Assembly: GCA_903813345.2 (NCBI GenBank) | Contig: CAIIXF020000008.1 | Location: 10,195,278-10,259,277, forward strand | Reading direction: 5' to 3' | Length of the DNA stretch: 64,000 nucleotides | Source: Owenia fusiformis | Lineage: Eukaryota; Annelida; Polychaeta; Sabellida; Oweniidae | Shown here: one piece after another, positions 1 through 64,000 of the stretch | Numbering within the stretch: the first letter of the stretch is position 1 | How the letters are laid out: every line of letters starts with the position of its first letter | Translations under genes and position numbers: made by a program | Notes under the pieces: generated by a model | What the model was told of the DNA's origin: nothing | Database searches by the model: none | What the model saw: the letters and a program-made list of their open reading frames with translations, nothing else

Positions 1-3000
1 GTGTATGCAATGCCTGACCCAACACAGACCATTGGAGAGCTGAAGTTCATGTCCACACTATCTGACCTGGCTGATAGAGAGCTGGTGGTCACTATTGGAT
101 GGGCAAAGCAAGTACCAGGTTAGTTTCAATTCATTAGAAGTTAATCTGCAATCTGTATACCTGGAAATTGAAAAGCATGGCCCAAAGTTTTGTAAAATTA
201 CTTCATCCTTCTTAATTATCTCATCGAACGAAGTTCGGAGGGATATAGGGAACGCCTCCGTCCGTCCGTCCGTCCGTCCGTCCATCCGTCCGTCTGTCCG
301 TCCGTCCATCCGTACGTACGTCCGTCCGGGCAATAACTCAAATACCGTTGGCCCGATTTTGTTCATATTTTGTACACATATACCCTATGGGGGTAGAAGT
401 TCTGCTCGAAAGCCGATTTTCAAAATGGCCGCTCATTTCAAAATGGCGGCCATTTTAGTGCCGAATTTACAGTAATGTAGGTGCAATATGTAAAACTGTA
501 ATAGCAATATGTTTTGGATGTAAAAAAATGATATAGGACATTAATAAAGCTAGAAATGTAGATATTAAAGAAGCACATGGCAGCCATCGTGAAAAATGGC
601 GGCCTTTACTCGTTATTTTACGATTTTTGCTGTAACTCGAAAAGTAGTGGAGCGATTTTGTTCATATTTGGTATGTGAATACTATAAACATTGCACACTG
701 TCTAAAGACACTTTTGGTAGAAAGTGGCCATTTTAAAAAATGGCCGCCATTTTGAAAAATGGCCGCCATTTTAACCTATTTTACTATAACTCGAAAAGTA
801 GTGAAGCGATTTTGTTCATATTTGGTATGTGAATACTATAGGGATGGCACACATTCTAATGACATTTTAACGTATTTAACTATAACTCGAAAAGTAGTGG
901 AGCGATTTTGTTCATATTTGGTATGTGAATACTAAAAGCATGACACAATATCTTATGACACTTTTAGTAGAAAGTGGCCATTTTGAAAAAAATTTTGAAA
1001 AATGGCCGCCATTTTAATGTATTTTATAATAATTCGAAAAGTAGTGAAGCGATTTTGTTCATATTTGGCATGTGAATACTGTAAGCATGGCACACTGTCT
1101 AATGACACTTTTGGTAGAAGGCGGCCATTTTGAAAAATGGCCGCCATTTTAACATATTTTACTATAACTCGAAAAGTAGTGGAGCGATTTTGTTCATATT
1201 TGGTTTGTGAATACTATAAGTATGGCAAATGGTCTAATGACACTTTTGGTAGAAGGCGGCCATTTTGAAAAATGCCTGCCATTTTTGCTATATACTTTGT
1301 TTGTAAAAATGCCTTCCATGGCTGTTCGATGGGATTCGCTACGCTTTGGCGTTGCCGTTGTTCTGGTTTGAAAATGAGTACTATTTTGAAATATGAGATC
1401 CAATTTTTGGTGAATCTTCAGGTCCCAATTTTGCAGAATGGCACCCCTTTCCCAGGTGTACTAATGTTACAAAGCTTTATACACACATTATCAACAATTT
1501 ATTCCAAATAAACAAATTAAATATTCATTTGGCTCAATATTTACTGGGCTACTGCTGTTATTCTCTTTGAATTGATTTTTAAATACAATATATCATTTTG
1601 ACGTGACATTTGGGATGCAATGTTCATTGTTTCAAGGGATTAGTATTCATTGCATCTGACACAAAATTATTAAGGGAGTTGAATGCAATTTGTAAGGTCA
1701 TTTTATATCATCTCACATTAATTAGCCCAATAAAGGATTCTAAATTGGTTCTGTCTACATGTATTCTTTGGGGTCCATGAACCATCACAGCATATTAAAA
1801 GTATTCTATTTGAGAGAGGCAGTCGTTCAAACTCTGTATCCATGATTTCAATGTTGTCATCCTAGTTACCAAGGTGACAACGAGATCAACTGCATGTAAT
1901 TTGTGCCAGTGATGCACATGAGCTGTGATAAATGTGCTTGTTTATTTGTTTAATGTTTGTTATGATTAGTTAGTGTATACATAATAACATTTTTGTTCAA
2001 GATTCTATATCAATATTCTAAACAAGTTTTCCGGTGATGTACATGTATGCTCCCATAACCCACTGAGCTCTTCGGTCAGTGTCCTGGTTTAAAATATTAT
2101 TTAAAATATTATCTACATTCTGCAAAAGACTCAATGCCAGTAGAAACAAGTGTTGTCGCGATTAATCGATACATCGCGATATACATCGCCAAAGCTGATT
2201 ATTGCGATGCATCGATGTCTGAAACAAAACATCGATGTTTTAAAAAAAGATAATTTGCTAAAAATTACCCTTTCACATCTTATTTTGACGCAAATCGCTT
2301 ACCTTTCTCACGTCTTATTTCATTTTCCAATATTTTCTGATATTCTTTCGCTTTAAAACTGTTTTAGCTAGTCGAAGTGAACCATTAATCAAAAAATTAC
2401 TTTACTTTTATTTCACCGTTACTTGAAGTTCCCGGATGTACCGGATGTTCGGTATTTTAGTGCATTAGTGTTCGGTATTTCAGTGCACTTTTCTCGGACT
2501 TTTTCTCGATGTTCATTGCGATGTGCATCAATGTTTACTACTGAAAATTGCTGATGCATCGATGTACGATTATGGCACATCGCGACAACACTAGTAGAAA
2601 CAATATTGAAGTCTGGGTCAAGGGCATCTTTGTAGGTCATGGGCATCACTCAAGTGTCAAGGTCATAATTTTAGATCAGATTTATTTCTCAAAGCCATGT
2701 TAAAGTCATAGATTCAGGCCAAGTTAGAACCAATTATCAGAACATTTGGAGAAACATTATCTCATATTGCAAAAGAACGGTAATCAAAGAACCCTAAATT
2801 GAACTGTGCAAATAAACAAATTACAGAAAATGCAAGGTTTGAGTGTTGAAATCTGCAAGCTATCAGTAGTCTTGAGTTGAAAAAGTAGACATACTTCTCT
2901 TTATAAACAGTTTTATCAGATCTCTAAACCATTTACTGGATGGGTTTATGGAGTCCAGGGTTGCAAGGTCTTCTATCAAATATACTTCAAGATTAACAAT

Positions 3001-6000
3001 TGTAGCTAATGGTGGAGATATAACTAAGTACTAGCATATGAACTAATTCAAGGTCTTCAGTCATGTAGGTGCAGAACGTATATAAATTGCTTACATGCAT
3101 TTAATTCCCTTCAAAAAGTAATAGCAGGTCTTGCAGCGAATACATAATCTGGCAACTAAGAAAGCAGATCCTTGAAAGTTGAATAAATAGTGTCTTATAG
3201 TCAATTAATTGTTGTGAAATATATGTGACAAAATACATTTTATGCTCAATTGTGGACTAAGGTGACTTATTTCAAAAATAAAAAGTTATTGACTTTTTTA
3301 TGACATTCTGTCTTAAGATATTTACACTAGCTTTGCTAATGAGGTGTTTAGAGACATAAAAGGAAAGTAGAGGAAAGGCAGTTGACAATTTAGAGTACAC
3401 TCACATTAATTGATTTATCTTTTATTGACTTTAATCAAGGCATGCAGGTCTTTGGCATATGGATCACTTTATGCATTTAAAATACAGGGAGGGTTACATG
3501 GACATGACATCATATCTTAAATTACAGTATAGGAATAAGTATATTTGGGTAGGGAGTCATTTACATTAAAAATATGAATGTATTGTGGTCACATATACAG
3601 TATTTGTTAAAGGCACTACAACTTACTTTATTTGCTCCAAGTGAATCACAGTTAACATATAAGACTACGATTTTGATAAGTTGGAATAGTAGAAATAAGG
3701 CTCTGCTTTGAAAGTGATAGTGAGAAGTATTATTTTGCCCATGTCACTTGTGTGACCTTGAAATAGATCTAGAAAATAGCACTTCTTTGGAAGCAGAAGT
3801 CACATTTCAAATGATGTCATGTCCATATGATTTGTTGATCTTATCATGATGTCATGTCCCTTAAATGCCAAACATATAAGAAGCGGAAGAAAAACATTGT
3901 GGCAGAGAACTGCAATTACAATATGTGAAAATCAATGTGTTAAATAGTAACCTTGTTTGCCCTTCACAATGGCTAAAAATTGCCTGCTATCTTGTTGTTT
4001 GATGCTTTGTGTCAGTCTTTCAAATCGACATCAACATTTCCATAGATATGGTATCTTCTTGATTAACTGTCCCGATAGGAGAACTAAATGTCTGAAAGGA
4101 ATATGTGCACTCTCCACTTATTGAACGGCATGAGAAAACAAACTGTTAAACCATAATGCAGGTGGGTGATAATATGCACACCCACCATGATATGCCTGTA
4201 GTGTAACATAATTTATGCATGAATGAAGTGTACAAATTGTGAAAGGCAAATGTTATCAATCAGTTTGTTTATATCTGTTTTAGTATGGGAGAAGGCTATT
4301 AACAGAGTTTTATTTGTGATTAATGCAATGAATCGGATATACATGTAACAGAGAGTCAATACACATCCTTGATTTTATGATCTTTGAACCTCAAGCTTGT
4401 TTGTCATACCCAGGTTCGCAAAACGCAATCAATATTTAAATAGCATGTAATTGTTATCTATAGGTGTTTGTTGTAAAAATAAAACTACAAGTCATAAATA
4501 ATCCAAATAAAAAGGTGTGCTCAAGTGCAATGGCAGTTCCCCTATTTCAGAAAATAGAAAATACTTGATTGTGACCCAGATAAGATGTCCATGATATATT
4601 CCTGGCTTAAAAATTGACATTGTGCAAGCAAAAAATCCTGAAAATACAACAAATGGGGTGTACGAAAATAATCCATATTAATCCTTGGTTCACTGTTTAC
4701 TTAACATAGAACATAGTTCTTAACATCTGATTGATCAATTGTAACAAAGATTGCTTGAGGTTATCGCTCCTGTACATGTGCATAGCACACAATGTTATTG
4801 CTCTATGACATCATCACTTAATGTTCATCAATCAATTAATTACCCCTATCAATTCAATTTTGCTCGAGAATAATTAATGGACATGCACTGTGTGAATGCT
4901 GTGATTCAGTCCAATCAGATATTGGGAATTGGGGTCTTATATTACACACATATACACACTGGTTATTATCTACATATATTAGGGGAGGGATTTGGAAATG
5001 GGTTAGCCTGGTAGGGTCTTATTTACCCAGTTGTTAGTACATAATGCACATACTTGTATACCTATTCGTTCCAGGATTTGGAAATGGGTTAGCCTGGTAG
5101 GGTCTTATTTACCCAGTTGTTAGTACATATGTACATACATGTATACCTATTCGTTCCAGGATTTGGAAATGGGTTAGCCTGGTAGGGTCTTATTTACCCA
5201 GTTGTTAGTACATATGTACATACATGTATACCTATTCGTTCCAGGGTTTGCTAACTTGTCCCTGAGTGATCAGATGAACCTACTGCAAGCCGCATGGTGC
5301 GATACCCTCATGCTTAACCTTGCCTACCGATCCACACCCTACAAGGGATATCTCGTTTTTGCCGATGATTTCCAAATTTCCGAGGAGGACGCTGAGAAAT
5401 ATGTGTGTCCTCAAGATTTAGATAAAGTCAACAGAAAAATGGCAAAGAAGATGACGAGTCTTGGAATAACAAAAGATGAATATGTTTTACTCAAAGCTAT
5501 GGTACTGTTTAATGAAGGTGAGGATTATGTGTCATGTTTTACTCAAAACTATGGTACTGTTTAATGAAGATGAAGATTATGTGTCATGTTTTACTCAAAA
5601 CTATGGTCCTGTTTAATGAAGGCGGGGATTATTTGTCATGTTTTACTCAAAACTATGGTACTGTTTAATGAAGGTGAAGATTATGTTTTACTCAAAACTA
5701 TGGTACTGTTCATTGAAGTTGAGGATTATGTGTCATGTTTTACTCAAATCTATGGTCCTGTTTAATGAAGGCGGGGATTATTTGTCATGTTTTACTCAAA
5801 ACTATGGTACTGTTTAATGGAGGTGAGGATTATATGTCATATTTACTCAAAACTATGGTACCATTTAAAGAAAGTATGGATGAATGTGTCATTTTAACTC
5901 AAAGCCATAGTACTAGGTACTTTTTAATCATATTGGGCAAAAATGGGAACAACAGTGATACAATTGCAAAGTACAGTACAAAAAGCAGCAAGGATGATAT

Positions 6001-6550
6001 TTCTGTTAATGACCCCTGTTGGTTCTGTTGCATAACTGTGTCTATTGAGGTCATATACATATTTGGGTGCCCATATTTGTTGTTCATGTCTATGCTTAAA
6101 ATTTGATGTTAGAGTAAGACTCATTTTAAACAATTGGTTTTTCTATCACATTTCCTTTCCCAAAAAGGTTCACATTGATGTGACCCATCTTGTCATTGGC
6201 AGATTATTTCTCGTCAGCTATGGACTGGGCACTAATATTTATCAGAACATTTATATTATATCCCGATAAGCTAACAATAAATCATACATTGTGTTTGTGT
6301 CATTTCAGATGCTAATGTCGACAACGCTCCAGCAGTGAAGCAAGTACAGGATAAATATCATGATGCGCTCATTGAGTATGTGCAGCGCAGGAGCGGTGGC
6401 AGCGTACGCCGTGTTGGAAATCTTTTGATGCTTTTACCTTTAATGACCCAGGCTAAAATCCTTGCCAAACAATACTGGTTCAACATTAAACAGGAAGGCA
6501 AAGTCCCAATGCATAAACTGTTCCTAGAAATGTTAGAGGCGAATTCATAA
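1..6550 (+). CDS. ERR: Estrogen-related receptor (NR3B), ligand-binding domain, 3' part of gene
   Basis: This is an orphan nuclear receptor that in other animals binds TCAAGGTCA as monomer or dimer and controls energy metabolism. The visible exons are 1-118 (5' end outside the window), 5245-5517 and 6309-6550. Together they give 210 residues and a TAA stop. Each junction splits a codon after its first base and restores the frame. Diagnostic stretches are YAMPDPTQ and [15 protein letters not shown] in the first exon, the receptor signature [17 protein letters not shown] in the second (helices 3-5), and [18 protein letters not shown] in the last, which contains the AF-2 helix 12. These match the ERR family more closely than other receptors. 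The DNA-binding domain is not in the window. The second exon is bordered by tandem copies of its own acceptor and donor regions, described separately. Identity is secure; assignment to one vertebrate paralogue (alpha, beta or gamma) is not meaningful. Confidence 0.95.
240..1290. repeat. (GTCC)n microsatellite and tandem array with ATGGCGGC motifs
   Basis: Positions 255-328 are an imperfect GTCC/CGTC tetranucleotide run. After it comes a divergent leader (about 340-470) and then five tandem copies of a unit recognised by GCGATTTTGTTCATATTTGG, with anchors at 652, 806, 902, 1049 and 1184. Spacing varies from 96 to 154 bp. Most units end in one or two AAAATGGCCGCCATTTT-like blocks, which carry the ATGGCGGC core of a YY1 site on one or both strands. 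The array lies in an ERR intron just downstream of the first visible exon. No open frame suggests a protein. Confidence 0.85.
1291..4988. other. ERR intron, mostly unremarkable
   Basis: AT-rich intron sequence between the first and second visible ERR exons. It holds one hAT-type MITE (2148-2593). A perfect ERR response element, TCAAGGTCA, lies at 2657-2665, with looser GGTCA half-sites around 2620-2640. No exon of a second gene was recognised. Short open frames here are AT-rich noise or fall inside the MITE. Confidence 0.6.
2148..2593. mobile_element. hAT-type MITE, 446 bp, 8-bp target duplication
   Basis: The ends are inverted repeats AGTGTTGTCGCGAT and ATCGCGACAACACT (14 of 14 bases). It is flanked by the direct repeat GTAGAAAC at 2140-2147 and 2594-2601, an 8-bp duplication typical of hAT transposition; matching bases beyond it make the exact boundary uncertain by one or two bases. 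Subterminal regions are rich in CATCGATG/CGATG motifs, the kind of repeated binding site used by hAT transposases. There is no transposase frame, so the copy is non-autonomous. Confidence 0.85.
4989..5244 (+). repeat. 85-bp tandem repeat carrying the ERR exon acceptor
   Basis: Three copies with starts at 4989, 5075 and 5160. Each begins GATTTGGAAATGGGTTAGCC and ends CCTATTCGTTCCAG. The third copy ends exactly at the 3' splice site of the ERR exon at 5245. The first two therefore carry two extra, nearly identical acceptors (CGTTCCAG followed by G). Copies are almost identical, so the array is young. Confidence 0.9.
5491..5912 (+). repeat. 52-bp tandem repeat made from the ERR exon end and its donor
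   Basis: The anchor TCAAA(A/G)CTATGGT recurs at 5491, 5543, 5595, 5647, 5692, 5744, 5796, 5847 and (diverged) 5899. The period is 52 bp apart from one 45-bp step. The first unit is the true 3' end of the exon plus donor (GAAG then GTGAGG at 5518). Downstream copies duplicate the last ~27 coding bases plus ~25 intron bases. At the equivalent splice position, two copies keep GT, two have GC, and the rest have lost the site. Confidence 0.9.
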
Positions 6551-7961
6551 TGGCACCTGCGTAGCAATCGATGCTAGTATGCATCACTGTTCTAGAAACG
6601 CAACATTGTCAAAATTGATCCGTCTAGGTTTGTGTTATATGTGATATACAGTGTTGAACATTTGTAAAGTGGAGATATAGGAACCCCTTAGTGCTATGGA
6701 CCTAGGGACCGCAGCGATGTCACAGCTCTATATATGGTATAAATACAACACTAGCGTCGTCCCAGCGTTACAGTGCTGTTTGATACAGATATTCGAGGCT
6801 GTTTTTATTCTTACATTGCAACATGTGCCTATTTAAGTGTAACAGTGCAGTTCACCTGCCTGGCAGTGCCATATATAATAACATACAGGAATATCAACAG
6901 GTGCCATATATATATACACAGTACATAGTACTTGTTGCAAAATGATTAATGTACAATCTGGGTTGATTATTGTATAAATAATACTATTTTCGGTGCTCAT
7001 CCCAGGTGTATCATACATTTTGCATGTTATATTATAAGTCCATTATGGAATATTCAGTCCATGAAAAAACAGAAGTGATTATACATCACTCTAATCTATA
7101 TAGGAAAATATGAGACTTGTATAGAGGGGGTATATCATGGTCTTGCAGGTAGAAAAAATAAACAGATAAAAACGATGCAGATAAAAAGCAAACTCATAAA
7201 AATGTACCCGATTTGTCTACTAGTCTCGCATATGGTTTCTAGGGGTTTTATTTGAAGGTGTAAAATTATGTATGGGTAAATCTCATCTGTAAAGTCTCAT
7301 AAGAAAGCAGCTTATTTTATAAACTGTAAGCAAAATGCCATGTGGTCAGAATATGAGGAAAAGAATTGAATACAAAATGTAGAATATAATGTATAATGAT
7401 AATAATAAGTTGATTTAATTTGGCACTCACTTTAATTTGACAATTTTCCAATTCTGCACAAGAATGACAATTCATATATTCATCAATTTCTCAGAAATCC
7501 ATCAATTGAAAATATAATGCCATCTTTGTTCATGAATTAAGAATTAGCATATTAACCAAATTACTGTGGCCAAATTAAATGATATTCTACAGTTTCTATT
7601 GTCCTGAAGCATAAAGTAAACCAGTTACTGGTACAATATATAGGACAGTGATGGAAATCTCAATTTGTGATATGCTTAAAAACAAAACCCTTCTCTTCAA
7701 AACATCATGGTTTAAGCTCACCATTGAGTCAATATTTTACAGTGTTTTAAAGATGGGTTACTTCATTGAATTTAGAGAAATTCAGTGGGAAGCCATTACC
7801 AGAGAAATGCTGATACACTTGTGTTTTATGAGGTACAAATTGCAAATAATTCACTGATATTTTTCATCATGGGGCATTGTTGAACATGTAAACTTACATA
7901 GAATAACAATTTCCATCAAATCAAATCAATTAGCTTTGGGGTGGGGGTTAATATACTAGCC

Positions 7962-8030
7962 TACTCAAAAAAATTAAGGACCACTTTTTATTTGCGAACA
8001 AGTAAAAGTGGTCTTTAACTTTTTTGAGTA
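7962..8030. mobile_element. Short hairpin MITE or remnant, TA-flanked
   Basis: A 69-bp near-palindrome: TACTCAAAAAAATTAAGGAC on the left, with the complementary GTCTTTAACTTTTTTGAGTA on the right. The arms are about 28 bases with few mismatches around a 13-base centre. The ends read TA, as for Tc1/mariner-type insertions. It is too short to encode anything. Confidence 0.65.
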
Positions 8031-11000
8031 TATTTAGATTTTTGGCCTGAGACATAAGATTTTAATTCTTTACTCAGTTGTTAAAACTAAAATTTGTTCC
8101 TAGAGATCTATTGGTCTTGTCCACAACCATTTGGTTGGAGATGAGGAACTAAAGGTAAAGATGTAATACATTGTTCAGGGAAATTATATACCGGTTGAAC
8201 AGAGTTCACCTGAAGAACTAAAGGGATCATGCAGTATATAGAAAAAAGTAATCGACACATTTTATTTGCTAGAAACATTTAATATAGCAGGATGGGTGTG
8301 GCCCTGAGTATCTAATAGGGAACTACAGTCACAAGATTTAATTAAATAGGTAGTTGTAGATTTCATTTCTAAAAGTTGAAATATGCACTCACAAAAACTT
8401 AACATTTCCACCGGTTCCATTAATTTACTCATTTCACCCGATTTCCACTCTTTTTCACTCTTTTTTCATTCGTAATTATTATTTAAAGCATCACCACTGT
8501 GGCATTTCTTTTACAGGAACTGAGGGGTGATGTCAAAATATCCATTTTACAAACAGAATATTGTAAAAAGATGAATGTGTTTCTGTATAAAACGAAGTTG
8601 ACATTTTGGCATGGTCCCTAGTTGAGATGTACATGATCTAAAAAACAGTTATAGAGTTATAGAGATAGTCTAGCTAGAACATTGTTGTTGACATGATGTT
8701 TATTTGACTTGTTAATATAATCATTGAATTGTGTTTTGCAGTTTTTTTGACAAGCTGGTTGTTTTTGTAGTACTGTAGAACACATTTGTTTAATGTTATG
8801 GAATTTGTGTGTCAGTCATAGTCATTGGCACATTACATACAATGGACCATTATTGTATTATATTGTATCAAGCACATTATCTTCAAGATAACCTGTGGGG
8901 ATAATGAGGAGTTTGAAGGAGGTAGTTTGTTTAAAAATACATTTATATTTGACTTGAGAACTGTTCTAATTATTAATCAGGTGATTACCAAGTGGCACAT
9001 AAATATTTTCTTGGTTAAATCTCTAAAAATTAAAGCAGGGTCAGATATAACTGTTTATTTAAAATGTATCTCAATGTACTGAACGCCCCCTACCCACCAA
9101 CAAGATGTCCAGAACTCTCTATATTTATTCATGCAAAACAGACATACTGTACAAGTGTATGTTTTTGATAAACAACTCTCTTTTTATTATATGTTGAGTT
9201 TAATAATGAATTAATGTATGATGTAGCATACAATTTTCCTAATTTTTTTGATTTTAATTGTTGTTTTATTCATTTCTTTTTTGAAACAAAATTATTGATC
9301 GTGCCTTGCTAAACTGCATGGGAAATTTGACGTACATATTTTTATGTTCAACTTAATTGCATGTACTTTTATGTTGCAAAGTACAATATTACCATTGTTT
9401 TTTACAATTTCATTTTTATGTTCTGTATTTTTATTGATTTCATTTGAGATGTATCTATTAAATTGTACATGTAAATTTATAAGAAGCTGCACATGTAAAC
9501 TAGCTTTTCATGTGTATTCAAGAGTGTTGATGGATGCATTGTACAATACATCATACTGTAACTAAGTAACACATGGCTCACTTTGAGAGTTACCCTTATT
9601 GTGCGAACTCAGAAACGATGGTGTCCAAATGTTGTCAAAAACATTGTTAATTCCATGGTGATTTAACCCCTCCTCCCCTTTATAAAGAAAACTTGAAAAT
9701 AATGATTTGCTGTTTAAATCCCAGAGCAAAAAATAATATTTGACAAAATCAAAATTACCTTTTTCAATGAAATTAACTTTGTTCTTGGCATTTGGCCGCT
9801 ATCCCTAACTTGCAGTTATCTGCAACTTGATTGGTTCACAAAAAGTCAATTTTTTACGTCACACCAATCAAATTACAGATATTTGGAAGTTTTATGCTGT
9901 AATAAGGGAAATATTGACTTTTTGAAAAGGGAGGGTGTCAATCTGAAATGTAATCAATTATGCTTATGAAGTATTTACCTGATCCCTCCCATCAATTTAA
10001 ATACTGCTATAAGTCAATAGATTCATATACTGAAAACAACATCAAATTCAAATTAACAAAGGGTAAATTCACCCAATTACATATAAGTATTCTATTGGTA
10101 TACCTAATGAGCTATTGCAACAACATGTTCAAGAGATGTCAAAATCGTAATCATGCCAATGAATAAAATAGATGAGAAAAAGTCCTGTTTAAGCGCTACA
10201 TACCATTGTAAATGTTTCAATAATTTTTGTTCATATCTCGAGCCAAAAATCATTGAAGACATTTACAATATGCACAAATTAAGAATATAGGTATTAAAGT
10301 ATACTTTTTAATTAAACATAGTCCAAGGGGTACCCCTTTAACCCCTAATAAATAAATACTTTATATTGCTTCAATGCACACCTCTAATACTTACATCTGT
10401 ACAAGTAACAACTGCACAAATGCTGATTTATGTACAAAATCATTGCATTAACCATCTCATAAGTGCCATACATTTGCATCTATATGTATATCAATGGCCG
10501 ATTTATCTGCCTATCTGATGTATGCCTATGCATGGTATAATGCAATGTACATACATTGCTCCTATATTCTACAATGGGTTTAGTGACTAGTATAGATGGC
10601 AGATCCAGCTGGGTACCTCTTCACTTCCTGTCACATGATCACATTGGTTTGTGTGTAAATAGTGCTCTAATACAGTAATCAAACTTAAAATACATTACAT
10701 GAGTGAAACTAATACTAAGCTTTCTTGTCATAATTATGTTCTTATATGTTCGTAGATTCAGTACAATGTGTTTTTTGATATTATCAATGCCATCATTGTT
10801 TTGAGATTTTTGAAAAAATATTTATATATTTAGTGTATACAATCAAACCCAGTGAGATTTACGCCATCTATTGACAGTCCTGGAATCTGTTGCATCAAAC
10901 GTCTATATTTGCTAAATTCAACATTGTATTAGGGAGTATTTTCGCAAGTGGCAAAATTTCTAAATTATTGTCATATTTTGAAATGATAGAATGTATTTGT

Positions 11001-11274
11001 ATACCTAAATGTATATTTTAGTAAATTATGAATGAAATGAAATTTCCACTGCATTAAATAATGTATCGTACAATGACGAAAAATGTTTAATAAAAGTATA
11101 GGTGTAATGTTTGTGTGTGTGAGTGGAAAATGACTATGAGTCAACTAGGAAAACTTTATAACATACTAGAATTGTATATTTTAGCAAAGCTATAATAAAA
11201 GAAAATCCTGTTAAATATGAAGATGATTGTTGAATGTTTAGAAAGCTCTGCAGAAAAGAGCTGGTTCTAGTATC

Positions 11275-11295
11275 AATAAATTCATTGTAAATAAA
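11275..11295 (+). terminator. Candidate distal poly(A) signals of ERR
   Basis: Two AATAAA hexamers 15 bp apart, followed by a T-rich stretch (TATGTTTTATTCT). This could be the end of a long ERR 3' UTR. It is placed by hexamer and context only, and a proximal AATAAA at 7157 competes with it. Confidence 0.3.
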
Positions 11296-12292
11296 GTGAT
11301 ACTGAACAAATACAATGAGTTATGTTTTATTCTAAAAACTCAAAAGTTTCAGTTATTCGATTGTGGTTGGTTGGAGTTGAGATATAAGTGGGCCCCACCA
11401 AAAAGACTTCATGTTCCTGTTCAGCCGTGATATTTAATGTATATATATGCATCAAATTGTATTAGAAACATTAAACTTGTTTTATGTCCAGAATTTCAAT
11501 GAAAAGTGATTTTGATAGAGTAGCTCAGATTTAAGATACAACAAAGGACAGATAAGTAGAGGCTAACCTTTTGAATAGTCAACACTTTTTAACAGAATTT
11601 TTTCCTCACTGTGTTTTTACCATACCCATTCATGAAAAAGTCCCCAAGAGTTCAGATTTTGTTTCACAATAATTAATTTTTGATCTTACATCTTCAACTA
11701 CTGAATCTTGTATGATCAGATCTCTTGAATCCTTTTACATTTCCAAATGTATATGAAAAAACTCATGGAAACTCAACATAATCAATTAATCAAAACTTAT
11801 GAATTGCAAGTTTCATTGCATCATGCATTGTAAACATTATATTTTGGTTCCCGATTCAACAACTTAACCTTTGACCTTATCATTCCTATGTGAAATGGTA
11901 CAATGCATATGGGTAGTGGTGAGCCCATTTCAAAAATTGTAATTATATAATTATTATAATTTCAAAGAGGTCATTTGGTGAAAATATTTGTTATACCCAC
12001 TAAAGCAATGTTGGTAGAGTTAAATATACAAGGGTACAACTTTGCCCTATGCTATTGCAAAGGAACAATGTTTGCTGTCACTTGTAAGAAACATACACTT
12101 TATCCTGCCTGATTAATTTCAGACAGATGGATTCCCTTGGTCTAATCTCCTATCAGTAAAATTCCACATTGGTCAACATCTACTCTGCCATCTATTGAAT
12201 CAGGGAAATAACTGATGAACAGTGATCAATGATTGCACAAATTGATCAGCAAATAACATGCACACATACAAATGTGATCAACACTTTTTTAA

Positions 12293-12466
12293 GGTTATTT
12301 AATGGGAGGGATGGAATATGAATTTTATTCCAAGTGAAAATATGATATTGGCCTAAGAAAAGAAATGATCAAGTAAATTGCAAGTGTGATACATCATTAG
12401 AAAGATCATAAAATATCATATTTTCTCAAGGAAAAAATTCATATCCCATCATGGCCATCAATAACC
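12293..12466. mobile_element. Inverted-repeat element, 174 bp
   Basis: The arms run GGTTATTTAATGGGAGGGAT and, on the opposite strand, GGTTATTGATGGCCATGATG. They continue through a shared ATATGAATTTT and GAAAATATGATATT, so about 60 bases of each arm pair with mismatches. No certain target duplication is seen. The copy is non-coding. Confidence 0.65.
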
Positions 12467-13503
12467 TATTTATTCCATAGTATTTTTTGGAAACTCACTT
12501 ATTTTAGAGTTTTGTAATTTTGTCATCTTATATTTCATTGATTTTGGCTTTGACACAAACCGTCCCCTCTCCAAATACTTATTCTTGCAATAATTGTCAT
12601 TCTGAATAATACAGCTAGAGATGGTGACCAATAAAGTTTTATCAAAAGTTGTTGAAAAAAAATGCAATTTTGTCTCCCCCAATTTAACTCTCTACTAACA
12701 AATCATAATTTCCCTTTTGCTTAATGAAATTAAAGGTTGTATATAACTATTGAAGTGTTTTTCACAACTTTTCAAAGCCCTAATGCAGCACGTTGCTGTG
12801 TTTACATCATATTGATTCTTATGAAAACATTTGGAGTGAATACGAGTCTTTCATTTCATGTATTCCATGTAAAGAAAACAGAAATTGATAAAATATCGAC
12901 GGAGTGGGAGTTGTTACAATGACCCCTATTTTTGGCAATTTTTAGAATGTTTTGTCCAGTGTACTTTAAAAATTACAAAATCATTGCCGTTTTTTGTCTT
13001 ACTTCTTGAAAGCATTATAGGCTATTATGTATTTGTATCAATATGAGGAATCAATTGCAATACTTATTTTACCCAAGTTAATTTGGTATATAAATGTGAA
13101 ATAAGATTTGGGATTTTGGGGTTTTCACAAGAGCAGGCTACGAGTATTACGTCATCAATATGGGTTGGATGGTATGGAGACATTCATTGTGACATTTGTT
13201 TTATGGAAATCCTAACAACGGCCAAATACTTTCACTTTCGTTATTAGAGTACTGTCAGATTGCATTTGATTAATGAAAATGAATCTAATTGATGATATTC
13301 TTAAAAAAACTCATTGTGTAAAATTTAGTCTAAATGCACAGCAAATCAGTGGTTTTCAAGTAAAATGGAATAAAATAGACTGACTTTTAGAATTTCACAT
13401 TCCCAGTCATATACATTTTATGTAGAACTGGTGAAGAATACATAGAAAGGCCACTAAATACAATTATTTTAAAATGGAATGTGTAGGAATAGTACAAGAC
13501 TCG

Positions 13504-13511
13504 TGACGTCA
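13504..13511 (+). promoter_or_regulatory. CRE (TGACGTCA) just upstream of BAHD1 start
   Basis: A perfect palindromic TGACGTCA (CREB/ATF site) ends 11 bp before the BAHD1 start codon. A second TACGTCA lies near 13148. No clear TATA box is seen, which suits a housekeeping-type promoter. If the CRE is upstream of transcription, the 5' UTR of exon 1 would be only a few bases, so the true start may be further 5' with the CRE inside the first exon. Confidence 0.5.
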
Positions 13512-13522
13512 CTTCAAACAAA

Positions 13523-16500
13523 ATGGCCTCCAAAAATTCAGGAAAATCTGAAAATGAAATTTCGGAAGCTGATAATGAAGTCGAACCCGCTTCTAAAGAG
13601 GTAAGACAACATGCATACTGTTGATCAGTACTTAGATTCTAACTTTGTGAAATCTGAGTTTAATTGAACCATGAGTTTGGAAGTTCTACGCATGTAAGTA
13701 ACGCCGTTTTTCCGAGACGAGCTAGGATTTTTTGATATTTTCCAAGCCACTAATTTTAGGCAGTTAGGGCTTTCGAAATTTTCTGGAACTTGAGATTTTT
13801 GAAATTCAGATTACGTAATTATGTTTGAAGAACCAATAGTCAAATCTTTTCAATTTACCTTGTATTGTAAATATTCAACTCCATGATGGGTCTAAATTAC
13901 TCGAGTCAGATAGCCAAATTCCTGGGGCCAAATTACTGTGGCTGAAGAATAAGGTAAGGTCTAAACAACCTTCAAAGAAAATACAGCAGATCCAACCTCT
14001 AATTTAGAGTCTAAATGGAAGTCCATCTTCATCTTTGTAAAAAATTAATTTTTACGCAAAGTGTGCCAGTTTCATTGATGTAGCTCAATAAAATCGCTAC
14101 AATCTTTCGAGTGAAAATTTAAGGGATGCATTCAAAAAAACTTTCCAGTCATTTCGGACTGAACGAATATAAACATTCCAATTTGTAGATGGCTTTGACC
14201 CACTTTTCACCAGAAACTTTTCAAGCATTTGGAGGAATCTCTTGGTGTAAAAAAGCATTAAAAACCATGCAGATCATGTTAAAATAGTTTTGTTTGAAAA
14301 TAACTGCAGTTGATGCAGGGTTCTCACTAGGCTTTTAGACTCCGGAGATTCTCCCAGAGTCTAATGTCTTTAGACCATCTTGCACCAGAGTAGCTCCGTA
14401 GTCTAAAGTGTTTTTTCTGGAGTCTAATTTTACATTTTTGTTACATTATTTGTGGTAAAACTCATAAGAAAATTCATAAAACTGGATACGAACAAGGAAT
14501 AGGAAGACAGAAATCTTTTAGAAATGTATATATTGTGATTAAAATAGGAAGATAATCTTAAATAGTATTTTGAAAAGTATACTAAATTGATATCTCTGAT
14601 CTCACTTGACATGGGGGAGGAATAGTCCTGTAACCTAGAAAGGTCTGGGTTCTAAAAATTTCCTGGTGAGAACATTGTGATGAATGAGGATTTCACTAAA
14701 TTCACTTAGATCTAACCTAGATTATATATGCTTAAAGACCTCTTTCTGGGGAACCGTGTACTTTCTCAAATTATTGCAATGAAAAAATAAATATATAAAT
14801 GTTAGTTTGTCAGTGCAGACGGATAAAGAGGTCATGAAAGTAATCTCAGAAACATGATTAATTTTTTTCAAAAAAGTAATACATATCTCTATCATGATTA
14901 TCTTAGATTTGGCAGTCATACAAGCCCGATATAACACCCGACCCTACAGAAGGACAAAAAATAATTCAATTCTCAATCTTGCTATTCTGGATAGATGATA
15001 CTGCAAATGTACTTGACTTGTGTAAAATCAGATGCGATACGCCTTATTTGTGCTTATTTATGGAAATGGACCAATCAGATTGCGAGACGCATGTGCTATA
15101 GCCATTGAAGAAATTTATCAATGAGAATAGTCAAGAGAAATAAAGTAGGTCAAAGAATGGCTGCAAAACCAATTGATTATAATTCTGATAGTTTGATATC
15201 AACAATAATTCTATTCAGCCTTGAAAATTTTTGCACCCAGTTAAAAAAATTCCTGGAGAGACCACTGTTACCAGTATAATTTATGCTGATAGTCTGACAG
15301 GAACTTCAGTTTTAATGGTTGATATTTTTGGCCAATACCACAGGCTGGTATCGAAAAATTTGTCCGCTGTGACGGAGCGTACTATTTTGTATAGAAACAC
15401 TAAGAAACCCACACAATTTATTTTTTTACTCATATGTTTCGCTATACCAAAGAAAGTTTCTCACTCCATGCAATGGGTATATCATTTGCGGGTAACTTTA
15501 ACTTTTGTTTGAAGTCCAACAACGCTAAGAGTAAAAGCTATTGAAAACGGCGTCGGAGTATCATACTCCAAAATGTACCATTTCTTTTATTTCTTTTTAA
15601 TGGTACAATATAGTGACACGATAATATTTACATATGTTTTCAGCATAACTCTGAAGGTATTAATGATATCTTGATGTATTGGGTATTTTTAATATTTTTT
15701 ATAAAAAATAATGTTTAAATTTTTTGTCCGCTGTGACGGAGCAGTTTTAACTGTGAACTACGTTAAGAATTTGAGATTCAAATTATACCTTTTCAAAGTA
15801 CCCTTAGAAGAGAGAACGTCACAAATCACTTTCCTAAATTATGAGAAGTAGCCTCTAAGAGATCTGGGGTAATGTAAATCTGAGATATAAAAACTACCAC
15901 TCTTAGCATTTTTCAGAGGTTTGTACTGAAATCAACATGAATCAACATGGTGTAAACTCAACATAATATTTCTAATACGTTTCGCCAAGACGTCTTAGAA
16001 TATCACGTGTAGTGTAAATTGTTACGCGGAATATGTCATACATTCATGGTTGCGTGGTATTTGTGATACGGGTGAATATGCCATACTCACCTGCGGTATA
16101 TGGCATATTCCGCAGGTGAGTATGCGAAATTCCGCAGTGAATATGTGATGCATTGAATTCAGTGAATACCCGATACTCACCTTCAGAATATGTCATACTC
16201 ACTTGCGGAATATGCCATATACAGAAGGTGAATATGACATATTCCGCAGGTGAAAAACGTGATACAGAAAGACTTGGTTTGATTGGTTGCGAGAATCGAC
16301 TCTGAATGTAAAACTACGCTGGATTACCATTACTGTCAGTGCGTCGAGTACTAATATATGAATCCTGGATTGATTGGGTAAGTTTATTACGTGAGATTGA
16401 TGAGTGATACTTCTGCATACGTTGATGTATTCGATAAACTGTACTGTTGATTCAGTAATCATTATAATAATTTATAAAGTTTTACTTGTTCGTTCAATCG

Positions 16501-19500
16501 ATGCAATTGACAATTACACATTGTGGGATCCACAGCCTTTACTATCCTTTTGGAATAGTTCAGACTGTGGGTTACTGACTGTAATAAATGTTTCCTTTAA
16601 CCCTAAAATGTACGGACCAATCAAATTATTTACAGAGTTCTATTGACCATGAGTATCATGGGAAGGCATTACCTGCAGTTGCATGATTACATAAGCAGAC
16701 AAAGCCTAATGAGTGTGACCAAACACAATGCCCTCCCAAATAATCTAAGTGTCAACATTTGTATGATACATCATTGTTTAAAATTCTAAATTGGAAAACA
16801 ATAAGAAAAAAGAAGTATGTCAACATTATCATAGTTATTAATTTTCAATATAAAAACAAGAACCATCAAGATAAATAAAAGTTTTCCACATAATGAATTC
16901 ATTGAATTAAAGTTTACAAAGGGGTAAACAGGACAGTGCATTCTTAGGTACTAATTTATTCCTCCATATACACTGATTTACTTGGAGAATGCACTGGCTA
17001 GGAACATGTTCTGCCTCATGATATATCAGAGTCTCTCAAAAACGTTAGGTAAAGAGGGACTCTGATAAATCAGAATGACAATTACATACTTCCGTTTCAC
17101 GTTCTCATTGGTTAGTGTGTATGCCATATACCGCAGGTGAATCTGTCATACACCGCAAGTGAATATGGCATATTCGTTGCGGAATATGGCATATTTTTGT
17201 ATCGTGTTTACCACGTAACAGAAATAGGGATAATATGAATTTATTCGAAATAGCGCACAGACATCCTGCATTCCGACAGATGTATAACCTTTTACCACAT
17301 AATATTACTGTATATAAGTTACCATAAAAAATGACCATGTCAGGTTATGGATCCACAGTAGGCACAACGAAAGGCAAATACCCTATACTGAAATAAAGTT
17401 GACTATCATTTTCATGAGTTACCATGCATAACTTGGATTACAGTACAAACTGAGAAAAGAAGCTTAAAGAGTGGTCGTATATACATCTCAGAATTTGAAT
17501 TGTGTACTTTTATTCCGTTTTATTTTTCAGAATACTTTACGAAAGAGATTTGATACGCTCCCTCCTCTAACGTGTAGTTATAAAGAGATATATTATAAAT
17601 CTAAATTCTTATCGTATTTCAGATTTGAAACTGCTCCGTCACAGCGGACAAAAAATTTAAACATTATTTTTTATAAAAAAAATTAAAAATACCTAATACA
17701 TAAAGATCTCATTAATACCTTCAGAGTTATGCTGAAAACATATGTAAATATTATCGTGTCGCTATATTGTACCATTAAAAAGAAATAAAAGAAATGGTAT
17801 ATTTGGAGTATGATACTCCGACGCCGTTTTCAATAGCTTTTGCTCTTAGCGTTGTTGGACTTCAAACAGAAGTTAAAGTTACCCGCAAATGATATATTCA
17901 TTGCATGGAGTCAGTAATTTTCTTTGATATAGCAAAACATATGAGTAAAAAAATAAATTGTGTGGATTTCCTAGTGTTTCTTTGCAAAATAGCACGCTCC
18001 GTCACAGCGGACAATTTTTTCGATACCAGCCTGTGAATACTGTCATGGAGTTGCATTTTGTTAAATACAATCAGAAGACAATGTACTGTAACGTGTATAC
18101 ATGTATGTATAGTGGTGTAATTAAATTTGTTGATTTCCTCTTAAAGTACTTAGACCCACTTTTTGGAACCTGAACTCCAGGGCCCAAGTTTCAGATTACC
18201 CTCTGAAAACGCTTGAATAGCTTAAAGTCTAGTATATATTCCCACTATCCATGTTTGTGCACCAATAAAGAAATTCAAATCTTAAGGATAACCAATCAAA
18301 AGACAACACTGTGCAGTACTACATCATATGGAAAAATACATTCACAAAACATTTCAACCATGAAAGTCTGAGAAGCATCAAAATTCAAGAGGACGCACAT
18401 TTTATTAGCCAAACCAAAAACACTCCAAGATATACAAATGTTTTGTGTGTAAAATATGTGAATGTATTTTTCTATATGATACTGTAGTGTGGTATTTTGA
18501 TTGCTTATTTTTTAGGTTTTATTGATGAAAGAATGAGTTCCTTATTTGGGAGAAGGGGCAGTCTTCACCGGGTTGGATTTTTATGTCACCATCGCAAGGC
18601 TGTCATATTTATTACTTTCAAGGGTTTAAAATACAGATCAAATGATTGTATGTTGCTTTAGACTAATTGTGTTCAGTTTTGACATTGACATTTAGTTGTT
18701 CTATAGATATTCTTAATAAATCTAATCAACAATACTGTGCCCATATTTTTTCTCAAGATATATCTAAGGTATGTTAGATATTATATAAGCTATTATAAAG
18801 GGACATCAGTGATCTCCCCAGCATTAAAGCAAGTGGGCGCAGCACCCACCTGAGATTTTGAAAATAGGCTTACACCCACCTGAAAATCCATTTGCACCCA
18901 CTTGAAAATGTGAAAAATCATGAAACATTGGCATATTTGACCAATTTTGGTCTTAATTGAGAAAATGAGAATTTTGCACCCACCTGAGACAAAATCCTGG
19001 GGAGATCAGTGGACATAATTGATTGTGCTGGGAAGAAACCTAGGCAACATTCTCCCTTTAATCTGATGTATTGGCTGAGTTGAAACATCAGAGTGGAGTA
19101 AAAATGGAATAGGTCATTGATTAATTATGGTACTTTCCTCCTTTCTTAATAATTTCCCCTTATATATTTCCCATGTGACATATTATTGATATAGTGTTTA
19201 TTTTCAGAAGAGGAGTATACCAGAGGCCGCCATGTTTCCTCCAGACTTCTACAAGTCACGCCACAACATTGGCAGCAGAGTGGTCACTGAAAAGATCATC
19301 ACATACAATGAATCAGTGAGAGCATCACAGTTCTACCCCTCCTATTCCCCACTAAAGCAACTCAGTGATTTTGTAAGCAGCTCTAGTAAAGCTGCTCCAC
19401 CAACTAAAGAGGTTCAAACTGCATTGAAAAATGCTAAGTCTGGTGAAAAAGAGACTCCTGGAACTAATAAAGCAACTAAAAATCCATCTAAAGATCAGAC

Positions 19501-22500
19501 TAAAGGAACAAAAAGGAAGAATAGTCAAGTTGATGATTCCACAAAGCCAAAGAAAGTCAAACCAAATGATAAGGCTATTAATGACAAATTGAAATCCGAC
19601 AAAAAAGCAGACAAAGGGACAAAATCTCTGAAGGTAAAAGTAGTAAACTGCAAAAAGGAAAAGCTACAGAAAGAGCGTTCAATGTCTCCCAAAAAGGACA
19701 AGGCCAAGAAAGAATGTTCATTGTCTCCTAAAAAAGACAAGGCCCAGAAAGATGGTTCACTGTCTCCTAAAAAGGACAAGGCCCAGAAAGATGGTTCACT
19801 GTCTCCTAAAAAGGACAAGGCCCAGAAAGAGCATCCAAAGCCTCCTAAAAAGGGAAAGGTACAGAAAGGAGAAAGATCTACTGTCTCCCTAAAGAAGGAA
19901 AAATCTCCTGTAAAGACATTTACTAAACTCAAACAGAAAAGTGTTGCAGGGACTAGTCCTTGTAAAGTGAAGGTTCCCAAGATGGATCTGAGTAAACTTG
20001 GGGCTGCTGGAACTTTGAAACTTAAGGCAGTTAAAGTACCTGGAAAAAAGGTAAAAAAAATAGGAAAAGATGTGAAGATCAAAGTTGCAAAAAACATGAC
20101 GAAAGGCAGGTCTGAAACTGACCTTAAGAAGACAAGTGCCAAAAACAAGGTTGTGATTCCTGAGAAGAAAAATGAGAAAAACATCAAATCAAATGAGCCT
20201 AAGTCTAAAACTAAGATTGCTAAAAAGACACCTGATAAAACTACCAAAGATGTCACCAAAAAGGTCAAAGGAGCTCCAAAAGACCAAAAGATGCAAGTTA
20301 AAGAATCAAATAAAAAGTCACCAGTGAAAAACAAAACTGCCAAAATCCCAGTTACAAAGGTCAACAAAGGTGCTATCACAAAAGCTAAAAAGATAATCAA
20401 AAATGTGAAAAAGAAAAAGGCAACTACTGAAGCAATGGCAGCAATGACTTTCCCAAGGAAAAGAAGAGAAGCCAGTTTGAATGCTGCAGCTAAAGTGAAT
20501 CTTCTATTAGATTACTCATCTCCTGATAAACTTTCTCCTCAGGCATCTCAGCCACAACCTTCCAACAAGAAACAGGACTCTCCAAAGCAAAAAGTGAAGA
20601 AAGAACCTGTAGAGAAAGATAAGAAGCCAGCTGTTAAACAAGAGGTAAAAGAAGCTAGGCTGGTAGCCAAGGTAAAAAAGGAAATCAATGATAAACCAAA
20701 GAAAGCTGAAAAAGTAGTTAAGACTGAAAAGCAGAAATCTCTTGAATCTAACAAGAAAAGGGCAATAAAGGGTAAAGGCAATGGTAGCAAAGAAGGTACA
20801 GCAGTCACTAGACCTATTAAAATGAAAGGAAGAAAGGGACGCAGAGGTGGTATTGATCTTGTTTCTTCACCCATACTGGCTAGTAAATCACGACGCATGG
20901 CTAGCCTGAATGCAAGCGTCTTTATGGAGATGACTCAAACATCATCATCTGAGTTGTCATCATCTGAATACAGTTGGTCATCCTGTATGGCTACTGAAGA
21001 TGAATTTGATATGGATCTCAAAAAAGCCATGGAAGCTAGTCTCAAAGCGCACATAGAATCTAAGGATCCAATTAAACTCAAAGAGAAATCCACTAGTAAA
21101 GCACAAAAAGACAAATCAAATGAAATTCAGAAATCGCTCCAAAGAGAGAAATCAAAAACAAAATCACTTAAAGATAAGCCCATCGAAAGTGATCAAGTTC
21201 AGTCAGCTCAGAAAGAGAAACTTAAATCCTCAAATAAGGTTAAATTGAGCCTCCCTCCTAAGAAACGGCCAGAAAATAGCAATAGTCCTCAGTTTGCTCC
21301 AATCAGGAGAATGGCCAGTCTTAATGCCCAGGCATGTATAGCAGCTACAAATAAAAGCTGGACCAAAGGACAAGATTGCGAAGAAGAGGCATCTGATACA
21401 GAGACAGAAAAAAGTATTGCAGTTGAGGTTAAACCAGAAGAAAAGACACCAGAAAAAGAAAAATCAGAAGAACCAATTAAGTCAGACGATGCCACGAAGA
21501 AATCAGAATCGAAAGCTGACCTTCCAGTGTCCCAGGATGAGACTGCGCCCAGTTATAGAATTATAGAACGTGGACCCAGTGTTTATGACTTTGAGAATGC
21601 AAGAGCTCCTGAAGGAGGCGCAACCTTTGATGAGGTTAAACCTGATGTAATTGAGATTCAGCCTAGCACAAACAGTACCAGGGTTGCACTAGGTATGCCC
21701 CCTAGACCCCTCAGTGCCAAAGAGCGAGCCATCGAGAAGGCTCAACTGGCTGAACAGACTAAACAAAGCGTTAGCTGCTGGGTTAGTGGACTTAATGAGC
21801 CACCGCCAGCTGGACTTGTATCTTGGAATAATACAGGGGTCTATGGGGAGAATAGGTATAATGTGCCAGTGAATAGACAGCATCAAGGGCCAGATACTAA
21901 ACCCCCACAGAACAGTAGTACAAGTGGTATGCAATCCCCAAGCGGACAACCCCATGTATACCCCAATCAGCAATATCAATCTAACATGTCTGGAGATACT
22001 CCAAGGCATGTGTTGATGAACACACCTGCCCTTGCCCCACAGGCCTTTCAAGCACAACCGAGGGGTATGCCTCCCGCACAAAGATTGCCCCCCTCTCGGC
22101 AACCACAACAACAGATCTCTACTCACCAAGCCCAGCCACAGATAAGATCCCCTGGACCGCCCCCTGTTCAAAGGAGACTCTCTTCGCCCCTCGCCAACCC
22201 AGTCATTCCACAGGATAACACCTCCATGCCACCACCCACTATGATGTCTCCTCTCCCTTCCCAGGGGAGTCAAATTGGTCAACCCCAAGGGAGTCAACCA
22301 ACTCAGCCTCCTGTACCCCAACCCCAGCAAAATCAGCAGGGTCCCCCACAAGTCATGGGGAACAACCCACCTACGCAAATGATGACAAACAATCTCCAGG
22401 GACAGGCACCTAATCCGCAAATTGTTCACATGGTGAATAACGCACGGGTGCCATCCCCCCTCCCACAGGTGCATACTTACCCTTACAGCAATACTTCTAT

Positions 22501-25500
22501 GCCATCTAGTCAGTGTCAGACGTACATGTTGAGCAATATGGGAAACAGTTTCTCACTGATGTACCAGAGACCGCCATATCCCAACATGAACAGTGCATTT
22601 ACAGTGCCCTATGGTGCCCAGCCTATGTATCAACAGGTCCAACAAGGTGAGTTCTCATGTTGTATGTTGCTTTTTTGTTGCATATTGGTGGTGGTGACAT
22701 ATTGTTATGGTCTCTGTTTTTTGTGACGGCGGTTGGCATCGGCGGGGGGCAGTTGGCGATCGGCGGTTGGCAGTTGGCATCTGTAACAAATTCTTAAAAC
22801 TTCCAATAACTTATTTAACAAATACTGTTTAGACTGACCTTCTCAAGGTAAAAAAAGGTCAAAAAGGTCTTTTTTCAACTTGCTTCAAATTGACCAATTT
22901 CTTTTTCAAAATCATCTAGAAGTTCTCAAAAGTTGTTATGGTCTCCATTTTTTGTGATAGCGGTTGGCGATCTGCGGGGGGCAGTTGGCGATGAGTGGTC
23001 GGCGTTTGGCATCTGTAACAAATTCTTAAAACTTCCAAAAACTTAACAAATACTGTTTAGACTAGAACTTCTCAATGTCAAAAAAGGTATTTTTTCAAAT
23101 TGCATCAATTTTTGAACTAATAATATTGTGAGCAACTAGGTGGTGACATGTTGTCATGTCAATGCCTTGTTATCAATTATAGTCATACAAATCACTTTCT
23201 AATATGTGACTACCTCCTATGTGCAGAAAAAACTGTTGACAAATAATTGTAAATGTTTCCCATCAGTCCTACAATTCAACAACTTCCTGTTTTAGCGAGT
23301 ATGGTGAAAAATCTATGTAACAATTAGAGGTGTCATGGGTCAGGTATTTTTGGGTCAGGTCAGGCCAGAATAAAAATTAATTTAGCACAAGCAAATGAAA
23401 CAACTGGGTGAGTGCACGGCACATTATAAGACTGTTTAAGCCTGCATATTATGCTTTGATAGTTTTTCGTGGCCTGACCTGAGCCTTCCGACTCGTGATT
23501 CGGGTCAACTTCAGGTCGGTTTCACACCTTTAGTAACATTCTCATGAAGTTCAATGAAGTTCCCCTGTTTGTTTCAGGGTTCTACCAAGCAGCAGGACCT
23601 TTGATCCAGACTTTAGGCCCTGAGCAGTGTGATCCTTGTATGACCCCCTTCCCTGTACCCATGCAAATAGCACAACCACAGGTAACTCAATCTATCATAT
23701 TTACTACACTCATTGTTTCCTGTACAATATGTGACCCTAGCTTCATAATATGTAGATATGAATAAATGTTTTCCTGAATAACTAACATTAAGTATTGAAC
23801 AGTATATCTTAATCTTAACCTAAGTTGAACATAAGTGTGCTCTATCTAATGTCTTATGGCCAATTTTTCATGTTAGCTCCAATATATCAGGAAGAACAAA
23901 ACATAGGCAAATTTTTAAATTTGCTAGAACTAGGGCAATAGGCATGGTCAGTCAGTGGTAATCCACTCAAGTGTCACCTTGATATATCTTAGTGTCTTTC
24001 TTCTGACTCGAGTCTCATTGAAAAGAACAATACCTTCATGAAGGATGTTGTGCTCCGAGCATGCACAGATATAATATACAAATGACACATATAATATACA
24101 AATGAGAGAGTGGAAGGGATTGATCATTTTTTATTTGTAACTCGGATAGTACAAGGAAAACAATTTTTTGTAACTAATACAGTCCGGCTTACAAAGTGAC
24201 ACTTAGACTTGATTGGATTACTGGTGACTGGTGATATGTAATGGAAGCACATTTGATAAGTTGAACATGTACTTATTTGATTACAATGGTTTTTATTTCA
24301 AGGTGAAGGTCCTAGTCCATAACATCCATCCTCCGCCTTCTCAACCTGGTGCTCAGATAGACATGAAGCCATTCAACAAACTCGACCAACCCTTGCCTAT
24401 GCGACCAATCAAAGCAGAGAAACATAAACTTGGACATGGTGACGTTAAACCTTTCAAGAGACGAGCTCTTGATGTCAAAGGGGTTCCTAAAATTGCTAAA
24501 AATGTTGAACGATTTGAGCAGATCCATGGTAGCATAAGACAATATGAGGATACATTGTCAAATAGTAGTAGCATTATAGAGATAAAAAAGGAGGAGAAAA
24601 TTGAAGCAGTGCTGGATGTAGAGAAAACTGATAATACAAATTTAGAGCGAGGAATAGATAGTTCAGATAGCCCTAAATCATGGCCTAATGATGAAGACAC
24701 AAAGGTTATTATGGATTTATCTTCAGATATCAAGGTGATTCATACATTCAGTCGTGCTGAAGATAAAAGACATAAAGAGTCAGGTGGGAGGTCAAGTAAA
24801 AGCCCAGCTAGGTGCTCTCCGTGTGTTGCAGAGAAACCCAAATGTACCACTCCTGTAGTACAAAAAGAAAGACCAAAAAGTGCCACTCAAAAAAATAGTC
24901 CCAAACCAGATCATAAAAGTGGAACTCTCAATATACAGTCAGATGGTGATATTAAATGTAAATCTGGAAGTTCTGAAACCCCTGAGGTTAAAAGTAAAAC
25001 ACAGAATGATGGTAAAATGATTGATACAATTGACAATGCTCCTATTGTAGGTGATATTTCTGAGACTGAGGTTCAGCCAAATGAACAAATTAAGCCACAT
25101 GAAAGTAAAGGTGGGGATTCTCATACTGTTGGTGATGAACCCGAGAGTATTCCAAAAGAACAATCACTCACTATAGACTGTATTGTGCCACATATCCCAG
25201 AAAGTAGCAAACCTTCTGTGCCACCTACAACGTTAGATCTCACAGCTATCAATGCCCCAAAGTCTAATCCCTGTAGCCCAGAAAACCCTCATTCTCAGAA
25301 GAAAAGTGACCCAAAATCAAACAAAGTAGTTCCAAGTGGAATAATTCCTGGTAATAAATCACCAAATACCAGAAAGTGCAAAACTCAAGATAAATCTAAC
25401 ACAGTTTGTTCAGACTCGGAGGTTAAATCTTTGACTAAACATGAGCCTAAATCTCCAGAGAAATCCAAGTCTCCAAATATTAAATCGTTCCCTAAATCTG

Positions 25501-27466
25501 AAAAATCAAAACCTTCTGAAAACAAACCAGTTACTCCAGAGAAAAACAAATCACCTCCAATGAAACCTAAAACAAGGTCCCCTGTGAGAAGTGAACCCAA
25601 AACTCCAGACAGTAAAAAGAGTATTGAAACTCCAGAAAAAAGTCGATCGCCTCAAACTAGAAGCGGAGCTAAGACACCCGAGAAAAGCAGGACACCAGAT
25701 GCGAAAGAGAAAAAATCTGAAAAAATTGAGGGAAAAAAATCTGGGTCTGATAAGAAGAGAAAAGACAGTACAAATAAAGAGAAGAATGAACTGAAAGTTG
25801 TTGATGATAAGGGAAAGAAGAAAAGAAAGTCCCCAAGTCAGAGTATTTGGCGATGGGAGGGGGAACCTTTCTACAAAAAGGTCTATACAACAGTAAGCAA
25901 GTTTCATAATTTTATCACCTTAAATTTGAATATACATGTATGGAGTATTGTCTGCCCAAAGATAGATCTTATAGATGATCCCCCTTCCTCAGTAATTAAG
26001 AGACATAGTATTGGTGGTGACATATTGTTAAAGCCTCCAACTTTTTTGTGTACAATGTTTTTCGGTCAGCATCTGTAACAAATGGTAGGTGGTGAGATTT
26101 TGCGTGTTAATGCCTTGTATGATCCCTGTTGAATATTTTTTCCTTTTAGATAATCAAATAATTGTGATTGCTTTTACACCAAATCAATCAGTAAGTTCCA
26201 AGACAGACTTGAATTTGTTCATGGTGTTATCTCTAGTCCTGTGAAAATGTGAAATCAAAATAGACTCTATTTAAAGTCTTACTTGGAATTATAAAGCAAC
26301 CAACATTATTGAAAGAGTGAGTGATGGAATTCGCCACAGTTTCAATTGTTTTCGACTATGTTATAGAATGATTACCCTCCTCTGGAACGCAAGTGCTATC
26401 CATCTATTCGCCATATTGATGGTGATATCATCAGAGTGCGGGATTGTGTGCTGATTAAGTCTGGGCCCCTGAAGACAGATGTACCTTTTGTTGCCAAGAT
26501 ATCTGCCCTTTTTGAGAATCCTGATGATGGTAAGATTTAGATGAATACATTTGCATAATAAATATTATTTTGATTTAATATATAGCTTGACGTGTAATTT
26601 GAATTCCATTTGTTTGAATTTTATGTACCATATGTCATGTATTTCAAATTTAATGTGTCGTGTATTTCAAATCTATCCATGTATGTCTTGATTATGAATT
26701 TAATATGCTGTATGTCATATCATGCATACTGAATTTGAATATGATGTGTGTTCTTTTATAGGAGAGATGATGATGGGTACGATGTGGTACTACAGGCCTG
26801 AACAAACTGAAATTGGGAGACGTCCATATCACATTGACCAAGAAATCTTTGCCTCCAAACATAGAGACACCAACAGTGTGGCCTGTATAGAGGACAAATG
26901 CTATGTGCTAACGCTAGGAGAGTTCTGCAGGTGAGTAGGTAGATCAGGAGCTAGCTTGTGTTGGTCTATCTGGATCCTGCTTAATCTTTCAGTGTACATG
27001 GATATAATATTATATTGTAACAGGAAATTAATTTTTTCCTTTATTTTGACAAAACTTGTTTCATATGTGACCCTTTTATGATATTCTAAAACTAATTATA
27101 GACCATTTATATTAAACTTTAAAACATAAATCATTTCGAATTAAAAATGTATTGTGTGTGTAATTCCATTTTAAATATTCAATTAAACTATATTTCAGGT
27201 ACAAGGCTAAAATTAAGATGAAATCTGAGGGTTTTCCCTCACAATTAGACAAAAAATGTATTGTCCCGTCACAGAGTGGCCTCACAGAGACACCTATTGG
27301 GCTAAATAGAATGCCTTCGGAGACAACAGATCAGGAAATAGTGTTCATGTGCAGACAGGTTTATGATTTCCGATTAAATCGAGTTTTGAAGAATCCAGTT
27401 GTTAGATCTCTATCATTCCAAGCTATACATAGTCAGGCCACTGGAGGTGCTAATACTATGTTGTAA
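13523..27466 (+). CDS. BAHD1: BAHD1-type BAH-domain heterochromatin protein
   Basis: Exons: 13523-13600, 19208-22646, 23578-23681, 24303-25892, 26367-26529, 26762-26930 and 27199-27466, giving 1936 residues. All junctions have GT/AG and compatible phases. Residues ~1750-1900 form a BAH domain with [52 protein letters not shown] and [18 protein letters not shown]. These match vertebrate BAHD1, whose BAH domain reads H3K27me3 and recruits HDAC-containing silencing complexes. The remainder looks disordered: Lys/Ser-rich (27-720), then Pro/Gln-rich (~900-1150), then Ser/Thr-Pro rich (~1590-1675). Three R-R/M-ASLNA motifs lie near residues 447, 588 and 726 and look like conserved short motifs. The protein is more than twice the length of human BAHD1. 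Exon 1 is short ([20 protein letters not shown] and six more residues) and is supported by a strong donor. The C-terminus extends about 20 residues past the usual end, into a tandem repeat. Confidence 0.92.
14316..14677. mobile_element. MITE with CAGGGTTCTCACTAGG ends, 362 bp
   Basis: Left end CAGGGTTCTCACTAGG; right end, read inverted, CAATGTTCTCACCAGG (13 of 16 match). The 5-bp direct repeat TGATG flanks it at 14311-14315 and 14678-14682. The ends and short duplication suit the hAT5-like groups. Internal AGTCTAA/TTAGACT motifs recur. It sits in BAHD1 intron 1 and is non-coding. Confidence 0.7.
15339..18035. mobile_element. 2.7-kb foldback DNA transposon, non-autonomous
   Basis: Long inverted arms pair 15339-~15960 with ~17400-18035, best near the ends. 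Termini are CACAGGCTGGTATCG, flanked by AATAC at 15334-15338 and 18036-18040. A direct TTGTCCGCTGTGACGGAGC motif occurs twice in each arm (15356 and 15725 on the left; complements near 17633 and 17998 on the right). The inner part has many CCGCAGGTGA / TATGCCATATTCCGC units (16030-16260 and 17110-17200), including a perfect hairpin CATACTCACCTGCGG at 16082-16124. A 60-bp hairpin nests at 16934-16995. No long open frame exists. Because the sequence lies entirely in BAHD1 intron 1, it would form a large RNA hairpin in the pre-mRNA. The superfamily is uncertain: the 5-bp duplication and CAC terminus recall Transib/RAG-like or hAT5 elements. Confidence 0.8.
18293..18503. mobile_element. Inverted-repeat MITE, 211 bp
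   Basis: The arms begin CAATCAAAAGACAACACTG and, inverted on the right, CAATCAAAATACCACACTA. Both continue through ATCATAT and GAAAAATACATTCACA, giving about 55 paired bases. No clear target duplication is seen. It lies in BAHD1 intron 1, between the foldback element and exon 2. Confidence 0.65.
18807..19011. mobile_element. MITE with CAGTGATCTCCCCAG ends, 205 bp
   Basis: The inverted ends are CAGTGATCTCCCCAGCATT and, on the right strand, CACTGATCTCCCCAGGATT (17 of 19 match). Perfect GACAT flanks lie at 18802-18806 and 19012-19016. CACCCACCTGA-like motifs occur four times inside. It ends about 200 bp upstream of the acceptor of BAHD1 exon 2. Confidence 0.75.
19681..19860 (+). repeat. 39-bp coding repeat in BAHD1 (13-residue unit)
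   Basis: About four in-frame copies of a 39-bp unit encode the 13-residue repeat [13 protein letters not shown], at residues ~185-240 of the predicted protein. The two middle copies are identical at the DNA level, indicating recent expansion. The unit is a basic S/T-P-K-K type motif, as seen in DNA- or chromatin-binding disordered tails. Confidence 0.85.
22687..23170 (+). repeat. GGTGACATATTG family, copy A (BAHD1 intron 2)
   Basis: The 5' end reads GGTGACATATTGTTATGGTC and the 3' end reads AGGTGGTGACATGTTGTCAT then TCAATGCCTTGT. The inside carries GGCGGTTGGC-type repeats, AACTTGCTTCAAATTGACCA and a partly duplicated internal segment. It starts 40 bp after the BAHD1 exon 2 donor. Related copies are B, C, D and E. 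Confidence 0.8.
23325..23532. mobile_element. hAT-type MITE with TAGAGGTGTCA end, 208 bp
   Basis: Left end TAGAGGTGTCATGGGTCAGG; right end inverted TAAAGGTGTGAAACCGACC. Flanks are GTAACAAT (23317-23324) and GTAACATT (23533-23540), an 8-bp duplication with one change. GGTCAGG/CCTGACC motifs fill the subterminal regions. It lies in BAHD1 intron 2, and shares its terminal bases with the element at 33823. Confidence 0.8.
26011..26119 (+). repeat. GGTGACATATTG family, copy B, short form
   Basis: A 109-bp copy with the family 5' end (TTGGTGGTGACATATTGTTA) joined to the family 3' end (AGGTGGTGAGATTTTG, TTAATGCCTTGT). It lacks the GGTCA-rich middle. It lies in the BAHD1 intron after exon 4. Confidence 0.75.
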
Positions 27467-27558
27467 CCCGACATAGTCAGGCCACTGGAGGTGCTAATGC
27501 TATGTTGTAACCCGACATAGTCAGGCCACTGGAGGTGCTAATGCTATGTTGTAATTCA
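27427..27558 (+). repeat. 44-bp tandem repeat spanning the BAHD1 stop codon
   Basis: Three copies (starts 27427, 27471 and 27515) of a unit beginning ACATAGTCAGGCCACTGGAG and ending in TTGTAA. The first copy encodes the last residues of the protein ([12 protein letters not shown]) and its TAA. The later copies lie in the 3' UTR. As 44 is not a multiple of three, duplication did not lengthen the protein. Confidence 0.85.
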
Positions 27559-30500
27559 ACATAGTCATGCCTTTTGCACCTTGGCTATTTGCATAGATGC
27601 AATGGTTGACCTATATACTATAAAGGAGGGAGGTGGATCGAGGAATTGTACACTATAGCTTATCTAAGACCATAAAGCATTGGGAGTTATAGAGAAATTG
27701 TACGATATAGCCTGTCTAACTACATGTATTATATACATGTAGGAATGGAGCAACAAGACAATATGGCCTATTATGTGATAACAAGGTAGGGGCCTGAATG
27801 CAGCAACTGCTTGTTTGGCGCATGTGACTAAAGCAAGAGTCTAACTGCACAATATCACATTAATGTGAGTAAGATCAAAAGATGGATATGAAATCCACAT
27901 TTAACTTATATCTCTGAAATGAGCAATGTACCTAACATGTTGAACCATTTCAGGAATTGTAATTTTTCATTACTGTAAAATGTGTGAATATGAACATTGG
28001 GTCATGATATATATACAAAAAGGTATTTGAATAGGCCCTCCACAACTCCTTATGTTGTTCAAACGAGATGTTTCAGCACATCTTTAGCATGTATATTATG
28101 CTTAAAAGTCATCAAGTATTTCAACTTTTTTAGTAGGTGCATAGTACATACATGTACATGTACAATGTACATGTTGGTGCCAATATCATGGCCATTATTT
28201 ACATGAAGCTGATATATGAAATTATATTCATGTAATGATAAGGTAGAATTTTAGTACTATTTTTACGATGAATTAAAAGTGATACCAGATTAGGTAATCA
28301 ATTTAACATAATGTCACATAGATAGTATTTTTATCGAAATCATGATTTAAGATCACAGAGTAATTGTGTAAAGATTTGCAGTATTAATTAATATAAATTT
28401 CGCTTAATAAATCTCCCATTTACCTAATGTTGATTATAAGTATTTTATATCGGTAAAACTGCATGAAAAATATTTGTAAATAATATCTAGTACAACATAC
28501 AAATGCAAAATTTATTTGTTATGTAAGAATGACTTGGCATATATTTTGGAGACGCTACCTAGGCATTTATTGTATAATTACCTACTTCCATCCGCCATCT
28601 TAAATCCCATAATCACACAAATATATGATTGAATTGTTTCCCAAAAATGGCCAATTCCAGAGAACTTTTTATAAAAAGTTTGGTCTTCGATTATAAAAGA
28701 AAATAAAAGATATTCAGAGTGGTGGATTTAAGAAAAAAGTCTCAATCATTCTTTGTATGTTCATATCATTATTATCTTCTTGCCATCAAAAAAAGAAATG
28801 CGTGAAGCTGCTTTAGATTCAATGAAATATAAACCAGTGATTTATTTATTAAGTGTATTCAGTGATTTGTATTCTTTATTATGTTATGAAATAACAAAGC
28901 TAGATTTTTGTACAGTGTCATATCTTCAAAACATTGTGATATAATTTGTAGGTAATCGACTAATCGTATATCAGTTTGTATAATAGACAAAATTTATGTT
29001 AATTTTGCATGCAGAGGAACAACACCCAAAGCACATACATGAATTTACATAAGGTATAGAATTAGTTTGGAAAGATATTACCAATATATTTTCCTCTCTA
29101 TTATGTCATCACCAAAAAGTGGTGACATATTGTTATGGTCTCCGTTTTTTTGTCGGTGGTTGGCGACTGGCGTCTGTAACAAATTCTTACAACTTCCAAT
29201 AACTCAACAAATACTGTTTAGACTGACTTCAGTTTTTCCAAAATCATCTACAAGTTATCAGAAGTTCAAATCTGACTTAAGATTTGAGATTTGACCTTCA
29301 ATGTCTCTCAAGGTCAAAAAAGGACTAAAGGTTTTTTTCAACTTGCTTCAAATGAACCAATCTTTTTCAAATTCATCTACAAGTTCTCAAACATTTGGCT
29401 ATAAATTTGATCTTCAATGGCATTCTCAAGGTCAAGAAAGATGTGACCTTCAATGACCTTCTCAAGGTCAAAAGGGTCTTTTTTCAACTTGCTTCAAATT
29501 GACCAATTTCTTTTTTCAAAATCATCTACAAGTTATCAGAAGTTCAAAACTGACTTAAGATTTGACCTTCAATGACATTCTCAAGGTCAAAAAAGGTCAA
29601 AAGGTATTTTTTCAACTTGCTTCAAATTAACCTTTTTTTATCAAAATCATCTGCAAGTTCTCAGAAGTTCACATCTGACTTAAGATTGAACTCATAATAT
29701 TGTGAGCAACTAGGTGGTGACATTTTGTCATATTAATGCCTTGTATTTAGATTGTATCAACCTGAAGTTTAATACTAAGTTGTGATGTAGGATATTCATA
29801 TTTGATGAAACTAGTGATTCACTAGACCACTTGAATCCAACCAACACATAGTAAAATGTCTACATGATTAAACTTCAACTGCAATGTGATTTTTATGACT
29901 TTAGTATTAAGGTACGCATGGTTGGTGACTCAGACCTGTTTGTGAGTTCATTAGTAGGGTTATTCATTCTACTTTGCCTACCTTATAAGTTTAAAATACA
30001 AACTTGTTGCTGAATTGAGTGTCTATTGTTTCTGCATTTGACCTGTCTTAAGTTGTCTGAGACACCAAAAATTTAACATGGACTACATCTTAGAGGATAA
30101 AACCTGTCTAAGACACCAAAATTCTTACATGGGCTATCTCTAAGAGGTTTTTAGTGTGAATTCTGAAGGAAACTTGAGAAAGGAATTTTGTTATCTAAAA
30201 TTCCTGGATGTATCAAGTATGTATGGTTATTTGAGAATTATTATGCATGTTTTGTTATGTAATATATTGTAATGTAAAAATTCTTATGTTAGACTTATTA
30301 CATGATATACATGTAGAGAGTAAAGGTTCACATTTGTTGTAAAAACGTTATTTTTATGACTCCCATCATATTAGGTATCAATTTTAAAAATTTCTTTAGA
30401 TTGCAATTTGTTAAATGTATGATTTCAAATGAATTGTTTGTTATAGAAGTATTCCACAGAGTATGGTAATAATGTTGAGTGTTGTACATGTAAAGGTGCT

Positions 30501-32758
30501 GAATTTGTAGTCTGCTGATAGAGATATACATACATACTGTGAAAACCCAAATATTCAATGCGCTACATTGCTTCACTATATTGTCTATCATGTCACGACC
30601 ACAAGTGTTTATATTGCTGCCAATATGAGAAATGTTGAAATGGTTACGTTATTTACCCATAGACAGAATAAACTGAATTTTTGAGCATTGAAAAGGGCTT
30701 TTACAATAACTGTTCAGAATTCATATATTATAATGTATATTTTCAGTTTCACACTTAGAGCGTAACAAGCATAAGTTGTTTATTAAAAATTCTACAAGCT
30801 GCACCAGAAAAAATGATGAACTTTTGTCTGGTAAGTTATGGGACATTACTTCTAGAAACATTTCTTCCATTCCTTACAGTTTGCCAGGTTTTAAACCTCC
30901 AATCTTACTACCTACTAAAATGAAATATTTAGGCCAAACACAACTATTGTAGAAAACTAAATGCTTATATTAGTGTAATTATATATAATGGGCAAATTTG
31001 AAATAATGTATTCAGAGCTGAAGGTTACAATGTACGTGTATATTGAAATGTATATACAGAATGTCATAGCTGCATCAACTTTACACAAAGGTACCTTGCA
31101 AATCATCATTTCCTGAAGTTTCTAATTTCCATATTATGAGTTGGGGGATATTTGGTTAGAAAGGATCTGTATTTTCAGTTTTCAATGAAAGTGAGTTTTA
31201 ACTGAGCAATACAGTCTCAAGGCATCATAGTATTTATGCTTGTCCATCAGCAGTTAAGGGACTCTGTTCTACCATTAAGTTAATTAATTCTTGATCAGTA
31301 TTGTGATGAACTTGAGATACAGATCCTTAAACATTCTACAGTTCATTGTTGCTTTATTAACCTGAACGACCAAAACCACACCTATTTAAGTCACCAAGAA
31401 TTCAGAATAGATAAGAGAGGGTCTGACAAATGAGTTGGGAAACTACTTTACTCGTGCCCCTGTTTAGCAAAAGTTAATTGACAAATTGACATGCTTCAAG
31501 TTGATATTTAGGCATCATATGCAATTCAGACACATTCATTTTCAACCAATTTTGAAAAAGTAGGAATATGTATCAGATGCAAGATGTTCTGAATCATGGA
31601 TAAATAGAAATCCAAATGCAAAGTACTTTGTGTAAAGTGGATAGACAGAGGAAAGTTGTGTAAGTATTGAAAAAGTTGAAAATTGTGTAAGTGTTGAAGT
31701 GTTCATTTATATTGTACAGTACCAATCATACCCGATAGACGCAACACACATAATAATAGAATATTATAATATAATCTTATTTATTACAAAAGTAATTAGA
31801 TTTATGTTTGTTACAAGTGATCTAAAAATATAATCAGGGGGTCATTAACAGAAATTTCGTACAGTTATGAATTTGTATATCAATTGTTGTAACCATGGAT
31901 AAAATGATGTCACAGTAAGAGAACAATGGACTTTACTGTTAACGGCCCCCCTGGATCACTCTCAAAAACTTCTGAGAGAAAGCATGCCATTCCATTTTGT
32001 GCGATTTTGGTCTTACCCTGAGTGTTAAACATTATACCAATATTTCATTACATTTACATTCTATTAAGAACTACCAGAACAACAATGTCTGAATCAACTG
32101 TCGTTTTAACCATCATTTATACAGCCTGAGTGAATTTCTAAGTATATTTTCAAGTTTTTAGACAGTCATTGAACTTTTCAACTTTACATGGGCTGGATCT
32201 AGAGATCATTTATTGCTTGTACTATGTTACATTCCCCTTTGAGTAACCTATATAGGATAGCTGAATATATTTACACACATGAAGTTCATTTCAATTCATA
32301 CAGTTACTCCAAAGACCTCTGTTTGAACATCTAGCATAAATGTCAAGTGTTAAAAGATTATGCACATGTGTACCATCAATCTACACATCCTTTACATTTA
32401 CAATTAAAATATACAATTTCTCAGTTTTGATTATTTTTTCAGTTCATTTAAATCCCTCTATGTTCTAGCTCTATATCATACACCAAAACTATGCACATCT
32501 AAAATGAGCTTTTTCATAATGTATCAAGCTCCAATATTAGATAACAATGACAATATCCGACTTCCATGGATAAATTGGGAAAAAATTGTCATTATTTTAC
32601 AATATTTTTAACAATTACATTCATTGTCATGGCTATTTTCTAAAATGTCTGATTCTGATTTTAATTCATAACAATATTTCAATTTCAATAACTTTGAGAA
32701 AGTGGCCAGCCTCTCTCAATTCTATTGAATCTGGACATGGATCTTGATGAAATATCTC
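27559..32758. other. BAHD1 3' UTR and convergent intergenic DNA
   Basis: AT-rich and without recognisable exons on either strand. AATAAA occurs at about 28407 and 28703, candidate ends for BAHD1. Copy C of the GGTGACATATTG family is at 29108-29746. A degenerate direct duplication of about 60 bp (unit containing CTAAGACACCAAAA, ending CTAAGAGG) lies at about 30040-30150. The opposite-strand SLC51A gene ends at 33026, so the two genes converge here. Confidence 0.5.
29108..29746 (+). repeat. GGTGACATATTG family, copy C, long form with four ERREs
   Basis: The most complete copy, 639 bp. It opens with CACCAAAAAGTGGTGACATA, a small terminal hairpin, and closes with AGGTGGTGACATTTTGTCAT then ATTAATGCCTTGT. 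The middle repeats the set CTACAAGTT(A/C)TCA, GACCTTCAATGACCTTCTCA and AACTTGCTTCAAATTGACCA. It includes perfect TCAAGGTCA at 29308, 29426, 29462 and 29581. Non-coding, intergenic. Confidence 0.85.
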
Positions 32759-32971
32759 AATAGACAATTTCGATAAATCGTGACATCTTTTGGTCCATCA
32801 GAGAAACCACAATACATTGGCTAGATTGATGATGTCATAGGTTGTACTTTTTCAAAGTTAGCAATAAGTTAATACTATTTTTGCATGGACAGATACAACC
32901 AATAACGTCATCAATCTAGCCAATTTATTATATGGATCAAAAGATGGCACTATTTATGGGAAACGTCTATT
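32759..32971. mobile_element. Inverted-repeat MITE at the SLC51A 3' end, 213 bp
   Basis: The arms pair AATAGAC...CATCTTTTGGTCCAT...GGCTAGATTGATGATGTCA with the right side read inverted (AATAGAC...CATCTTTTGATCCAT...GGCTAGATTGATGACGTTA). About 85 bases per arm are imperfect complements. It begins 55 bp beyond the SLC51A stop codon, so it lies in that gene's 3' UTR or at its end. Confidence 0.75.
32934..32939 (-). terminator. Candidate SLC51A poly(A) signal
   Basis: AATAAA on the minus strand 87 bp after the SLC51A stop codon. It lies inside the MITE at 32759-32971, so the signal may be transposon-derived. Placed on hexamer and distance only. Confidence 0.45.
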
Positions 32972-33025
32972 CCTTTCCAAATAATAAAGTTAGGATATGT
33001 AAGCAAACATCACTATTGCAACATT

Positions 33026-36000
33026 TTAATTTCTTTTGGCTGCCACTTTATCTTTAAATCCGCCATTATCTATTTCTACACTAAGAGTCTGGTCTGCAGC
33101 GTGGTTAATGACCACCTCATCTGCATGTAGTTCCATGTCCCCATTACTTTGCATTGTGTCGATTTTATGTTTCATTTGCTGAACTTCTGCTGCCCATTCA
33201 GCCAAAGATTCCTCAGAGTCCTTTCTATAGACAACAGTTGCAATAATTGATAAGATGAAACTTTCACTTATTGTGAGCAGAAAAGTAATACCTGCAGAGG
33301 AAAAATATGCAAAAAGTTACCATATGCAATCTAAGGACAAAATGACCATTTTTATCTCACCACCAAAAGTGGTGACTTATTGTTATGGTCTCCATTTTTG
33401 TGAGTGCGGTCTTGCATCTATAACAAATGACAGGTGGTGACATATTGCATAATAATGCCTTGTTTTTTTTATTAATGATTTGATTTGAGACAATGGGAAC
33501 ATAAAGTGAAAAGGAAATACATCATACAATATTATAATTGGACTACTATTTCTTAGCTATAATTGAAAATAACATCTGACTAATTTTTTCTGTAAAATCG
33601 CGAGACAGTTGCCCTTGCATGATGTTTGTAGGTTCCAAAAATAATATGCCACCCATACCTTCATTTGTAGAAACCAGATATTTTTAAACCAAAATGTGGT
33701 GCTTGGTGAATTTAGCCACCTGATTTCCAGAGAAACCTATCTACCATTCTCAATTTAAATATGCCAAGTATGTCTCAGCCAATCACCTTAGAGTATTTCA
33801 GTGCATTAATTTAAGTTATATGTAGAGGTGTCACGGAAACCGGATTATGTTCAGACTTGTGGAATTACATTCTCAGAATGGAAAAGGGAACAAAAATTCA
33901 GAATTTTGGTTTGGTTCCGGAAAAGAAAATCTTACACTTTCACAGCTTTTGGCCCTTAAATTGCAACAGAACAACATTCTTCTTTCAATATTTTGCACCA
34001 AAAGAAGTCCATTCTTTTTACTCCTTCTCATTGAAGAGTTTTGAAGAGCTTTTCACTACCAAATAAACCTAGACAATCAACTTGTTTTAATCTATACACG
34101 CAGTCACAATGTTCCGAACCGTTCCAAAATTGTTCCGTTCCAAAGCGAAATGTTCTGATTTTCTTGTTGTTCCGTGACACCTCTAGTTATATGGTCATTT
34201 GAGCAGAAACATTATTATTATTAACAGTCATTCGTAGTTTTATAATGAACTAAGCATTGCCATTATTGGTAAAAGAATGACATCACCACATTACATAATG
34301 GTTTTATAGAGTACTGGGCAATGTCATTTGATAAAGGAGTGATAGTACATTGGAATTGCAATAAAGAGCCCTGTATACTTTTTATTGGATTTTAAAAGCA
34401 TTCATGCATCTTACTAACCAATCCTGCTAATGTACTTGGACTCCACCCTCGTGCAGGCTAGTACATGCACTCATGCTTTTTAATTTCCAATAAAAAACAA
34501 GCTGTGTCTCACCTTGTGTTTTTAATGCTGCAGATATAGGTCTTGTTGTGTCACATTTTATGATACCTGCTGTACTCAACATTCCAATGATGGCTCCTTG
34601 CAATGTAGTAAGGATGATCAAAACTTGGAAAACCATAAACTTTGGAACAAGTTTGAAACCTGATGGCATTATTGATCTAAACATTCTGGAAAGGAAAAGA
34701 ATTACATATAGTATTATCAGGCTTGTGCCCCCCCCCCTCCACCAGCAAAAATTCTTTCAAAATCATGCAATTTTTCCCCATTCCGAGCAATTATCGATGG
34801 TCAAATGAAATCCCCCTAGAAATTTTTAAAAAGTGAACCCCCTTTGCTGCAAAAGCTGGCCTTAAGTCAAATAAATCAATACATTGTATACTACACGTCA
34901 TATAGACCCGAATACAACAAACCTGAACTCCACAATGAGTCCCCACATGCCAAACAGAGTTGATATCACATTGATTAAGACTATGTAGATGAAAGCATCT
35001 CCAGGAGCTATCTACAAATATATAATACATACTTATTATATGAACTACAGTGTATGTTCTTAATTAAATCATAATACCATCAATTTTTCAATTGTTGCCA
35101 ACTTACCAGGCCAGGGTTGTAGACCTTATTGATCCATAATACGGCACCAATAAAGTAGTTGATGGGGGTCACGATAGCCTTTTGTAGAACTAGCACAGTG
35201 ATGAATCTGAAGTTGCGCCTGGAACATAAAAATGGTCATTATAAATCAAATATATCTAAAGTGAAGGAAACTGGAAATCATATAACATTTCGAAATTGCA
35301 ACATGAATTAACCATACATAGCTCATCATCTTCATCTTTTTATCTGTCATTTTGTCCATACAGTTCTCAACAAAACAACTGCCTACTGTCTCTCAAGGGA
35401 CTAAACATTTTACAATGAACATATTATATAATGTACATGTATTTACAGTTGTTGTCTCTTACATATATCAACTTAGATCAGAACTTACTTTGTAGGATTC
35501 AATCTGGGCAAACAACAGCAACAACAGCAGCATGGTGGGTTCCGCAGCTGTAGAAACATCTGTTGTCCAGTCAAAATCTCAGTCATGGATGATGTGTGAC
35601 CATTGAAGAACTGAAGCATCTTTTTGTGAAACATTAACATGGTCACCGCAAGATATCTGAAATGATAAACAAAAGGGATGTTTAAAAAAGCAAGAGTCAG
35701 TGGATTCTTTACACCCTCCACCTCTGACAATGAATAACAAGGCATTAACATGACAAAATGTCACCACCTAGTCGCTCACAATATAATGAGTTCAATCTTA
35801 AGTCAGATTTGAATTTCTGAGAACTTGTAGATGATTTTGAAAAAATCAATTGGTCAATTTGAAGCAAGTTGAAAAAATACCTTTTTTGAACATAAGAAGG
35901 TCATTGAATGTGAAAGCTCCAATCTATAGTCAGATTTGAACTTCTGAGAACTTGGAGATGATTTTGAAAAAAATTGGTCAATTTGAAGCAAGATGAAAAA

Positions 36001-39000
36001 AGACCTTTTGACCTTGAGAAGGTCATTGAAGGTCAAATCTTCTTTGACCTTGAGAATATGTCATTGAATGTCAAAACTATAGTCAGATTTGAACTTTTGA
36101 GAACTTGTAGATAATTTTGAAAAAAATTGGTCAATTTGAAGCAAGTTGAAATTACGACCTTTTTTCCAGCAGAAATTTAATACAATGTGGTCATAACCAT
36201 TTGTTACAGATGTCAACAGACATAAATAGTATAAATAAGAAATAGTAATTTGAATGTAGGATAAACAATATAATTGTTGCTTACACCTAAACGTATTCTA
36301 AGAAATATTGTGTTTCAATTACTGAATATACTTTGAGACAACATAATTACTAAAATATACTTACATATTAGCTGTAAAGGTGCAAAGTGGGCCAGCAGCC
36401 GGGAACAGAAGTCCAAACAATGAAGTCCATGCAAATATCTGAAAAATAAAATTCATGCTTAATATTAACTTACATTTAGCCAAATTTGTATATCACTCTT
36501 TTAAAAATTTGGAAAATGATTAATATTATGTAAACATTTTTTAAAACGCATGTATTATGGATACACCACACTGATATCATACCCTGACATGTGAAACTGA
36601 TGTAAAGTAGTTTTGTAATATGTAGTTGTAGTTTTTAGTTTTCTTTTGTACACCGTAGTGACTGATATGTCATTTACATGACATGGTTATTGAGTCAATA
36701 AAAGATATATATAAGTATGAACTTATGATGGTAAATTATCATAATGAATAATGTGCCTTAAATTTTTTTTTATGAATTTAATGAACATTCCAAATATCCA
36801 AATGATTTAAACATGCTATAAAAGCAGATCCATTTTTGCTTTTATAGAACACAATATAACAATGTTAAAGGGCTAGATTCACATTTTGTAGAATACTGTA
36901 CAGCGATGATTGTTTCATAAAGTTTCATAAAAACATTATTCAGCAATTATCACATGATGGAATGTTTTTTCTCAAAAGTTAGGAACATCCCACATACTGA
37001 CATACCGTGTATACTCCTAAGATCCACCATACAACACCCTGTCTATGCCACAAATTGGGGAATGCTTTGCAACGATGCCAAACATTGTAGATGAACATCC
37101 CAAGAATTGCCAGTGACAGTATCAGTATTACTATTCCAATCACAACACCTTCAGTTCTAACCACTGGAAATAACAAATTCAATTTAATATTTTATACAGG
37201 CCAACATTAATTGCTGCAATGTTTTATGTCACCCAGGAAATAAAATGAAGGTTGATTAGTTAGGCTAGGACAAATAATATACCAAAAGGTCAAAACATAT
37301 TTTCAATGTAGGTCACATGAGGGACATGTGTGACACAAGAACAAGTCTAAAGGCCTATGTTACTTGAAAATAGGTCAAGTAGAGAAAATATTATCATTAT
37401 TTCAAAAGTAAATGTCAACTAATTCAAGGTCGAATCAACAGTAAGGGTCATCAGAAAGGTCAAAAGTGAAATTGTTTCGATAATTTCCAAAGTAAAAAGA
37501 ATTGCAATTTTCAAGCAATAAATAGCTAATTCTTGATTTTTGTAACAAATATTTTGATAAAAGTTAACTTATTTGTTAAAGGCCCCATATAAAGTTTAAA
37601 CCAAGTTGGCTTATACTGTATTGTAGTCTTACCTAATGTTATCAAAATGTAATATGTGAAACTTTTTTCAAAAAGTGGTTTTTGAAGGACTTTTTGTTTG
37701 AAAAATAGTGAATTTATTTAAAACTAAATTTTGGAGGTCATTCATATCTTTTAATAAACAATAATTCACACCAATGCATAGTATTCATCCCCACGTGTTT
37801 TTGTTAAAAAATTAAGAAAATTTGTTGAGAAATAAGTGAGAAATGAACTCAGCCATGCATGAAAGTGGTTCAGAGGAACTGCATTTTAAAATTGTAGTTC
37901 TCATAGAAACCAATGATACAATAATATTAACAACATGATATATTCTTCTTTTCAACTTAGTTAGACAATCAGCATTGGTTATTTTGGAAATTTAGAATAT
38001 TTAAGAAAGATTGACATAGAAAAAAGTAAAAATAAATTTTAAAGGTTTTTACACAATGGTGTCACTTAGGGTGCAAATATTTTTTAATATGCAAAAACAT
38101 TTGTGTGGCACATTAGACATAACATTTATTATTGAATCAGTGTGTCCTTTATTCAATCTTTGTAATGGTGTTAAGAGATAATGTGTTTTGTACTGTATAG
38201 TGGAATATTTGATGACTAAAATTATACCTTAGTACTGTTACGTATTTTTGAATGTTTAATTCAAACACAAAATACTTTCTCTTCAGAGGCCTATTAAAAT
38301 ATATTTTATTTCTTCAATCTCTTAATAACTACAATATCCACAATATATCTTACTGTTTCAAAACTCAATATAAAACTTCTCTAAAAACTCTATCCAAACT
38401 GCGCAATTCTTGAAACATTGGCTTTTATACCTAACCTCAAGATCAGAGGTCATTAAAATCAGAGATCATATAGGTCTAGCAGTTGATCCCAGAATCAGAG
38501 ATCATTGAGGTCTCACCTTATTGATCCTAAGAAAGGTCGTTGAGATCTCACCTCGCTGATCTCAAATTCAGAACAACAAGCTAGTCTAAAAATAGATTAT
38601 CAAACTGCAATATCCAAGATCTCAATGTTTAAGAAATATATGTATATTTTGAAACATGTTGTGCTTCAAAAAGAACATATTAAGTTTATGAAATATAAAA
38701 ACCTTAGTAAAAAGAATGCATGCAATGTATTCTACAGTACACCTTAGACCAAAGTATGCCTGAGTTTTAAAGGTATTGTTAAGGTGTATACCAAATCCAT
38801 ACCTCATTTACTTGAATGTTTTCATTACAAACCTGGTATTCACGTGTATAGACCTAAAGTACACCTCAAGAACAAAAAAACTATAATAAATGTCAAATTG
38901 ACCAATTCCTTACCCGATTAACTTTTTACATTTTAGCATATACCTTATTAACAGGTGCATATACCAAAAGTGCACCTCAAAAACTGTTGAGTAAATCTAC

Positions 39001-40209
39001 AGGCACATAAACCAAAAGTACACCTCAAAAACTTAAAAAATATGCAAGCAATATATTTCTTAAAAACACATTAAACGTGTAGTATGTGAAGGTTCATGAA
39101 GAAGAAGATAAAGAATAACAAAACAAAAAATATATATACAAGAAACTGAAGCAAAATCTACATATAAGAATATTATGTATTTTTGTTACAGCCTTTTACA
39201 GTATTCATAGACCAGTTCTTTTCGTTGAAACAATCTAATACGAGAAAACAACACAGCAATCCAAATTAAATGTACCATTAATGTAACAATTATCAGGAAA
39301 ATATACGAGGTCTGATCATAAAGTTCTCATAATATCTCTCTAATTTCTTTATTTTTCAATGTTTTCTAATGAAATTCTCAAAGAATGTGCAGCATAGAAT
39401 TTTGTATTTATCCAGCAAAAATATTTTGTATAACAGAAATATTGGATAAGAGATAGTTGCCAAAGTAACCAGAAATCAAGGCATATACATGTACTAAACA
39501 CTTTCCTCGCAATTATTGAGTAGAATGAGTTAGCATGAGTTAGCAGTAGTAAGATAGGATAAAATAAGTGTAGCTAGATAAGTGATAAGTATAATATACA
39601 TATGTGTATATAGTGAATAAAAAAGTAGTGAACCCACCTTCCATAAAATTATCTTTTTGAAAGTTGTAATATATTCATGTAATATTCTGTTAATCTAAGC
39701 TTAATATTGGAAGAAAATTAGTAGATGGATATGAGATTTGCAATGTTACCTTTTTGTTTCAATGTAATTTTCATTTATATTTTGTCAATATTCTACAGGA
39801 AAATGTAACGGTAACAACACCTTTTATTACACCTATTTATTGTTGTAATATTATCTAATTTACATGATAAATTTCATAGGTGCTGATAGCTGAGAATTAA
39901 CAGTGTTAGCCATTTATCCATATTTTCCAATTGAAATTTTTCATTTGTGTTATGTTCATTTTCATATTCTGTCATATTCTAATTGTGTTTTCAATTTGTA
40001 ATATTTAACATGATTAATTCTGACGAATATTGTTTATTTTCATTAATTACCTGCAAGTACGTTTTGCCCATGGGACTAAGTACAAACCATTCACATTATA
40101 ATGTAAAAGGCTTTTGATGATGGGAAGACAATGTAAGCTTACCTGTTACAAATTCACTGATGGTAGGGAGCCCAACTGCACAGGAATCATTAACATCTTG
40201 TGATGACAT
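33026..40209 (-). CDS. SLC51A: Organic solute transporter alpha (OST-alpha, SLC51A)
   Basis: This is a seven-helix membrane protein that, with the beta subunit SLC51B in vertebrates, moves bile acids and conjugated steroids across the basolateral membrane. Exons in coding order: 40209-40143, 37163-37006, 36438-36365, 35656-35489, 35218-35107, 35011-34923, 34685-34513 and 33291-33026. They give 368 residues (human about 340), and every phase closes. Hydrophobic helices include VVIGIVILILSLAILGMFIY and FMVFQVLIILTTLQGAIIGM. The family's cysteine-rich loop is present as a run of seven Cys before LPRLNPT (residues ~141-152). TAVOL-type end matches such as NKVYNPGL and KFMVFQVLIILT align with OST-alpha better than with TMEM184 relatives. 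The start codon follows 34 bases of 5' UTR after an acceptor at 40243, so a further upstream non-coding exon is likely. No beta-subunit gene is visible in the window. Confidence 0.92.
33355..33463 (+). repeat. GGTGACATATTG family, copy D, short form
   Basis: 109 bp in SLC51A intron 7, just upstream (on the minus strand) of the last exon. The 5' hairpin CACCACCAAAAGTGGTG is intact, then TTATTGTTATGGTCTCC, and the end reads AGGTGGTGACATATTG...TAATGCCTTGT. The GGTCA-rich middle is missing, as in copy B. Confidence 0.8.
33823..34185. mobile_element. hAT-type MITE, 363 bp, perfect 8-bp duplication
   Basis: The ends are TAGAGGTGTCACGGAA and its complement TTCCGTGACACCTCTA, perfect over 16 bases. 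Flanks are GTTATATG at 33815-33822 and 34186-34193. It lies in SLC51A intron 7. It carries short open frames without transposase similarity. Repeated GTTCCG/CGGAAC motifs lie near the right end. Confidence 0.92.
34739..34860 (+). repeat. Interspersed repeat, CAAAAATTCTTTCAAAATCA family, copy 1
   Basis: Shares CAAAAATTCTTTCAAAATCA, GAGCA, a GAA-CCCC(C/T)T block and (A)GT(G/A)AACCCCCT with a second copy at 48529-48694. It lies in SLC51A intron 6, preceded by a run of ten C. Non-coding. Confidence 0.7.
35738..36220 (-). repeat. GGTGACATATTG family, copy E, minus orientation
   Basis: Long-form copy in SLC51A intron 3. On the plus strand it starts ACAAGGCATTAACATGACAA and ends TTTGTTACAGATGTCAACAG. 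It contains two perfect ERR elements on the minus strand (TGACCTTGA at 36009-36017 and 36045-36053) and several more GGTCA half-sites. Its 5' hairpin region is degraded. Confidence 0.8.
37284..37465 (+). promoter_or_regulatory. Cluster of nuclear-receptor half-sites in SLC51A intron 1
   Basis: Within about 180 bp there are AGGTCA at ~37284, ~37310, ~37372 and ~37456, plus AAGGTCG (~37425) and GGGTCA (~37444), all in the same orientation. Vertebrate SLC51A is regulated by nuclear receptors. Whether these sites are bound is unknown, and GGTCA is also common in local repeats. Confidence 0.25.
38440..39045. repeat. Degenerate tandem motifs in SLC51A intron 1
   Basis: From 38440 to 38570 an AGAGATCAT/GAGGTC(T)-type motif recurs about six times. 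From about 38730 to 39045 a loose unit around ATACCAAAAGTACACCTCAA recurs four or five times. Both are diverged. The remainder of this 3-kb intron (37164-40142) is AT-rich with no exon seen. Confidence 0.45.
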
Positions 40210-41718
40210 TTTGATTATCACTTAGAAGGAATCTGTACTTTGGCTGAAATAGACAAACATGGGGGGGGGGTTAAATTGTGTTTCTAATTCATTTTGAGAT
40301 GCCATACTCTAAGCATTACAATCAAAGATAAAACGTGCACTAATCATCAGAATCAAGTGCATGGTGTGTCTTCTATCTTATCTGTGTTTAGCACTAGTTA
40401 TTGCCTTCAAGAGTACCATAAATTGACATATGATCAACAAACCTATCCTCAGACTTCAAAATCTTATCTTAGTTATCCAAATAACCCAAAAGTTAGTTAA
40501 ACACAAAATACCGAAAAAAAAACAAATAAAACTTTATTTAAACAACCATATCATGTTTGCTCATTTAGGAGGTGGCACATTACACCTGGATCAATGATCA
40601 ATTGTTGTAAAGAATGTTGGTTGATAAAAAAGAAAACTCAATAATACTTTCATATTCTTATTACAATACAGTAAAATAAGATGTATTTAGCTCACAACTT
40701 TCATACAGGGTAACCCCAAAAGACAAATCTTCTATTATTAACAAATTTCTTAAGCATTCAAAAATTACTCATATATGACAAAGACTGTTAGGTAATAACC
40801 CAAATATAAACTTGTATTATTGGAAACATAAATGAAGTACATGTATATCACTCTTTCATGCAGCAGACACTTCATAAGTGCAGAAGATTTTAAAGTTATT
40901 ACAAAATTAAAGCGGGTCACCCTTTATGCAATTGTATACAGTGCATTTTAACTTGTGAGACTGATCTTCAGAAGTGGTGGTAGATATAGGGAAAGATTTT
41001 ATTGGCATTTATTACATCAAAGTTATAAATATTGAAGTTTATTTACAAATAGAATTTATGGCCCATTTTCATATAAACGCTCTACTTTAAAATGGCAGTA
41101 AATAAATAAGGGTTGTATTGGAAACACACTTTACTCATTAAAATGGGTTTCTTTATCCAAATGTTTTAAAACCAGTAAAAACACAAAGTGCACAAATGTC
41201 AGCATATAGACTGAACAGGGGATTGTTCCCTTTTTCAGAATTGTTGCTGATTAATTAGTGGTGCAAAATATAGAACTTGTTTTTCATCGAAAACAGTAAA
41301 ACAAAATCGATCAAAAATACATAGAGTAAATATAAATAATTACACTGGAATTCTTTTAATTATTCTCTAATATATTGAAGAATTAGAACAATTTGATTGT
41401 ACTTAATATTAAAAATCACAATAGGCCTTCATGTATATTCTAATTCAGCATATTTTCAAATTCTGATTATCTGACGATTTTCAAGTAATCAATTCGGCAT
41501 AGTGATACTACAGGCTGATTATTAAAATAATTTTTAATATAAAATGACCCACAGCCAGTTTCAACTAGCTGTGGATTTATTTTGTATGTAATATAATAAC
41601 CTAATATTAATACATCATGTATGTTATGTGTCATATTTCATGTTATAAATGAAAATTGATTCCATCCAAGCTTTGCAATAAACATACTTACCGTATTTAC
41701 TCAATACATTGATATATG

Positions 41719-42115
41719 TACAGTAAAATTTTAAATGTTTGGAACTACTTTGAATCTAAAAAATAAGCATTTAAGAACAATATTGAAACAGAATATGTAA
41801 AAATAGAAACATTTATACATGTCCTAACTTTTGTACATTTTTGTTTGTTTTGTAGTTTAGCTATCATATCTGTGGCCTCTTATATTTTGATGCTTCTCTG
41901 CCATGTTATTTTTGAAAAAATTAACATGGCTGAAACTCCCTAAATTACAAAGGGCCACAGCTTTGCTGCACATTATAACATAACTATCTGAAATATACAA
42001 AAGTTAGGACTTGTACATGTGTTTCCATTTTTTCATATACTGTTGCAATATACTCATTTGATTGCTTATTTTTTAAATTCAAAGTAGTCCCAAACATTTA
42101 AAATTTTACTTGTAG
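41719..42115. mobile_element. Full-length palindromic MITE, 397 bp
   Basis: Left arm TACAGTAAAATTTTAAATGT; right arm inverted TACAAGTAAAATTTTAAATG. Complementarity continues with few mismatches through CTACTTTGAAT, AAAAAATAAGCA and GTCCTAACTTTTGTA to the centre, where GCCATGTTA pairs with TAACATGGC. Almost the whole element is one stem of about 190 bp. The termini begin and end with TA, which may be the duplication of a Tc1/mariner-type insertion. Confidence 0.8.
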
Positions 42116-42414
42116 TGTCCTCTCTGCTTGAAGCTTGAATTGTCAGAGCTCTGTGTTACGGAATCTACTGCTCCACTCAGTCAATTATCCCTCCTTCTAA
42201 TCTATTACAGAAATTACTTTCTTCCAAAGTGCATTATGCGACAGAAAATCATGTCATGGTTCTACCTGTCCTAAATTATGACCTGCTCAATCTATGTAAA
42301 CTGATATTCAATGTTTACATGCAGTGAGTTTACCTTATTCTGCTAGTTATATAGTGGTAGTATATCAAGTGATTCATCTCAAATGATTTATTATTTAGTA
42401 GCAACAGGCTCAAC

Positions 42415-42658
42415 TTATCCCGTGCCAGGACTATAGTCCTGAGAATGTCTCAATCTTGTACTATTACAACATGGGAGAATATTCTGCTGATAAACCCAGA
42501 TAATTGTGGATTCAACTACACGAAAAGAATGCTAAAATACCCAGGAATCTATTGAAGTAGGTATCTAAGTGTAAGAGGTGTAGAAAATTCTCCCATGTTG
42601 TAATCGTACAGGCAAAAGATTGAGACGTTCTCAGGACTATAGTCCTGGCACGGGATAA
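42415..42658. mobile_element. MITE with TTATCCCGTGCCAGG ends, 244 bp
   Basis: Inverted repeats TTATCCCGTGCCAGGACTAT extend for about 80 bases through GTCCTGAGAA, GTCTCAATCTT and ACAACATGGGAGAAT. The perfect 8-bp duplication GGCTCAAC lies at 42407-42414 and 42659-42666. Each end also has the self-palindrome CAGGACTATAGTCCTG. Non-coding. Confidence 0.92.
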
Positions 42659-43225
42659 GGCTCAACAGTATTATGATTGATAAAATATCCTTTTCAAAGT
42701 CACAAACTTATTCTTGTAAGCATTTTAGATCTTTACATGTACCAAAGTAATGGTACATATAGTCTTTCTTGGTTTGATAAGGCTAGCCCAATATGTGCTT
42801 TTCATATGATATACACCCATTTCAAATAACCATTCAATAATTCAATATTTATACACTCTATTAAATACACACATTGTATAAATAGAAAATCTATTCTCAA
42901 TTGCATGTGGGGAAAATATTGTATTTCTGTTCTCTATTAAAATACACTCACTTGCAAGTTTGACAAGCCATTATGTAACTATGTTACCTGTTTAAGTTTG
43001 TTTATGCGTCCTTGTTTTTTCAAAGACTTTAGGTTGCCAAAATTTTTAGGGGGAGTGTGTTCATGGCCATGGGCCAACATTAGTAGCATCTAAGTGTTAA
43101 ATGGATCAATAGTACAGTATGCTATGCTATCTAAGAAATCTGTATTTCCAAAATTATAAAGTTTTGGTAAACTGAGATGTAATAGATCTTTCAGATAAAA
43201 ATTCTATTACTGTAAAACCTTTGTA

Positions 43226-43462
43226 CAGTTGGGGACATAAATAAATGACAGGTGGATTTGCTGAAGTGAGGATTTCCCATGTTAAAAATAAGAGAATTTA
43301 CAAGAGGCCATAAATCAGTGGATGAGATTATACAAAATGTAAAATATACAAATTTTAAGGGATATGTATCTAGACAATATTGGAAATTATGGGCTTTCAG
43401 ACCACCATAATTAGGAAATGGTGATCGAAAATCGACCTGTCATTTATTTTTGTCCCCAACTA
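43226..43462. mobile_element. TA-flanked MITE, 237 bp
   Basis: Inverted ends CAGTTGGGGACATAAATAAA and, from the right, TAGTTGGGGACAAAAATAAA, both followed by TGACAGGT. TA is present at 43224-43225 and 43463-43464. This suits a Tc1/mariner-type non-autonomous element. Confidence 0.75.
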
Positions 43463-43532
43463 TACAGTGAACACATATGTAGCCACAAAAATGTGTTCAC
43501 TGTAGGTAGGTGTTCACTACAGAGACAATTTG
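43463..43532. repeat. Perfect 14-bp hairpin and GTGTTCACTACAG repeat
   Basis: TACAGTGAACACAT (43463-43476) and ATGTGTTCACTGTA (43491-43504) are perfect complements around a 14-base loop. The following GGTAGGTGTTCACTACAGAG recurs inverted near 58460 (CTGTAGTGAACACCTACC), so it belongs to an interspersed family. Confidence 0.6.
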
Positions 43533-44368
43533 ATACAGAACGCAATGGATTATGTGCTGAGAAGAGGTGTTCATTAAGAGAGAGGTGTTATGTTATATCA
43601 AAAGGTGGCAGGATTTGTAGTTAGGATCTATTGACTTTTTTTATATAAAATTCCTCTGAACCCAGTCACAGGTGAGAAGTGACATCTATATAACATATAC
43701 ATAAAAATAAGATTTTTCTTCTCGATATCTCAATAATTAGTCGATACATTTGCACCAGTCTCTCTTCAACTTGTTGATGAAATAAAATGTTTTTCATTTT
43801 TATAACACATGATTAGGTGATAGATATCATTGACTACCTGAACTATGTGCCAGCTGCCAGTTCAAGTAACAAAACATCACCATATCTTTGTAGTATTTTG
43901 TTAGTGTGTTCCTGCCTTCCTCTGTGCAGATCCTGAATTCATATATTACAGGTAATCCCACGGCAGCCAAGCTATAATGTCATTGATTGTATTGAAATAA
44001 CTACATAATCTTTTATATAGTTTCTTGCAGTATTTTACATATTTTTGAACAAGCTTTAGTTAAAATTCTATGATCTTTCAATGTCAAGTATCTATTTCAA
44101 ATATAAGGTGATTTTCATTTCACATGATTCAATATTTTTGGTGTCAGTATTTTCTTGGCAAAATGAACCGTCAGGAGCACTGTGTTCATAGTTGATGGAA
44201 CAAGACACAGAGTTAAATATCGCAAGAGCAAATAGCCAAGTCAAATATCCAGCAGTACAATACAATGACAATATAGCACTTTCTTAGTGTAGTAAAAATA
44301 CCTTTTCCAACATTGATTGTCCAGTTCCATGGGCTAATCTTTTATATACAAAATGCATGTGTTGTACA

Positions 44369-44522
44369 CAGGGTACGCCCTAAGGGCTGGTCAGCTGGTC
44401 GTTACCAGGTTACTTTTAATACTGACCAGTTGATTTTTTCTCAAGATATAGGAAAATAACATTGCAACTGGTCAATGATGCCATTTTGACCGGCAGCTCT
44501 CAGATCCTAAGGGCATACACTG
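44369..44522. mobile_element. hAT-type MITE, 154 bp, perfect 8-bp duplication
   Basis: Ends CAGGGTACGCCCTAAGG and, inverted, CAGTGTATGCCCTTAGG. Flanks GTTGTACA at 44361-44368 and 44523-44530. Inside, CTGGTCA/TGACCAG motifs recur. Non-coding. Confidence 0.92.
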
Positions 44523-44576
44523 GTTGTACATTAGTGCATGCATGCATTGATCAACCATGGAAACCAAGGAAGAAAA

Positions 44577-44808
44577 CCCTTGAAATTCTAGACAATGTTC
44601 AATCCATAAACCCTTGAGTTCTAAACTATGTTCAACCCACAAACCGTTGAATTCTAAACAATGTTCAACCCATAAACCCTTGAATTCTAAACAATGTTCA
44701 ACCCATAAACCCTTGAATTATAAACAATGTTCAACCCATAAACCCTTGAATTCTAAACAATGTTCAACCCATAAACCCTTGAATTATAAAAAATGTTTTG
44801 TTCAACTC
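44577..44808 (+). repeat. 33-bp minisatellite, about seven copies
   Basis: Unit CCCTTGAATTCTAAACAATG followed by TTCAACCCATAAA, seven copies, ending in a decayed copy. Because 33 is a multiple of three, one frame stays open across the array and reads as an 11-residue repeat, but nothing supports translation. Confidence 0.9.
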
Positions 44809-45422
44809 TTGAAACATTAAACCAATTTTGTAATGGAACTTGTATAACTCTGGCACCTGATGAAAACAATTTTAATTTATTACAGAATATTGAATTGGTC
44901 AGGTAGCATTTCTGGTAGAGAGCAAAATTCCTAGAATAATAAAAGTTTAAAGGGCTGCCACTTCAAGCTAACTCAGTAGAGTAAATATTTCCAATGATTT
45001 TATGAGGCTCCCTACCAGAATACTTATCCAGGCTAGAGATGTTTAATTTTGATACAGGTTTGTAAGACACAATATGTTATCATATTCATATATGTGAAAT
45101 ATACAATGATGTGAAAAACAAGGAGAGTAGTCTACCCTTGTCCCATCTTTATTCAATGGGAGAACAAACAGTTCACAGAATAATCTAATTTAATGTTATT
45201 TGACATTAATTTATTTTCCACGCAAGGATGTACATTGTACCGGCAATTAAATCACAAAGTCTGTAGAACAATATTGTAACAATCCTAAAGAGATTCCTCC
45301 AAAGGCATCAATAGGATCAGATATAATATCCAGTATTGTCTAATGTCTTATTCAGGTTTTGTCAGATACAGCTTTGCCATGTTGTGCGAACAATTGTACA
45401 TCCAAGGTGTGCAGTGTGTGGT

Positions 45423-47920
<2,498 letters not shown>

Positions 47921-47964
47921 GATGGCGGTCTCTGTGGCAAAAGGAAGAGCATGGTTACCACGTG
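47921..47964 (-). promoter_or_regulatory. RPS29 5'TOP start and E-box
   Basis: On the minus strand CTCTTCCTTTTGCC (47949-47936) looks like a 5' terminal oligopyrimidine tract, placing the transcription start about 29 bases before the ATG. CACGTG (47959-47964) lies ten bases further upstream. ACCGCCATC directly before the start is a YY1-like site on the opposite strand. Alternatively, the CTCTTCCTTTTGCCACAG stretch is an acceptor of a 5' UTR intron; the TOP reading is preferred because short 5' UTRs of this kind are normal for ribosomal protein genes. Confidence 0.6.
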
Positions 47965-48528
47965 ACCAAAGGATACATTCTAGTTTAAATAATGGTTCAT
48001 TGGAACTGAACAAGTCGTTCTGATGACCATTGTAATAAAGAACGGTATATATAAAATGAAGATATACATATAACCTATCGAAATTAGCCGTATTAGAGCA
48101 GAAAACTGAGTTTGAATGATTACCATAAACTTTGACATACGTTAGTACTAAAGAAGGCCGCTGGGGCGCTGTGTACTGAACGAAATAGAAACACTTCCTA
48201 ATATACACCATCTTATTACCGGGTGAAATATGAAGTCTCCTGGGGACAGCTCCTGAAACTTTATATCTTTCAGTTTCATCATACATTACTTATTATCGGT
48301 TTATTTCATGCTGAGACAACATACGTTAAATAACAATATAGGATGAAATTTTCTAAGCATATCCATTCTCCAAAGCAATCGTGCCCATGCCGGATAACTG
48401 GACTGGATAAAGGGTGAAATACAAATTCTGTAGATATGATCTAGGATGAACTAGGCCTTCATCCTAGATATGATGAGCAAGTCCATTATGATGAAGCAAG
48501 ACAAGCAGGCCAGTCAGTCAAACCTTCC

Positions 48529-48694
48529 TGGCCAAAAATTCTTTCAAAATCATGCAGTGTCACCATTCTGAGCACTTTTCAAGTGATTTTGGCCATTTTT
48601 GAAGGAAAGTTGTCCATAGTGAAGCCCCTTGGAATTTTTTAAATAGTAAACCCCCTCGGAAAATCCTATCTATGATGCAAGACCAGGCTAAAGT
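48529..48694 (+). repeat. Interspersed repeat, CAAAAATTCTTTCAAAATCA family, copy 2
   Basis: The longer of two copies (see 34739-34860). It starts CTGGCCAAAAATTCTTTCAA and ends near GATGCAAGACCAGG. It retains a segment between the GAGCA and AGCCCC blocks that is shorter in copy 1. Function unknown, probably a small transposon. Confidence 0.7.
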
Positions 48695-49163
48695 TACCAA
48701 CAATATTTTTCTTGATAAAATAATCATCATTCCTTTAACCATTCGATTTAATTCACAATTTGGTCATTTCTGGTTTACATTGAACATTCGCACCAAGGTA
48801 CATCAGGGCTTCCCTTAGCCAATCAATAAATAGTCATTAATTCTCATGTAACCACCCCCCCCCCCCCCCCATCCTATACAACCACTTCATATCATTATCC
48901 AAAACTTTAGAGTGTGAGCTTTGAGGCCGTGAATTCATACAATTAAAAATCTAATCCATGATTGATTTAAGCATGCACATCATAAACATCCACAATGTAA
49001 GTAGTAAATTAACCTGACTTTGAAGTGTGATATGCCCATACTGACTTGATACAAGGCCATTCATGAATATGCAGTATGTCAAACCATGGGCTAACCTAAT
49101 TTACTCAATAAATCTATCAAAAGTGTGTTTTGTCATCCTAGATTGTGCTCAGTATCCCTGATC

Positions 49164-49311
49164 CAGGGGTTTCATTAGCAGCAGGCAACAAGCACTTGTT
49201 TTCACAAAATCGCCTGTTGTTTTTAGGGACTTTTCAACTTTTCCATGTAAATTTATGATTTCCATACATTTAGCCTGTTGTTTTCATTTGTTGTAATTAG
49301 TGAAACCCCTG
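49164..49311. mobile_element. MITE with CAGGGGTTTCA ends, 148 bp
   Basis: Ends CAGGGGTTTCATTA and TAGTGAAACCCCTG, complementary with one mismatch. Flanks CTGATC and CTGATG give a possible 6-bp duplication with one change. GCCTGTTGTTTT motifs recur inside. A fragment of the same family, inverted, is in RPS29 intron 1 (46437). Confidence 0.75.
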
Positions 49312-50070
49312 CTGATGGTTCCAATCCCTGGTTGGTTCTTCCTCTTTCTCATGTATATTCGTCTTGGACCTGATAAAGGTACACAAACTAAATTTAAACC
49401 AAATACAAATTGGTATGATGGATATGATGATCTGCCAGTGCTCGCCTGTTGCTAATTTAAACATCACAATCTGAAGATTGTGTTTTTAATGCAACTTTTT
49501 TCTTATAGGTGGCGCAATCTAATTGAAGTCACGTGATCAAAACTTCAATGTCACTACGAAATGTGAATATTTAAAATTGTTGTAAAAACTTGGATTATTT
49601 ACACATAAGACGACCATATATCGAAATAAATGTAAGTAAATAATTTACCCTATGTGTATAGCTTTCGCTGTGATCAGTATTTTGCACCTTGTAGGTCTAG
49701 ATCTAGAGTTTGATAAGGTAAAGTTTGAACCGATTTTTTTCAAAAAATGAAAAATGAGTCAAACTTTCAAGGATGCTTTGTAAACATTGTATGAGGAATA
49801 TGTATGGTTGTTAAATGTCAGTAGTAATATAAATCTACAATGAAATCAAACAGTGTTGAACAGCTACATTTTCTAAGAGTCCTTCATCACTAGTTCCCAA
49901 GTCTAGTATGTCCAAAATTTTATCGTTGGAACCAACAAGTGTTATTTAGTCCAAGTCTGTAGCATTTTGGTTGATATCTAGCTTTTATCTTTGAGGGCTT
50001 TGTACAAAATAAACTAATGTTATCAGTTTATTTTCTTTCAATTAGGTCCCTAACTCATCCTGAACCTATT

Positions 50071-50145
50071 CAGTGGCGTAGCGTGGATATTATGTGAGTG
50101 TATGCCACAAGTGAGCAAAGCGAACACTTTTTGAGGGGGGTTATT
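50071..50145 (+). mobile_element. Solitary transposon end, CAGTGGCGTAGCGTGG
   Basis: CAGTGGCGTAGCGTGG followed by TGAGCAAAGCGAAC and a G-rich stretch. CAGTGGCGTAGC-type ends are common on animal DNA transposons. No matching inverted end was found nearby, so this is a truncated copy. Confidence 0.45.
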
Positions 50146-51666
50146 ACAATGATACTTTATGATGTTATTAATCGATTGAAGTAGTGTAAGTGTTCCCACG
50201 ATTTCTAACATTTCTGAAAAAGACCTTTAACATGGGCTGGGAATATCTAGTTTTGCAAAGCTATCTCTCGGGAGATAGCTTTGTGTAAACTAAGTAATAT
50301 GACACCATGCCATTGCTTTTATTGTTGTTGTTGAATCTCACTGAAACCTCGACCCCGTGTGTGTTTTCAAATTCATCGAGTTGAGGTATCTGTAGATCCA
50401 CTGTAATTTGAAACTTATACCTATTTATTATTCACCTATCTCCAATCTTCATTGACCTGTTGCTAATTTGCTTCTAATGGCTCATCCTGACCTAATCAAT
50501 GCTAATTTGATGAGAGTGGTAAAAAGACACTGTTTCCAAGTAGACCTCTATTATCAGAAACACTGACGGTATGAAAAGCAGTTTGTCTCTTAAGGTTAAG
50601 ATTAAATTGTCAACTGAATATACCTTTTTGAGAACTCAGAAGACCACCACCCTTGTTTGTTGAAACAAATAATTTCTCTTTTTAAGAATCATATCCATGG
50701 TAGAAGATCGAAATGCGTAAAGCAATATATCAAAACCAGGGTAATCATGAGAGTAAATTATTATGACCTTGATCATTTGAAGTTCACGTTTTAGAGGAAA
50801 TGAAGGCTTTTAAAAGTTATGCAGATGATTTCATAAATGAATTATATCATAGCTCATATATACTTATAGTAGGAGGGGATATTATTTGTCCTTAATATGT
50901 AAGAATTATCACTCTAGCTGAGTGGGAGGAATATATTTCTATTTTGCTGATAAAATGTTGTCGCTTGTATAAGCAAAGATATAACTGGTTGCAAACTGAA
51001 TCTGAACTGACAATTGTATGCCCTTTGATTTAGAGAGGTTTGAATTGAATTTGTTTTTTTTTCAGATGTTGCCTATTGTGTTTTCCTACTTTCAAACATG
51101 TTATCTCTAGGTTTGTATCTGTTCAGGCCTGTATTAAATGGTTCATAACTATTGTTACGCATAATATATAAGTTCCCCCTTGAGTAAAGCTAAAGCTATA
51201 TGATTCAGCAAGCCTCAAAAACTTTCTGCAACTCCTTGTAATTCTTACTAAAAGTGAAGATTTTAATAGCTGTTTTTATTAGCTATTATATCTTATATAC
51301 TTAAAACCATTGCTACAGTCCTTACATATTCGCTATTAACATGGTACAGATTTTTCACTTGATTAGCCCAGGCCTAAGTGCCATGTGAAGGTAAAACTGC
51401 CATAAAATTTGGCATGGATTAACATTCATGTTGCTTACTAAGCAGAAACATGTAAAGTTTACATTTATTTCTCTACATGTATGTAACTGTGTGTCATCAG
51501 AATTTTGCTTTCACTATTTTTGGAGATGATCCAATGTTGATGGTTTACTATACATGTACAGTTTAAATATAAATGTAGTTACTAATACTCTGATTTCAGA
51601 CCATCAATACTTATTGCATAGCACCAAAAACAAATGAGTCATACTTTACGTCTATTTAATTTGGTG

Positions 51667-51833
51667 CTACTTATTTTGGCGGATTTGCTTTTTGAACAGC
51701 TACTTAATTTGCTGAACTTGAAATATTGAAATGTATAAACCATCCTTTATCATTGAAATATGAACTATTGAATTTGATGGTTACTTAATTTGGCGGACTT
51801 AAACAATTTGGCAGATCTGCCAAATTAAGTAGA
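51667..51833. mobile_element. Inverted-repeat element with CTACTTAATTTGGC motif
   Basis: CTACTTATTTTGGCGGATTT on the left pairs with CTGCCAAATTAAGTAG on the right. Extra TACTTAATTTGGCGGACTT and TACTTAATTTGCTGAACTT copies lie between. The 14-base self-palindrome TTGGCAGATCTGCCAA is at the right end. About 167 bp, no clear target duplication. Confidence 0.5.
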
Positions 51834-52718
51834 AGTACAGTATATAGAATAATTACTAGGAAATTTACTAGATTACTTGGAGACTTAACCCTGTTGTCGT
51901 GTTATATTGAAGATACTTGAAAATGTTCCTGATTTAATATATTTTAATCATTATCATAATATCTCATTTAACTTCACGGTCAAGGTACCTGTGCTCAGGC
52001 CAGGGGATAAGAGCATTCCTAAGGCTGCATGGCTAACCACAAACTCACTTATTACCAGTGTGTCTTTCATTAAGCTTGGATAACCAACTCACAGAAGGCC
52101 TGTAACACTACAGGGGTGAAAGTGCTCCATTAGTTTCACTATTTCATGAACAATTACCATTGCTTTGTGACATTGTGTAATAAAAGCCTAAGTTATGAAT
52201 GATGTAAGATGATGTAAAATGTCGTCTCCTTATTAATCAGTTAAAATGGCTCACATTGTTCAGTTTATGAAATTACGCACTTGTCCATCCGTCCTTCTGT
52301 CTGTGCTAATAGCTCATACCTATTTAAATCTCGTAATTTACATCATTGGTCTGCACTCTAACCCTTTTGAACATATGAACACACTAAAAATAAATGTTAA
52401 ATTTGTGCAAGGTGATAAAATGACTGAACAATTGTGTTTTTATACATTTCTAAGAATTCATGGATCTTGACATGTTTGTGGATGATTTTTGCTTATCTAG
52501 ATTTTGAAATCACGAGCCAAGAACCAAAACATTTTGTACCCTGGCCTTGTATGATATTCTTACTGAACAAAGAGAAATCCATATGTAACAATCTACATCA
52601 TTAGTCAACAGACAGTATGTCAATAATATAGCAGAAGTAATTAATAACTTGATCTATATCTATAGTTTATATTTACTCACTGTTAAGTCTATTTATAATA
52701 ATAATAATATATACCAAG

Positions 52719-52913
52719 CTAGTCTATGTCTAGTTCAACGTCGTTAAACTCGATAATGGCGTTCTTTACTTTTAGGAATTTTTTCTTGGGGCCATTATTG
52801 AGTTTAACCTCCATGCTATTCTTTCCTTTGATGCAAGTTGTGGATCTATCGAAACCACTTTTCCTCGCTAATATGACACTGATACTTAACAATAATATAA
52901 AACCATATTTCAT
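52719..52913 (-). CDS. Possible small secreted protein, 64 residues
   Basis: Not recognised. The open frame starts MKYGFILLLSISVILARKSG, a plausible signal peptide with basic residue, hydrophobic core and small residues. It continues as a lysine-rich, single-cysteine tail ending NDVELDID and a TAG. No intron is needed, though a donor-like AAAAGTAAAG within it could truncate it. The coding DNA contains a 17/18-base inverted repeat (52743-52760 with 52791-52808), which is odd for a gene and leaves open a structured RNA or chance. Start context TCGCCTGATGA is ordinary. Confidence 0.3.
   Translation of the reverse strand: MKYGFILLLSISVILARKSGFDRSTTCIKGKNSMEVKLNNGPKKKFLKVKNAIIEFNDVELDID
52743..52808. 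repeat. Stem-loop inside the 52719-52913 frame
   Basis: GTTAAACTCGATAATGGC (52743-52760) pairs with GCCATTATTGAGTTTAAC (52791-52808), 17 of 18 bases, around a 30-base loop. The transcript of either strand could fold into a small hairpin. Confidence 0.8.
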
Positions 52914-55575
52914 CAGGCGATTTCACATAATATTATTGTGTTAAATGTTCATTTTTAATCGTAAAATGAGTCTTATTCTTACCAATTTATGAGACGAATA
53001 TTTCAACCGGCAATGTCTGTCTGTGCGTCGCCAAAGTAAACTTGGTCAGCGAAACGAAATTGTTCTTCAATATTGATATTTATTATAACCATCCAGTATG
53101 ACATGAATCTTTGCTTTATTCAAACAGCGCGTGTATTCACCCAAGTTTACTCTATTGTTATTTATAAAAACTTTAAAAAGCAATACTCGCAACATTATTG
53201 ATGCATTTGATTACTGGTAATTTCAGCTCAAAGAAATATAGATGTCATTGATTGTGCTAGATTGTGATTGTGTTGAATAATTGTGCCTATGTGTTTATGG
53301 TTTTCTGCTTGCAAAAACGTACCTAGGAATACACTCAATTGTTTATAACTGGGATCATGTATTTTACTCAGCATACATGCTTTGTAATAATTGTTACATT
53401 TTAATAACTTCAATGTTTATCGCAAGCCTCCTACAGTATTACAATATTTTGTACTTATATATAGGATAACCGGGGTTCGTTTCGTTTTATGAACTTGTTT
53501 CGTTCAGTGTTGCTAACGGCGGTTTATTCCTGAAAGGATTTGCCATTTCGATGTTACCGGAACCAGAACAGAGTTTTCTAAACTAAGAAAAAGCCTTCTC
53601 CCAACATTTTCATAATTATATATCGATGAGGTTACAGGGGGGTATGTGATGATTTGTATTTATTCATAAGGTATGTATGCATGCGTTGATCACATTATTT
53701 CTGTAACGATACCATCTTATTACGGTTAATTCGTTCCGCATGTCGAAACCTGCTGAACGATTAAATGATCGCATCAAGGGCAAAATGATCATGGAAGTTA
53801 GACCTAGCCGGGGCCATAAGACATGTCAGATAAGAAACGAGGCCCAGGCTAGGTCTAATGTTGTTGGACTAGTCTATGTCTACCTAAAATATTAACATCG
53901 GAGTATAAACCATCCTTGGCCCAAGAGCAATTCATTGCATTACATTACATTACATGATCTGCTATGAAAGCAGTGAAGGAACGATCTTGAAGGATGGTAT
54001 AAACCCTTAAAGTTAAGATAAACTTGTTTGTAGGTTGTACTCTGAAGATTCAGTCTTCTGCGCACGGTTAAGGAAACATGACCAATGGTGACCAGGCCAT
54101 GTAGATTAATCATTATTAGCAAGCAACATGTATTTTTCTCCAGTTGTTTTTCCTAAAATCACTTGCTAATTTGCAATTGTTTCCATGTACAATTTTGATT
54201 TATTCCCATTGCCTTAGAAGGACAAGGTTTGAATTATTATAGACAAGTCAAGATAATGTTTGGGTAAGAGTAGCAGAATGAACACTCGTTTTATGACAAT
54301 AACATCACCCATGCGCTAATTTTGAGAATCAAGTCCCATCTCTCTTTAACATGCATAGATTGTGTTAAGTCTTAACAGTGTTAACATCCCAGTTCCATTA
54401 TTACATGTAAATGAGAAAGGGTGTTAATTTATAAGGCAACTTGTTATTCTGCCTGAAGGTAAGGCTAACCAGAGGTTATTTAATCAAGTAACATTGTTGT
54501 TCACTTATTGAATGCAACGTGACATATGTGTTAATCAGGCAAAATAATGCATTGTAATGTCACAATCATTACACAATAAAGTGATAAAGCTTTTATATCC
54601 CGTGCTGAGTATTTCCAAGCTATGTTTTTTAAAAGGCTTGTTTGTTATTTCCTCCTTCCATGGTATCCATTAATCCATGAGTTCGCAATTTCCAACGCTC
54701 ATTGACATTTTTTAGAAGTTATATTTTTGAATCGTTAACTCCAATTTTTTTTGAATGGATCAATATAATCTTGGATTAGGATGTATGAAAATAAGTATGA
54801 ACAAGGTGTTTTGAACTAATCAGTAATTTGGGGCATTTCATCCTCAAATCAGTGAATTTATCAACAAAGCAACACATTTCACTTCAGAATTACAATCTGG
54901 AGATAGATACATGTCCCAATATAAATGGGAACCAAACTTTATTCTTGCAGAAAGTTTAAGAAAGGACGGGTGTCATTAAGAGCCCTTTTTAGCCCCCAAA
55001 GATATCTGATAATAATGCATATCATATTGAAGAAAAATCATTTGTGCTTTATAAAAATACAATTTCAGCGAATTTTGACCTTTGATGTTCACACAACAGT
55101 CATTTAAAGATCATATACCATTTTTGGTGTTTTTACAAAAAAATCTTTATTTATTGTTGTCTAAGTAAATAGTATATAAACATTAACCAATTTAAATATA
55201 TAAAATGTAATATATGAAATACTGAAGAAAAGATACGATTAAAATTATTTTCATGGAAAAGCACATAGGGCAATATTGACAAAATGCAAATGCTATTTTG
55301 GTAGGTTCTGGGCTAGCAATGGGTACATTTCAACTGTGACTGTAATGGATTACTATTGACTTTTATCAACATCACAGGGCAACATTTAAGCAACTTAAAT
55401 ACAAGGAAAATCAAAGATTTTCTCTCATTTCTAAAACGAGGAACAAAAGCATGAATTCAAGGAAAATAAATGATGACCTGTGCCAAAATATATAACATAT
55501 GAGAAAGTTGTGGCACAGTAAAGGATATGTATAGGATATCATATGATTTTAAATGATTTTATCTTTATCTCCGAG

Positions 55576-55859
55576 TTGATATCAATATCTTGCCAAGTTA
55601 GCATAGCAAATTAGCGCAGATATTGATATCAATGAGTTGGATTAACACAATATCACGAAAATTCATAGGATGTTCTATTTTTCCGATAGTTCACCTCTAA
55701 AACTAAACAAAGCATATCAAAACAACATCCATTCATTCATTCATCCCCATGATGTCATGAAATCACTATGTAACAAAACACATCATATTGGTGGTAGTTT
55801 TCAAATCCCTGCCAAAAGGTGATATCTGTGAAATATTTTCCGTATTCCACAGATATCAC
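55576..55859. repeat. Two neighbouring hairpins sharing GATATC cores
   Basis: TTGATATCAATATCT (55576-55590) pairs perfectly with AGATATTGATATCAA (55618-55632) around 27 bases. About 190 bp on, GTGATATCTGTG (55819-55830) pairs with CACAGATATCAC (55848-55859) around 17 bases. Both stems contain GATATC. No target duplication is evident. Confidence 0.65.
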
Positions 55860-56078
55860 TTTTTCCACGCATTTGCAAAATATCATAAATATGTTTTCAT
55901 GTTACCTAACAGAGCGGAAAAGAGTTCAACTATGGGATAAAGAATAAAAAATAGGTACATAATTGAATTACCATTCCAAAAATATTAAATATGAGGGTTT
56001 AAAAAACCCTAATCCCAGATCCTCGATGTCATATATACTTGTATACTGTATATCAATGTTATTTACTGGGAGGATTAA

Positions 56079-56587
56079 ATATGGAGTGTATAGCAATGGT
56101 CAATACAATATTTCCAGATGGATATTTTTTCCCTAGAAGCAGAACCCAAACTCAGTCATGACATAGAAGCTAACTTTTGCAATTAATAGAAACTTTTTTT
56201 AAATATATTTTTATGTCACGTTGCTGTCATGTGATACTATGACGTTACCCAATTAGAAAGAACAACATGTAACAATGGGGTTGGTGGCTCAATTTGCTTG
56301 TATTAATTTTTCACAAATAATAAATTACATGTATACATATATTTTTCAACATACGTGTGTATAGTCAAATACAAAAACAATATTATGTAATATTATATAA
56401 TATGGGGCTAAAAACAGGGTGGAGGAGGGGATGTGGAGGTTAAATTATAATATATGGAGTGTATAGCAATGGTCAATACAATATTTCCAGATGGATATTT
56501 TTTCCCTAGAAGCGGAACCCAAACTCAGTCATGACATAGAAGCTAACTTTTGCAATTAATAGAAACTTTTTTTTAATATATTTTTGT
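56079..56587 (+). repeat. Recent 135-bp direct duplication
   Basis: 56079-56212 and 56452-56587 are nearly identical, from ATATGGAGTGTATAGCAATG through AAGCTAACTTTTGCAATTAA to AATATATTTTT. Only about three substitutions or indels were seen. The copies are 373 bp apart in the same orientation. Neither has transposon ends. Confidence 0.9.
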
Positions 56588-58797
56588 GTTCTATATTTGA
56601 GATGAAATAATATGAGATTCATTTCTTCAAGAGGATGGAACAAATGTGAACTTGTATATTGAACTATACTCCTTTTCTGAATAAACAGAACAACATTTTA
56701 TCCAAGCGAATTAAGAAAACCAAGGCCAATGAGTGTAATTTATGCCCAGTTAAACGAACACAATAACAACAACAACAACTTTTTGTCTGGACTCACTTAT
56801 TATGTAAGAATGAATTGTATTACTGTTTACTGCATTAAATGTCAAGTATACTATCTGTATTTAATTTCAAATGCCTATCTCACTTATCGAAGGTACACAA
56901 GAAATGTTATTTTGAAACAAATTCAGCACAACCAAAACCATGTCCACATAATATGACAAATCCAAGATGGCTGCCACAATTTTAGATCCATGCACATGTG
57001 AAGAAGTTAGAAATACACATGGTCCACAAGTTCCATCCCCAATAAAATGGGAAGTTTAAGGTTTTCACACATATCAACTCTATTCCTATATACTTTATAT
57101 TTGTGGTAAGGCTTGTGATCTAGGTAAACTTAGCATGTTCATGTACCTCCTATCCTCTGAAGCTAAAAACAGAAATAGTGACTTCAATTGAGAAAAATGA
57201 ATCTTATGGGCTCCATATACATTTTGAGTGGATGTCCGGCTTAAGTTAGATACTACTGATAATCTGAGATTGAAAATTATGTCAAGTTTAGTCCTCAGCC
57301 TCTCATAACGGATAACTTCGAGGTAATTGTGTTGTTACTGCAAAAACCTCTATTTCTTCATCACAAATCTACCATCTTTTGCATCTGTCAAAACCCTTCA
57401 TTTCATGTTAATTTTCAGACTTTTGCTTGTGCCATCATTAAATATGTATATTCAACTTGCTATTCAGAATATTTTAAAAACTTTTCATGAATTTTTTTAT
57501 TTGCACACTTTTGAAAAAATGACTAAGTCAGAGAATGGCCTCTTAATGGCATGTCCCCTTTTAAAGTTATATAAAACCTATTTCATAATAAAATTGACAA
57601 TTGCTATCTCGTGGCATCTGGTAGGGGTATTAATAATGAAGATGTCTATTAGAGCATGCAGAATTACCATTGACAGCTGGGTAAGGTATATAAGGCTTAA
57701 GACACCTGTGTCTCCATTTAAAAATATATATAATTCAAAAGGTGTTGGCATGAAACAGAATTACATTGTATATTAGAGGTCTTTGTTATACAGTATTTAT
57801 AAAAAATAAGCCAGGATAAAAAATGAGGTAAAATAATACTTTAAATTGCTACACTGAAGTTGAACAGGTGTTCCATTTAGTTGATTATACTAGGGAGGTG
57901 ATTTGATCTTTTCAATCCAGTGAATTGGACATTTACAGATACTTTACACCTCTTTTGTAATATACGTAGTGTTTTCTCAGGACACAGGAGGCAAGGCTGT
58001 AGATTCTATGATTAAATAGATCTGGCCAATTGTACAATGATCTGTTTGTACAATAGCTTTAGCTTAGAGGTCTGTTTGCTTACATGTTTTCTTGTAAATT
58101 CTTGTCACATACTCTTAGTATGAGTGTGAGAAACACAAGGGATACATTTCCTGAAATACCTCTACGCTAATCTTCATATTTTGGTATCCTTGAATAGGGT
58201 GTAGTGTAGTATACCAGACCTCTTTATCGGTCATGAATGAGTATGTGCTTAGAAAGATGCAAGTGGATATTAGATTTATGTGTTGTCCATATTTTATTCC
58301 TATATTTTGATTCTCATCAAAAGGGTTTTCCAAGCATTGAGCAACTTCAGTTTTAGAGATATTAGTCAAGAACTCTCTCTAGTGAACACATTGTCTCTAG
58401 TAGACACCCTTCCTCCACATATACTCTACTGACTTCTGTATAAATTACCTTCTCTGTAGTGAACACCTACCAACACTGAACACTTTTTCTGGAGGCAAAA
58501 CAATGTTCCCTACACAGATATTACTGAATGTTGAAACAAAATTTCCACAATTTTTCGACCTTTTTTGCGAAACTACTCAAACTATTAAGAGGGTAATATG
58601 AGAATGAACAACGAACAAAGTTCAGTAGGGATATAGTGAAGCCCTTTTAAATCAAAGGTACAGTAGACGGTAAATATTTCATTGTGACATACATTTATAC
58701 AGATTCATGAATACAGCGTTTGTTGGGATTTGCTACTCCGTGGAGTTGCTGACTTCTAGTTAATAGTAGTTTTTATAGGAATTGAAATATATACCAG

Positions 58798-58900
58798 TAA
58801 TGCTTAGGTCACATTTGCTCTGATTCAACTTGCTTCAACTTGACCAATTTTTTTTAAAGATGCTGGCCGTTGAATCGGAGCAAATGTGACCTAGGCATTA
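58798..58900. mobile_element. 103-bp inverted-repeat element
   Basis: TAATGCTTAGGTCACATTTG on the left and, inverted from the right, TAATGCCTAGGTCACATTTG. Pairing extends over 32 bases (two mismatches) to GATTCAAC. The centre contains AACTTGCTTCAACTTGACCA, matching the middle of the GGTGACATATTG family. Confidence 0.75.
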
Positions 58901-59768
58901 GTGTTATATTTTTATTGATAAACAACCCTGGTCCTTGGATGATTGATCAATTACTAACAAACAATGATAGAGTTCCAGGTATCAATCAATATGACAGGGA
59001 CTCGAAGTATATTTTTCTTTGGTTGAAAGCAACATAGACTTGTCAGTCAAGTGCAGTTTATTAGGAACCATTAAAGATCGATATAATATTTTGTTATATG
59101 TTTGAATGGTATTAACATCATGTAATAGTTTAACTGTTTTTGAGGGTATGTAATTTCGTCAATATGTAAAAGCAAGTATATAGATTATAGGCTACTAATG
59201 AAAAGAGCTAAGTTCTTACTATTATGGCATTTTGATTCTGGATATTTCTAATCTCTCTGGATCAGTTACACAAACAGATCAATTGTAACCCCTTATATCC
59301 ATAGATTTATCCATAGCTTTAGGACCAGCTTACAAGTATTCAGTCTTCAAAATGTGATCTCATATGATTTTTAATCATGAAAGTTTATACCTTCACTTTC
59401 TAATAGTTTGACTTTGCTTTTCTAACCTCTTTAATACAAGATTGTTTTTCCTTTATTGCTTGATTTTACCACATTTCAATCTTGTTCAGGTTTAATTTAG
59501 AAAAATTACACACATTTTAATACATATTTTGTATAAATTGAAGATTTGTCAAAGTTAGAGCCATTTAGTGAGAAATTCTGTGATTGATATATCTGTCACT
59601 TTGAGTATTCAAGGGGGCAAAAGAGACCTTCATGTAGCTAATGAACCATGTTTCTACACTCAGGGTACTTCATACCATACCTTAAAAATCCAAAGTAGAT
59701 GAGTTGATGTTGCATCCAGACTATGTACCTTTCTTCACCTCAAAGCGGTTTTTGTTTTGTGCTTTCAG

Positions 59769-59822
59769 ATTAGAGTATCAGAACAGACAGGTGATCTACA
59801 GGGTGATCTATATAGCATACAG
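59769..59822 (+). CDS. Orphan exon-like segment, 54 bp
   Basis: A strong acceptor (TTTTGTGCTTTCAG) and a perfect donor (CAG then GTAAGT) frame 54 bases with two open frames. One reads IRVSEQTGDLQGDLYSIQ, another LEYQNRQVIYRVIYIAY. Neither was recognised. It could be an internal exon of a gene extending beyond the window, or chance. Confidence 0.3.
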
Positions 59823-61701
59823 GTAAGTTATTCAAACAGCATCTACATATACAGGGTGAACCAAAATTAGTGGCCACTTAAAATGTGGAATTGAATTAAG
59901 GTGTATTAGCTGTCATGTGGTAGGACAAGAACCAAGAATTGGAGATCTCAATTTTGAGTTGATATTGCATTTCTTAGTTATACAGTATATCATAATATCA
60001 AATCAGGATCATGATTTATGATATAACAGCTAATATGGGAAACAAACTAGTTACTGTATGCATGTCTAACAGCTAGATATTATGACAATAAGCTTTTAGA
60101 GTTTTACAAATTAATTGGTGTAAGTTGTGACATACTGTTTTTCATAATTCTTGCATTATGAAAGCATGTTTTAATAGATGTAGACCAAAGATACATAATT
60201 CTACTAGATATATCGCTGGGCAGGAGTCATTTTAATTAATGTACCCTGGATCACCTTTTGACCAGGATCAATCATTTTACAATAAAGAGTTCAACCAGCC
60301 TGCTGTGCATGGAGCAGTGCTAATTTGTTAAAATGTATTGTCAGAGAAACATCTTTAATAGACAACAAGATTCCGTATCCAGGTTTGTTTTGAAATTTAT
60401 CAGTAAAATATAGATATAGGGTGGTCCATTGCAAAGGGTATAAACAACGATGTTTCTCATAAGATATTTGTATAAGAACATCCGTTTCTATATTGACCCT
60501 TTTTTACATGTTGAATATTCTGAAATCCTATATGTTTTAATATCCCACTACATTAAGGAGTGAACATGCATTGGTATAAATGGAGTATTGTATTTGAATG
60601 ACTGTTGACCTTCTTTTGTAAAAACACTCAACTTAAAGCGCTACACAAATAATACTTCTTATATTTTACTTTTATTGAAGAAAAGGAAATGCATTATATG
60701 TATAATAGTATCTGTAATAAATTGATATCAGAGGTATTATATTCGTAAATGGCATGTTAAGCCTTGGTCATATCCGTTAAATAGATTTAGCATTTTCACA
60801 TTGGATTAGCATAACTTGAAAGCAGACCACATACCAAATGATATAAAAAAGTCATATAACACATAACTATTGTTGTTAGCTCACATGGTTAGCTGTGTTG
60901 TAATCACTTTTTGGTGATTTCAATCTTGTTTCCTACTCGAAATACTTATCAACCAACTCAGGATTTAAATCAATAAATAATTTCTATCTCTTTATTTATC
61001 TTTTTATTTCGTTGTAAAATTAATGTGATATCAATATACAGATTAGATCCCTGTACTGCCTGGCTACCTCGAGAACTCCCTAGAGACCAGTTCCCGTTCC
61101 TTATATATTTTATTGTAAAATGGCCAGTGCCTTATGAATGTTTAAGATGTTAGGTCAACGGTAAGTAAAATGAATATTCAATGTCATAGTGCAAGAAGGG
61201 TCATAGGTTCAGGCAGTACAGGGTTAATAATTAATTATGTATGTAAATAACTGTTATGGTTTTTTTATGATTGTGTCTGTTCCCTTGAGTCATAACATAC
61301 GCCCCCCCGTTGGTGGCACACGGCCCCGTGTGCAAGGAGCGCATGAGATGACCCAAGAGAGGTGGACACCTATGGTATTAAATGGAATGTGACCGGTAAT
61401 AGTATATATATATGAAATGGATGTATAGTTTTAGAGACATTCCATAATTACAGCTTATTCATCTTGCGAATAAGTTGTTATTTTTTTTTTTTTATTCCAT
61501 TGAATAAACCATGGGCCAAGGTGATTGGAACAAATTTCCAGACAAAGTTGGCGTGTTAATAGGTTTGGATTCAGAAGAAAATACTGGGCTCGGGTGCAGC
61601 CATCTTTATATAAGCTAAGCCCCGTGGGATATTCAATGGTATAACCTTACGGAATATTAGACAGCATGTACCTCTGGTAATATACAAATAAAATACAATG
61701 G
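59823..61701. other. AT-rich non-coding DNA with one inverted-repeat element
   Basis: CCCTGTACTGCCTG (61049-61062) and CAGGCAGTACAGGG (61210-61223) are perfect 14-base inverted repeats 147 bp apart, probably the ends of a small transposon, without an obvious target duplication. No exon was recognised elsewhere. Confidence 0.5.
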
Positions 61702-62044
61702 ATATATATATATATATATATATAGCAACAGTAAAATGTGTGAACACTATCATTGAGCATTAGTAAAGTATGCGAACTCTATTATTGAGCAACAGTAAAG
61801 TATGTGAACACTATTATTAGATAACAGTAAAGTATGTGAACACTGTAATTGAGCAACAGTAAAGTATGTGAACACTATTATTGAATAACAGTAAAGTATG
61901 TGAACTCTATTATTGAGTAACAGTAAAGTATGTGAACACTGTTATTGAACAATAGTAAAGTATGTGAACTCTATCATTGAGCAACAGTAAAGTATGTGAA
62001 CACTGTTATTGAGCAATAGTAAAGTATGTGAATACTATTATTGA
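61702..62044 (+). repeat. (TA)n followed by a 32-bp minisatellite
   Basis: An uninterrupted TA run (61702-61724) leads into about ten copies of a 32-bp unit, TATTATTGAGCAACAGTAAA followed by GTATGTGAACAC, with single-base variants between copies. Confidence 0.9.
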
Positions 62045-62471
62045 AAACTAGCCCCCGTGATGCAACAGAAATAATTGCAGATTAGAATAGTCCATTGAGC
62101 AGTTCTGGAATAATTGATAGCCAGTACTAGGGATAGTGGTCTGCGTATATGTTACCCATGATGGCAAATGAGTAAAGTTCTAGCTGACACAGTATTTGGA
62201 CCGGAACGGTGTGGTAATGGGGATAGGACGACAGTCACTCGCTAAGTTGTCGGACGGCTGTGTGGCGTATAACTGGATGATCGTTGGTTATACACACTGG
62301 ACATTACGAATTGTCCTAGTATTGTTCATGGATTTACGCCTGGATATAATGTTCATTATGGGATATCACTGAGAGACTCCTGCGTGTCGTACAGCGTGGT
62401 GGTCGAGGGCTGTACATACGATAAACGCAATTGATCCGGGATTGATCCTTAGGCGTATTCTGGACTGAGTA

Positions 62472-62640
62472 CGTTGATATATATAGTAGTTCTTACAGCC
62501 GTGCCCTGCACAATAAATTTGTAGTGTCGTATATAAATATAATAGTTCTTACGTCCGTGCCCTGCACAATAAATTCGTAGTGTCGTTGATATATATAAAG
62601 TTCTTACAACCGTGTCCTGCACAATAAATTTGTCGAGTCG
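62472..62640 (+). repeat. 55-bp tandem repeat with AATAAA in each unit
   Basis: Three copies (GTTCTTAC anchors at 62489, 62545 and 62600) of a unit with GTTCTTAC, CCGTG(C/T)CCTGCACAATAA and ATT(T/C)GT(A/C)G. Each contains TATATA-rich spacer and an AATAAA hexamer. Confidence 0.85.
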
Positions 62641-64000
62641 TTCATCACGCATATCATGCGTAAATTGTAGAAGATAACGTTTATAGAGTTCGGTTGGAGT
62701 TCAGGAAAAGGCACGTTCATGCACGATGATGGTCTGTCGTGCTAGCCCGGAAATCGCTCCTTCCTGAAGGCGTTATGTGTCCTGATTGCAAGCCGGTGTT
62801 TGAGGGTAATGGCCGTTAATATATTGCATCACTGAGCACAATGTCTGTATGGTGCACACCCGGTGCCCTGAACATTCGGTGATTTCAAATGTTGTAGTTG
62901 GTGTTTAAGAGGGTAATAGGCTACCAAGTGATAATTGGCTACTCATAGATTGGACCATGAAACTGAAGAAGTGGAATAATAGCATGCTCCTAAGTTGCAT
63001 CACGTGGCATAATGTAAATGATGATACGACCACGTCGAATAATTTCAGAATAGACTGACTTACGTACAGTTCACATATGGAACCCTTAAGAGATGGCATG
63101 AGGTTAGATTAGATTTAATACCGCCTAACGTATTATATGATAACTTGTTGCTGTCGAATGGAGTGACAATTTAGATTAACAGTATGCACAAACGGCAAAC
63201 AAATTCAACGATAGGAGAATCACGAGAATCACTAAAAGAGAATAAACAATTTCTGTTAAGGGTACTGGTGTTCATAACTAGAAGCCCAGAATGCTTGAAA
63301 TATAATAAGCTATGGTTGTCGTGCATTCTGATAAACTCATGATTGTGGAGACATAAGGTACATAAACTGAGCATGAAGTGAAGATATAGTACGTTAAGTA
63401 GTGAAAATATGAGTTTCAACTCGTTTCCTGTTGCATTAAAACTCGTAATATATATGTTAGTTCTGTATGTACAATAATATGTAAATATAGTTCGTATGCC
63501 TAAGTTAACTTACATTATGGCTCTGAGCTGAATCTCAAAGCATGAACTACAGTACGAATATGGTGTTCCCACCGCGTATGGCCCCGTTGACTGATTGGCT
63601 GTAATTATAAAATAATCAGACGTGGTGGGAAGACCAAGCCGAACTAATAGTCGATTCATTTGTAATCCCATTTTGCAATAATGGGCGTGTGGTACAGTAT
63701 TACCAGATAATAATTTGCCGTGGGGCCTGCAACTGCCCGACACAAAAAATGAAGCAAGAGTCAGGTGTATATATATTGCCCCTTGTTGGTTCCGAAAGCA
63801 TGAACTGCAGTGGCACTATTTTATAACGTAATATGGTTGAAGAAATGTCGACATTCGAACCGGTAAATTATGGAGCGTTTGACCTGAGTCTTGTTTCCAG
63901 TAAGGCAAATTATGGAATCTAATGTAAAGCAAATTTGTCCAGAGCCAGCAAATGAGAAGTGAGATAACGGGTCAGGAAGAACGGAATAAAAGTATCTAGA
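62641..64000. other. Unassigned, GC-richer non-coding DNA at the window end
   Basis: From about 61300 onward, base composition is less AT-rich than the rest of the window, with CG-containing stretches. No exon, tRNA or transposase was recognised. Open frames up to 82 codons lack supporting features. The block could be part of a retroelement long terminal repeat or the flank of a gene outside the window. Confidence 0.3.

What the first reader, a model, noticed from the sequence alone, without database searches (positions are those of the whole stretch)
4989..5912. ERR exon bracketed by minisatellites built from its own splice sites
The upstream 85-bp unit ends in the acceptor CGTTCCAG and occurs three times; the third copy is the real splice site. 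The downstream 52-bp unit contains the last ~27 coding bases plus the donor and occurs about nine times. Two independent arrays, one at each edge of one ligand-binding-domain exon, are unlikely by chance. They create a set of competing splice sites. Use of any later donor would read into an in-frame TAA at 5562-5564 and give a receptor without helix 12, a possible dominant-negative form.
Basis: partly seen in the sequence, partly recalled or inferred. Interest (0 to 1): 0.75.

Follow-up and report, generated by a model that had tools for sequence, protein, structure and literature searches.

The report
Splice-site minisatellites flanking an annelid exon
One exon of a worm's estrogen-related receptor gene sits between two stretches of repeated DNA that copy its own splice sites; this is an example of a known oddity ("mirages", so far reported in lancelets) that turns out to be common in this annelid genome, and it is probably tolerated rather than used.

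Summary
The arrays are real. An 85-bp unit (4988-5250, 3.1 copies) repeats the acceptor, and a 52-bp unit (5482-5914, 8.5 copies) repeats the last 36 coding bases plus the donor, of an ERR ligand-binding-domain exon (5245-5517). The host is an oweniid-like annelid. In the held literature such "mirage" repeats are described only for amphioxus.

The exon is not special. Of 84 other exons sampled from this genome without regard to repeats, four show the same at five edges: Scr, PAK1-like (both edges), MEK1-like, CDKL5-like. Arrays cover exon edges slightly less than flanking DNA and never exon middles, as expected if selection only protects the frame.

Both decoy acceptors score like the true one; only three of seven downstream copies keep a GT donor. 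Every decoy product has an early stop 109-417 nt before the last junction. Decoy donors would remove helices 9-12, not just helix 12, and predict mRNA decay rather than a dominant-negative receptor.

Most likely these are neutral minisatellites with the exon-proximal sites used: a new member of a known kind, whose novelty is its frequency in an annelid. No transcripts could be examined.

The parts
1..118 (+). 3' part of the preceding ERR LBD exon (begins upstream of the window), donor GTTAGT at 119
   Evidence: tblastn against ERRgamma and spliced frame
4988..5250 (+). 85-bp acceptor-side array, 3.1 copies, 97% matches
   Evidence: TRF
5049..5074 (+). decoy acceptor 1 (first exon base would be 5075), score equal to the true site, one mismatch in 26 intron bases
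5134..5159 (+). decoy acceptor 2 (first exon base would be 5160), identical to the true site over 26 intron bases
5245..5517 (+). ERR ligand-binding-domain exon, 273 nt, symmetric phase 1-1
5482..5914 (+). 52-bp donor-side array, 8.5 copies including the exon copy, with 149-bp higher-order repeat
   Evidence: TRF and unit alignment
5562..5564 (+). in-frame TAA met if any downstream donor is used
5671..5679 (+). decoy donor AAG|GTGAAG, score 7.5 against 11.0 for the true site
5820..5828 (+). decoy donor GAG|GTGAGG, score 10.2
5871..5879 (+). weak decoy donor AAA|GTATGG, score 4.9
6309..6550 (+). last ERR exon, 80 residues including the activation helix [12 protein letters not shown] and the stop codon

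Best explanation
These are two exon-edge minisatellites ('mirages'). Local tandem duplication, by replication slippage or unequal exchange, happened to include a splice site at each edge of one ERR exon. The copies next to the exon body remain the working acceptor and donor; the other copies are intronic decoys. They are tolerated because only the exon-proximal pair has to win, and transcripts that use a decoy carry an early stop and are probably degraded. The repeats are mostly neutral by-products of a genome in which such arrays are frequent. Shown: the arrays, the frame, the decoys, the stops, and the same anatomy at other exons. Inferred: the duplication mechanism, correct site choice in vivo, and decay of mis-spliced RNA.
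For: Array anatomy. In every case the exon-proximal copy is the one colinear with homologous proteins: ERR, PAK1, MEK1, CDKL5, Scr. Four of 84 exons sampled without regard to repeats have the same arrays, at five edges. Array coverage (period 25 or more) is 4.4% in far flanks, 2.6% at exon edges and 0 in exon middles, the pattern expected if only frame disruption is selected against. Most edge-array periods (85, 52, 76, 86, 71) are not multiples of 3 (54 and 51 are), while the repeat inside a window coding exon is 39 bp. Units U2 and U5 differ by one base within a 149-bp higher-order repeat, typical of minisatellite turnover. All ERR decoys give early stops 109-417 nt before the last junction. 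In amphioxus, mirages are reported not to disturb regular splicing (PMC3087553, PMC3902484).
Against: No RNA data. The decoy acceptors equal the true one in score and one decoy donor is nearly as strong, so some mis-splicing is plausible. Correct acceptor choice requires the last of three equal sites, which first-come use would not give. Arrays at both edges of one exon occur twice among the few cases known here (ERR, PAK1-like), hinting at something more local than independent hits.
Confidence: 0.74

Rival explanations
1. The arrays act as a splicing rheostat: a regulated share of transcripts uses decoys (or skips the exon) and is degraded, tuning ERR level, with copy number setting the strength.
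For: Decoy acceptors as strong as the true one, a decoy donor at 10.2 against 11.0; every decoy gives an early stop suited to decay; the exon is symmetric, so skipping stays in frame.
Against: Same arrays at unrelated genes suggest a genomic by-product; four of seven donor copies have lost GT; amphioxus mirages are reported not to disturb splicing.
Confidence: 0.13
2. One reading: decoy donors make a receptor without helix 12 that acts as a dominant negative.
For: In-frame TAA after any later donor.
Against: The product loses helices 9-12 including the dimer helices, since all 80 residues of the last exon are gone; the stop lies 109-309 nt before the last junction, so decay is expected; most donor copies are poor sites.
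Confidence: 0.04
3. Intermediate of intron or exon birth: copies of the boundary are raw material for a new exon or intron, as proposed for amphioxus globins.
For: Published model (PMC3087553); intact decoys at both edges.
Against: No unit carries both a good acceptor and a good donor around an open, in-frame segment at ERR. Compatible with the main account as a rare later fate.
Confidence: 0.05
4. Assembly artefact of a collapsed or expanded repeat.
For: Copy numbers in such arrays are hard to assemble; amphioxus assemblies differ in mirage copy number (PMC3902484).
Against: Copies carry distinct substitutions; the anatomy recurs at five genes on different contigs. Exact copy number may still be wrong.
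Confidence: 0.04

Closest known systems
Mirages: minisatellite-like duplications of exon-intron boundaries in amphioxus (Adh3, globins BflGb6 and BflGb9, PGBD5, troponin C)
   Same: Tandem units of tens to ~160 bp spanning a boundary, at either exon edge, many copies carrying AG or GT, exon-proximal copy being the real site (PMC3087553, PMC3902484).
   Different: Host is an annelid; both edges of one exon carry arrays (ERR and a PAK1-like gene); frequency estimated here at about 5% of sampled exons. Normal splicing and copy-number polymorphism, reported in amphioxus, are untested here.
Intron gain by tandem genomic duplication (AGGT model)
   Same: Duplication that copies splice-site sequence (PMC3443670).
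   Different: Existing boundaries are multiplied; no new intron inside coding sequence is visible.
NAGNAG and other tandem alternative splice sites
   Same: Near-identical competing sites in tandem (own knowledge).
   Different: Spacing here is 52-356 nt and use leads to stop codons, not to 3-nt in-frame choices.

Membership tests
Mirage (exon-boundary minisatellite) | Tandem repeat whose unit spans an exon-intron boundary (coding plus intronic bases) | tested here: met
   52-bp unit: 36 coding + 16 intron bases. The 85-bp unit contains the acceptor but at most ~6-7 exon bases, so it meets this only marginally.
Mirage (exon-boundary minisatellite) | Real boundary kept as the exon-proximal copy with intact coding frame | tested here: met
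   Homology and spliced frame
Mirage (exon-boundary minisatellite) | Many, not all, extra copies keep AG/GT signals | tested here: met
   2/2 acceptors, 3/7 donors
Mirage (exon-boundary minisatellite) | Regular splicing undisturbed | not testable with these tools
   No transcript data held
Mirage (exon-boundary minisatellite) | Copy-number instability between haplotypes or in somatic cells | not testable with these tools
   Only one place matches this exon in the assembly
Estrogen-related receptor (NR3B) | Ligand-binding domain closer to ERR than to ER or other receptors | tested here: met
   ERRgamma 143 bits, ERR1 133, ERR2 130, ER 68
Estrogen-related receptor (NR3B) | ERR-type DNA-binding domain and C-terminal extension | tested here: inconclusive
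   Extension GVRLDRVRGGRQKYRR found upstream; zinc-finger exons lie outside the stretch fetched

The most novel reading that the evidence does not exclude
Splice-site minisatellites are a genome-wide feature of oweniid annelids, touching thousands of exons, and splicing there picks the exon-proximal site among near-identical copies by a rule (strict exon definition or exonic enhancers) robust to repeated duplication; variable copy number then acts as a genome-wide source of splicing variation and intron birth.
Probability: 0.2. Interest if true: 0.7.

Novelty: new member of a known kind. Interest (0 to 1): 0.45.

Why it matters
Mirages were noted as a possible cephalochordate peculiarity. Finding them at about 5% of sampled exons in an annelid makes them a recurrent genome-level process. 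Each is a natural experiment in how splicing chooses among near-identical sites, and a testable source of new introns. For ERR itself the consequence is probably minor.

Tried and rejected
GFP and COX1 family searches found nothing and are uninformative. Dispersed or transposon origin of the units: no copies found elsewhere (a missing match there is not proof). RNA structure hiding decoys: no unusual folding (z -0.36 and 1.41). Selection removing decoy donors: 4 of 7 lack GT, nominal p 0.047, but U2 and U5 share their change through the 149-bp duplication, so not significant. A first product table used the wrong start of the last exon (6310) and was redone with 6309.

Full report
Observation. 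The exon between them, 5245-5517, joined to 6309-6550, encodes an ERR ligand-binding domain: ERRgamma 143 bits, ERR1 133, ERR2 130, against 68 for the estrogen receptor. The preceding LBD exon crosses the window start and ends at 118 with donor GTTAGT.

Details that change the picture. Scored with a generic metazoan matrix (textbook values, own knowledge), both upstream acceptors (first exon base 5075 and 5160) score the same as the true one, 9.4. Of the seven further donor-side copies only three have GT (last exon base 5673, score 7.5; 5822, 10.2; 5873, 4.9; true site 11.0); two have GC and two have neither. The 52-bp unit carries 36 coding bases. The exon copy differs from the others by 3-9 alignment columns, except for a diverged distal copy.

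What decoy use would do. Either decoy acceptor gives a stop after ..[11 protein letters not shown], 332-417 nt before the last junction. Any GT decoy donor gives ..[18 protein letters not shown], 109-309 nt before the last junction. Skipping the 273-nt exon keeps the frame. By the usual 50-55 nt rule (established in other animals, inferred here) decoy products are targets of nonsense-mediated decay. The truncated protein would lack all 80 residues of the last exon; in the ERRgamma alignment that is the region of helices 9 to 12, including the dimer helices (helix names from general knowledge of nuclear receptors). A dominant-negative receptor lacking only helix 12 is therefore not what the sequence predicts.

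Whose genome. The 498-Mb assembly has 12 large contigs. A homeobox search found an ordered Hox cluster on C1, including Lox5 with the KLTGP motif, Lox2/Lox4-like genes and Post2, and a separate Post1 on the same contig. The published Owenia fusiformis genome has 12 chromosome-scale scaffolds, 505.8 Mb, and 11 Hox genes clustered on chromosome 1 except Post1, which lies further along it (PMC9977687). The host is therefore an oweniid-like annelid, very probably O. fusiformis; the species is inferred.

Is the exon special? I sampled 84 other exons of the same genome by family (20 homeobox, 28 nuclear-receptor and 36 kinase matches) without regard to repeats, and ran TRF around them. Four carry arrays that contain the exon's own splice site: Scr (about 13 copies of a 76-bp unit at the acceptor), a PAK1-like gene (86-bp acceptor array with three decoys and 71-bp donor array with one, so both edges as in ERR), a MEK1-like gene (54-bp donor array) and a CDKL5-like gene (51-bp acceptor array). 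Identities were checked against solved structures; the coding sequence is colinear with homologs up to the exon-proximal copy. This is 4/84 exons (95% interval 1.3-11.7%) and 5/168 edges. Match ends served as stand-ins for exon ends, so the edge count is approximate. Array coverage (period at least 25) is 4.4% in far flanks, 2.6% at exon edges, and 0 of 6405 bases in exon middles. Arrays thus strike splice sites nearly as often as ordinary flanking DNA and are excluded only where they would break the coding frame.

Explanation. The simplest account is that this genome makes many minisatellites by slippage or unequal exchange, that some include a splice site, and that these survive because the exon-proximal copy keeps working. 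The nearly identical U2 and U5 copies and the 149-bp super-unit are the usual marks of such turnover. I found no sign of special RNA folding and no reliable sign that decoy donors are selected away. How splicing picks the exon-proximal acceptor among three equal sites is not shown; exon definition with exonic enhancers is the likely answer, by inference.

Comparison with what is known. Tandem duplications of exon-intron boundaries are known in amphioxus as mirages: Adh3, globins, PGBD5 and troponin C, with units of 10 to ~160 bp, at either edge, with copy-number differences between haplotypes, and reported not to disturb splicing (PMC3087553, PMC3902484). The original Adh3 paper is not held. 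Library searches for mirages and for Owenia with minisatellites found no report outside cephalochordates, though that library lacks most subscription papers. The ERR arrays meet the anatomical definition of a mirage; normal splicing and instability could not be tested.

Verdict. The locus is a new member of a known kind. The more interesting result is that this kind occurs, apparently at a few percent of exons, in an annelid.

Noticed in passing
L010:479-1497 (G000:C1, Scr gene): About 13 copies of a 76-bp unit repeating the acceptor of the Scr homeobox exon, most copies keeping an AG.
   Followed up: partly
L066:946-1274 and 1487-1627 (G000:C5:69145-69826): PAK1-like exon with splice-site arrays at both edges (86 bp and 71 bp), the same anatomy as ERR; the decoy donor scores the same as the true one.
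   Followed up: yes
L074 (G000:C10:27469805-27470015, minus strand): MEK1-like exon with a 54-bp donor array; the first decoy donor is in frame without a stop and would insert 18 residues right after the ..GTRSYMS stretch.
   Followed up: partly
L082 (G000:C2:27320577-27320821, minus strand): CDKL5-like exon with a 51-bp acceptor array; all four decoy acceptors keep AG.
   Followed up: partly
L020 and L018 (G000:C1:17970457-17970654 and 17970808-17970996): Two different Post2-type homeobox exons lie 351 bp apart on one strand: either two genes or alternative homeobox exons.
   Followed up: no
window 27427-27571: 44-bp array, 3.3 copies, whose unit contains the last codons and the TAA of an open frame just downstream of a BAH-domain exon (26704-26934): a repeat built on a possible stop-codon end.
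   Followed up: partly
window 19652-19868: In-frame 39-bp coding repeat (13 residues, KKDKAQK..SLSP) inside a long lysine-rich open frame.
   Followed up: no
window 5117-5245: Each 85-bp unit also holds a second acceptor-like site, TCTTATTTACCCAG, 43 nt before the main one.
   Followed up: no
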